The notes beneath the pieces are model-generated. The model was not told where the DNA came from and ran no database searches. It saw only the letters and a list, made by a program, of their open reading frames with translations. DNA of 41,838 nucleotides, taken from positions 1 through 41,838 of the forward strand of contig NZ_JAQTWM010000020.1 of assembly GCF_028689305.1 (NCBI RefSeq). The letters are read 5' to 3'. Each line of letters begins with the position of its first letter. The stretch's first letter is position 1. The DNA is from Rhodoferax sp. Its GTDB lineage: Bacteria > Pseudomonadota > Gammaproteobacteria > Burkholderiales > Burkholderiaceae_C. Shown piece by piece: positions 1 to 41,838 of the stretch. The translations under genes were made by a program, and so were the position numbers.

Positions 1-28
1 TTTCTGAGCTGCCTATGCGGCAGTGAAC
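1..28 (-). CRISPR. Leader-proximal repeat of a type I-F CRISPR array (array continues left of window)
   Basis: One full 28-nt repeat is visible. Read on the minus strand it begins GTTCACTGCCG and ends GGCAGCTCAGAAA, which is the standard I-F repeat layout: a CTGCC/GGCAG stem around a CATA loop and an 8-nt handle CTCAGAAA. No second repeat occurs in the following 130 bases, so this is the leader-side end. The array is read leftward, the same direction as the cas genes. Spacers lie outside the window and cannot be read. Confidence 0.93.
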
Positions 29-156
29 TATCCCCATCCGACAATAAGGTCTTGAATTTCAACAGCTTTCGACAAAAATTCGCAAAAACCCCTCTTCCCA
101 GGGGTTTCAGCAAGCCGTTGATTTCAAAGACTTTTTCTTACAGCCTCAAAAAAGGG
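29..156 (-). promoter_or_regulatory. CRISPR leader region
   Basis: This A+T-rich gap separates the cas6f stop codon from the first repeat. Its position next to the first repeat and its orientation make it the array leader. It includes the terminator at 84-107, so the promoter driving the array should lie between 29 and 83. I could not pick convincing -35/-10 boxes. Confidence 0.6.
84..107 (-). terminator. Intrinsic terminator after cas6f
   Basis: On the minus strand AAACCCC pairs with GGGGTTT around an 8-nt loop, and the 3' arm runs into a run of five T. It would end the csy operon transcript before the leader, so the array is probably transcribed from its own promoter. Confidence 0.6.
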
Positions 157-720
157 TCAAAACCAGGGCACCGTCGCCGTTGGGCTTAAACCATAGGCTC
201 CAAACACGCCAGGGCTTGCGGCATCTTGCAGGGCTCCATGCCGGATGAACAGCTTGAATGACTGCACGGTGCTCAGGCTGCGCAGTTGCACGTAAGGCAA
301 ATCCAGGCGTTCGGCGGCGGTGTCGGGTACACGCGCCAAGGCCTCAGCGGCATCAATGCCGTGGCGGCGCATTTGACGGCGGCGCAGGCGATCCGGGTTG
401 CTTTTGGCCTGCACACGGCTCACCACGCGATAGCGGGCAGTGGTCGGCACGGGCAACACAGCGCTGGCCTGCACATGGTCACGCATGCCTGCCAGCCATG
501 GCGCGGCCATCATCGCGGCCAGCTCGGCTTGGCTACCGTGCAAACGCAAACAGTCGCCCAGCCACGGTGGTGTGTCTCGCATCGCCGGAAAGCTGATGCC
601 GATGTGCTCGCTACGCTGGGCCACCAACGTCAGGTGCAGTTTGCTGAATAAGGCCCCCATCAAATGCGGCTGCGCAATTTCGGGGTCGGGCAGCAACTTC
701 AGGTCAACATAGTGGTTCAT
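157..720 (-). CDS. cas6f: Cas6f (Csy4), CRISPR repeat endoribonuclease
   Basis: Cas6f cuts the precursor crRNA at the base of each repeat hairpin and stays on the 3' hairpin as part of the Csy surveillance complex. The 187-aa product has the family's usual length. Key residues sit at the same positions as in Pseudomonas aeruginosa Csy4: His29 and Ser148 (active site), Arg102, and an arginine-rich helix at 111-119 (Arg114, 115, 118, 119) that grips the RNA stem. It ends in VPWF, also typical. I chose the ATG at 720 (MNHYVDLKL) because family members start there; an upstream in-frame extension would run into csy3. It starts 4 bp after the csy3 stop, so translation is probably coupled. Last gene of the cas operon. 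Confidence 0.96.
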   Translation of the reverse strand: MNHYVDLKLLPDPEIAQPHLMGALFSKLHLTLVAQRSEHIGISFPAMRDTPPWLGDCLRLHGSQAELAAMMAAPWLAGMRDHVQASAVLPVPTTARYRVVSRVQAKSNPDRLRRRQMRRHGIDAAEALARVPDTAAERLDLPYVQLRSLSTVQSFKLFIRHGALQDAASPGVFGAYGLSPTATVPWF

Positions 721-724
721 GGCT

Positions 725-1762
725 TCAGTCCTTGCCAGATTCGCCAAACACGCCACCACGCACCAGGTTGGCCATCACAAAGTGCTGCTGCGCCACGTCG
801 GGCACTTGGTCTTTCAACACCCAGGCATCCAGCAGAGAGTAAAAATCCATCTTGACCTTGGGCTGTCGGTAGGCCTTGCCCTGCGAGGTGACTGAGCCAT
901 AGGGCTCCACCGCAATCGGGATCGTTTGGCTCATGCCGTCATCTGCGGGGTACCAGGTGTCAATGGTACGGATGGCGTTGCCGATTTTTTGGGAGTGCAT
1001 GGCGGCGATGCCGTTCACGGCGTAAAGCGTTTTGCTTTTACCTGCCTTGTCCTTGTCCAGAATCAGCTCTTGTGACGGAAACGCTTCTTGGCCTGCACCC
1101 ACGCGCACAAAGGCCGTCACTTGCAGCAACACATACTTTGAACCGCTCAAGCCTTGTTCCAGTAAGGCCGCCAATTGCGTTAATTCCGCAGAGCTGGCAT
1201 CAAAGTCGCGCAGCGAATGGGCCAGGGCATCAAACGTCCAGCGTTGCACGGCTTGTCCGTCTGCCAACTGGGCGACTTGCACTTCGATTTGCTCCGCGCC
1301 CAAACGGTTGCGCCACAGAAAACGGCCATTGGCCAGGTTGTGTGCATAACGCCGAGCCAGCTCACCAAAGCCCGGTGCTTTTGCGTAGGTCTGCACGGTA
1401 GCCAACAACTTGGCTTGGTAGTCGGCACTATTGCAGGCCGAAGGTGTGCCGGTGCCACCCAGCACGCGCAAGGTGAAGCTGACTTTGAGCGTGTCAGCAT
1501 CGGCTGGCAGCATGCTCACATCCACGGTTTGCAGGTTGGGGTTTTCAATGGCGGCATCAAGCTTGGCCGGGTCTTGGTCTTTGGTTTTGAGACGGTTGGA
1601 AATGGTGCCGCGTACCGACTTGGCCCGCACCTCAACGGCAGGCCAGGTTTGGCTGGTGCTGCGTTGCGCCCAGGTGCCTGCGGCAAAGAGGGCATCAGAC
1701 GGGTCGATCTTGCGTTCAAACGCGAGCACGGAGGCAGTTTTGAGTGTGTTGGTAGTAGCCAT
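725..1762 (-). CDS. csy3: Cas7f (Csy3), backbone subunit of the type I-F Csy complex
   Basis: Csy3 forms the six-copy helical backbone that wraps the crRNA spacer. In the I-F complex its thumbs push every sixth crRNA base out of the duplex, which matters for reading the mini-array at 4236-4315. The 345-aa product starts [18 protein letters not shown], a typical Csy3 start, and contains a FGESGKD-type C-terminus. Recognition is from family resemblance and operon position; I did not map individual RNA-contacting residues. It lies between csy2 (17-bp gap) and cas6f (4-bp gap) on the same strand. Confidence 0.93.
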
Positions 1763-1779
1763 GGTTTAACTCCTTGAAA

Positions 1780-2814
1780 TCAATCGGTAAAAGAAACGGG
1801 GGTGTATGAATCGGTTGCGGGTGCTTGAAATGCATTGACGCAGCGGTACAGACCGCTGGCGGGTGCGTAGTCGGGCCGCCAGGTGAGTTGGGTCATGTCC
1901 GCCAGACGGTGCGGGCTGACCCACTGGCCGATGGAATACACACTCTCAACAAAACGGAACGGCACACCGGTGTCGCGTGCGCCTGCCACTGCACCAGGGG
2001 GGTACAAGTCTGACAAGGCGGCATAGCCCACCGGTATGGGCACCAGCCAACCGTTGCGGCTGTCGGTGGCCCACTCCACCACTTCGGCGGGTTCACCCAG
2101 GTTGGCATCTGGCACGGCTTTGCGGCTGGCGCGGTGGTTGATGCGTGACAGGTCTAGCCATGCGTCCAGCAACGTGGGCGGGGCGGCCTCAACGGGTGCG
2201 CTGGCACGCAGCTCTTCCAGGCGGTTTTGCAACACGTCGTCACGCGACACCAAGGCAAAGCCCGGCAGCCACTGGCGGCTGAGTCGTTTGAATTGCTTGG
2301 CTTGTGCCTCCACATCTCCACCCAACAGCGTCAATTTGGCGCGTGGTGGCCGCCGCAATGCACCATGCAAAGGTGGCATCACACTGCCGCCAGCAATACG
2401 CATGGCGGCAACACATTGACCAGCATCGGCGGCGCACTGGGCACGTTTGGCATCGTCAAGCAAGGCAGCACTCAGCGTCACTTCAAACACCAGGGTGATG
2501 TCCAGATGAACCCGACCTTCTTCCACAATCGCCGCCGTTGAGCCGTCTTGCAACACGGGGTTGCGCGTCAGGCAAAAGCTGCGTGTGTAGCCGCCTTGGG
2601 TCACCTGTGCTTCAAAGCCATGGCATACCACGCCCACACTGTGAAAGCGGATGCCTGCGTCTGGCCCCATGCGTCGGGCCAGTGCGGTCATCAGCCCGGT
2701 GAAGGCGGTGATGGCCGGAAACCCCCAGGTCAACGGGCTGGATATGGCATTGGCGTTTTGCACCCGCAGGCGCGGCAGCACCAGCACGGCGTGTTGCGTA
2801 TGTTCATTCGGCAT
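1780..2814 (-). CDS. csy2: Cas5f (Csy2), crRNA 5'-handle binding subunit
   Basis: Csy2 pairs with Csy1 at the tail of the Csy complex and holds the 8-nt 5' handle of the crRNA. The 344-aa product has the expected length and family features, including the early LVLPRLRVQNANAISSPLTW segment and TWGFPAITAF. Its start codon lies inside the end of csy1 (11-bp overlap, 2804-2814), which is usual for csy1-csy2 and points to coupled translation. No frameshift or truncation is seen. Confidence 0.93.
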   Translation of the reverse strand: MPNEHTQHAVLVLPRLRVQNANAISSPLTWGFPAITAFTGLMTALARRMGPDAGIRFHSVGVVCHGFEAQVTQGGYTRSFCLTRNPVLQDGSTAAIVEEGRVHLDITLVFEVTLSAALLDDAKRAQCAADAGQCVAAMRIAGGSVMPPLHGALRRPPRAKLTLLGGDVEAQAKQFKRLSRQWLPGFALVSRDDVLQNRLEELRASAPVEAAPPTLLDAWLDLSRINHRASRKAVPDANLGEPAEVVEWATDSRNGWLVPIPVGYAALSDLYPPGAVAGARDTGVPFRFVESVYSIGQWVSPHRLADMTQLTWRPDYAPASGLYRCVNAFQAPATDSYTPVSFTD

Positions 2815-4129
2815 GAGTGCCCTCCCGTTCTTGCGCCTTGATTTCTTCCATCATGGCATTGCGCCAAGCCAAAAACTCAGGGTCACCCATGGGTAGCGGA
2901 GGACGCAACTGCGCATTGAGCCAGTTGGCAAAAGCCGCGCAGATGCGCTCAGGAATATCGGTGGGGGGCGCACGATCCAACTCGGTATCGGTCGCTTTCA
3001 CGCCATCGTCATCCAGCCAGCGGCACTCGGATTCAGTCAATTTGCACTGAGGTGTTTGGCTCCAGCCGGGCTCCAGGCTGCGCAGCTCGGATGTGAACTG
3101 CAAGAACTCGTCAATCAGCAGATTGACCCAGGCTGCACGCTTGCTGCGGGTTGCCACATTTCGCGTGGGGTCGGTCTTCAAAAAGGCCAACAGGTCTTTG
3201 ACGGCTTGGCGCACTTCGGGGCGACGGCTATAGCGGTGGAACATTGAATCGGTGTTAAGCAGCGGCTTCAAGTCCGTCGAGCGCCACACCGGTGGCAATG
3301 AGGCCAGCAAGCAGTTGTTGCCCCGGCGCTCACTGTTAAGCTGGCTGATGTTTTGCGGCTTGGTGCCACCCAGTTGCTGAACGGCCATGTGCGGGTATTC
3401 ATGCACCGGGCGCTCGCTGAAGGTGTTGGCTTTGCGGGCATCACGGGCAGCTTTGGCGGCCTCACTGAAACGGTCATCTTGCAGCGTCTCATAAACCCGG
3501 TGCGCCAAAGAGCTGGCGTACAGGGGCGAGAGCAGGTGGTAACTGTCGTCTGCCTGCACATCGTCACCGGTTTGCCAGTAGAGCTGTTTGGCCAGGGTGT
3601 GCGAGGTGACTCGGCCACGCGGCTCGGTGAGCGTGGCAAAGGCCTGCAGCCAGACTTGCGCCTGCGCGGGGTCATCGCTCAAGGCCGCGGCCAGATCGGC
3701 ATCCCCCGCCACAGAAAGCGCCAAGAGGCTGTGGCCTTCGTGCATCTGCTTGAGGAATTTGTACACATCCAGGGCCGCAGCATTGCCGACCACATCGCCG
3801 GCAAAGGCATCACCAAGACAGTGGCTTCCCACCAGCTCAATGCCAGCCAGTGTGCTGGGTGGGCTGTAGAGGTTGGTGCCTTTGGCATCCGGGTGCACAG
3901 GTTTCAGAGAGTGCGTCACCGCCTGAATTTGCGCGGCACGTCGGGCGGCATCTTCCAGCCAGGTTGCGGGGTCGAATTGCTGGCGCAATTTCTCTCTTTG
4001 TAGATTGGCGGCATTGGAATCATTGGCATCTTCTTTGACGGCTTCAAGTTTGTCCTTGTAGCGCGCAGCCAGAAAATCGGTGATCACCGCCCGCAACGCG
4101 GTTACCCGCAGCGGTTTGTTATTTCCCAT
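2804..4129 (-). CDS. csy1: Cas8f (Csy1), large subunit, PAM recognition
   Basis: Csy1 is the I-F large subunit that reads the CC/GG PAM in double-stranded DNA and starts R-loop formation with Csy2. The 441-aa product is close to the usual 430-440 aa. Its position (first of csy1-csy2-csy3-cas6f) and its overlap with csy2 fit the family; the sequence starts MGNNKPLRVTALRAVITDF. The ATG at 4129 is preceded by a GGGAG ribosome-binding site. The gap upstream (4130-4337) contains the operon promoter and the divergent mini-array, so csy1 is the first gene under the predicted crRNA-guided repression. I did not verify the PAM-contact residues one by one. Confidence 0.92.
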   Translation of the reverse strand: MGNNKPLRVTALRAVITDFLAARYKDKLEAVKEDANDSNAANLQREKLRQQFDPATWLEDAARRAAQIQAVTHSLKPVHPDAKGTNLYSPPSTLAGIELVGSHCLGDAFAGDVVGNAAALDVYKFLKQMHEGHSLLALSVAGDADLAAALSDDPAQAQVWLQAFATLTEPRGRVTSHTLAKQLYWQTGDDVQADDSYHLLSPLYASSLAHRVYETLQDDRFSEAAKAARDARKANTFSERPVHEYPHMAVQQLGGTKPQNISQLNSERRGNNCLLASLPPVWRSTDLKPLLNTDSMFHRYSRRPEVRQAVKDLLAFLKTDPTRNVATRSKRAAWVNLLIDEFLQFTSELRSLEPGWSQTPQCKLTESECRWLDDDGVKATDTELDRAPPTDIPERICAAFANWLNAQLRPPLPMGDPEFLAWRNAMMEEIKAQEREGTHAE

Positions 4130-4159
4130 TGAGACTCCCTTCGTTGATTCAAAACATAG

Positions 4160-4171
4160 CCTGAATTCAGG
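4160..4171. promoter_or_regulatory. 12-bp perfect palindrome in the csy1 5' untranslated region
   Basis: CCTGAATTCAGG is a perfect palindrome placed just downstream of the predicted csy1 transcription start (about 4175). Such a site could bind a dimeric repressor. No regulator gene lies nearby, so the role is open. Confidence 0.35.
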
Positions 4172-4181
4172 TTAGACCAAT

Positions 4182-4210
4182 CCTATACCAGTTAACTATG
4201 ATTTGTTGAA
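4182..4210 (-). promoter_or_regulatory. Promoter of the csy1-csy2-csy3-cas6f operon
   Basis: On the minus strand an extended -10 (TGG before TATAGG, box at 4187-4182) stands 17 bp from a weak -35 TTCAAC (4210-4205). The predicted start is near 4175, giving a leader of about 46 nt before the csy1 ATG. The TGn extension would compensate for the weak -35. The call is from sequence only. Confidence 0.55.
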
Positions 4211-4213
4211 ATA
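4188..4213 (+). promoter_or_regulatory. Protospacer-like target of the mini-array spacer, with CC PAM, inside the csy1 promoter
   Basis: The I-F PAM CC (4188-4189) is followed by AGTTAaCTAtGaTTTGT, against the mini-array spacer AGTTAcCTAcGgTTTGT. Positions 1-5, 7-9, 11 and 13-17 match; mismatches are at 6, 10 and 12, then 18-20 and 23-24. Positions 6 and 12 are not paired in I-F complexes, so only position 10 is a real mismatch up to 17. The site abuts the csy1 -10 box and covers the -35 boxes of both divergent promoters. Confidence 0.8.
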
Positions 4214-4233
4214 TTTATTGTTCAAAGTACACT
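4206..4233 (+). promoter_or_regulatory. Promoter of the divergent mini-CRISPR
   Basis: TTGAAA (4206-4211) and TACACT (4228-4233) are 16 bp apart on the plus strand. The predicted start near 4240 falls at the first base of the hairpin of repeat 1, so the transcript would begin directly with the Cas6f substrate. Its -35 overlaps the csy1 -35 on the other strand. Confidence 0.5.
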
Positions 4234-4235
4234 TC

Positions 4236-4315
4236 TCGTACTGCCGAAAAGGCAGTTCAGAAAAGTTACCTACGGTTTGTACTAACCATCAACTGCCGCA
4301 CAGGCAGCAAGGCCG
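4236..4315 (+). CRISPR. Mini-CRISPR: two degenerate I-F repeats around one 24-nt spacer (CreR-like guide)
   Basis: Repeat 1 (4236-4263) matches the array repeat at 21 of 28 positions: the first four bases are lost, but the ACTGCCG/GGCAG hairpin and the 3' handle TTCAGAAA (7 of 8) are kept. Repeat 2 (4288-4315) matches at 18 of 28: the hairpin core ACTGCCGCACAGGCAG differs at one base of 16, while the last eight bases are degenerate. The spacer is 4264-4287, eight nt shorter than the usual 32. The unit is read opposite to the cas genes and to the main array. Parts needed for Cas6f cutting and Csy loading are kept; parts not needed have decayed. It would give one crRNA-like guide aimed at the csy1 promoter. 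Cas-regulating RNAs (CreR) and CreTA units are known in other type I and type V systems; the role here is inferred. Confidence 0.85.
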
Positions 4316-4338
4316 ACCTTGTGTCGGCCTCGCCTTTT
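4310..4338 (+). terminator. Intrinsic terminator of the mini-CRISPR transcript
   Basis: AGGCCGAC (4310-4317) pairs perfectly with GTCGGCCT (4323-4330) around a 5-nt loop, followed by CGCC and four T. It lies directly after repeat 2, so the predicted RNA is about 100 nt. It abuts the cas3 stop codon on the other strand. Confidence 0.6.
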
Positions 4339-7300
4339 CAGGTGTTGTCTTTCGTAAACCCCAGCGCCGGGTGAAAGCGCCAGCCGTTGGTGCTTTCGGG
4401 CAAGCTCAAAGTGCCAAAGCGTTGGGCACATCGATCCAAGGGGATGTCCATGGTGGTAGCCAAATCGGTCAACGCCTCCATGTAGTCGCTCACCCCCCAG
4501 GCTGTGATGTGTTCGCCTTGCACCTTGGCATCTGGAATGCGCTTGTTGTTTGACTTTTCAGCTTCGATGTAAGTCTTGCCCCCACGCCGTCCCTGTTTGT
4601 CGTCTATCACCAAGACGAGCGTGTAGTCATCACCGTCTTCATTGGGGCGCAGTTCCAAATCCACACGTTGCAGCGGGTCGTCTCGGAAAGGTTGCTGCTG
4701 TGGCAACACGGCGGTCAGCAGCGCATCTGCCGGGGCCAGTTGCCACCAACTGGCTGCGTTCAGCATAGAGGAACTGGGAGGCAGGGGCAGCATCGCCGCC
4801 TGCATACGTGCATGTTCCAAGTCCACCAGTCGGCTGCGGGGCTGCAACTTTTCTCGCGCCACGATGCGGGGCCGCGCATCCATCACGGCGACTTCATCAG
4901 GGATCATCAATTGGCCCAAGCTGTGGGGCTGCAAAGGAAACTGTTCTGTTTCAAAGCCGGGTTTGCAAAAAGCGGGCTTACCAGGGTGAGCGAAGTGGCG
5001 CAGATTGGTGTCAAACACGCGAATATTGGGGGTGCTGCATTCACCCTCACGGTGTCGGCGCACCCGGCCCGCAAGCTGGATCAATGAGCGCATGGAGGAT
5101 GGCTCGACCACGGCCCAGTCGTAATCGTGGTCGCGGCCGACCTCAGTGACCGGCGACCCCAGCACGATGAACAGGTGGTCTGGCTCGGGGTTCTCGTCCA
5201 AGCGCTGGCGAATATCCGGCAGGGCAAACACGGCATCGGGCTGGCGGCGATTCAGGGTTTGATCCAACTGGTGCTCAATGGCGGATCGGATCAACAGCGG
5301 AAATTGGGAATGATAGGTACACAGGTGTACGCGCACACCTTCGGGCCAGGGCAGGCGGTAAAGCTCCAGCGCCACGTCCACCAGTGGCCCGATATTGGCC
5401 ATGCGGATCAGACCAAAGCTGACACGCTTGCTACTTTGAGGATCAGGCTGGTGGTGCTTGTTGTGTAAACCAACGGCATGGCGCATGGCTTCTTTTGCAA
5501 AGCCCATGATTAGCAGAGGGTAAGCTTTTTGCCCCAGATTCAAAGTCACCAACTCAGCCCGGCGGCGCACTTCGGCTTTGCCCAGTCGCAATGCCCGTCG
5601 TTTGGCGAAGTTGCCGTGTTCGTTGACAAAACTCGCGCCATCCACACAGTTGGCCTGTTGCACGTCAAACTCATCGACCCAGGCGCAACAAATTTCCGTG
5701 GCCTGGGCCATTGCGCTGGGGCGTTCGCCACGATTGCGCTGGTAGTGCTGGCGACCGTTGCGGTAGGCTTCAAACAGGCCTTGCACCAGGGCCGGTGGCA
5801 AGGTGGCGGATGACAGCAGTACCCGTGCACCCAGCAGGCCAGCCCAATGCACTAGGCGGGTCAGCGCTGGCAGGTCGGCAATGTCGAAGTCATCAGGCTC
5901 GTCCAGCACCAGATCGCCGCTCATCAAGCGCAGCATGGGGGCAATCTGGCGGCCACCGCGTTGGCTTTCTGTGGCAGGGGTCAGGTGGTCGATGGTGCAC
6001 ACCAGCAGGGGTGCCGCCAGCAGGGCGCGGGCGGCGGGGTCGTGCATGATGCGCTGTAGCAAGGGGTGCTCATCGGTGTTGCCGTCAAACACCACATGGC
6101 TGCCTTCTTCCAGCAGTGCTTGGCTTGAAGCTGAGCCGGATTTTTCAGCCTCTCGCTCATAGTGTTCAAACAGTGCCCGGCTGGCGCTGCCGCCCACACG
6201 GATGGCCAGCTCAGCATCGCCCAGCCCCAACAGCTCACCAAACGCCCGACCGGTTTGCAGGGTAAGGGTGCGCAGGCCCATGGCAAAGGCGCAGCGCATG
6301 CCTTGCTCGGGGTCTGCCAGCGCATACATGATGCGGGCATTCGCCAAAGTTTTGCCGCACCCGGTAGAGGCCATGTTGACGATAAAAGCCCCCTGGCGTT
6401 GGCTGCGGTCGCGCATGGCCTGCGCCACCTCGAATGCTTTGTCTTGCCAGCGGTAGCGGGCCTCTTGGGCACGCTTTTTCAACGCCCTGTGGCGAGCCAG
6501 CCGGGGCAGGTTCAACTCAAAGCGCGGCAAGGCGTGGCTGACCTCACTGCTGTGCTGGGCCACGCCCAGCAGGTGTTCGTCCAGCGTCTGGTTGAGCTGG
6601 CCTGCTGGCCCTTGGGTATTCGCGTAAAGCGGGTAGTTTTTCTGACCGGTGACCCGGCCTGCTGCGGGCTTGCCTTTGTCGTCCACGGCCAGGGATGAAT
6701 AGTGGTGGTCTGCCAGCATCAGGCACAGTCGGGACACATGCATCACATACGGGTTGTTCAGCCACTGGCCTTTATCGGGCGACTGGCACAAGGCCAGCAG
6801 TCGCCCAGCCAAACGGGCTGCCCGCTTGCGCCACAAGTCGGTGGTTACGGGCAAGCCGTGTGGAAAGTGCCAGTACAAGGCAAGCTGCTTGTCATCACCC
6901 CCACGATTCAATTCGTTCCAACCGGCATCCATCAGGTGGAGAACATCTTTGAGCGCGTGGGCTGAGACCCAACCAACCTTTTTGCCCAGATAGGTGTTGC
7001 TTCCGGGTTCGGCATCTTTCTCGGGGGCCACGGGCAAGCGGTGATGGGTGACCACCAACCAGGCGATGGATTGCGCCAAAGGTGCCCGCGCCAGATGGGC
7101 AAAGGGCGGTTGCACGGATTGATCCAGACCATCACGCTGCAGGCGACCCAACCAGGTGGCATCGTCCGCAGCAGACGGGTTGGCGAGGCGGGCCAGCCAG
7201 GTGGCATCGTCATCGTCTCCCACAAAGGCTTCAAACAGGCGCAGCGAAACCCATTCATGGCGGTACTGGTTGCGCTCTTGTAATTGCCCAAGCAAGCGCA

Positions 7301-7700
7301 TTTGAAAAGCCTGGCTGGCTTTGCCCAAGTCATGCAACAAGGCGGCCAAGGCGCTGAGCAGGTGAATGTCTTGCCCGGTATGCCAATCGTTTTCATCCCC
7401 CCGCCGCAAGATATTGCGCCGTGTCATGTTGGTGGGCACCGCGCCCTGGCTGTTGAACTGGCTGGCATCTCCCACGATCCACAGCAGTTCGCTGTGGTCT
7501 TGCCCGCGAATCCAGTGGCAGGCCACGGCAGTGTTTTTGCGGGCGGTTTTTTTCAGCAACTGGCGCAGTGTGTCGAGCCCAGCTTGGGTGATGGGCGTTT
7601 GCCAGGTGCGCTCACCGCGTCGTTCGGCGAATTGGTCAAGGATGCGGCGGGTTTCAGTCAGTGCCCGCTTGTTGCACTGGGAGATCAGCAGAATGTTCAT
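4338..7700 (-). CDS. cas3: Cas2-Cas3 fusion (type I-F Cas3), nuclease-helicase with Cas2 domain
   Basis: In type I-F one protein joins Cas2, which works with Cas1 in spacer capture, to Cas3, which unwinds and degrades the target after Csy binding. The 1120-aa product has this layout: a Cas2 domain at about 1-95 (MNILLISQCNKRALTETRR), an HD nuclease domain with HDLGK at 123-127, a superfamily 2 helicase with Walker A STGCGKT near 443, a DEPD box near 600, and an SSAT motif soon after. A conserved GRVRRHREG segment lies towards the C-terminus. All catalytic motifs look intact, so interference should be possible. It overlaps cas1 by 4 bp (7697-7700), so both share a transcript. It ends 208 bp before csy1, where the operon is split by the mini-array. 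Confidence 0.95.
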   Translation of the reverse strand: MNILLISQCNKRALTETRRILDQFAERRGERTWQTPITQAGLDTLRQLLKKTARKNTAVACHWIRGQDHSELLWIVGDASQFNSQGAVPTNMTRRNILRRGDENDWHTGQDIHLLSALAALLHDLGKASQAFQMRLLGQLQERNQYRHEWVSLRLFEAFVGDDDDATWLARLANPSAADDATWLGRLQRDGLDQSVQPPFAHLARAPLAQSIAWLVVTHHRLPVAPEKDAEPGSNTYLGKKVGWVSAHALKDVLHLMDAGWNELNRGGDDKQLALYWHFPHGLPVTTDLWRKRAARLAGRLLALCQSPDKGQWLNNPYVMHVSRLCLMLADHHYSSLAVDDKGKPAAGRVTGQKNYPLYANTQGPAGQLNQTLDEHLLGVAQHSSEVSHALPRFELNLPRLARHRALKKRAQEARYRWQDKAFEVAQAMRDRSQRQGAFIVNMASTGCGKTLANARIMYALADPEQGMRCAFAMGLRTLTLQTGRAFGELLGLGDAELAIRVGGSASRALFEHYEREAEKSGSASSQALLEEGSHVVFDGNTDEHPLLQRIMHDPAARALLAAPLLVCTIDHLTPATESQRGGRQIAPMLRLMSGDLVLDEPDDFDIADLPALTRLVHWAGLLGARVLLSSATLPPALVQGLFEAYRNGRQHYQRNRGERPSAMAQATEICCAWVDEFDVQQANCVDGASFVNEHGNFAKRRALRLGKAEVRRRAELVTLNLGQKAYPLLIMGFAKEAMRHAVGLHNKHHQPDPQSSKRVSFGLIRMANIGPLVDVALELYRLPWPEGVRVHLCTYHSQFPLLIRSAIEHQLDQTLNRRQPDAVFALPDIRQRLDENPEPDHLFIVLGSPVTEVGRDHDYDWAVVEPSSMRSLIQLAGRVRRHREGECSTPNIRVFDTNLRHFAHPGKPAFCKPGFETEQFPLQPHSLGQLMIPDEVAVMDARPRIVAREKLQPRSRLVDLEHARMQAAMLPLPPSSSMLNAASWWQLAPADALLTAVLPQQQPFRDDPLQRVDLELRPNEDGDDYTLVLVIDDKQGRRGGKTYIEAEKSNNKRIPDAKVQGEHITAWGVSDYMEALTDLATTMDIPLDRCAQRFGTLSLPESTNGWRFHPALGFTKDNT

Positions 7701-8695
7701 GCGTCCGCGGCTGGCTGGGTTTGGGCCAGTCGGCCAATCTTGAGCGCCACGACCTTGAGGGTGTCGATCATGAAGTCCAGCGCCTCGCTGCTGGTCAGCT
7801 TGTCAATACAGGCCTGGCGGAACTCCTGCTCGGTGTCACCCCGCATGGCAGAGATAAAGGCCTGGGGCAGGATGGCGGCATCTTTGACCAGATCGGCCAC
7901 ATCAAACACCAAGCCACCGCGCCGGGTTTTGCCGTGCAACACAGCCAGCCCGTGGGGCAGACCCAGTACCCAAGTGGCCGTCGCAGCAAGCCCGTAGGCG
8001 AGATAGTTGCCGTGGTCAAGAAACTGGTTGGCCGCGTCGATGCTGTCGCCCCGCTGGCTGCGCACGAACTCCCCGTATTGCGTGGCTTGGGTCGCCAGCC
8101 GGTAGAGCTGTTTGGTCAGGCGGCCTTCTTCGGTCAACAGCTCGGTTTGGCTCGACGCATTGGCAACACCTTGGCTGGACTGCTTCAGCAGCGCGTCCAG
8201 TTGGGTCATATCGACGGTGCAAGGGCTGTCGCGCAACTGGCTCAAGCTGTGCCATTGCTGGCGCACACGTTGTAGCCGAATTTGCTGGAATTCTTTGGCC
8301 GCAGCAAGGCGCAAGCCGTCGTCAAACCAGAATCGCACCCAGTGCTGCAAGTATTCGGTGGGGCGGTATTCACTTTGGGGGGAAAACCAGGCCACCTCTA
8401 TGTCGATCTCGTTCGCGCTGAACAAGGGCGTGCCGCCACCGCCGCAAAACCCGACCAGCACGCCTGCTTTGGCCAGCTCACGCATGGCCGCCTGGGTGAC
8501 CGACGTGCCCGTGCCCAGCAGAACGGTGGTGGTGTTGGCGATGGGAATGTTCCAGTAAAGAGAGTGTTTGCCCTCGTCGGTGACGTATTCAACGCGCCCC
8601 CCATTCACCAGCACCCGGCAGTGCTCCAGATAGTAAATGTTGGCACGTTGGGAGTGCAGGATGGACTTCAGATTTGAAGCGTCAACAGTTACCAT
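7697..8695 (-). CDS. cas1: Cas1 of type I-F, spacer integrase
   Basis: Cas1 with Cas2-3 integrates new spacers at the leader end of the array. The 332-aa product carries the I-F signature stretches LKSILHSQRANIYYLEH, VNGGRVEYVTDEGKHS, FCGGGGTPLFSANE and, near the end, LPHGLAVLHGK with RRGGLVFDVADLVKD, which holds the usual His and Asp metal ligands. I chose the ATG at 8695 (MVTVDASNLK) because family members start there and an AGGGAC site lies upstream; the open frame runs 37 codons further up but that extension looks non-coding. A CATAAT -10 candidate lies at 8732-8727. This promoter would drive cas1-cas3 apart from csy1-cas6f, so the predicted repression should not reach them directly. Confidence 0.94.
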   Translation of the reverse strand: MVTVDASNLKSILHSQRANIYYLEHCRVLVNGGRVEYVTDEGKHSLYWNIPIANTTTVLLGTGTSVTQAAMRELAKAGVLVGFCGGGGTPLFSANEIDIEVAWFSPQSEYRPTEYLQHWVRFWFDDGLRLAAAKEFQQIRLQRVRQQWHSLSQLRDSPCTVDMTQLDALLKQSSQGVANASSQTELLTEEGRLTKQLYRLATQATQYGEFVRSQRGDSIDAANQFLDHGNYLAYGLAATATWVLGLPHGLAVLHGKTRRGGLVFDVADLVKDAAILPQAFISAMRGDTEQEFRQACIDKLTSSEALDFMIDTLKVVALKIGRLAQTQPAADA

Positions 8696-8785
8696 GCTTG
8701 TCTCGTCCCTGAAATGCGCTGGACAGATTATGGATGTGGATGCCGCGTCACAGCTTGAAACGTTGCCGTGCAGGGTCTTGGCAAC

Positions 8786-8808
8786 AAAAAAGATTGAGCG
8801 GCTCAATC
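8786..8808 (-). terminator. Intrinsic terminator upstream of cas1
   Basis: On the minus strand GATTGAG-CCG-CTCAATC is followed by six T. It overlaps the stop codon of the decayed sbcB copy and would insulate cas1 from transcripts arriving from flp or sbcB. Confidence 0.65.
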
Positions 8809-9078
8809 AATCCCCTTGCGCCGCAATCATCTCCGCGTCGTCATACAACGCGCCCAACACCTCTTCATCCTGTTCGTCAACGGTTTCGGCCAGTTTGCCG
8901 CGCGCATCACACAGCGCAGTCAGGGTGAGTACCTCGCCCTCGCCTTGCAGCAAATGCGCAGCACGGGGAGCCTCTCAGCGGGCGGTTTTCTTGGAGGGCA
9001 GGCTGGCCAACTCACTCAGATCGAGAACCCGCTCCCAGGCCGATAGCTACATCAAGGCCAGGCAGCCGCTCAGGTGCA
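8807..9078 (-). pseudogene. Decayed partial copy of sbcB (exonuclease I 3' end)
   Basis: 8807 to about 9005 aligns with the end of intact sbcB (9432 to about 9630), including its stop codon; the last residues read LGALYDDAEMIAAQGD against LGALYDYAEMIAPQGD. By eye roughly three quarters of bases agree. Upstream, an in-frame TGA breaks the frame, and the sequence then jumps to a part that matches sbcB near 10058-10105 and, after another gap, near 10141-10165. It is therefore an internally deleted remnant, not a gene. Its end meets the stop region of flp. It is either an old tandem duplication or a leftover sbcB allele from another lineage that arrived with the cas genes. Confidence 0.8.
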
Positions 9079-9267
9079 ATTGGTCACATTCGGGGCTGCA
9101 AGACAGGCGCGGATCTTGTCAAACACATCAACCATCGTGTCACGAACCAGGAGCACCGTCGCGGCAACACCCAGGGCAATCAGGGCCGCAATCATGGCAT
9201 ATTCGACGATGGTCACGCCTTCTTCATCACGTAGGAAGCGGCGGGTTGCAGACAGCAATGTGTCCAT
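9070..9267 (-). CDS. Flp/Fap-type pilin, orphan
   Basis: The 65-aa product has the class III signal of Flp pilins: a short basic leader with Gly17 followed by VTIVEY (Glu and Tyr at +5 and +6 after the cleavage site), then a hydrophobic helix AMIAALIALGVAATVLLV. Flp pilins are processed by a TadV/FppA-type peptidase and assembled by the Tad machinery into adhesive pili. The start at 9267 has a strong GGAGGT site. A Cys pair near the C-terminus (residues about 53 and 64) could form a disulphide. No tad, rcp or prepilin peptidase gene is in the window, so it would depend on machinery encoded elsewhere. It sits between the sbcB remnant and intact sbcB. Confidence 0.85.
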   Translation of the reverse strand: MDTLLSATRRFLRDEEGVTIVEYAMIAALIALGVAATVLLVRDTMVDVFDKIRACLAAPNVTNCT

Positions 9268-9385
9268 GATGACCTCCAGGACGGTTACAACAGCTGATGG
9301 CTGACCTGACGGCAGCATCGGCCACACGTCGGCCTCTTGCGCCACTGACGTGGATGCAGTATCTACCTTTCGGGTGGCCGATCAT

Positions 9386-9420
9386 TTGACAAAAGTTGAA
9401 AAAAATCAACCTTTTGTCAA
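9386..9420. repeat. A+T-rich inverted repeat between sbcB and flp
   Basis: TTGACAAAAGTTGA is followed after six A by its complement with one extra C. On the minus strand it could end the sbcB transcript, and its outer arm also supplies a TTGACA that could serve as a -35 for flp. I cannot decide between the two. Confidence 0.5.
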
Positions 9421-9431
9421 CCTACCAGCGA

Positions 9432-10883
9432 TCAATCCCCCTGCGGCGCAATCATCTCCGCGTAGTCATACAGCGCGCCCAATATGGCCTCACCGCGCTC
9501 GTCAGCGGTTTCGGCCAGTTGGTCGAGTTCATCAAACAGCGCGGTCAGGGTGAGTGCCCCGCCCTCACCTTGCAGCAAACGCGCCGCGCGGTGGGCTTCC
9601 CACCGCGCTACTTCCTCGGGGGTCAGGCTGTGTGGGAAATTACGCGCCCGGTAGCGCCACAGCAGTTCGCTCAGCCGGCCATCTTCAAATGCTGGGCGAG
9701 CTTTGGCCAGTTGCTCGGGTGAACTCTGGCGCAAATCGTTAAGCCTGCGCCGGTCGGCATTGCCGACAAAGCCGCCATACAGGTCTTCGTCCACATCCAC
9801 CGGCCCGGCCGCCTCCCGTGCAAACACCTTGGCCCAGATGGCACTCATGTCGGGCAGGTCACGCGCCAAGGCTGCATGCTGCAATTGCGCGGCCACATCC
9901 ACGCCCCAACGTTCGGCCATGGCCGGGCTGAGCACCTTCAGGTTGCTCATCACCATCGGTGACTTGTTCAGGTGGACCGATTTGACCGGCAAGCGGCTCA
10001 AGCCCTCGGGTAGGTCGGCGCTTTTGCTGAACAGGCGCAGGCGGATTTGCTCGGCATTGAGGCTGGCCAGTTCACTCGGGTCAAACGCCAGGTCCCAGGC
10101 CAGCAGTTCGTTTTTGTTGGCCGGGTGCATGGCCAGCGGCCACATCAGCGCCAGGCAACCCCGTTCGGGCGCAAACATGCCGGAGATGTGCACAAACGGT
10201 CTGGCGTGATTCTGAGTGGACGGCAAACCCAGCTCGGCCAGCACCCGGTCTTTTTTGTGCAGGCCAAAACAAAAATCAAACAGCTTGGGCTGCGCGGTTT
10301 TGATCAACCGCGCCAGGGCGATGGTGGCATGCACGTCGCTCAAGGCATCGTGCGCGGACTCGTGCACCAGGCCGTTGGCGGCGGTCAGGTCGGTGAGTTT
10401 GAAGCTGGGTTTGCCTTCGGCATTCACCGGCCACTGGATACCCTCCGGGCGCAAGGCGTAGGCGGTGCGCACCACGTCGAGCAGGTCCCAGCGGCCACAG
10501 TCGTTTTGCCACTCACGGGCGTAGGGGTCGATCAGGCTGCGCCAGAACATGAAGCGGGTGATTTCGTCGTCAAACCGGATGGTGTTGTAGCCCACCCCCA
10601 CGGTGCCGGGCCAGGCCAGGGCTTGCTCGATCTGGCCGGCAAACTGGTGCTCTGGCAGGCCTTTTCCCAAACATTCCTGCGGCGTGATGCCGGTGATCAG
10701 ACAGGACTGCGGCTCTGGCAAAAAGTCATTGGCAGGCCGGCAGTACAGCATGATCGGCTCACCAAGCTGGTTCAAGTCTGCGTCGGTACGGATGGCAGCA
10801 AACTGGGCCGGGCGGGCACGCCGGGTCTGGAGGCCAAAGGTTTCGTAGTCGTGCCAGAGAAAGGTGTGCGTCATACCAACCAT
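9432..10883 (-). CDS. sbcB: Exodeoxyribonuclease I
   Basis: Exonuclease I degrades single-stranded DNA from the 3' end in recombination and mismatch repair. The product (about 483 aa) has the DEDDh exonuclease fold: WHDYETFG near the N-terminus (Asp and Glu metal ligands), VGYNTIRFDDEITRF with a second Asp, and ESAHDALSDVHATIAL with the His and last Asp. The SH3-like and C-terminal helical regions of the family follow. The start is uncertain: ATG at 10883 (MVGMTHTF) or 10874 (MTHTF). Its 3' end was the template for the remnant at 8807-9078. DEDD exonucleases, including ExoI-type enzymes, can trim prespacers for CRISPR adaptation in other systems; a link to the neighbouring cas genes is only a guess. 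Confidence 0.93.
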   Translation of the reverse strand: MVGMTHTFLWHDYETFGLQTRRARPAQFAAIRTDADLNQLGEPIMLYCRPANDFLPEPQSCLITGITPQECLGKGLPEHQFAGQIEQALAWPGTVGVGYNTIRFDDEITRFMFWRSLIDPYAREWQNDCGRWDLLDVVRTAYALRPEGIQWPVNAEGKPSFKLTDLTAANGLVHESAHDALSDVHATIALARLIKTAQPKLFDFCFGLHKKDRVLAELGLPSTQNHARPFVHISGMFAPERGCLALMWPLAMHPANKNELLAWDLAFDPSELASLNAEQIRLRLFSKSADLPEGLSRLPVKSVHLNKSPMVMSNLKVLSPAMAERWGVDVAAQLQHAALARDLPDMSAIWAKVFAREAAGPVDVDEDLYGGFVGNADRRRLNDLRQSSPEQLAKARPAFEDGRLSELLWRYRARNFPHSLTPEEVARWEAHRAARLLQGEGGALTLTALFDELDQLAETADERGEAILGALYDYAEMIAPQGD

Positions 10884-10896
10884 GATCAATTTCTGC

Positions 10897-10949
10897 TACC
10901 AAATATATAGCTACAAAAACAGGTTTTACCTGGGCTAGAGCCTGTTTTT
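10897..10949. repeat. Dispersed Comamonadaceae-type repeat, copy A, acting as relA terminator
   Basis: The element reads ATATATAGCTAC, then AAAAACAGG, then GGGCTAGAGCC, then CCTGTTTTT. AAAAACAGG (10915-10923) and CCTGTTTTT (10941-10949) pair perfectly. On the minus strand it directly follows the relA stop and forms a U-tailed hairpin. Related elements occur at 15057-15110, 25424-25475, 30536-30600 and 32209-32275. Confidence 0.6.
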
Positions 10950-13193
10950 TTACTTGCGGCGTGCCGATTTCACACCGGGCAGTTCGGCCACCAGGCCCAG
11001 CACTTTGTGCAGGCGGCCGGAGTCGGCCACCTCCACCGTGAAGGTCATCCAGGCCGTGCCTTTGATGGACTGGGTCTGTACCCCGGTCACGTTCATTTTT
11101 TCCTTGGTGAACACCTCGGAAATGTCACGCAGCAAGCCGGTGCGGTCTTGCGCCTGCACCGCCACGTCCACCGGGTAAACCGCGCCCGAGGCCGCATGGG
11201 CCACGCCCCACTCCACCTCGATCAGGCGTTCACCATTCTTGGCTACCATCTCACGCAGGTTCGGGCAATCGGCGCGGTGCACGCTGACGCCTTTGCCACG
11301 GGTGACAAAGCCGCAGATGGCGTCCGGCGGCGCCGGTTTGCAGCATTTGGCCATCTGTGTCATCAGCGAATCCACGCCCACCACCAGCAGGCCACCTTTG
11401 ACCGGATTCTGATCTGCCCGGGGTTTGCGCAGCAGCGGGGCATTGGCATCAAACTGCGGGGTCTCCGGCGGGCGCAACAGCAGTTCGATGTTGCGCAGCG
11501 AAAACAGGTCCTTGCCCACGTCTTCAAACAGGGCATTGGCATTGGCAAAACCCAGTTGCACAGCCAGATCATCGAGCTTAACGGCGGTTTTGCCCTCGCG
11601 CTGCAGCAGTTTTTCAACCGCCTCGCGGCCCTTGGCCACGGTGGCATCCACAGCCAGTGCATTGAACCAGGCCCGCACCTTGGCCTTGGCCCGGTGGCTG
11701 GCCAGGTAACCCAGGTCGGCATTGAGCCAGTCACGGGATGGCCCGCCTTCCTTGACAGTGGTGACTTCGACCGTCTGGCCGTTTTTCAGTGGTGTGTTGA
11801 GCGGCACCATCACCCCGTCCACCCGTGCGCCGCGGCAGCGGTGCCCCAGGCTGGTGTGCACACTGTAGGCAAAATCCACCGCGGTGGCGCCCTGCGGCAG
11901 TTCGACGATGGAGGCGTCAGGCGTCAGGACATAAATGCGGTCATCGAGCAGGTTTTGCGTCTGCGTGCCCGACAGGTCGCGCTCCCACGCCAGCAGCTGG
12001 CGCAAGACGGCAATCTTGGCGTCATAGGCGCCAGTGGCGGACACCCCGGCATAACCCTTGGTGCCAGCCTCCTTATAGGCCCAGTGCGCCGCCACGCCGT
12101 TTTCCGCGTGGTCGTGCATGGCCTGGGTGCGGATCTGGATTTCGGTTGGCTGACCGGCGGCGTCGCGCACCACGGTGTGCAGGGACTGGTAGCCGTTGAC
12201 CTTGGGCTTGGCGATGTAGTCGTCAAACTCTTCGGTGATCGGCGTGAAATGGTTGTGCACCCAACCCAAGGCGCTGTAACACTCGGGCACGCTGTCGACA
12301 ATGATGCGCAGGGCCCGCACGTCATACACCTGGTCAAACCCCAGCGACTTGCCGCGCATTTTTTTGACAATGCTGTAGATGTGTTTGGGCCGGCCCGACA
12401 CCCGGGCGTTCATGCCGTTGGCGTTGAGGTCGTGCTCCAGCTGGCTGCGCATGCGTTCGACATGGGCCTCGCGTTCGACCCGTTTTTCATCGAGCAGACG
12501 CGCCACCTGACGGTAGGTGTCGGGTTCCAGGAAACGAAACGCCAGGTCTTCCATCTCCCACTTGAATTCCCAGATGCCCAGCCTGTTGGCCAGGGGCGCG
12601 AACACCTGCAGGCTCTCGGCGGCAATGCCAGCCGGCATGGGCAGCTTGCTGGCGGCAAAAAAACGCAGCGTCTGCAGGCGTGAGGCCAGCCGCAGCATCA
12701 CCACCCGCAGGTCGCGCGAGAACGCCAGCAGCATCTTGCGCACGTTTTCGGTCTGGATGGCAGCCGCATGTTGTGCCGCCGGGGTGTCCGGCGTGCCTGG
12801 CGGTTTGGCCAGATGCGCCTGGCGTGCCTGGCGCTGCACCCGCACCAGCTTGGTGGTTTCCATGGCCAGCGCGGCAAAACTGTCACCAAAGGCCTTGCTG
12901 ATGACCTCCTGCGGCTTGGCCAAGTGGTCCCAGGCCCAGACCAGGTAGGTGGCCGCCTGCATGGCTTCGGAACCCCCAATGCCCCTCAGGATGGCCGCCA
13001 CGGCATCAGCGTGGGCCAGGATGTTTTCACCGGTGTCGAGTGTTTCACAGGCCAGCAAGGGTTCGGCAAAGGCGCGTGCGCGCGCCAGCGACTGGGCCTG
13101 CTCGGGCAGGCTGTGAGCGGTGGCGGCCACCACCGGCAACACTGGCTGGTCGGCGCTGCTGGCTGAGGTCTGGGTGGTGTAGAGGCTCTTCAT
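10950..13193 (-). CDS. relA: RelA-type (p)ppGpp synthetase
   Basis: The product makes the stringent-response alarmone (p)ppGpp from ATP and GTP/GDP on stalled ribosomes. Over 747 aa: a degenerate HD region at about 55-120 where the usual His-Asp is replaced by VWAWDHLAKP, so hydrolase activity is unlikely; a synthetase domain with FDQVYDVRALR, EFDDY near 322 and KPKVNGYQSLHT near 331; a TGS domain at about 418-480; a Cys-containing region (MAKCCKP, HRADCPNL) at about 611-645; and a C-terminal ACT domain at about 670-745. The acidic EFDDY motif is that of RelA, not of bifunctional SpoT. Its start overlaps the hydrolase stop by 4 bp, so the two genes are probably co-transcribed. Confidence 0.93.
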   Translation of the reverse strand: MKSLYTTQTSASSADQPVLPVVAATAHSLPEQAQSLARARAFAEPLLACETLDTGENILAHADAVAAILRGIGGSEAMQAATYLVWAWDHLAKPQEVISKAFGDSFAALAMETTKLVRVQRQARQAHLAKPPGTPDTPAAQHAAAIQTENVRKMLLAFSRDLRVVMLRLASRLQTLRFFAASKLPMPAGIAAESLQVFAPLANRLGIWEFKWEMEDLAFRFLEPDTYRQVARLLDEKRVEREAHVERMRSQLEHDLNANGMNARVSGRPKHIYSIVKKMRGKSLGFDQVYDVRALRIIVDSVPECYSALGWVHNHFTPITEEFDDYIAKPKVNGYQSLHTVVRDAAGQPTEIQIRTQAMHDHAENGVAAHWAYKEAGTKGYAGVSATGAYDAKIAVLRQLLAWERDLSGTQTQNLLDDRIYVLTPDASIVELPQGATAVDFAYSVHTSLGHRCRGARVDGVMVPLNTPLKNGQTVEVTTVKEGGPSRDWLNADLGYLASHRAKAKVRAWFNALAVDATVAKGREAVEKLLQREGKTAVKLDDLAVQLGFANANALFEDVGKDLFSLRNIELLLRPPETPQFDANAPLLRKPRADQNPVKGGLLVVGVDSLMTQMAKCCKPAPPDAICGFVTRGKGVSVHRADCPNLREMVAKNGERLIEVEWGVAHAASGAVYPVDVAVQAQDRTGLLRDISEVFTKEKMNVTGVQTQSIKGTAWMTFTVEVADSGRLHKVLGLVAELPGVKSARRK

Positions 13194-14086
13194 GCCAGCA
13201 AAAAGGACAACACCGCCTGCACCTGATCCGGCGCCACAAAGGTCGGTGCATGACCCACGCCGGCAAACTCCACCAGCCGGGCCCGGGGGCCGCGCCGGGT
13301 CATGGCCTGGGCGGTGGCCGGTGACAACAAGTCCGAGTCGGCGCCACGCACCAGCAAGGTGTCGGCTTGGATCTGGTCATACGCCTGCCACAACAGCGCC
13401 TCGCCCTGGGCAGCGGTTTCGGCGCTGACGGCCTTGAACGGTTCGGCCAGGGCCGGGTCGTAGTGCAGGGTGAAACGCCCGCTGCCATCTCCCAGCGCTT
13501 TGAGCTGGGGCCGTGACAAGGCCAGCCACTGCGCCGGTGTGTGCGGGCCAAAGCTGCTGGAGACAGCCCACATGGCGTCAGCCGCCTGCTGTTCGGACGC
13601 AAACACACCCAGCTGCCCCAGGTACTGGCCAATGCGTTGCAGCGCCTGCCATTCGATGGTCGGCCCGACATCATTGAGCACCAGGCGGCGCACCCGGGCA
13701 TAAGCCGGCAGCTCGGCCTGTCCGGCCACCACCATGCCAATGAGCCCGCCCATGCTGGTGCCCAGCCAGTCGAGAGTGGCGGGCTGCAGCTGGGCCAGCA
13801 AAACCAGCAGGTCGGCAGCGTAAAACGGGATTTGATAACCCTGCGGGTCTTTGAGCCAGTCGCTCTGGCCACGGCCCACCACATCCGGGCAGATCACCCG
13901 GATCTGGTCACCCGCACGCGCACACAAGGCCTGCGCCAGGGTGTCAAAGTCGCGCCCCTGGCGGGTCAGGCCGTGGACACACAGCACCACATGCGCACTG
14001 GCCGGGTTGCCCCACTGCCAATAGGCCATGCGGTGGCCGCCGTTGGCGTCCGGGCAGTGGATAAATTCAAGTGTGGGGGCGAACAT
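13190..14086 (-). CDS. Alpha/beta hydrolase
   Basis: The 298-aa product has the alpha/beta hydrolase fold: VVLCVHGLTRQGRDFD (oxyanion loop), CPDVVGRGQSDW, the nucleophile elbow GTSMGG with its Ser, a strand LLVRGADSDLLSP with the acid Asp, and VGHAP with the catalytic His near the end. The triad looks complete. The substrate cannot be told from the sequence; esterase or lactonase activity is possible. It overlaps relA by 4 bp (ATGA). The ribosome-binding site is weak. The 186 bp up to bdhA, divergent, must hold both promoters, but I see no convincing boxes. Confidence 0.85.
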   Translation of the reverse strand: MFAPTLEFIHCPDANGGHRMAYWQWGNPASAHVVLCVHGLTRQGRDFDTLAQALCARAGDQIRVICPDVVGRGQSDWLKDPQGYQIPFYAADLLVLLAQLQPATLDWLGTSMGGLIGMVVAGQAELPAYARVRRLVLNDVGPTIEWQALQRIGQYLGQLGVFASEQQAADAMWAVSSSFGPHTPAQWLALSRPQLKALGDGSGRFTLHYDPALAEPFKAVSAETAAQGEALLWQAYDQIQADTLLVRGADSDLLSPATAQAMTRRGPRARLVEFAGVGHAPTFVAPDQVQAVLSFLLA

Positions 14087-14272
14087 GGTGAACAGGACTC
14101 GAGATAATGACGGGGTTGGCGCAGACGCGGTTGAGGGTCAGCAAGTTGGCCCGGCGGGACCCGCCACAACCGCAGCAACAACGATGAGCAATAACATGGC
14201 AACATCCTAATTCAAACTTGCGGGCATCCTCTGGCAGGGGCGCGCAATCAACCCTTTTTTTGGAGAAAACGC

Positions 14273-15043
14273 ATGCTCAAAGGTAAAACAGCGCTGGTCA
14301 CCGGCTCCACCAGCGGCATTGGTCTGGGAATCGCCAAGGCCCTAGCGGCCCAGGGCGCCAATATTGTCCTGAATGGATTTGGCGATGTGGACGGCCCCAA
14401 GGCCGAAGTGGCCGCACTCGGGGTCCAGGTGGCCTACCACGGGGCCGACATGAGCAAACCGGCCGAGATTGAAGCCATGATGCGCTACGCCGCCGAGCAG
14501 TTTGGCCGGGTTGACATTCTGGTCAACAACGCCGGCATCCAGCATGTGGCGCGGATCGAGAACTTCCCGCCCGAGCGCTGGGACGCCATCATCGCCATCA
14601 ACCTGAGCAGTGCCTTCCATGCCACCCGGCTGGCGCTGCCGGCCATGCAGGCGGCCGGCTGGGGCCGCATCATCAACGTGGCCTCCGTCCATGGCCTGGT
14701 GGCATCGGCTGAAAAAGCCGCCTACGTCGCTGCCAAACACGGCGTGGTCGGGCTGACCAAGGTCACCGCGCTGGAAAACGCCACCAGCGGCATCACCTGC
14801 AACGCCATCTGCCCGGGCTGGGTGTTGACACCGCTGGTGCAAAAACAGGTGGACGCCCGGGCTGCGGCGCTGGGCGTTTCCAACGACGAGGCCAAAAACC
14901 GGCTGCTGGGCGAAAAAGAGCCCTCGCTGCAGTTCACCACCCCCGAAGAGCTGGGCGCGCTGGCGGTGTTCTTCTGCTCACCGGCGGCCAACAACGTGCG
15001 CGGTGTCGCCTGGAACATGGACGGCGGCTGGGTGGCGCAATAA
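14273..15043 (+). CDS. bdhA: D-3-hydroxybutyrate dehydrogenase (SDR family)
   Basis: This enzyme interconverts 3-hydroxybutyrate and acetoacetate with NAD, a step in polyhydroxybutyrate and ketone-body use. The 256-aa product is a classical short-chain dehydrogenase: TGSTSGIGLGIA (dinucleotide binding), NNAGIQHV, a catalytic Ser in NVASVHGLVAS, YVAAK with the Tyr and Lys, and the C-terminal GVAWNMDGGWVAQ typical of hydroxybutyrate dehydrogenases. The TPLVQKQVDARAAALG lid segment supports this over a generic SDR. A GGAG site precedes the ATG. It is a single gene, convergent with the kinase gene, separated by repeat copy B. Confidence 0.9.
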   Translation: MLKGKTALVTGSTSGIGLGIAKALAAQGANIVLNGFGDVDGPKAEVAALGVQVAYHGADMSKPAEIEAMMRYAAEQFGRVDILVNNAGIQHVARIENFPPERWDAIIAINLSSAFHATRLALPAMQAAGWGRIINVASVHGLVASAEKAAYVAAKHGVVGLTKVTALENATSGITCNAICPGWVLTPLVQKQVDARAAALGVSNDEAKNRLLGEKEPSLQFTTPEELGALAVFFCSPAANNVRGVAWNMDGGWVAQ

Positions 15044-15056
15044 ACACCCATCCTGA

Positions 15057-15110
15057 AGTGCTACATTAAATATAGCACTGCAGGCTTATTTCTTCCGGGC
15101 TGGAGCCCCA
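15057..15110. repeat. Dispersed repeat, copy B, between bdhA and the kinase gene
   Basis: AGTGCTA (15057-15063) and TAGCACT (15073-15079) form a hairpin, followed by GGGCTGGAGCCCC (15097-15109), itself an inverted repeat. It lies between two converging genes and may act as a two-way terminator. Confidence 0.55.
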
Positions 15111-15115
15111 AAACA

Positions 15116-17530
15116 CTAAGAAGATTGCTTGAACGCCATGACCGCCTGATTCCGCAGGGTGCGCAGCAGAGCGAGTTCTTTATCGTCCAGCACCAGATCC
15201 CCCTGCTGCGTCATGTCGGCATAAATCAGGCCAAACGGCTTGCCCTTGAGCAGCAGCGGCAGGATCAGGAACGTTGGCGCGTGATAACTCTGGTGATACC
15301 AGGCTGGCAGGCGCTCGACGATGCGCGGGTCGCTGGCGTCACTGATCAGGGTATCGGCGCCCTTGCTGCAAACGGCGGCAAACAGGTCGGGCCGGTCACT
15401 GACATTCATTGGCACGTTGAAGATTTTCACCACACGCTCGACCCCTTCGCCCAGGCCAAAACGCCCGGTCAGGGTGTCAGTTTTGGGGTCGCGCAGGCAA
15501 AACACCACCCGCTGAAAGTCCAGCGCCCGGAACATGGCTTCCAGAATCATGCGCAGCACGTCGCTGAGCTTGAAGTCCTCCACCATCACATTGGTGATGT
15601 CCTGAATACCTGCCGCCAGCGTTTGGGCCACCTGGTCCTTCTTTTGTTGCCGGGCAGCCGCCTGCGGGCTTGACAACACCTGGGTGGCCTGCAATTCGGT
15701 GGCCGTCAGCGCATTGGCCTCCTGCGCGGCCGACGCAGCCTGCTGCTCGGGGGTGGCGCCCGGGTCATTGAGCAACTGCGCGGCCAGCGAACCCGGCCTT
15801 ACGGTGATTTCCATGGCCTCAGCCAGTTCGATCAGCTTCTTGCGCGCCACGACCGTGGTGGCCTGCACTCGCTCAGGGGACAAACCAAAGGTTTTGCCAT
15901 AACGTCTGGCTGCTTGTGCCAGCCGGTGGTCCACCTCCTCGGCATCGGCGTGCAGCATGGCGTCAGCCATGTCATTGGCAGCGCGGGCACTCCAGCGCAG
16001 ACGGTTCAGGGGTTCTTTTTGCGCCAGACTGGGCGGCTCCCCACTGGGCCTGACCATGCAACGCTGGATGCTCTCGGGCAGCCCCCAGGCCTTGGCGATG
16101 CCAAGCCCGAGCGCTTCAAAAGTCAGACCCAGCACGCGGGTTGACGCCCTCACTTCACTCATCGGATCATGCGGCGCATGGACCAGGTTGCGGATGCTGG
16201 CGGCCTCTTCCGGAAAATAAAACTGCGCCAGCATGCGCCCCAGGTTCTGGAACAGGGCCCCGATAAAGGCTTCTTCACCTTCGGCGGTGGTGCTGCCCAG
16301 TTCCGCCGCGATGGTGCCAGCCATCAGGGCGCGCAAAAATTCCTCCTTGAGCAGGTGGGCGTTGGCCTTGTCCTGCATGTGCTCCAGCAGCACCAGGCTC
16401 AACGCCATGTTGCGGATGCCATTGAACCCCACCAGGCTGACCGCCCGCGACACGGTGCCGATGCTGCTGCCGCGGGCATAGTGGGCACTGTTGACCAGGC
16501 GCAGCAACTTGTTGGTCAGGGCCACGTCCTTGAGGATCTCGTTGGTGACGCTGCTGATGCTTTCCTTTTCCGAGGTGGCCATGCTCTGGATGCGCCCCAC
16601 CGACTCGGACAGCGCCGGAAAATCACTCTTGCTGCGCATGCGCCGCAACAGGAATTCCAGCGTGCTGTTGTGTTGGCCATCACTGTCGCCGCCCTGAAGT
16701 GCAAGGGCGTCCTGCTGCTTGCCGGACCATTCCAGCAAGGCCTCCAGAAAGGCCTGGGCGCTGGGGTAACGCAGTCGGGTGTCAAACGCCGTGGCACGCA
16801 GCACGATGGCCGACAGCCCCTCATCAAGGGTGGCCATCAGTTCAGCCGGCAGTTGCAAGGGCTCACGGGCGATCTGGTCAAGCAGCCGCTCCAGATCCGC
16901 GCTGCGGCGAATCGGCTTGCCCCACAACAGCTCAGCCAGCATCAGGCCAGCGCTGTAAATGTCCATCAGTGGACTCACCGGTTCACCACGTACTGCCTCA
17001 GGCGCCATGTAGGCCGGCGTGCCGGAGGCCCGCGCGATCCCCCCCAGCACGGACGTATGGCTGATGCGGCTGGCAATGCCAAAGTCCATCACCCGCGCCC
17101 GGCCACGGCTGTCGATCAGCACATTGGAGGGTTTGAGATCACGATGCACCACATCACCCGCATGCGCTGCCACCAAGGCCCCCAGCACGTCCTGCATGAT
17201 GGCCACCGCCTTGACCGCTGGCAAGGCGCCCTGTGTTGCCAAGTGCTGGGCCAGTGTCTGGCCGGGCACGTACTCGAACACCAGGTAGGGCTGCTGGTCC
17301 TGCACATCGGCCTCAAATACCGGCACGATGTTGGCATGGGTCAGCCGGCTGACGCTGCGCGCCTCCTGCAGCCACTGGTTCACGGCGCCCTGCTCGGACG
17401 ATGCCACCGGTTTCATCAGCTTGATGGCGACTTCCCGGTCCAGCCGCGGGTCATAGGCCAGCCAGACTTGCGCCTGGGCACCCTGCCCCAGCAGCTGTTT
17501 TCTTTCAAAACGACCAATTTTTACCGTCAT
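15116..17530 (-). CDS. Ser/Thr protein kinase with HDOD and GAF domains
   Basis: The 804-aa product joins three modules. A Hanks-type kinase fills about 1-270, with GQGAQAQV (P-loop), VAIK (ATP Lys), HRDLKPSN near 130, DFG near 148 and an APE segment near 173, all intact. An HDOD domain covers about 285-490 (FPALSESVGRIQ, KLLRLVNSAHYARG); such domains lack catalytic residues and act in signalling. A GAF-like domain fills about 635-804 (ITNVMVEDFKLSDVLRMILEA, FGLIYADM). There is no transmembrane segment, so it should be cytoplasmic. The layout suggests a sensor kinase gated by a small ligand, but neither ligand nor substrate is known. Its ATG overlaps the stop of the SIMPL gene (ATGA), implying co-translation. 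Confidence 0.9.
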   Translation of the reverse strand: MTVKIGRFERKQLLGQGAQAQVWLAYDPRLDREVAIKLMKPVASSEQGAVNQWLQEARSVSRLTHANIVPVFEADVQDQQPYLVFEYVPGQTLAQHLATQGALPAVKAVAIMQDVLGALVAAHAGDVVHRDLKPSNVLIDSRGRARVMDFGIASRISHTSVLGGIARASGTPAYMAPEAVRGEPVSPLMDIYSAGLMLAELLWGKPIRRSADLERLLDQIAREPLQLPAELMATLDEGLSAIVLRATAFDTRLRYPSAQAFLEALLEWSGKQQDALALQGGDSDGQHNSTLEFLLRRMRSKSDFPALSESVGRIQSMATSEKESISSVTNEILKDVALTNKLLRLVNSAHYARGSSIGTVSRAVSLVGFNGIRNMALSLVLLEHMQDKANAHLLKEEFLRALMAGTIAAELGSTTAEGEEAFIGALFQNLGRMLAQFYFPEEAASIRNLVHAPHDPMSEVRASTRVLGLTFEALGLGIAKAWGLPESIQRCMVRPSGEPPSLAQKEPLNRLRWSARAANDMADAMLHADAEEVDHRLAQAARRYGKTFGLSPERVQATTVVARKKLIELAEAMEITVRPGSLAAQLLNDPGATPEQQAASAAQEANALTATELQATQVLSSPQAAARQQKKDQVAQTLAAGIQDITNVMVEDFKLSDVLRMILEAMFRALDFQRVVFCLRDPKTDTLTGRFGLGEGVERVVKIFNVPMNVSDRPDLFAAVCSKGADTLISDASDPRIVERLPAWYHQSYHAPTFLILPLLLKGKPFGLIYADMTQQGDLVLDDKELALLRTLRNQAVMAFKQSS

Positions 17531-18237
17531 TTAAGCTGCACCGATCCAGACACCACCACACTCACCGGGGTCAGACCCGCCTCCACCGGCACCGGAGCGG
17601 GCGCTTCGGCCAACATGGCGCGCTCGGCAAACATCTGCGGCCGGTACACCGGTGCCGCGTCATCAAAACTCACTGTCACCTCACCCAGCGTGTAGCTGCT
17701 GAAGTCAAAACTGCGGGCGATCTCGCTGGCGCGCTGACGGTACAGTGCAATCGCCTGGCTCTGGGCCTGCGCCTGGGCGGCCTGGCGCTGGGCTTGTGTC
17801 AGCCCAAAACTGACACTGGCCACGGTCAGCGTCTGCAGTTTGCCGGCGGTGTCACTGATGCGGGCAAAGTCTGTTCCCTCCAGCAGCAGCTCGGCCGAGC
17901 CCTGCCAGCCCGAGAGCTTGCCATCGCGGCCGTACCGCGGTGACAGGCCAAAGCGGCCGGTGCGCACCTCCATCAGCCCCGGACTGGCGGCGCGTTTGGC
18001 CAGTGCCAATGCAGCATCCAGCGCCGTCTTGAGCTGGCTTTGCACCAGCTGCGGGTCAGCCCCTTCACGCGCCGTGGTGAGCGACATGCTGAGCAGGTCC
18101 TGCGCCACCTGCACACGGGCACTGGCCGACAAACTCACCCGCTGGGCCGGCAAAGGTGCCGCATTTGTTTGGCAAAAAACGGCTCCAGCCCAGGTGGATA
18201 CTGCGATGAATGCTATTAATTTCATATCTAATTTCAT
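17527..18237 (-). CDS. SIMPL (DUF541) domain protein, exported
   Basis: The 236-aa product begins with a signal peptide (MKLDMKLIAFIAVSTWAGAV, then FCQTNA) and continues with the SIMPL pattern: an N-terminal VSLSASARVQVAQDLLSMSLTT strand region, the central GWQGSAELLLEG, and a helix rich in Gln and Ala before SYTLGEVTVSFDD. SIMPL proteins are periplasmic or envelope proteins of poorly defined function, some linked to oxidative stress. I chose the ATG at 18237, preceded by AAGGAGT, over an earlier in-frame start that adds 15 unlikely residues. It is the first gene of a two-gene unit with the kinase and is divergent from ompR. Confidence 0.82.
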   Translation of the reverse strand: MKLDMKLIAFIAVSTWAGAVFCQTNAAPLPAQRVSLSASARVQVAQDLLSMSLTTAREGADPQLVQSQLKTALDAALALAKRAASPGLMEVRTGRFGLSPRYGRDGKLSGWQGSAELLLEGTDFARISDTAGKLQTLTVASVSFGLTQAQRQAAQAQAQSQAIALYRQRASEIARSFDFSSYTLGEVTVSFDDAAPVYRPQMFAERAMLAEAPAPVPVEAGLTPVSVVVSGSVQLK

Positions 18238-18288
18238 GACAACTCCTTCTTGCTTGATGATCAACCCGATCCGCCATGCCACCGAAAA

Positions 18289-18369
18289 ATTTGTAACAGC
18301 ATGTCAAATCAGCGTTTACCCGCCTGAAAAACCGGCACAACCCACGCAAAATCGCGCTTGTTACAAATT
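18289..18369. promoter_or_regulatory. 11-bp inverted repeat pair in the SIMPL/ompR divergent promoter region
   Basis: AATTTGTAACA (18289-18299) and its exact complement TGTTACAAATT (18359-18369) flank 59 bp between the divergent genes. The GTAACA/TGTTAC core resembles the half-sites bound by OmpR in enteric bacteria, which suggests autoregulation. This is sequence resemblance only. Confidence 0.45.
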
Positions 18370-18383
18370 GGATGGGACATAGT

Positions 18384-19115
18384 ATGGCTGCAAATTCCGA
18401 ACGTGTTGACAAAATTCTGGTGGTGGATGACGACGCACGCATTCGCGATTTGCTGCGCCGCTATTTGACCCAGGAGGGTTTTGATGTGTTGCTGGCCGAG
18501 GACGGCAAGTCCCTCACCCGGGTGCTGCTGCGTGAGCCGGTGGACCTGATCGTGCTGGACCTGATGATGCCTGGCGAGGACGGTCTGTCGATCTGCCGCC
18601 GCCTGCGTGGCGCCAATGACCGCACCCCCATCATCATGCTGACCGCCAAGGGCGAAGACATTGACCGCATCGTGGGCCTGGAAGTCGGCGCTGACGACTA
18701 TCTGGGCAAACCCTTCAACCCGCGCGAACTGCTGGCCCGCGTCAACGCCGTGTTGCGCCGGCGCCCACCGCAAGAGGTGCCCGGCTCACCGGCGGGCGAC
18801 AAGGCGGTGGCCCATTTCGGCCCGTTCACCTTTGACATGGGTGCACGCACCTTGCACAAGGGCACCGAAGAACTGACCTTGACCACCGGCGAGTTTTCCA
18901 TGCTCAAGGCGCTGGTGCGTCACCCGCGCCAACCCCTGTCGCGCGAAAAGCTGGCGCAACTGGCACGCGGCCGCGACTTTGAGCCGTTTGACCGGAGTCT
19001 GGATGTGCAGGTCTCGCGCCTGCGCAAACTGATTGAGACCGACGCCGCGGTGCCGCGTTACATCCAGACGGTCTGGGGCATCGGCTACGTGTTCATCCCG
19101 GATGACCAGACATAA
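18384..19115 (+). CDS. ompR: OmpR-family response regulator
   Basis: The product (243 aa from the ATG at 18384) has a receiver domain, KILVVDDDARIRDLL with the acidic pocket, LIVLDLMMPGEDG with the phosphorylated Asp, MLTAK, and YLGKPFNP with the conserved Lys, then a winged-helix DNA-binding domain ending RYIQTVWGIGYVFIPDD. The RIRDLLRRYLTQEGF stretch is characteristic of OmpR rather than PhoB or other relatives. An ATG at 18372 is also possible, but GGGA before 18384 gives a better site. It overlaps the sensor gene by 14 bp. It probably adjusts outer-membrane functions; direct targets are not visible. Confidence 0.85.
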   Translation: MAANSERVDKILVVDDDARIRDLLRRYLTQEGFDVLLAEDGKSLTRVLLREPVDLIVLDLMMPGEDGLSICRRLRGANDRTPIIMLTAKGEDIDRIVGLEVGADDYLGKPFNPRELLARVNAVLRRRPPQEVPGSPAGDKAVAHFGPFTFDMGARTLHKGTEELTLTTGEFSMLKALVRHPRQPLSREKLAQLARGRDFEPFDRSLDVQVSRLRKLIETDAAVPRYIQTVWGIGYVFIPDDQT

Positions 19116-20490
19116 ACCGGGCGAGACGGTTTTGGGCCTGGATGATCTGGAAGCCACCTCGGGGCGCAGAACCGGTCTGAGCCTGTTCTGGCGCACCTTT
19201 TTTCTGCTGGCCCTGCTGCTGGTAGGTTGTGTGGTGGCCTGGACCCAAACCCTGCGGGAAATGGAGTTTGAGCCGCGGGCGCTGCAAACCGCACAGCAAA
19301 TCGCCTCGGTGGTCAACCTGAGCCGTGCCGCGGTGATGCACACCGACGCGATTGCCAGGGTGTCGCTGTTCAAAACCATGAAAGACCAGGAACACGTGAC
19401 CATCCGACCGCGTGAACCCAAGGATGTGGCTGAACCCTTCAGCGACGACGATCTGAGCCAGCACATCGTGCAGCAGATCCGCTCCCGCCTGGGGCCCGAC
19501 GCCGTGGTGGCCAGCAGTGTCAATCAGGTGGACGGCCTGTGGGTCGGGTTTTCCATTGACAAGGACCACTACTGGCTGCAAACCGACCGCGCCCGTTTCG
19601 ACCAGCCGGCCGGGCGCACCTGGCTGATCTGGCTGCTCACCGCCGCCGCGCTGTCACTGGCTGGTGCGGCAGGGATTGCCGGTCTGATCAATCGCCCGCT
19701 CAAGCAACTGTCGTTTGCCGCGAGCCGGATTCGTGAGGGCGACTTTGAAGCCAGTGCGCTGGACGAAACCGTCAGCACGCGGGAGATCCGGGCGGTCAAT
19801 GTCGGCTTTAACCGCATGACGAAAAAGCTGGCCAAGATCGAACAGGACCGTGCCGTCATGCTGGCCGGCATTTCACACGACCTTCGCACCCCGCTGGCCC
19901 GGCTGCGCCTGGAGACCGAACTCAGTGTGGCTGACCTGGAGGCGCGCGAGGCCATGTCCGCCGACATCGCCCAGCTTGATGCCATCATCGGTAAATTTCT
20001 GGACTATGCCCGCCCGGGCAACATCCGTTTAAGCCCGGTGTCGCTCAATGACACCATCGAAAACTGCCTAGCCCCCTTGCGCAAACGCGCCGACCTTGAA
20101 TTCAAGGTGGCACTGCAAGCCGGCCTGAGGGTCCAGGCCGATCCGGTTGAGCTGCAGCGGGTGATTGACAACCTGCTGGAAAACGCCTCCCGCTACGGCA
20201 AGTCGGTGGACACGGGCATTGCCATGATCGACATCTCTGCCCGCCACCGCGACAACCAGGTCCACCTGCGGGTGCGGGACCACGGCACCGGCGTGCCACT
20301 GGACCAGATCAAACAGCTCACCACCCCGTTCTTCCGGGGCGAGTCGGCGCGCACCGCCTCCAACAGCACCGGCCTGGGGCTGGCCATTGTGGAGCAGACC
20401 GTCTCCCGCATGGGGGGCCAGCTGGAACTGAGCAACGCCAACAGCGGCGGCTTGTGCGTCGACATCCTGCTGCAACGGGCCAGCGCCTGA
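19102..20490 (+). CDS. envZ: EnvZ-like sensor histidine kinase
   Basis: The product of about 462 aa has a first membrane segment (LFWRTFFLLALLLVGCVVAW, about 30-50), a periplasmic part of about 120 residues, a second membrane segment (TWLIWLLTAAALSLAGAAGI, about 172-195), a HAMP linker starting NRPLKQLSFAA, the phospho-acceptor box GISHDLRTPLARLR near 255, the N box DNLLENASRYG near 356, and the ATP lid motifs DHGTGVP and GLGLAIV near 424. It should phosphorylate the OmpR protein encoded upstream. The start at 19102 lies inside ompR; other in-frame starts are less likely. The signal sensed is unknown. Confidence 0.85.
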   Translation: MTRHKPGETVLGLDDLEATSGRRTGLSLFWRTFFLLALLLVGCVVAWTQTLREMEFEPRALQTAQQIASVVNLSRAAVMHTDAIARVSLFKTMKDQEHVTIRPREPKDVAEPFSDDDLSQHIVQQIRSRLGPDAVVASSVNQVDGLWVGFSIDKDHYWLQTDRARFDQPAGRTWLIWLLTAAALSLAGAAGIAGLINRPLKQLSFAASRIREGDFEASALDETVSTREIRAVNVGFNRMTKKLAKIEQDRAVMLAGISHDLRTPLARLRLETELSVADLEAREAMSADIAQLDAIIGKFLDYARPGNIRLSPVSLNDTIENCLAPLRKRADLEFKVALQAGLRVQADPVELQRVIDNLLENASRYGKSVDTGIAMIDISARHRDNQVHLRVRDHGTGVPLDQIKQLTTPFFRGESARTASNSTGLGLAIVEQTVSRMGGQLELSNANSGGLCVDILLQRASA

Positions 20491-20505
20491 ACCGCCCCGT
20501 CAGGC
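20485..20505. terminator. Hairpin between converging envZ and RND pump genes
   Basis: GCCTGA and TCAGGC pair across the 9-bp gap between the two stop codons, with alternative G+C pairing inside (AACCGCC with GGCGGGTT). There is no T-run, so it is a weak terminator candidate for both strands. Confidence 0.35.
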
Positions 20506-23500
20506 GGGTTCATGATCAGGTGCTGACGAGTGACTGATGGCCGGGGCCTTCTTGGGGCCCGGGGCATGTTGGCGGGCCAACAAGGTGTACATGGTGGGCA
20601 CCACAAACACCGTCAGCAGGGTCCCCAGGCTCATACCGCCGACGATCACCCAGCCGATTTGGTGGCGGCTCTCGGCGCCAGCGCCGGTGGCAATGGCCAA
20701 TGGCACCGCCCCCAGCACCATGGCCCCGGTGGTCATCATGATCGGACGCAGGCGCTGGGCGGCAGACTGCTGGATCGCCGCCAGGGTGTCCATGCCCTGC
20801 TCACGCAGCTGGTTGGCAAACTCCACAATCAAAATCCCGTGTTTGGTGATCAGGCCCACCAGCGTGATCAGGCCGATCTGGCTGAACACATTGAGCGTTC
20901 CGCCAGAGAATTTCAGCGCCAGCAAAGCACCGGCCATCGACATCGGCACACTGAACAAAATCACGAACGGGTCCACAAAACTTTCGAACTGGGCCGCCAG
21001 TACCAAAAAGATGAACAGCAGCGCCAAGGCAAACACCAGGGTCAGCGAATCCGATGATTTCTTGAACTCGCGGCTGATGCCGTTCAGATCCGTCGCATAA
21101 CCGGGCGGCAGGATTTTTTTCGCGGTGGCGTTCATGAAGTCCAGCGCCTCGCCGACCGAGTAGTTGGCAGACAGGTTGGCCGTGATGGAAGCCGAGCGGC
21201 GCTGGCCGAAGTGAATCAGTTCACGCGGCACCACCACTTCACGGATTTTGACCAGTGCCGACAGCGGAATCAGCTCGGCACTCTTGCCGCGCACAAAGAT
21301 TTTCTCAATGTCGTCCGGCGTGGAACGCCCCGAGGGGTTGGTCTGCACAATCACGTCGTATTGCTCGCCACCCCGTTTGTAGCGTGTCACCTTGCGGCCG
21401 CCCAGCATGGTTTCGATGGCACGCGCAATCAGGTCCACCCCGACGCCCATGTCCGCCGCACGCTCGCGGTCCACTTCAAGCTTGATTTCCGGCTTGTTCA
21501 GCCGCAAATCGGTATCCACCTGGACAAACCCCGGATTTTTCGCCAGTTCGTCCTGAAAGGCGCGCACGGTTTGCGCCAGGTTCTGGTAACTGTCAGAGGT
21601 GATGATGACAAACTCAATCGGCCGGCTGCTGAAACCCTGACCCAGCGAAGGCGGTGTGATGGGAATCGCTGTGACCCCCGACAGACCCGATACCCGCGGT
21701 GTCATGGCCCGCGCCATCTCCAGCGTGCTGCGCTGGCGTTCCTCCCAGGGGATGGCCCTGAAGAAGATGTTGCCCTGCGACACGGTCGGGTTGCCGATGG
21801 TGGAAAAAATCCGGTCAAACTCCGGGTAGTCTTCCGCCACACGCTCAATGCTGCGGGCATAACGATCGGTGTAGGCCAGCGTAGCGCCGTCGGGCGCGTT
21901 GATCCGCGCCAACACCACCCCGCGATCCTCCAGCGGAGAAAGTTCACGCTTGAGGTCACCCAACGCCCACCAGGACACCAAACCACTGAGCGCCATCACC
22001 AGCAGCACCAGATAACGGCGTTTGAGCGACCACGCCAGCAACTTGCCATAAGTGCGGGTGGCCCATTCCAGCAAATTTTCCATGTGGCTGTCAAACCAGG
22101 TCGGGTGCGGGTTGTGCCGCAGCAGCAGCGACGACAGCATGGGTGACAAGGTCAGCGCAATCAGACCCGAAATCACCACCGCTCCGGCCAGCGCCAACGC
22201 AAACTCGGAAAACAGGCGGCCCGTGCGGCCCGGCGAAAACGCCAGCGGTGCATACACCGCCACCAGCGTCATGGTCATGGCCACGATGGCAAAGCCGACT
22301 TCCCGCGCCCCCTTGATGGCAGCCTGAAAAGGCGCCATGCCTTCTTCGATATGGCGATAGATGTTTTCCAGCATCACGATCGCATCGTCCACCACCAGAC
22401 CAATGGCCAGCACCAGCGCCAGCAGGGTCAGTGTGTTGATGCTGAAGCCAAAAGCCGCCATCAGCGCAAACGTGCCGATCAGCGCCACCGGAATCGTGAC
22501 CAGCGGAATCAGCGATGCGCGCAAGGTGCGCAAAAACACAAAAATCACCAAGGCCACCAGCACTGCCGCTTCAACAATGGTGCGAAACACTGCCTTGATC
22601 GACTGGTCGATGAACACCGAGTTGTCATTGGCCACCTCAATCTGCACACCTGCGGGCAGGTCCGTGCGCAGCTTGTCAAGCAGCCCCATCACGCCGGCCG
22701 CTAGTTCCAGCGGATTGGCGGTGGACTGCCGCACCACCCCCACGCCCACCGAATCACGGCCGTTGAGCCGGACAAACGAACGCTCATCCACCGGCGCCTG
22801 CTGCACCCGCGCCACATCCCCAATACGGATGGACTGGCCATTGACCGTGCGGATCACCACCTGGGCAAATTCGGCGGGGCGCTGCAGGTCGGTCGCCGCC
22901 GTCACGTTGAACTCGCGTTGTGAACTCTCAATCCGTCCGGCCGGCACTTCCAGATTGGAGCGGCGCAAGGCGTCCTCCAGGTCCTGCACCGTCAACTTGT
23001 AGGCGGCCAGCTTGTCCGGGTCGACCCAGATGCGCATGGAAAACTTGCGCTCCCCGTAAATATTCACCTCCGCAGCGCCGGGCGCGGTCTGCAGCAGCGG
23101 CTTGACCAGGGTGTTGGCCATCTCCGACAGCTGCAAAGCATTGTGGGTGTCTGAACTCAGCGCCAGAAAGATCACCGGAAACGACTCCGCTTCCACCTTG
23201 GCAATCACCGGCTCATCGATGCCCTGCGGCAAACGCTGGCGCACGCGGGTGACCTTGTCACGCACATCGGCAGCGGCGGAATCGGCATCGCGGCTCAGGG
23301 CAAAACGCACCGAAATCTGACTGCGCTCCTGGCGGCTGGTGGAGGTGATCACATCCACCCCTTCGATGCCGGAGAGTGAATCCTCCAGCACCTTGGTCAC
23401 CTGGGTTTCCATCACCTCGCTGGAGGCGCCGGCAAACGTGGTGGTCACGGACACCACCGGTTCATCAATCTTGGGATATTCACGCACCGTCAGCCGGTTG

Positions 23501-23586
23501 AACGAGACCGCGCCGATCAGCACGATCAGCAGCGAGATCACGGTGGCGAAGACCGGACGGCGAATGGATGTTTCAGCCAGTTGCAT
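20500..23586 (-). CDS. RND efflux pump, inner-membrane transporter (AcrB-like)
   Basis: The 1028-aa product is a full-length HAE1-type proton-driven drug efflux transporter. It starts MQLAETSIRRPVFATVISLLI (first membrane helix) and has the two internally repeated halves. Proton-relay residues are present: the Asp-Asp pair in IGLVVDDAIVMLENI (helix 4) and the Lys in LITKHGILIVEF (helix 10). The large periplasmic porter loops are complete. It forms an operon with the upstream adaptor gene (17-bp gap). No outer-membrane channel gene lies beside it, so it probably uses a TolC/OprM-type protein from elsewhere. The substrate cannot be predicted. Confidence 0.92.
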   Translation of the reverse strand: MQLAETSIRRPVFATVISLLIVLIGAVSFNRLTVREYPKIDEPVVSVTTTFAGASSEVMETQVTKVLEDSLSGIEGVDVITSTSRQERSQISVRFALSRDADSAAADVRDKVTRVRQRLPQGIDEPVIAKVEAESFPVIFLALSSDTHNALQLSEMANTLVKPLLQTAPGAAEVNIYGERKFSMRIWVDPDKLAAYKLTVQDLEDALRRSNLEVPAGRIESSQREFNVTAATDLQRPAEFAQVVIRTVNGQSIRIGDVARVQQAPVDERSFVRLNGRDSVGVGVVRQSTANPLELAAGVMGLLDKLRTDLPAGVQIEVANDNSVFIDQSIKAVFRTIVEAAVLVALVIFVFLRTLRASLIPLVTIPVALIGTFALMAAFGFSINTLTLLALVLAIGLVVDDAIVMLENIYRHIEEGMAPFQAAIKGAREVGFAIVAMTMTLVAVYAPLAFSPGRTGRLFSEFALALAGAVVISGLIALTLSPMLSSLLLRHNPHPTWFDSHMENLLEWATRTYGKLLAWSLKRRYLVLLVMALSGLVSWWALGDLKRELSPLEDRGVVLARINAPDGATLAYTDRYARSIERVAEDYPEFDRIFSTIGNPTVSQGNIFFRAIPWEERQRSTLEMARAMTPRVSGLSGVTAIPITPPSLGQGFSSRPIEFVIITSDSYQNLAQTVRAFQDELAKNPGFVQVDTDLRLNKPEIKLEVDRERAADMGVGVDLIARAIETMLGGRKVTRYKRGGEQYDVIVQTNPSGRSTPDDIEKIFVRGKSAELIPLSALVKIREVVVPRELIHFGQRRSASITANLSANYSVGEALDFMNATAKKILPPGYATDLNGISREFKKSSDSLTLVFALALLFIFLVLAAQFESFVDPFVILFSVPMSMAGALLALKFSGGTLNVFSQIGLITLVGLITKHGILIVEFANQLREQGMDTLAAIQQSAAQRLRPIMMTTGAMVLGAVPLAIATGAGAESRHQIGWVIVGGMSLGTLLTVFVVPTMYTLLARQHAPGPKKAPAISHSSAPDHEPA

Positions 23587-23603
23587 AAAACGCTCCCCGC
23601 TGA

Positions 23604-24824
23604 TCAGCGACTGGCGGCTGCGGATGCACCCGCAGCCGGCTTGCCAGCGGATTTCCCGGCAGGTTTGTCGAGTTCAACAATACGCAAGGGTGAGCCATCC
23701 TTCTGCAGACGCTGCTGGCCAGCAACCACCACGGTGTCACCTGCGGCCACACCTTCGGTGATCTCCACCTTGCCCTGCCGACGCACGCCGAGCTTGACTT
23801 CCTGGCGTTGGGACACAAATTGCACATCCGGCGGCAATTTGACATCTGCCTGCGGCTTGACCACCTTGATCACAAACTGGCGCCCGCCCTGCGGCACGAT
23901 GGCCTCTTCCGGCACGACCAGCGCCGCTTCGTTGACGGAAAACACCACGGTCACCCGGGCAAACATGCCCGAACGTAAAGGGGAGGCTTCACCGGCCTTG
24001 CCAGCATTGGGCAGCACAGCCCGTACCCCGATGGAACGGCCATTCACATCCAGCAGGGGGTCCATGGCTTGCACCGTGCCTTTGAAGCGGCGTCCGGGCA
24101 AGGCATCCAGGCTGAGATCCACTGATTGCCCGACCTTGAGGCGGTCGGCAAAACGCTCAGCCAGCCGGAAATCCACCAGCATTTCCCGTGTGTCTTCCAG
24201 CGCCACCAGATCCGTACCGTCCTTGACGTAGTCACCCACATTCATCAGGCGAATACCGGCCGTGCCGTCAAACGGAGCCCGAATTGCCATGCGTGACAAC
24301 CGCGCCTGCGACAACGCCAGCTGGGCTTGCGCCACTTGCAGATTGGCGGCACTGGTATCAAGCGTCTGTTGCGCCATGAAGTTGGCCGCCACCAGCTCCT
24401 GGGTGCGTTTGTAATTGGCCTGCGCAATGGCCAGCTGGGCCTGCATTTGTTGCACCTCGGCCTGTTGCAGCACATCGTCCAGCTGCACCAGGACCTGGCC
24501 CTTGCGCACCGTCTGACCATCCTTGAAACCCAGGGCAGCAATACGCCCCACCAGTTCGGGGCGCAGCATCACACTTTGGCGTGCGCGCAGACTGCCTACC
24601 GTCTGGGCATCGTCGCGCAAAGGCTGGACCTGGACCCTGGCCACTTCCACCCCAGCTGCTCTTGGCGCCACAGCCGATGCCCGGCTGGCAGGGGACGCCG
24701 CTTTCTGGCCATTCTCCACCATCGTCTCTGGCCCCTGAGGCCTCGACTGGAACCACCACGCTGCGCCAGAAGCCACAGCGATACCAACAACAGCTGTTAC
24801 AGAATAAAGGAATTTTCTGGCCAT
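23604..24824 (-). CDS. RND efflux periplasmic adaptor subunit (membrane fusion protein)
   Basis: The 406-aa product links the inner-membrane pump to an outer-membrane channel. It starts with a signal anchor (MARKFLYSVTAVVGIAVASG), then has the lipoyl half-motifs (GRIAALGFKDGQTVRKGQVL and the matching MAIRAPFDGTAGI), an alpha-helical hairpin rich in Gln and Ala (about 115-180), and the beta-barrel and membrane-proximal parts with VVPEEAIVPQGGRQFVI. The C-terminus is a low-complexity Ala/Gly/Lys tail. I chose the ATG at 24824 with GGAAG upstream over an in-frame TTG six bases earlier. First gene of the two-gene efflux operon; no regulator gene is adjacent. Confidence 0.9.
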   Translation of the reverse strand: MARKFLYSVTAVVGIAVASGAAWWFQSRPQGPETMVENGQKAASPASRASAVAPRAAGVEVARVQVQPLRDDAQTVGSLRARQSVMLRPELVGRIAALGFKDGQTVRKGQVLVQLDDVLQQAEVQQMQAQLAIAQANYKRTQELVAANFMAQQTLDTSAANLQVAQAQLALSQARLSRMAIRAPFDGTAGIRLMNVGDYVKDGTDLVALEDTREMLVDFRLAERFADRLKVGQSVDLSLDALPGRRFKGTVQAMDPLLDVNGRSIGVRAVLPNAGKAGEASPLRSGMFARVTVVFSVNEAALVVPEEAIVPQGGRQFVIKVVKPQADVKLPPDVQFVSQRQEVKLGVRRQGKVEITEGVAAGDTVVVAGQQRLQKDGSPLRIVELDKPAGKSAGKPAAGASAAASR

Positions 24825-24938
24825 GAACAAACTTCCAACGCAATCAATGGTGAGGAGAAACCAGCCGTTAATGTAACGGAGTGCTTCACAAATTGACGCG
24901 CTGTCAAGGCGGCTTTACCAGCCGTTCACATTCAGGCG

Positions 24939-25418
24939 TCAGCGCTGGGCCAGCGCCATCTCGACACCGCGATTGGCCAACTGGTCAGCCTTTTCATTGC
25001 CGGGGTCGCCGTTGTGCCCACGCACCCAGCGCCAGTCAATCTGGTGCCCCGCGCCGTTGACCAATGCGTCCAGCCGCTGCCACAGGTCAACATTTTTCAC
25101 TGGCGCTTTGGTTGCTGTCTTCCAGCCGCGTGCCTTCCAGCCGGGCAGCCACTCGGTCATGCCCTTGAGCACATACTGGCTGTCCACATGCAGAATCACC
25201 TTGCACGGGCGTTTGAGGGCCGACAGGGCCTCAATCACCGCCATCATTTCCATGCGGTTGTTGGTGGTGCCCAGCTCGCCGCCGCACAGTTCCTTTTGCG
25301 CCTGGGCCGACTTCAGCAATGCGCCCCAACCGCCTGGCCCCGGATTGCCCTTGCAAGCGCCGTCGGTGTAGATTTCTATCGTGTTCAACAAGTCGTTTCC
25401 ATTCTCTTTATCAACCAT
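24939..25418 (-). CDS. rnhA: Ribonuclease HI
   Basis: RNase HI removes RNA from RNA-DNA hybrids. The 159-aa product has the four catalytic acids: Asp in [16 protein letters not shown], Glu in [13 protein letters not shown], Asp in [11 protein letters not shown], and Asp in [12 protein letters not shown]. The basic protrusion ([17 protein letters not shown]) and the active-site His in [10 protein letters not shown] are also present. I chose the ATG at 25418; a frame extension upstream lies within the dispersed repeat. The start overlaps the end of the methyltransferase gene by 8 bp, so the two are co-transcribed. Confidence 0.94.
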
Positions 25419-26178
25419 GTTTTTGGCTTCCAGCCCGCTTAGAGCCTGCACTATTAGCTACTGAAACAGGAGCACCAGAGAGACGCCTGGCCGGTTTCCA
25501 GGCCGGATTGAGCAGGGTCATGCCATGCACCCGCTTGACCGCCACCAGGCAGTAGCTGGCCCCCAGTATCGGCCACCAGCGCGCACCCGCGGCTTCCATC
25601 CAGGCAAAACGTTGCAACAGGGCGTGGCTGGAAAAAGCCGGGCAGTAACAACCAAAATGCTCATCTTCAATCGCCAGATTCAGCAAGCTGAGCCAGTCGC
25701 GCAATCGCCGATACCCGATCCATTCACCGGCCTGTGGCAAAAACAGGCGTTCCAGCCCCAGGCGCCGATACAGTTGCACCCGGCGTCGGCGCAGTCCCCA
25801 AAGACTCAAGGGGTTGAGGCCACAAATCACCACACGCCCCTCGGGGACCAGAACCCGCGCCACTTCACGCAACGTGCCGTGCGGGTCGGCGGTCAGTTCC
25901 AGGGCATGGGGCAACACCACCAGATCCAGACTGTTGGCCGGAAACGGCAGGGCCGAAAACTCGGTGACCAGGGTGACGCGCCGCCCCAGATCAAGTTCAG
26001 CGGGAGACTGTGTCGCCAGCCAGCGGTGTGGCATGCGGTTGGCCTCCAGCGCGTCCAGCTCTGGCAGGCCCAGCTGCAGGGCATGAAAGCCGAACACGTC
26101 CGCCACGGCAGCAGCCATTTGGGCGCGCTCCCACGCCAGCAGGTACTGCCCGATGGGGGTGGCAAGCCACTCATGCAT
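25411..26178 (-). CDS. Class I SAM-dependent methyltransferase
   Basis: The 255-aa product starts [20 protein letters not shown] and has methyltransferase-like features: a degenerate first motif region ([15 protein letters not shown]), [46 protein letters not shown] (motifs around the SAM site), and a hydrophobic C-terminal part. Proteins of this kind sit between gloB and rnhA in many Betaproteobacteria; the substrate is not known. The last 20 or so codons ([20 protein letters not shown]) are written by dispersed repeat copy D, so the natural C-terminus is probably altered or extended by the insertion. The start could also be the ATG at 26199, which overlaps the gloB ATG. Confidence 0.82.
25424..25475 (-). 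repeat. Dispersed repeat, copy D, spanning the methyltransferase/rnhA junction
   Basis: On the minus strand the element shows CAGTAGCTAATAGTGCAGG, then GGGCTGGAAGCC and AAAAAC, the same layout as the other copies. It encodes the methyltransferase C-terminus and supplies the GGAAGCC ribosome-binding region of rnhA. Confidence 0.5.
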
Positions 26179-26181
26179 CCC

Positions 26182-26187
26182 TATAAT
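26182..26187 (+). promoter_or_regulatory. -10 box of gloB, giving a nearly leaderless mRNA
   Basis: A perfect TATAAT ends 10 bp before the gloB ATG, so transcription should start about 4 bases before the start codon. No ribosome-binding site is visible. The -35 is poor (TGGCAA, 16 bp upstream). Confidence 0.5.
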
Positions 26188-26197
26188 TTGACCGCTC

Positions 26198-26965
26198 ATG
26201 ACGCTACTTCCACTACCTGCTTTCAACGACAACTACCTCTGGATGCTGCACGATGGTCAGCGTGCCCTGGTGGTGGACCCGGGCGATGAACGGGTGGTTT
26301 TTGAAGCCATCCAACGCTTGGGGGTCAAACTTGATGCGATTCTAGTCACGCACCATCATGCCGATCACACCGGGGGTGTGGCGGCGCTGCGTGACGCCAC
26401 CGGTGCCCAGGTGTTTGGCCCCAAGCACGAAACCATGCCCGAACCCCTCACCCGGCTGGGTGAGGGTGACGTCATCAGCCCGCTGGGCCTGAGCCTGCAG
26501 GTGTTTGAGGTGCCGGGTCACACCGCCGGCCACATTGCGTACTTTGGCCAAACTGACGGGCAGGCCCCGCTGCTTTTTTGTGGTGACACGCTGTTCAGTG
26601 CCGGTTGTGGCCGGCTGTTTGAAGGCAGCCCGGCGCAAATGCTGTCATCCTTGAGCCGGCTGGCGGCGCTACCGGATGACACCCGTGTGTGTTGCGCACA
26701 CGAGTACACTGCCAGCGGCCTGGTGTTTGCCCGCATGCTTGAGCCGGACAATCCGGCGCTGATCAAGCGCCAGGCAGAAGTGGCTGCGCTACGTCGGCAA
26801 CATCAGCCGAGTTTGCCGTCGACCATCGGGCTGGAAAAAGCCACCAACCCGTTCCTGCGCACCCACTTGCCCGAGATGGTCAGTGTGGTACGCCGTTTTG
26901 ATCCAGCCGCGCTTGACCCCGTCGGCGTTTTTGCTGCGCTGCGAACATGGAAAAACCAGTTTTGA
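26198..26965 (+). CDS. gloB: Hydroxyacylglutathione hydrolase (glyoxalase II)
   Basis: Glyoxalase II splits S-lactoylglutathione to lactate and glutathione, finishing methylglyoxal detoxification. The 255-aa product has the metallo-beta-lactamase zinc motif THHHADHTGG (about 51-60), the further ligands in PGHTAGHIAYF and FCGDTLFSAGCGRLFEG, and the C-terminal HEYTASGLVFA plus PFLRTH, which bind the glutathione moiety. It starts with MTLLPLPAFNDNYLW, typical of the family. Its ATG has no ribosome-binding site, fitting a leaderless transcript. The 3' end overlaps the mltD start by 19 bp. Confidence 0.94.
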   Translation: MTLLPLPAFNDNYLWMLHDGQRALVVDPGDERVVFEAIQRLGVKLDAILVTHHHADHTGGVAALRDATGAQVFGPKHETMPEPLTRLGEGDVISPLGLSLQVFEVPGHTAGHIAYFGQTDGQAPLLFCGDTLFSAGCGRLFEGSPAQMLSSLSRLAALPDDTRVCCAHEYTASGLVFARMLEPDNPALIKRQAEVAALRRQHQPSLPSTIGLEKATNPFLRTHLPEMVSVVRRFDPAALDPVGVFAALRTWKNQF

Positions 26966-28494
26966 AACCATTCATCCAACTGCTGTCACTGCTGTCCGCC
27001 TTTTGGCTGGCGGGCTGTGCCACGCAAAACACCAGCCCGGTGCCAGCCACTCCCACCGACACCGTGCCGCTGGTCAGCACCGCCGGCACCCCGGCCAAGG
27101 CGGCCAACCCGGTCTACCCCAACAGCCAGTTGCAACCGCTGGCCAACGCCCAGATCAGTGCCGCCGGTGTCCACGCCCTTGAACCCCCCGCTGATTTGTG
27201 GGAACGTGTGCGCCGCGGCTTTGCCATGCCGGACCTGGACAGCGACCTGGTGCGTGACCGGGAGCAGTGGTATGGCAGCCGGCCAGACTACGTGCAGCGC
27301 ATGACCAGCCGCGGCAGCAAATACCTTTTTTACATCGTTGAAGAACTGGAACGGCGCAATATGCCGTCGGAACTGGCCCTGTTGCCCTTCATCGAAAGTG
27401 CGTTCAACCCGCAAGCCGTGTCCAGCGCCAAGGCCGCCGGCATGTGGCAGTTCATGCCGGCCACCGGCAAGACGTTTGAATTGACACAAAACATGTTTCG
27501 TGACGACCGGCGCGACGTGCTGGCCTCGACCCGGGCGGCGCTGGATTACCTGCAGAAGCTCTACGGCATGTTCGACGACTGGCAACTGGCCCTGGCCGCC
27601 TACAACTGGGGTGAAGGCCGGGTGGCGCGGGCCGTTGCCAAAAACAGGCAGGCCGGGCTGGGCACCCGTTACGTCGACTTGAAGATGCCGATGGAAACCC
27701 AGTTCTACGTGCCCAAGCTGCAGGCCGTCAAAAACATCATTGCCGATCCGGCCAGGTTCAACGCCACCCTGCCCCCGCTTGGCAACCACCCCTATTTCCA
27801 GACGGTAGACATCCAGCGCGATATTGATGTGGCATTGGCGGCCAAGCTGGCCGACGTGTCGCTGGATGATTTCCGGGCGCTGAACCCGTCGGCTTCCAAG
27901 CCGGTGCTGCTGGCTGCCGGCTCGGCCCAAATCCTGCTGCCCTGGGACAACGCCACGGTGTTCCAGAGTAATCTGGAAGCCTACACCGGTGGCCGGCTGG
28001 CCAGCTGGACCGCCTGGATTGCGCCCAGCACCCTCAAGCCGGCGGACGCTGCCAAGCGGGTTGGCATGACAGAGAGTGAATTGCGGGCCGTGAACCAGAT
28101 TCCTCCGCGGGTCCTGATCAAGGCTGGCTCAACACTGGTGGTGCGGCGCAACGGAGGCCTCGACACCGATGTCAGCAGCCAAATAGCCGACAAAGGCTGG
28201 CTGTCCCTGGCGCCCGAAGTGGTGCTGCGCAAAACCGTGGTGAAGGCCGGCAAGAAGGACACCGTCGCCACCGTGGCCCAGCGTTACCGGATCAGCCCGG
28301 CCCAAGTGGCCGAATGGAACAAGGTCAGTCCCACGGCAGCGTTCAAACCCAGCCAGCCAGTGGTGTTGTACCTGCCAGGGAAATCCGCACCTGCGGCGAC
28401 AGCCAAGGCCTCATCCCGCAGCGCCACAGTCGCCAAAGCCCCCAGAAAAGCACCTGTCACGGCCAAAAAAGCCACCCGGGTGGCGCGCAATTAA
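26947..28494 (+). CDS. mltD: Membrane-bound lytic murein transglycosylase D (lipoprotein)
   Basis: MltD cuts the glycan strands of peptidoglycan and leaves 1,6-anhydro ends. The 515-aa product has a lipoprotein signal with the box LAGC (Cys at about 23), so it should be anchored in the outer membrane. The SLT catalytic domain carries ALLPFIESAFNP with the catalytic Glu, SAKAAGMWQFMPATGK, and LALAAYNWGEGRV. A LysM module follows near the C-terminus (KKDTVATVAQRYRISPAQVAEWNK), with a second, weaker one before it. The end is a basic Ala/Lys tail. It overlaps gloB and is probably co-transcribed. Confidence 0.92.
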   Translation: MEKPVLKPFIQLLSLLSAFWLAGCATQNTSPVPATPTDTVPLVSTAGTPAKAANPVYPNSQLQPLANAQISAAGVHALEPPADLWERVRRGFAMPDLDSDLVRDREQWYGSRPDYVQRMTSRGSKYLFYIVEELERRNMPSELALLPFIESAFNPQAVSSAKAAGMWQFMPATGKTFELTQNMFRDDRRDVLASTRAALDYLQKLYGMFDDWQLALAAYNWGEGRVARAVAKNRQAGLGTRYVDLKMPMETQFYVPKLQAVKNIIADPARFNATLPPLGNHPYFQTVDIQRDIDVALAAKLADVSLDDFRALNPSASKPVLLAAGSAQILLPWDNATVFQSNLEAYTGGRLASWTAWIAPSTLKPADAAKRVGMTESELRAVNQIPPRVLIKAGSTLVVRRNGGLDTDVSSQIADKGWLSLAPEVVLRKTVVKAGKKDTVATVAQRYRISPAQVAEWNKVSPTAAFKPSQPVVLYLPGKSAPAATAKASSRSATVAKAPRKAPVTAKKATRVARN

Positions 28495-28502
28495 GCAGCG
28501 TT

Positions 28503-28916
28503 TCAGCGATACCCGGCAAACAGGATGGCGACGTTGATCAGCAGCGCCAGCGTCCACACCAGGCTGCGCAAATTGGCCAGGTTAGCCAGATAAAGCATGA
28601 TGTACACCATGCGCAGCACGACAAAAACAAACGCCAGCATGTCCAGCCGGGTCTGGTAAGCGCCCATCTGGTGCGCAATCACCACCGCGCCGATGAAAAA
28701 CGGCATGGCCTCAAAACTGTTGGCCTGGGCCGCATTGGCGCGGGCGCGCCAGTCGGACTGTCTGGCCAGCCAGGCACGCGGGTTTTCATTGTCAAAGCCA
28801 CCGTCACGCCGGGGCTTGCCAAGTGCGCCCCATTTGGCAATGACCGCACAACTCAGCGGCAGCAAGGCTGCCACCAGAACACACCAATAGGCCACCGTAA
28901 AGTGCGTCACCACCAT
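28503..28916 (-). CDS. MAPEG family membrane protein
   Basis: The 137-aa product has four hydrophobic segments and the MAPEG pattern: an N-terminal helix FTVAYWCVLVAALLPLSC, a loop with NPRAW and RANAAQANSFEAMPFF (the conserved Asn and Glu near the glutathione site of the family), and helices ending LANLRSLVWTLALLINVAILF. The family covers membrane glutathione transferases and related proteins; the substrate is unknown. I chose the ATG at 28916, with AAGGA upstream; a longer open frame runs into recR and is not coding. It follows recR with a 19-bp gap and converges on mltD. Confidence 0.85.
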   Translation of the reverse strand: MVVTHFTVAYWCVLVAALLPLSCAVIAKWGALGKPRRDGGFDNENPRAWLARQSDWRARANAAQANSFEAMPFFIGAVVIAHQMGAYQTRLDMLAFVFVVLRMVYIMLYLANLANLRSLVWTLALLINVAILFAGYR

Positions 28917-28935
28917 CACAAATCCTTCCGTGTTG

Positions 28936-29526
28936 TTAACGCCGGTCCACCAGCGCGTGGGCAATGGTACCCAGGTCGACATATTCCAGTTCACTACCCA
29001 CCGGCACACCGCGCGCCAGCCGCGTGAGTTGCAGCCCACGGCCCTTGAGCCCCTCGCTGATGACATGGGCCGTGGCCTCGCCCTCGGCGGTGAAGTTGGT
29101 GGCCAGAATCACTTCACGCACGCTGCCATCCAACGCCCGGTCAAACAGCTTTTTCAAGCCGATGTCCTTGGGCCCAATGCCATCGAGCGGACTCAGGCGG
29201 CCCATCAGCACAAAATACAGACCCTTGAAAGCGCCAGTGCGCTCCACCGCCGATTGGTCGGCAGGCGTTTCCACCACACACAGCTTGCTGGCGTCACGAC
29301 GTTCATCCAGGCAGGTGGCGCACACCTGGGACTCGGTGAAGGTATGGCAGCGCTCACAATGTTGCACCGCTTGCACTGCATGCGACAACGCCATCGACAG
29401 GGTTTGCGCCCCCGGACGGTCATGCTGTAACAGATGAAACGCCATGCGCTGCGCCGACTTCACCCCCACGCCCGGCAAGCGCCGCAGTGCCTGGATCAGG
29501 ACTTCAAGCGCGTTGGCATCAGACAT
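28936..29526 (-). CDS. recR: Recombination mediator RecR
   Basis: RecR works with RecF/RecO to load RecA on gapped DNA. The 196-aa product shows the helix-hairpin-helix [19 protein letters not shown], the four-cysteine zinc motif [16 protein letters not shown], and a Toprim domain starting [17 protein letters not shown], with the recR signature [16 protein letters not shown]. Length and order are standard. It lies downstream of ybaB, as in many proteobacteria, but the gap is unusually long (160 bp) because of the structured element at 29575-29677. Confidence 0.95.
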
Positions 29527-29574
29527 CTGCGAGCCCAGTATTGAATTCAGAAACCAAAATGGTGTCGGGCGTAG

Positions 29575-29677
29575 CGAGCGAGCGTCAGCCTAGGCGCGGG
29601 TGGATGGAAACCGGAACGTACTTCCTGTACGTGAGGATTTCCAGACAGGCCCCGCAACGACGGATCACGCTCGCTCG
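29575..29677. repeat. About 100-bp nested inverted-repeat element between ybaB and recR
   Basis: The outer arms CGAGCGAGCGT (29575-29585) and ACGCTCGCTCG (29667-29677) are exact complements. Inside, GCGGG pairs with CCCGC, TGGAAA with TTTCCA, and ACGTAC with GTACGT around a TTCCT loop. The whole piece could fold into one long, interrupted hairpin. It has no open frame. It may be a mobile palindromic repeat (REP or MITE-like) or a structured intercistronic RNA. Confidence 0.7.
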
Positions 29678-29686
29678 GTAGCCATC

Positions 29687-30019
29687 CTAGAAAGGGAATT
29701 TCATGCCGCCGGGGAGGCCGGGCATCCCTGCGGTGATCTTGCCCATTTTCTCGGTCGAGGTTTCCTCGGCCTTGCGCAGCGCTGCGTTAAAAGCCGCAGC
29801 CACCAGGTCTTCCAGCATATCCTTGTCGTCGGCCAGCAGACTGGGGTCGATGGTGACACGGCGCACTTCGTGTTTGCAGGTCATGGTGACCTTGACCAGA
29901 CCGGCGCCTGATTCACCGCTGACCTCGATATTGCCCAGCTCGTCCTGGGCTTTTTTCATGTTTTCCTGCATGGCCTGGGCCTGCTTCATCAGGCCGGCGA
30001 GTTGTCCTTTGTTGAACAT
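29687..30019 (-). CDS. ybaB: YbaB/EbfC family nucleoid-associated protein
   Basis: The 110-aa product starts [21 protein letters not shown] and has the family core ([31 protein letters not shown], then [16 protein letters not shown]), with the [13 protein letters not shown] tail. YbaB dimers bind DNA and may organise the nucleoid or affect expression of neighbours. It lies 65 bp after dnaX and before recR, the classic dnaX-ybaB-recR order. Confidence 0.93.
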
Positions 30020-30084
30020 GGAATTCCTTGGTTGGTGTCATTAAAAAAGATGGATAGCCGCCAACCCGCGTTTTGGTGCGGGAG

Positions 30085-31968
30085 TCACAGGGGCTTGATG
30101 CTGCCGGGCACGATTTTCGCCCCAAATTCACGCATCATCGACTGCACCAGCGGGTCATCAAAAACGATTTTCTCGGCAGCCAGCTGTCGCTCGGCAGCGG
30201 CAGCGGCATTACGTCTGGCCGGACTGTCGGTCACGCGCCCGACCTCCACCATCAGCCGCACCGGATACCCCGCCGCCGCCAGCGCCGCCGTCAGGCGGTC
30301 GCGGCTGCCACCCTGATTGAGCGACTCGCGCTCGACCCGCAACAGCCATTGATCGGTGTCACGCGCCACCAGTTGTGACTGCAGCGCCAGTTCACGCACC
30401 AGGGCGCTGATGGCATCGCTGGCTATCAGCGCCTGGACCGTGGCGTGCCAGAAATCACCTTCGGCACTGGCTCCCAGAACCTGAGGCGCACCAGCCACCA
30501 CGGCATCCCGTGCCGAATCGGCTTGCACACGCACCTGAATTGCTTCAATTTTTGAAGCATCCGAGGCATATTCCACCCGGGCTGGAGGCCTATTTTGTTC
30601 AAAATTTTCGGCCACCGGCAGTGGCCCATGCATCGTCATCACAGGCAAATGCTGCCCCGCCGGCAACGCCGCATCAGCACCATGTTCAGCCGCGATCCGA
30701 GCATGATCGACCTGGGGTGGAGCCACTTTTTCTGCTGAAACAAGCGCCGCCCCCCCGACCGCTGCAACGCCTGGTGCAGACGCCGCCAGCGCCCGTGGTG
30801 GCACCGGAATTTCAGGCCGGGCTGTTTTCAGGGTTTTTTTTTCAGCCGCGCCGTTGCTGGATCGCGCAGGCTTGAACGCCAGCAGACGCAGCAGCACCAT
30901 GGTCAGTGCCGCGTATTCGTCGGGTGCCAGACCCAATTCAGAACGGCCATGCAGGCAGATGCTGTAGAGCAACTGGGTTTCGTCGGCGGGCATCAGTTTG
31001 GCCAGACGGGCCAGCTCGGCCAGTTCCGGGTCCGGATCATCGGCCTGCGCCGCCTCAGGCACCGCCTGCAACACAGCCATGCGTTGCAGCACGGCACTCA
31101 TTTCCTCAAGGGTGGAGGCGGCACTGAGCCCGTTGAGGCGCAGGGTCTCGGAGGTCTCGACCACCACTTGGCCATCCCCCATGGCCAGTGCGTCCAGCAG
31201 ACGAAACACATGCGAACGGTCAACACTGCCGAGCATCTGGCGCACCGTGGTTTCTTCAAGAGCGCCAGAACCAAAAGCAATCGCCTGGTCGGTCAGGCTC
31301 AGGGCATCCCGCATGGAGCCCCGCGCGGCGCGGGCCAGCAGCTTGAGCGACTGCAGGTCAGCCGGGACCTGCTCGGTCTGCAACACACCTTGCAAGTGTT
31401 CACGAATGGTCTCGGGCGCCATGGGGCGCAGGTTGAACTGCAGACACCGCGACAACACCGTGACCGGCACTTTTTGCGGGTCGGTCGTGGCCAGCACAAA
31501 TTTCAGGTATTCAGGTGGCTCTTCCAGCGTTTTCAACATGGCGTTGAACGCTGTGTTGGTGAGCATGTGCACCTCGTCGATCATGAAGACCTTGAAGCGC
31601 CCCTGCACCGGCTTGTAGACCGCCTGCTCCAGCAGAGCCTGCACCTCATCCACCCCCCGGTTGGAGGCGGCATCCAGCTCGGTGTAGTCCACAAAACGAC
31701 CACTGTCAATGTCGGTGCAGGCCTGACAGACGCCACACGGCGTGGCGGTGATGCCGCCCTGGCCGTCGGGCCCCTGGCAGTTGAGCGATTTGGCCAGGAT
31801 GCGCGACACCGTGGTTTTGCCAACGCCCCGGGTGCCGGTAAACATGTAGGCATGGTGCAAGCGGCCGGTAGACAACGCATTCGAGAGCGCCTGCACCACG
31901 TGATCCTGCCCCACCATCTCGGTGAAGTTGCGGGGGCGATACTTGCGGGCGAGCACGAGATAGGACAT
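30085..31968 (-). CDS. dnaX: DNA polymerase III subunit tau/gamma
   Basis: DnaX is the clamp-loader ATPase; the long tau form also ties the polymerase to the helicase. The 627-aa product starts MSYLVLARKYRPRNF and has GTRGVGKTTVSR (Walker A), a zinc-binding CGVCQACTDID, DEVHML (Walker B), the SRC segment LSRCLQFNLRP and the collar domain. A variable linker (about 400-540) leads to the C-terminal polymerase-binding domain. I chose the ATG at 31968; a TATAGA box at 31984-31979 would give a leader of only a few bases. Repeat copy E lies in frame within the linker. I could not identify a slippery site for the gamma form with certainty. Confidence 0.94.
   Translation of the reverse strand: MSYLVLARKYRPRNFTEMVGQDHVVQALSNALSTGRLHHAYMFTGTRGVGKTTVSRILAKSLNCQGPDGQGGITATPCGVCQACTDIDSGRFVDYTELDAASNRGVDEVQALLEQAVYKPVQGRFKVFMIDEVHMLTNTAFNAMLKTLEEPPEYLKFVLATTDPQKVPVTVLSRCLQFNLRPMAPETIREHLQGVLQTEQVPADLQSLKLLARAARGSMRDALSLTDQAIAFGSGALEETTVRQMLGSVDRSHVFRLLDALAMGDGQVVVETSETLRLNGLSAASTLEEMSAVLQRMAVLQAVPEAAQADDPDPELAELARLAKLMPADETQLLYSICLHGRSELGLAPDEYAALTMVLLRLLAFKPARSSNGAAEKKTLKTARPEIPVPPRALAASAPGVAAVGGAALVSAEKVAPPQVDHARIAAEHGADAALPAGQHLPVMTMHGPLPVAENFEQNRPPARVEYASDASKIEAIQVRVQADSARDAVVAGAPQVLGASAEGDFWHATVQALIASDAISALVRELALQSQLVARDTDQWLLRVERESLNQGGSRDRLTAALAAAGYPVRLMVEVGRVTDSPARRNAAAAAERQLAAEKIVFDDPLVQSMMREFGAKIVPGSIKPL
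30536..30600 (+). repeat. Dispersed repeat, copy E, inside dnaX
   Basis: On the plus strand this stretch contains ATTGCTTCAATTTTTGAAGC, then CCCGGGCTGGAGG and CCTATTTTG, the same order as copy F (ATTGCTTCAA, GCGGGCTAG, CCCCTATTTTT). On the coding strand it is translated in frame as part of the DnaX linker (QNRPPARVEYASDASKIEA). Confidence 0.55.
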
Positions 31969-32027
31969 AGCCGCAGATTCTATAGGGCGACGTTGCACCT
32001 GCTGCGTCAGGGCATCCCGGCATTGGC

Positions 32028-32033
32028 TACAAT
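32028..32033 (+). promoter_or_regulatory. -10 box of the 4.5S RNA gene
   Basis: TACAAT lies 7 bp before the predicted 5' end of ffs. No good -35 is visible. Confidence 0.45.
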
Positions 32034-32040
32034 TCACGCC

Positions 32041-32134
32041 GACGGGCCTTCCCGCATGGTGAAGCGGCCAACCGGGTCAGGTGGGGAACCAAGCAGCCCT
32101 AACTGTGGAGCCAGTGCCGGGGTCAAGGCTCGTC
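32041..32134 (+). ncRNA. ffs: Signal recognition particle RNA (4.5S RNA)
   Basis: This is the RNA of the signal recognition particle, which with Ffh targets membrane proteins. The apical domain shows the conserved GGTCAGG...GGAA...AAGCAGCC pattern (about 32075-32099). The 5' end GACGGGCCTT (32041-32050) pairs along its full length with AAGGCTCGTC (32125-32134), with one G-U pair, closing the long hairpin. A T-run at 32145-32150 would end transcription. It is divergent from dnaX, a common placement. The call is confident; ends may be off by a few bases. Confidence 0.88.
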
Positions 32135-32208
32135 AACCCCCCAATTTTTTCAAATGCCCAAGCAGGCGGTGGCTTGCGCCGGCCAGCTGGACTTGCGGAC
32201 AAGTTGTT

Positions 32209-32275
32209 GATTGCTTCAAATTTCATAGCTATCAAAGCAATCAACACGCGGGCTAGCCCCTATTTTTCTTGTAAA
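32209..32275 (+). repeat. Dispersed repeat, copy F
   Basis: ATTGCTTCAAATTTCATAGC is followed by a hairpin (TTGATTGCTT with AAGCAATCAA) and GCGGGCTAGCCCCTATTTTT. It overlaps the last codons of the flavoprotein gene on the other strand, so that protein's C-terminus (LQFLQEK) may be set by the repeat. Confidence 0.55.
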
Positions 32276-33513
32276 AACTGCAAAACACCCTGCCCGGCCC
32301 GCACACCGCTGGCCAGGCAAGCAGTCAGCAGGTAGCCGCCGGTTGGTGCCTCCCAGTCGAGCATTTCACCGGCGCAAAACACGCCGGGCAAGGCCTCCAG
32401 CATCAGATGGTCATCAGCCGCCTCGAACAACACGCCACCGGCGCTGCTGATGGCCTCATCCAGCGGCCGTGCTGCCTGCAGGGTGATCGGTAGCGCCTTG
32501 AGGGCCCGAGCCAGGACTTCGGGTTGGTGCAGTTGCTCCTTGGTCAAGACTTCATGCAGGATGGCGGTCTTGATGCCATCCAGATGCAGCCGGCTCTTGA
32601 GGTGACTCGACAAGGAACGGCTGCCACGGGGATGGGAGACCTCGGCCAGTACCCAGGACAGGGGCCGATCCGGCAGCAGGTCCAGTTCAAACGTGGCCTG
32701 CCCGCTGGCCGTGATGTCGTCGCGCAGCAGATGGGACGCGGCATAGATCAGACTGCCCTCGACGCCAGTGGCAGTCGCCACAAACTCGCCCCGGCGCTCA
32801 AATCGGACACCGTGGCTGGTGTTCAGCGAGATCGAGACTGATTTGAACGGCTGGCCGGCAAACTGGCTGGCAAAGTAGGCACTCCAGCCCATCTTCACGT
32901 CAAAACCGCAGTTGGCCGGCAGCAGCGGCGCCACCGCCACACCACGGGTGCGCAACCACGGCACCCAGGCGCCGTTGGAGCCCAGCCGGGCCCAACTGCC
33001 GCCGCCCAGCGCCAGAACCACGGCATCGGCCTGCACCCGAACGGTCCCGTGAGGGGTGTCAAAGTCCAGGCAGGTCGGTGCCCCCTCACCCGGGCCCCAG
33101 CCAATCCAGCGGTGACGCATGAAAAACTGCACCGACGGGCCGGTCTCGGGATGACGCAGCCGGTGCAGCCAGGCACGCAGCAAAGGGGCAGCTTTCATGT
33201 CCACCGGAAACACCCGGCCCGAACTGCCGACAAAGGTTTCCACCCCCAGCGAGCCCGCCCAGGCGCGTACATCCGCCGCGTTGAAACCCTGCAAAATGGA
33301 CTCGATCTGCTGGCGCCGCTGGCCATAACGCGAGGCGAACCGGTCCGCCGGCTCGGAATGTGTCAGATTCAGGCCACCTTTGCCGGCCAGCAGAAATTTG
33401 CGCCCGACACTGGGCATGGCGTCATAAACCGCCACCGCCAAACCAGCACGTGACAACACTTCAGCCGCCATCAGACCAGCCGGTCCGGCGCCGACCACCA
33501 ATATTTTTTTCAT
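32260..33513 (-). CDS. FAD-dependent flavoprotein (HI0933/TIGR03862-like)
   Basis: The 417-aa product begins with a dinucleotide-binding motif, ILVVGAGPAGLMAAEVLSRAG, followed by VGRKFLLAGKGGLNLTHSE, a hallmark of the HI0933-like flavoproteins. ADAVVLALGGGSWARLGS and the C-terminal GGVLFEAADDHLMLEALPGVFCAGEMLDWEAPTGGYLLTACLASG, which contacts FAD, also fit. No function is established for this family, though it is widely kept in Proteobacteria. It is divergent from trxA with a 130-bp gap. Confidence 0.85.
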   Translation of the reverse strand: MKKILVVGAGPAGLMAAEVLSRAGLAVAVYDAMPSVGRKFLLAGKGGLNLTHSEPADRFASRYGQRRQQIESILQGFNAADVRAWAGSLGVETFVGSSGRVFPVDMKAAPLLRAWLHRLRHPETGPSVQFFMRHRWIGWGPGEGAPTCLDFDTPHGTVRVQADAVVLALGGGSWARLGSNGAWVPWLRTRGVAVAPLLPANCGFDVKMGWSAYFASQFAGQPFKSVSISLNTSHGVRFERRGEFVATATGVEGSLIYAASHLLRDDITASGQATFELDLLPDRPLSWVLAEVSHPRGSRSLSSHLKSRLHLDGIKTAILHEVLTKEQLHQPEVLARALKALPITLQAARPLDEAISSAGGVLFEAADDHLMLEALPGVFCAGEMLDWEAPTGGYLLTACLASGVRAGQGVLQFLQEK

Positions 33514-33643
33514 CTCTTTACAACGCTTTCATGGGTTTGCACAAATGCCGTGAGGTCAGGCATCGATGGATAGTGGACAATGCCGCTTTCTGTCACAATT
33601 TCGCAGTTACTTTTTTCGTCACATACATCCAACAGGAAAATTC

Positions 33644-33976
33644 ATGGCCAGCGAACTGATCAAACATGTGTCCGATGCGTCTTTTGAGGGCGATGTCCTC
33701 CAATCCGGTGTTCCCGTTCTGGTGGATTACTGGGCTGAGTGGTGTGGCCCCTGCAAGATGATCGCCCCCATTCTGGATGAAGTATCCACTGCTTACGAGG
33801 GAAAACTCCAGATTGCCAAAATGAATGTCGACGAAAACCGCGACATTCCCGCCAAGTTCGGCATCCGCGGCATCCCCACCCTCATGCTGTTCAAAAACGG
33901 CCAACTGGCTGCCACCAAAGTTGGTGCCATGAGCAAGGCGCAACTGACTGCTTTCATCGACCAGCAACTGGCCTGA
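33644..33976 (+). CDS. trxA: Thioredoxin 1
   Basis: The 110-aa product is a standard thioredoxin with the redox motif WCGPCK, preceded by VLVDYWAE and followed by the cis-Pro loop [12 protein letters not shown]. It reduces protein disulphides in the cytoplasm. I chose the ATG at 33644 ([11 protein letters not shown]) with an AGGAAA site; an upstream extension is not plausible. It lies just before rho, the usual trxA-rho order. Confidence 0.95.
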
Positions 33977-33987
33977 TCCGTGTCCCC

Positions 33988-34009
33988 GGGCGGGTTGTCG
34001 CACCCGCCC
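33988..34009. terminator. G+C-rich hairpin after trxA
   Basis: GGGCGGGT and ACCCGCCC pair perfectly around a 6-nt loop, 12 bp after the trxA stop. There is no T-run, so it may stabilise the mRNA 3' end rather than stop transcription by itself. Confidence 0.4.
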
Positions 34010-34177
34010 TCACCTGCCACTCTCAACCCGGCGTTTTTCCTGTCATAATCCGAGCACTCACCGACTCTCACCAAGGGTCGGCCAGAGTCTCCGGCAGAGG
34101 CTCATGCGACTTAGCACAACAAGTCCGGCCGCCACACCTCCCCCGTTTTTGCTCTCCCACATCGAACGCGTAAATCC

Positions 34178-35443
34178 ATGCATTTAAACGAACTCAAGGC
34201 ACTGCACGTGTCAGAAGTCCTCAAGCAAGCTGAAGATCTTGAGATTGAAAACACCGGGCGCATGCGCAAACAGGAGCTGATGTTTGCCATCATCAAAAAA
34301 CGTGCGCGCGCCGGCGAACAGATTTTTGCGGACGGCGTGCTGGAGATCCTGCCCGACGGTTTTGGCTTCCTGCGCAGCCCCGATACCAGCTATACCGCCA
34401 GCACCGATGACATCTACATCAGCCCGAGCCAGGTGCGTCGCTTTAACCTGCACACCGGTGACATGATCGAGGGTGAAGTCCGCACGCCCAAGGACGGTGA
34501 ACGTTACTTTGCGCTGAACAAGCTGGAAAAGGTCAACGGCGGCGGCCCCGAGGAAAACAAACACAAGGTCATGTTTGAAAACCTGACGCCATTGTTCCCC
34601 AAGGAGCAAATGCGCCTGGAACGTGACGGATTGAAGAGTGACGAGAACATCACCGGCCGCATCATCGACATCATCGCCCCCATCGGCAAGGGCCAACGCG
34701 CCCTGCTGGTGGCCCCACCCAAGAGCGGCAAGACGGTGATGATGCAGCATATCGCCCACGCCATCTCCGCCAATTACCCCAACAGCCACATGATGGTGTT
34801 GCTAGTCGATGAGCGTCCTGAAGAAGTGACTGAAATGCAGCGCACCGTCAAGGGCGAGGTGATTGCCTCAACCTTCGACGAGCCCGCCGCCCGCCACGTG
34901 CACGTGGCCGAAATGGTGATCGAGCGTGCCAAACGCCTGGTAGAGCTGAAAAAAGACGTGGTGATCCTGCTGGACTCCATCACCCGCCTGGCCCGCGCCT
35001 ACAACAACGTGGTGCCCTCCTCCGGCAAGGTGCTGACCGGTGGTGTCGACGCCAATGCGCTGCAACGCCCCAAACGCTTCCTTGGTGCGGCGCGCAATGT
35101 GGAAGAAGGCGGCTCGCTGACCATCATCGCCACGGCGCTGGTCGATACCGGCAGCCGCATGGATGAGGTGATTTTTGAGGAATTCAAGGGCACCGGCAAC
35201 TCTGAAATCCACCTGGATCGCCGCCTGTACGAAAAGCGCGTGTTTCCGTCGATCCAGCTCAACCGCAGTGGTACGCGTCGTGAAGAGCTGCTGCTGGCCC
35301 CGGACATCCTGCAAAAGACCCGCATCCTGCGCCAATTCCTCTACAACATGGACGAAATCGAGTCCATGGAAATGGTGCTCAAGCAAATGAAGGCCACCAA
35401 GAACAACAGCGAATTCTTCGATATGATGCGTCGTGGTGGTTGA
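34178..35443 (+). CDS. rho: Transcription termination factor Rho
   Basis: Rho is the hexameric RNA helicase that ends transcription at C-rich sites. The 421-aa product has the N-terminal Rho domain ([20 protein letters not shown]), the RNA-binding cold-shock fold ([31 protein letters not shown]), Walker A APPKSGKT, Walker [17 protein letters not shown] and the C-terminal [14 protein letters not shown]. No unusual insertion is present. The leader before the ATG, from a CATAAT box at 34044-34049, is about 125 nt and C-rich close to the start (CCACACCTCCCCCG). This fits the known autoregulation of rho by Rho itself, but that is inference here. Confidence 0.96.
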
Positions 35444-35445
35444 AC

Positions 35446-35451
35446 TATAAT
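35446..35451 (+). promoter_or_regulatory. -10 box of rpmE
   Basis: A perfect TATAAT lies just after the rho stop codon. A start near 35458 would give rpmE its own promoter and a leader of about 85 nt. The -35 region falls in the rho coding sequence and is weak. Confidence 0.45.
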
Positions 35452-35457
35452 CTAAAG

Positions 35458-35471
35458 CTTTTCGCGAAAAG
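35458..35471 (+). promoter_or_regulatory. Palindrome at the 5' end of the rpmE leader
   Basis: CTTTTCGCGAAAAG is a perfect 14-bp palindrome at the predicted 5' end of the leader. AAAGC just before it can also pair with GCTTT at 35481-35485. It could be part of a ribosomal-protein leader structure. Confidence 0.35.
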
Positions 35472-35542
35472 TACGAGCAGCTTTGAATTGCGCAGTGGGT
35501 TGTGCAAGGGCTGGCGCGGCTAACGCAACTGATGGAGAAAAT

Positions 35543-35800
35543 ATGAAAGAAGGCATTCACCCCAATTACCGCGAAGTCTGTTTCCTGGACTCGTCCAATG
35601 GTTTCAAATTCGTGACACGTTCCTGCGCCAATGCCAAGGAAATGATCAAAATGGAAGATGGTCGCGAACTGCCGCTCTTCAAGCTTGACACTTCCAGCGA
35701 ATCGCACCCGTTCTACACCGGTACACAAAAATCCGTGGATAACATGGGCGGCCGCGTGGAACGCTTCCGCAACCGTTTCGGCAAAACAGCTGCCAAGTAA
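35543..35800 (+). CDS. rpmE2: 50S ribosomal protein L31, type B (zinc-free)
   Basis: The 85-aa product starts [21 protein letters not shown] and ends [15 protein letters not shown]. It matches the type B form of L31: it lacks the CxxC zinc pair of the type A form (its two Cys are isolated) and has the longer central part. I chose the ATG at 35543 with a GGAG site; the open frame upstream is leader. In this position after rho it is probably the housekeeping copy. Confidence 0.93.
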
Positions 35801-35819
35801 ACCATTTTTGCGTTCTGCC

Positions 35820-35856
35820 AAAGGCAGCCGGGTGATTCCGAGCTGCCTTTTTCTTT
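35820..35856 (+). terminator. Intrinsic terminator after rpmE
   Basis: AAAGGCAGC (35820-35828) and GCTGCCTTT (35842-35850) pair perfectly, followed by TTCTTT. It lies 20 bp after the rpmE stop. Confidence 0.85.
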
Positions 35857-35881
35857 GCGCTCAGCATCCAGCACATCTACC

Positions 35882-37588
35882 GTGAACCAGCCCACGCCAG
35901 CCATCGTTGCCCAGGATGCGGTCCAACGTCTGCCACGACTGGTGCTTTGGCTGTTTTGCTTGGCCTATGTTTTGCCGGGTTTTCTGGGACGTGGCCCCTG
36001 GAAGCGGGCGGACATCACGGCTTTTGGCTACATGGCCGAATTGGCCAGAGGCGTGGCGGATTGGTGGAATCCCACGCTCGGTGGGGTAAGCCCCGAAGTG
36101 GATGCGCTGCTGCCATACTGGCTAGGCGCCTGGGCGATCGAACTGGCTCCGGCCTGGTTGCCCATTGACCTGGCAGCACGCCTACCCTTCATGTTACTGC
36201 TGTTGCTGGCACTTTGGGCAACCTGGTATGGCACGTATTACCTGGCGCGCAGCCCGCTGGCCCAGCCGGTCGCCTTCGCGTTTGGTGGCGAAGCGCGCCC
36301 CAGTGACTACGCCCGCGCGATTGCTGATGGAGGCGTTTTGGCATTCATGGCCTGCCTAGGCCTGGCACAACTGGCCCACGAAAGCACACCCGCCCTGGCA
36401 CAACTCTGTTTTACTGCGCTGCTGTTTTACGCCACAGCCGCTCTGCCTGGCCGCCCGATCACGCCGGGCATCAGTGCCGTGGCCGGTTTGACCGGGCTAA
36501 CACTGTCGGGTGCCCCTAGCATGGCTGTGCTGCTGGGGCTGGGTTGCGCAGCCATTTATCTGCTGGAATCCAGACAGCGGCAGGAAGAATCCAGACAGCA
36601 GAAACACCGTGCCGCCGTCCTGCTGATGATGACGTTGGCTTGCGCCGTGTTATCGACGCAACTTGATTTGTGGCGCTGGCGCATGACCGTTCCATCTGCC
36701 AATTGGGCCGAATGGCAGAGTTTGGGACGCCTTTTTTTATGGTTTACCTGGCCCGCCTGGCCTTTGGCAGTATGGACATTGTGGCGCTGGCGGCATCAAC
36801 TGTTAGGAGCCCGTTTCGCCAGCCGGCACCTGTGGTTGCCGCTATGGTTTGTGGCTGTAGCCAGCATGGCTACCCTCACCACCAACTCGGCTGACCGATC
36901 CTTGTTGCTGGCACTGCCGGCCTTGGCCGCTTTGGCGGCATTTGCACTGCCAACCCTGAAACGCAGTGTGGGGGCTCTGATCGACTGGTTCACCCTGATA
37001 TTTTTCAGCGGCTGTGCCGTGATCATCTGGGTCGTCTGGATTTCCATGGAAACAGGTATCCCGGCCCAGCCGGCACTGAACGTCGCGCGACTGGCGCCGG
37101 GGTTTCAGCACAGTTTTTCATTAACCACATTTTTGATAGCGGTCAGTGCAAGCATTACCTGGGCTTGGCTGGTAACGTGGCGTGCAGGGCGCCACCGGTC
37201 TGCACTCTGGAAAAGTGTCATTCTGCCTGCCGGCGGCGCCGCCTTGTGCTGGCTTTTGCTGATGACACTGTGGTTGCCACTGCTGGACTTTGCCCGCAGT
37301 TACGCGCCACTGGTGCAACAGGCTACAGCCATGATGCCTGACAAACCAACCTGTGTGTCCACCCTCGGCTTGAGCCGCAGCCAGACTGCGGCTTTCCAGT
37401 TCCACGGTCACCTGAATCTCAAACCTGTGGAAACCGGAGCCAACTGTCCCTGGCTGATTGCTGATGGTGAAACCCCACATGCAACCGCTGGTTTTATCCC
37501 CGGCAAACCATGGCAACTCAAGGGGGCCGTCAATCACCCGGCGGACATCAATGAAAAGCTGTATTTGTACGAACGCCAGGTCAACTAG
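35882..37588 (+). CDS. ArnT-like membrane glycosyltransferase (GT-C fold)
   Basis: The product (about 568 aa) has roughly ten hydrophobic segments and an N-terminal loop with GRGPWKRADITAFGYMAELARG and WWNPTLGGVSPEVDALLPYWLGA, the kind of acidic loop that ArnT/PMT-type enzymes use to bind lipid-linked sugars. The short soluble C-terminal domain (CVSTLGLSRSQTAAFQFHG) is compatible with ArnT relatives. It may modify lipid A or another envelope glycolipid; the donor is unknown. No arn operon is nearby. I chose the GTG at 35882 (VNQPTPAIV); a TTG at 35855 is possible and no ATG is suitable. It ends 5 bp before the phoR stop on the other strand. Confidence 0.78.
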   Translation: MNQPTPAIVAQDAVQRLPRLVLWLFCLAYVLPGFLGRGPWKRADITAFGYMAELARGVADWWNPTLGGVSPEVDALLPYWLGAWAIELAPAWLPIDLAARLPFMLLLLLALWATWYGTYYLARSPLAQPVAFAFGGEARPSDYARAIADGGVLAFMACLGLAQLAHESTPALAQLCFTALLFYATAALPGRPITPGISAVAGLTGLTLSGAPSMAVLLGLGCAAIYLLESRQRQEESRQQKHRAAVLLMMTLACAVLSTQLDLWRWRMTVPSANWAEWQSLGRLFLWFTWPAWPLAVWTLWRWRHQLLGARFASRHLWLPLWFVAVASMATLTTNSADRSLLLALPALAALAAFALPTLKRSVGALIDWFTLIFFSGCAVIIWVVWISMETGIPAQPALNVARLAPGFQHSFSLTTFLIAVSASITWAWLVTWRAGRHRSALWKSVILPAGGAALCWLLLMTLWLPLLDFARSYAPLVQQATAMMPDKPTCVSTLGLSRSQTAAFQFHGHLNLKPVETGANCPWLIADGETPHATAGFIPGKPWQLKGAVNHPADINEKLYLYERQVN

Positions 37589-37593
37589 GCATT

Positions 37594-38919
37594 TCAGCGC
37601 ACACGCGTTGCCGGGAAAGTAATTCCAAACCGCGCTCCCTGGCCCAGGACACTATGGATCGCCAGCGTCGCCCCATGGCGCTGAGCCACATGCTTGACAA
37701 TCGCCAACCCCAGCCCGGTACCACCGGTTTCACGCGACCGGCTGCGATCAATCCGGTAAAACCGCTCGGTCAATCGAGGCAAGTGTTCTGGTGCAATACC
37801 GGGGCCACTGTCGACAACTTCAAAAATGACTTGTCCATCAGCCAACGGACGAATGCTGACTTCGACACGGCCACCTGGCGGCGTATACCGAATGGCATTG
37901 CTGACCAGATTGCCCATGGCACTGAGCAATTCATTGGCCATACCAGCAATTTCCCCCTCCCACAGGATGTCAAAAGACACTTCGTGTTGAGGCTGGCCTG
38001 TGCCATTGAGGACTTGCGTCAAGGCATGTGCGTCTTGCGCCAATTGCCGCATCAGCGTCGTAGCCGAGCACCAGGTGTCCAGGCCTGGTGCAGGACTCCC
38101 CTCCAGTTTGGAAAGCGTCAGCAAATCATTGACCAGACTCTGCATGCGCCCGGATTGCCGGGCCATCAGGCCCAGATAGTTTTCGCGCTCCTCAGGACTG
38201 AGCTCAAGTGTCTGCAAAGTTTCCACAAACCCGGCCAACACGGTCAGGGGAGTACGGATTTCATGCGACACATTGGCCACAAAGTCGCGCCGCATGGCTT
38301 CGGCCTGCTCCACAGCCGTAACGTCACGCGACAACAACAGTAACCGTCCTCCTCCATAGGGGTAAAGCTGCACCGACAAGTTGACAGGCCGGCTGGGGGA
38401 ATGGTCGCGCCCCGGCATGCGCAGCTCATGATCGAAACTGCGGCTGGCAAGATAGGCCGCGAAGCCAGGGTCGCGCACCAGATTCCCAATGGTCTGTTGC
38501 AAATCACGCGAGGAATCCAAACCAAAATGCGTGGCCGCCGTCTGGTTGCACCACTCAATCCGGCCCTGCCCATCCAACAACACCACGCCATTGGGCGATG
38601 CCTGCAGCGCAGATAAAAAATCCTGAAGACGATGGTCACTGTCAGCAATGACGCGATCTCTGGCCCGCAGCAGCCGTTGGGTTCGTTCCAGCAGTTCACC
38701 CCACATGCCGCTTTTTGGAGGGAGTGTCTTCAGTTCATCCGCACGCAACCATCGCAAAGCCTGTGCAGCGCGCAGGGCATCGAACAAAAACCAGAGTGAT
38801 GCCCCCAGCAACCCGCCCGACAACGCAGTAACAGGTCGCTCATCGCCCGAGCCCAGAACCCAGCCCAAACCAATTCCCACGATCTGGCCCCCCAGGAAAG
38901 CGACGATGCGTCCAAACAT
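37594..38919 (-). CDS. phoR: Phosphate regulon sensor histidine kinase
   Basis: PhoR phosphorylates PhoB when phosphate is low. The 441-aa product has an N-terminal membrane part (VAFLGGQIVGIGLGWVLG and LLGASLWFLFDALRA), a PAS domain at about 100-190 (LDGQGRIEWCNQTAATHFG), the HisKA box NVSHEIRTPLTVLAG near 220, an N box GNLVSNAIRYTPPGG near 343, and GLGLAIVKHVAQRHG near 405. It lies 24 bp after phoB and is likely the last gene of the pst-pho unit. Confidence 0.92.
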   Translation of the reverse strand: MFGRIVAFLGGQIVGIGLGWVLGSGDERPVTALSGGLLGASLWFLFDALRAAQALRWLRADELKTLPPKSGMWGELLERTQRLLRARDRVIADSDHRLQDFLSALQASPNGVVLLDGQGRIEWCNQTAATHFGLDSSRDLQQTIGNLVRDPGFAAYLASRSFDHELRMPGRDHSPSRPVNLSVQLYPYGGGRLLLLSRDVTAVEQAEAMRRDFVANVSHEIRTPLTVLAGFVETLQTLELSPEERENYLGLMARQSGRMQSLVNDLLTLSKLEGSPAPGLDTWCSATTLMRQLAQDAHALTQVLNGTGQPQHEVSFDILWEGEIAGMANELLSAMGNLVSNAIRYTPPGGRVEVSIRPLADGQVIFEVVDSGPGIAPEHLPRLTERFYRIDRSRSRETGGTGLGLAIVKHVAQRHGATLAIHSVLGQGARFGITFPATRVR

Positions 38920-38943
38920 GAGAAAACCGTCAGAAAGGCTGGA

Positions 38944-39660
38944 TCAAGCGGCGACAGGACCAGAACATTGGCCCTGGACGGTGAGCCTGTAACCAGCTCC
39001 GCGAACCGTTTCGATCATGGCAGCAGCCTGAACACCCATGGCCTCACGCAATCGCTTGACATGCACGTCCACCGTGCGCTCTTCAATAAACACGTGATCA
39101 CCCCAAACCTGATCCAGCAGTTGTGATCGGCTATGCACCCTTTCAGCATGGGTCATCAGATAATGCAACAACTTGAATTCGGTTGGCCCCAATTTCACCG
39201 GTAGGCCGGCAAACGTGACCCGGTAGGTTGCAGCATCCAGACTCAATTGACCCAAGGTCACAACGGCGACATCCTGCTCCGGAGCGCGACGGCGCAACAC
39301 AGCTCGAATGCGAGCCAGTAATTCCTTGGTGGAAAAAGGCTTGGCAATGTAATCATCGGCTCCCGCGTCCAAACCCGCCACGCGGTCCAGTTCGTCCGCG
39401 CGAGCTGTCAACATGATGATAGGAATCACCTTGGTACGCGAGTGGGAACGCCAGCGTTTGGCCAATGTCAGCCCGGACTCGCCGGGCAACATCCAGTCAA
39501 GCAAAATGACATCCGGCAATACCGCGTCCAATTCCGCCTGGGCAGTGGCGCTGTCCATGGCCCAGATCGGCCGAAAACCACTGTGGCGCAAATTCACCGA
39601 AATCAATTCGGCAATGGCCGGTTCATCCTCAACGATCAATACACTGGGCAAACGCCTCAT
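38944..39660 (-). CDS. phoB: Phosphate regulon response regulator
   Basis: The 238-aa product has a receiver domain with IVEDEPAIAELI, LLDWMLPGESGLTLAKR (phosphorylated Asp near 53), MLTARADELDRVAGLDAGADDYIAKPFSTKEL, and a winged-helix domain ending RGAGYRLTVQG. The phrase LLDWMLPG and the GPTEFKLLHYLMTHAERVHSRSQLLDQVWG segment are typical of PhoB. Its ATG overlaps the phoU stop (39657-39660), so the two are translationally coupled. Confidence 0.94.
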   Translation of the reverse strand: MRRLPSVLIVEDEPAIAELISVNLRHSGFRPIWAMDSATAQAELDAVLPDVILLDWMLPGESGLTLAKRWRSHSRTKVIPIIMLTARADELDRVAGLDAGADDYIAKPFSTKELLARIRAVLRRRAPEQDVAVVTLGQLSLDAATYRVTFAGLPVKLGPTEFKLLHYLMTHAERVHSRSQLLDQVWGDHVFIEERTVDVHVKRLREAMGVQAAAMIETVRGAGYRLTVQGQCSGPVAA

Positions 39661-40358
39661 TTCACCACCGACTCAATTTGCGCCATGGAGGCGTGTCGCA
39701 CATCGGCCCCTTTGACAATGTAGATGATCAGCTCGGCGATGTTCTTGGCATGGTCACCAATGCGCTCTATCGCCTTGGCCAGAAACAGCAGATCAAGGCT
39801 GGGAGAAATGGTGCGCGGGTCCTCCATCATGTAAGTGATGAGTTTGCGCACAAAACCATCAAACTCCTTGTCAATCAAATCATCGTCCTTGAGGATGGTC
39901 AGAGCTGTGACCGTGTCCAGCCGCGCAAACGCATCCAATGCTTTTCTGAGCAAACCAGAAGCCATGTCGGAAGCCACCCGCAATTCCAGCGATGGCAATG
40001 ACCGGGGAGCACCACTGCGAATGATGGAACGCACCATGCGCGCAATTTTCTCGGCTTCATCACCCACTCGTTCCAGATTGGCAGTGGCTTTGGAAATGGC
40101 CATCAGCAAACGCAGGTCACGTGCCGTTGGCTGGCGTCTGGCAATGATGCTGGAAAGCTCACGGTCAATCTCCACTTCCATGGCATTGACCTTGGCTTCG
40201 GTCGCCGTCACCTGGTCCGCGACTTCGATGCTGAATTGGGACAGGGCATAGATGGCCTGTTGAATCTGCGATTCCACCAAGCCTCCCAGCTCCATCAACC
40301 GGGTGGAAACGGCACTCAGTTCACTGTCAAATTGCGTGGATAAATGTTTTTCGGGCAT
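39657..40358 (-). CDS. phoU: Phosphate signalling complex protein PhoU
   Basis: The 233-aa product has two PhoU helical-bundle repeats, each with the acidic metal-binding motif seen as RVGDEAEKIARM and RIGDHAKNIAELIIYIV. PhoU connects the PstSCAB transporter to PhoR and keeps the regulon off when phosphate is plentiful. It lies 53 bp after pstB and overlaps phoB by 4 bp. Confidence 0.95.
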   Translation of the reverse strand: MPEKHLSTQFDSELSAVSTRLMELGGLVESQIQQAIYALSQFSIEVADQVTATEAKVNAMEVEIDRELSSIIARRQPTARDLRLLMAISKATANLERVGDEAEKIARMVRSIIRSGAPRSLPSLELRVASDMASGLLRKALDAFARLDTVTALTILKDDDLIDKEFDGFVRKLITYMMEDPRTISPSLDLLFLAKAIERIGDHAKNIAELIIYIVKGADVRHASMAQIESVVK

Positions 40359-40411
40359 GGTCTTGCGCTTTCAATAAACCGATCAAGAAAAAGATCACCG
40401 GTTTCAAAAAA

Positions 40412-41197
40412 TCAGCCAAATCGGCCAGTAATGTAATCTTCCGTCTCCTGCCGGTTAGGTTTGAAGAAGATTTGCTCGGTCGGACCAAATTCCACCAGAT
40501 CACCCAGATACATATAGGCGGTGTTGTCACTGCAACGTGCCGCCTGCTGCATGTTGTGGGTCACGATCACCACCGTGTAGTCCTGCTTGAGCTCAATGAT
40601 GAGTTCTTCGATTTTGGCGGTCGAGATCGGGTCCAGGGCAGAACAGGGTTCATCCAGCAGCAACACCTCCGGCTTGATCGCGACACCACGGGCAATGCAC
40701 AGGCGCTGCTGCTGCCCACCTGACAGGCTCGAACCACTCTGCTTGAGCTTGTCCTTGACTTCCGGCCACAATGCCGCCTTGCGCAGTGCCCACTCAACAC
40801 GTTCTTCCATGTCCGTCGCACTCAGGGACTCGAACAACTTCACGCCAAATGCGATATTGTCAAAAATGGACATCGGGAAAGGTGTCGGCTTTTGAAATAC
40901 CATGCCTACCTTGGCGCGTAACAAGGCCACATCCTGCTTGCTGGTCAGCAGGTTCTCACCATCCAGAATGACCTCTCCCTGTGCGCGCTGTTCTGGATAC
41001 AACTCAAACATGCGGTTGAACACCCGCAGCAGTGTGGACTTGCCACACCCTGATGGACCGATGAAGGCGGTCACCTTCTTTTCAGGGATCTCCAGATTGA
41101 TCCCTTTGAGAGCATGAAACTTTCCGTAATAGAAGTCCAGATTTCTGACGGAAATCTTGGGACTCTCGCGTTTTGTGGTCACATTCATTGTCATCAT
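40412..41197 (-). CDS. pstB: Phosphate ABC transporter ATP-binding protein
   Basis: The 261-aa product is the ATPase of the Pst high-affinity phosphate importer: Walker [11 protein letters not shown]-loop [14 protein letters not shown], signature [14 protein letters not shown], Walker [14 protein letters not shown], and switch His in [13 protein letters not shown]. The [15 protein letters not shown] stretch is characteristic of PstB. I chose the ATG at 41197 with AAAGG six bases upstream; other ATGs follow at 41194 and 41188. It lies between pstA and phoU on one transcript. Confidence 0.95.
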
Positions 41198-41229
41198 CAA
41201 CAACCTTTATACGTAGCGGGCACAGAGGG

Positions 41230-41838
41230 TCAATTTTTTTGCCGCGTCAAAACCCGAGCCAGAATATTCAGCCCCAGCACAGCGAGGGTGATCAGGAAAA
41301 CACCTGCCCAAGCCAACTTCTGCCAGTTTTCGTAAGGACTCATGGCAAATTTAAATATGGTGACGGGCAAGCTGGCCATGGGCTCACTCAAATTGGATGT
41401 CCAGAACTGGTTGCTCAGAGCCGTAAACAACAACGGGGCAGTTTCACCGGCTATCCGTGCCACCGCCAACAACACACCTGTGACAACACCTGCACGTGCC
41501 GAGCGCATGGTGATGCTCAAAATGACCTTCCATTTGGGTGCACCCAAGGCATAAGCGGCCTCGCGCAAACCGGCAGGGACCAACTGCAACATGTTTTCAG
41601 TGGTACGAATGACCACCGGAATCACAATCAAGGCCAATGCCGCAATACCAGCATAAGCAGAAAATGACTTGAATCGCGTGACCACCACGGCATACACAAA
41701 CAGGCCAATCACAATGGATGGTGCCGACAGCAGGATGTCGTTGACGAACCGTGTGACCGAAGCCAGCCAGCCCTTGGTATCGAATTCGGCCAGATAAATC
41801 CCAGCCATGACGCCTATCGGTGTCCCCACCAATGTAGC
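41230..41838 (-). CDS. pstA: Phosphate ABC transporter permease PstA (5' end outside window)
   Basis: The visible 202 or so residues are the C-terminal two-thirds of PstA, one of two membrane permeases of the Pst importer. Membrane segments and the EAA-like coupling loop ([22 protein letters not shown]) are present, as are [15 protein letters not shown] and the C-terminal [20 protein letters not shown]. The frame is open to the right edge, so the start lies beyond it; a TTG near 41832 is not a real start. It ends 32 bp before the pstB ATG. Confidence 0.93.

Follow-up and report, generated by a model that had tools for sequence, protein, structure and literature searches.

A CreR-like mini-array upstream of csy1 in a type I-F CRISPR-Cas operon of Rhodoferax: a predicted guide for repression of the Csy complex by itself

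Introduction

The original account of CreR is said to be that of Cell Host & Microbe in 2023. CreR is reported in subtypes I-B, I-E and V-A (PMC13131331), and two further papers speak of it in broader terms, as occurring in Type I and Type V-A (PMC12737573; PMC12948488). CreR of subtype I-F was not present among the literature matches listed, in which PMC9458426 contained only one, unrelated, passage for the terms sought; such cases may nevertheless be included in the original CreR paper or the supplement to it.

In subtype I-F, a system named CreTA is known from Acinetobacter sp. WCHA45. There, the toxin RNA creT is reported to be repressed by a CreA of 20 nt that acts via the Csy complex, and for this repression the Csy complex is required, while Cas1 and Cas3 are not (PMC10097628). 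Among the point mutants of this CreA, positions 2-5, 7-9 and 13-17 were essential, positions 10, 12, 19 and 20 were dispensable, and position 1 was partly so; positions 6, 11 and 18 are unpaired (PMC10097628). In an archaeal CreA, the 6th and 12th guide bases are stated to be unpaired (PMC8501985). The term CrePA is used, in the passages available, for a protein toxin repressed by CreA (PMC12737573).

Results

A mini-array and its target in the cas3-csy1 gap

The window, i.e. the whole stretch of 41,838 nucleotides of Rhodoferax sp. DNA that was analysed, carries on the minus strand (157-8806) a complete type I-F operon consisting of cas1, cas3f, csy1, csy2, csy3 and cas6f, all with NCBIfam matches above the cut-offs. 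The csy1 gene (cas8f; 2804-4129, minus strand; TIGR02564, 347.5 bits against a cut-off of 169.4) is the first of a block followed in the same direction by csy2, csy3 and cas6f (157-2814, minus strand; TIGR02565, TIGR02566 and TIGR02563), and this csy1-csy2-csy3-cas6f block is the predicted target of repression. A Shine-Dalgarno (SD)-like sequence of csy1, GAAGGGAG, was read at 4135-4142 (minus strand). The upstream neighbour of the gap is cas3f (4338-7700, minus strand; TIGR02562).

Within this cas3-csy1 gap, a two-repeat mini-array is located on the plus strand (4236-4315). Repeat 1 (4236-4263), whose 3' part is the handle TTCAGAAA (4256-4263), and repeat 2 (4288-4315) both keep the CTGCC/GGCAG stem, and the outer ends are degenerate. 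The guide spacer between the repeats, AGTTAcCTAcGgTTTGT (4264-4287, plus strand), is 24 nt in length versus 32 nt for canonical spacers. A canonical I-F array, with 32-nt spacers, intact repeats and several units, was thus rejected as the identity of this element, which has one 24-nt spacer and two degenerate repeats. One canonical I-F repeat copy is present at 1-28 of the window (minus strand), and the main canonical array of the same genome is on contig C144 (G000:C144), with a 60-nt period, 28-nt repeats and 10 repeats listed, one of which has a mismatch. Downstream of the spacer, a hairpin GGCCGAC/GTCGGCC followed by CCTTTTC (4311-4339, plus strand), which is kept in the nearest relative L006, may be the end of the guide transcript; its stem was absent from the terminator-like sites of the window scan. 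The RNA of 4226-4345, with this hairpin formed within it, folds far better as a whole stretch than its shuffles (z -4.97).

The guide target AGTTAaCTAtGaTTTGT (4190-4206, plus strand), which lies between the predicted -35 and -10 boxes of csy1, follows a CC PAM at 4188-4189 (plus strand, read in the sequence). A total of 14 of its 17 bases are identical to the guide (positions 1-5, 7-9, 11 and 13-17), and the differences are at positions 6, 10 and 12. The score of the pair, counted over positions 1-17 minus 6 and 12, is 14/15. When the 134-nt gap was shuffled 20,000 times with its dinucleotides preserved, and each shuffle was searched on both strands as the gap itself had been, scores averaged 6.59 and rose to 12 at most, so that none reached 13. 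The first-pass annotation had reported this mini-array between cas3 and csy1 with a guide matching a site from 4190, an exact I-F PAM, an identical seed (1-5, 7 and 8), mismatches at 6, 10 and 12 within 1-17, and a likeness beyond chance; the letters and the shuffles bear out all of this. It had also placed the target inside the csy1 promoter. The location upstream of csy1 stands, with 58 bp separating the PAM from the csy1 start; the promoter is a prediction made by eye that the scan did not score. A second guide site with one mismatch at most was not found in the genome assembly of this strain (3.83 Mb, 86.5% complete). The target is flanked by csy1 on one side and by the mini-array and cas3 on the other, with no recognisable toxin gene, and a search of the window that began at repeat 1 and extended 60 nt into csy1 found no SD-preceded closed mini-ORF.

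Comparison with CreR, CreTA and CrePA

As far as the available parts of the CreR papers describe these guides, the window is similar in having a degenerate mini-CRISPR beside cas genes and limited complementarity of its guide upstream of a cas gene, and the prediction is likewise an autorepression of the effector that responds to the crRNA level and to anti-CRISPR (Acr) proteins. It is different from the known CreR in being of subtype I-F, in its place within the operon, flanked by cas3 and csy1, from which control of csy1-csy4 and not of all cas genes is predicted, and in alternating with CreTA at the same place.

The CreTA of WCHA45, in the passages available, shares with the window the cas3-csy1 gap, the divergent mini-array (psiR1, psiR2), the CC PAM and a partial match with gaps at 6th positions. 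The window guide is paired at all the positions essential in Acinetobacter, with mismatches only at an unpaired (6) or dispensable position (10 and 12) (PMC10097628). The target of WCHA45, however, controls creT, whereas no recognisable creT stands between target and csy1 in the window (PMC10097628). The identity as CreTA was rejected on this ground, there being no creT candidate under the target. With CrePA the window shares a Cas-effector repression directed by a guide, predicted in the case of the window (PMC12737573, in part), and the identity as CrePA was rejected because the gap contains no toxin gene. The first-pass annotation knew of no description of this arrangement for such a locus, and this still holds for CreR of subtype I-F among the matches listed, but not for the place itself, at which an I-F CreTA is published (PMC10097628, from its available part). 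What is new relative to a CreR-like reading is the kinship of the arrangement to this I-F CreTA, the window being the creT-less form (PMC10097628).

Survey of related loci

Genomes with a csy1 match numbered 43/399 in the family set, 34/369 in the class set, 21/399 in the order set and 5/89 in the genus set; among named genomes, at least 344 homologues were confirmed by a search with a Csy1 alignment, and 80 of these were kept, whereas a search with the single Csy1 protein yielded 20 pattern matches and no confirmed one. The DNA upstream of csy1 was scanned at 173 loci, 91 from the first set and 82 from the second (the 80 named ones, L114 and L115). Rows removed beforehand were L032 (located where L048 is), L058 (a copy of the window), L089, L097 and L098 (fragments of csy1 that lack a usable 5' end) and L116 and L117 (pieces), and L009 was represented by its duplicate L121 (PAM-csy1 distance 221); the region of L191 is only 147 nt long.

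A match was counted for a repeat-spacer-repeat candidate together with a CC-flanked site scoring at least 11/15; since CC was required by the scan, the PAM of the relatives is no independent test. Matched mini-arrays were identified in 91/173 csy1-upstream regions (43/91 of the first set and 48/82 of the second), and five further array candidates with scores below 11 (L041, L129, L134, L145 and L167) were counted as no match. The distinct regions number 159/173, 80 of them matched, with 14 doubles from the same contig in both sets or from near-identical relatives; a stricter comparison of regions gives six doubles. By removal of identical guide-target pairs, 81 distinct pairs were obtained, in which L173 and L183 are nearly alike. 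In L025 and L043, matched arrays missed by the script were recognised by eye; these two loci are outside the counts and are labelled short in the Csy1 tree. The arrangement must be dispensable for type I-F, because 82/173 regions are without a matched mini-array by the script count, which includes L025 and L043.

Two loci deserve separate description. L012 (same region as L129), within the short-form clade L014-L016, has a short gap and no matched mini-array. In L116 (G1192), of the same genus as the window, a csy1 piece (residues 7-87) with a window-like N-terminal stretch is 86% identical to that of the window and is preceded by three canonical repeats and an apparent IS transposase (by eye); it is taken as a decayed I-F locus.

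Joint change of guide and target

Among the 81 distinct pairs, positions 1-5 match in 81/81 each, and the following positions in 79 (position 7), 75 (8), 70 (9), 75 (10) and 74 (11) pairs, then in 77/81 (13), 66/81 (14), 72/81 (15), 69/79 (16) and 59/77 (17). In contrast, position 18 matches in 20/77 pairs, and positions 6 (16/81) and 12 (15/81) are at chance level, which is an unforced result because the score ignored both. As the detection takes the best of all PAM sites, the positions besides 6, 12 and 18 are enriched by that choice, but the best sites after swapping match there at about 50%, far below the values observed for the own sites. The rhythm of mismatches at 6, 12 and 18 is the 6-nt period of Csy3, which flips out guide bases with this period.

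When guides were placed on foreign gaps (6480 combinations), the mean score was 7.64 and scores of at least 13 were found in 16, and for 75/81 guides the own gap was the unique best target. Within the short form described below, the own median was 14, and 702 swaps gave a mean of 7.47 with at least 13 in 10; the own gap was the unique best for 22/27, and five guides score at least equally in another short gap. The first set had seven foreign scores of at least 13, each of them between guides that resemble one another (76-100% over 17 bases).

In 39 pairs of short-form loci whose guides are similar, the paired positions showed 167 co-changes of guide and target by which the match is kept, 36 one-sided changes and 9 others, and at positions 6 and 12 of the same locus pairs 0 co-changes, 43 one-sided changes and 21 others. 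For all 81 (259 locus pairs), the respective numbers are 1187, 265 and 83 at the paired positions and 11, 255 and 151 at positions 6 and 12; these counts over locus pairs are non-independent events, since common descent links the loci whose guides are alike. The guide-target match is retained by selection across the relatives. The first-pass annotation had regarded independent drift of spacer and promoter in related loci as evidence against its CreR-like reading, and had proposed a search of related I-F loci for covariation of the two: the own-gap preference is the opposite of drift, and co-changes at the paired positions of the short form exceed one-sided changes. Its CreR-like reading gains support from this comparative evidence. 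Because spacers and upstream sites change together across relatives, the guide is likely to be a built-in brake on CRISPR production.

Short and long forms of the gap

The distance between PAM and csy1 is two-peaked, with 27 pairs at 7-95 nt and 52 at 110 nt or more, of which 42 are at 200-290 nt. With L123 and L192, of unassigned csy1 start, counted as long, the short form makes up 27/81 and the long form 54/81. The window belongs to the short form, as do, among named strains, Sphaerotilus hippei DSM 566, Malikia spinosa 83 and Comamonas denitrificans MM2021_4.

An SD sequence with a mini-ORF was detected between target and csy1 in 44/54 long loci versus 2/27 short loci, in which this stretch is shorter, and tandem rare codons in the same stretch in 36/54 versus 0/27 (AGA, AGG, TTA and ATA, whose rarity was assumed and not measured per genome). 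On the opposite strand of the long form, used as control, the numbers were 4/54 and 0/54. Some SD-preceded mini-ORF between repeat 1 and the first 60 nt of csy1 is present in 7/27 short loci. The long form is thus usually a candidate for the published I-F CreTA layout, with a putative creT between target and csy1. The candidate creT mini-ORFs are of about 8-14 codons, with the rare pair mostly at codons 8-9 (AGA AGA, TTA TTA or ATA ATA), and are carried by L007-L010, L013, L022, L027, L029, L030, L037, L053, L059, L079, L120, L140, L142, L163, L186 and others. From their sequences, these candidate RNAs look like tRNA-sequestering ones, in similarity to the archaeal CreT but unlike what is reported of the way in which the I-F CreT of Acinetobacter acts. 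In the short form without creT, the guide consequently aims straight at the DNA upstream of csy1, as in CreR.

The two forms also differ in pairing, although this evidence is weaker. The core match (positions 1-16 minus 6 and 12) was 0.966 in the short form versus 0.924 in the long form (p = 0.001, descent ignored), while at positions 17 and 19-23 the short form matched in 49/114 versus 157/268 in the long form (descent ignored). The difference past position 16 has a Mann-Whitney p = 0.03 (18 versus 47 loci), and in five short loci the target extends into repeat 1. The looser pairing past 16 would fit an adjustable brake in the short form, as against a toxin kept silent in the long form.

Apparent exchange of the gap as a block

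The nearest relative of the window, L006 of the same genus (Csy1 92%), is of the long form, with a different guide that matches its own target at 15/15 and a mini-ORF GTG ACC ... AGA AGT. Compared in steps of 60 nt, window and L006 have an identity of 92-100% within csy1 (below 3957) and of 77-97% within cas3 (above 4317), which drops to 38-68% between 3957 and 4317, a profile that accounts for the uninformative alignment of the two gaps on the csy1 side. Judged from the sequences, the csy1 5' end, promoter, target and guide (about 3958-4317) look as if exchanged as a single block. The csy1 N terminus and the guide of the window resemble those of L119, a short-form locus (Csy1 71% identical in the best segment) in which the layout of the window is kept and position 9 is changed on both sides. 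Of the same genus as the window, L114 is of the long form and L115 is without a mini-array.

In the Csy1 tree (87 rows, by a quick method with 25/84 inner branches unsure; L076, L114 and L119 absent), the window is placed beside L006 among four long-form loci, and at least 10 changes between short and long forms are counted among the mini-array loci, with the CreR and long labels hardly clustered. It seems somewhat more probable than the contrary that the I-F cas3-csy1 gap holds a single exchangeable cassette with CreTA and CreR as its two alleles, in which target, guide and csy1 5' end swap as a block by recombination, so that a lineage flips between addiction and self-restraint with the guide-target matching retained, and in which the guides of self-restraint pair shorter past 16. 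In the state of addiction, loss of Csy would free the toxin RNA; in that of self-restraint, Csy would repress itself.

Predicted promoters around the target

On the minus strand, a predicted csy1 promoter TTCAAC-17-TATAGG was recognised by eye, which encloses the guide target in its 17-bp spacer. The predicted -10 box TATAGG (4182-4187), extended by TGG before it, abuts the PAM, and the predicted -35 box TTCAAC (4205-4210), 17 bp from the -10, is weak (3/6). The consensus scan of the window gave no minus-strand promoter at its threshold and did not score this pair. On the plus strand, the same scan predicted a mini-array promoter TTGAAA-16-TACACT (4206-4233, 9/12), of which the -35 touches the far end of the target. 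In L119, a AATAGGAT block similar to the predicted -10 of the window adjoins the PAM, and TTGATA-16-TACAAT, read by eye, is at the place of the plus-strand promoter. Good -35/-10 pairs on the csy1 strand are located beside the target in L014, L015 and L071. In ten short-form loci only 7-35 nt separate the target from the csy1 start, which leaves too little room for a promoter on the csy1 side of the target.

As a separate observation by eye, L013 and L008 have strong bidirectional terminator-like hairpins after repeat 2, between mini-array and cas3, which suggest that csy1-cas6f have their own promoter within the gap.

Discussion

The mini-array of the window is, with high probability, a CreR of subtype I-F, the guide of which would lead Csy to 4190-4206 and repress csy1-csy4. 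The case for guide function is built on the joint evolution of guide and target, read from sequences, and on analogy with the measured I-F CreA. The mini-array would be transcribed from the plus-strand promoter at 4206-4233 and processed by Cas6f to an RNA with an 8-nt handle, a 24-nt guide and a 20-nt 3' handle. The Csy complex would then bind through positions 1-5, 7-9, 11 and 13-17 without longer pairing; recruitment of Cas3 is thought to need a longer pairing of the guide. The bound Csy would block the predicted csy1 promoter, and possibly the promoter of the guide itself as well, since each of the two divergent promoters has its -35 in contact with the target. The block should be released once normal crRNAs or anti-CRISPR proteins occupy Csy.

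A different history would be that of a leftover antitoxin, i.e. a CreA whose creT is gone and whose match is a functionless relic in decay. The long, creT-like form of L006 at the same place is in line with such a loss, but the whole block of about 3958-4317 looks exchanged with target and guide together, which is no simple deletion, and the 27 short loci keep matches even tighter than the long ones in the core, with similar short guides co-changing with their targets. This test is somewhat weakened by the fact that matches decayed below score 11 are uncounted, but only five array candidates without a match were met, and the leftover is considered improbable. A toxin hidden in the short stretch of 58 bp that separates the target from csy1 would instead make the window a compact CreTA, as could be supposed from the candidate creT RNAs that long relatives carry at this position. 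These 58 bp, however, end in the SD and start codon of csy1 itself and include no SD-preceded closed mini-ORF, and in the short loci as a group such ORFs are rare (2/27) and never have tandem rare codons (0/27), leaving a hidden toxin highly unlikely.

Even with a functional guide, the target could govern read-through from cas3 as a roadblock, or only the promoter of the mini-array, with no csy1 promoter involved. On the minus strand of the window the scan scored no promoter, and csy1 might be reached by read-through from cas3; the short distance from target to csy1 start in ten short loci and the contact of the plus-strand -35 with the target agree with this possibility. Against it are the good csy1-strand promoter pairs beside the target in L014, L015 and L071 and the terminator-like hairpins seen by eye between array and cas3 in L008 and L013, and it is judged quite improbable; its roadblock variant would have the same outcome for csy1-csy4. 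Finally, two-repeat array remnants do occur and self spacers are known, so that a chance similarity or an ordinary remnant with a self spacer might be supposed. The shuffles, none of which reached 13 in 20,000, the spacer of 24 nt in place of 32 nt and the recurrence of this layout, each time with a different guide, among 81 distinct pairs leave next to no probability for it, and a chance match or stray self spacer was ruled out by shuffles and guide swaps.

If the CreR reading is true, a sensor of free effector is built into type I-F, on which much anti-CRISPR work is modelled, and a load of crRNA or the capture of Csy by Acr proteins would switch on more Csy. The dozens of natural guide-target pairs would then report, by evolution, which crRNA positions are read by Csy, namely all but every sixth. 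If the cassette view is true as well, autoregulation and toxin addiction are alternative states of one locus, and why a CRISPR locus carries the one or the other becomes a testable question.

Toxin genes of another kind were observed in some relatives, in which an ORF for a type II toxin is located just after repeat 2, between mini-array and cas3, and reads away from csy1. These are HigB-like in L025 (PF05015) and BrnT in L048 (PF04365) by Pfam, and HigB-like or BrnT-like by eye in L020, L021, L034 and L045; in L172 (2146-2793) the order is cas3, a HigA-like ORF (by eye), a HigB-like ORF, array, target and csy1. Different from CrePA, the guide target in these relatives is still on the csy1 side.

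At the other end of the operon, a direct repeat of 200 bp (80% identity) is present at 8806-9005 and 9431-9630 of the window; the two copies are separated by a small ORF that looks pilin-like by eye (9070-9345). The repeat corresponds to the 3'-terminal part of the gene at 9432-10889, which presumably encodes a protein resembling exonuclease I (sbcB), recurring beside cas1, and is possibly a scar from the arrival of the CRISPR-Cas locus.
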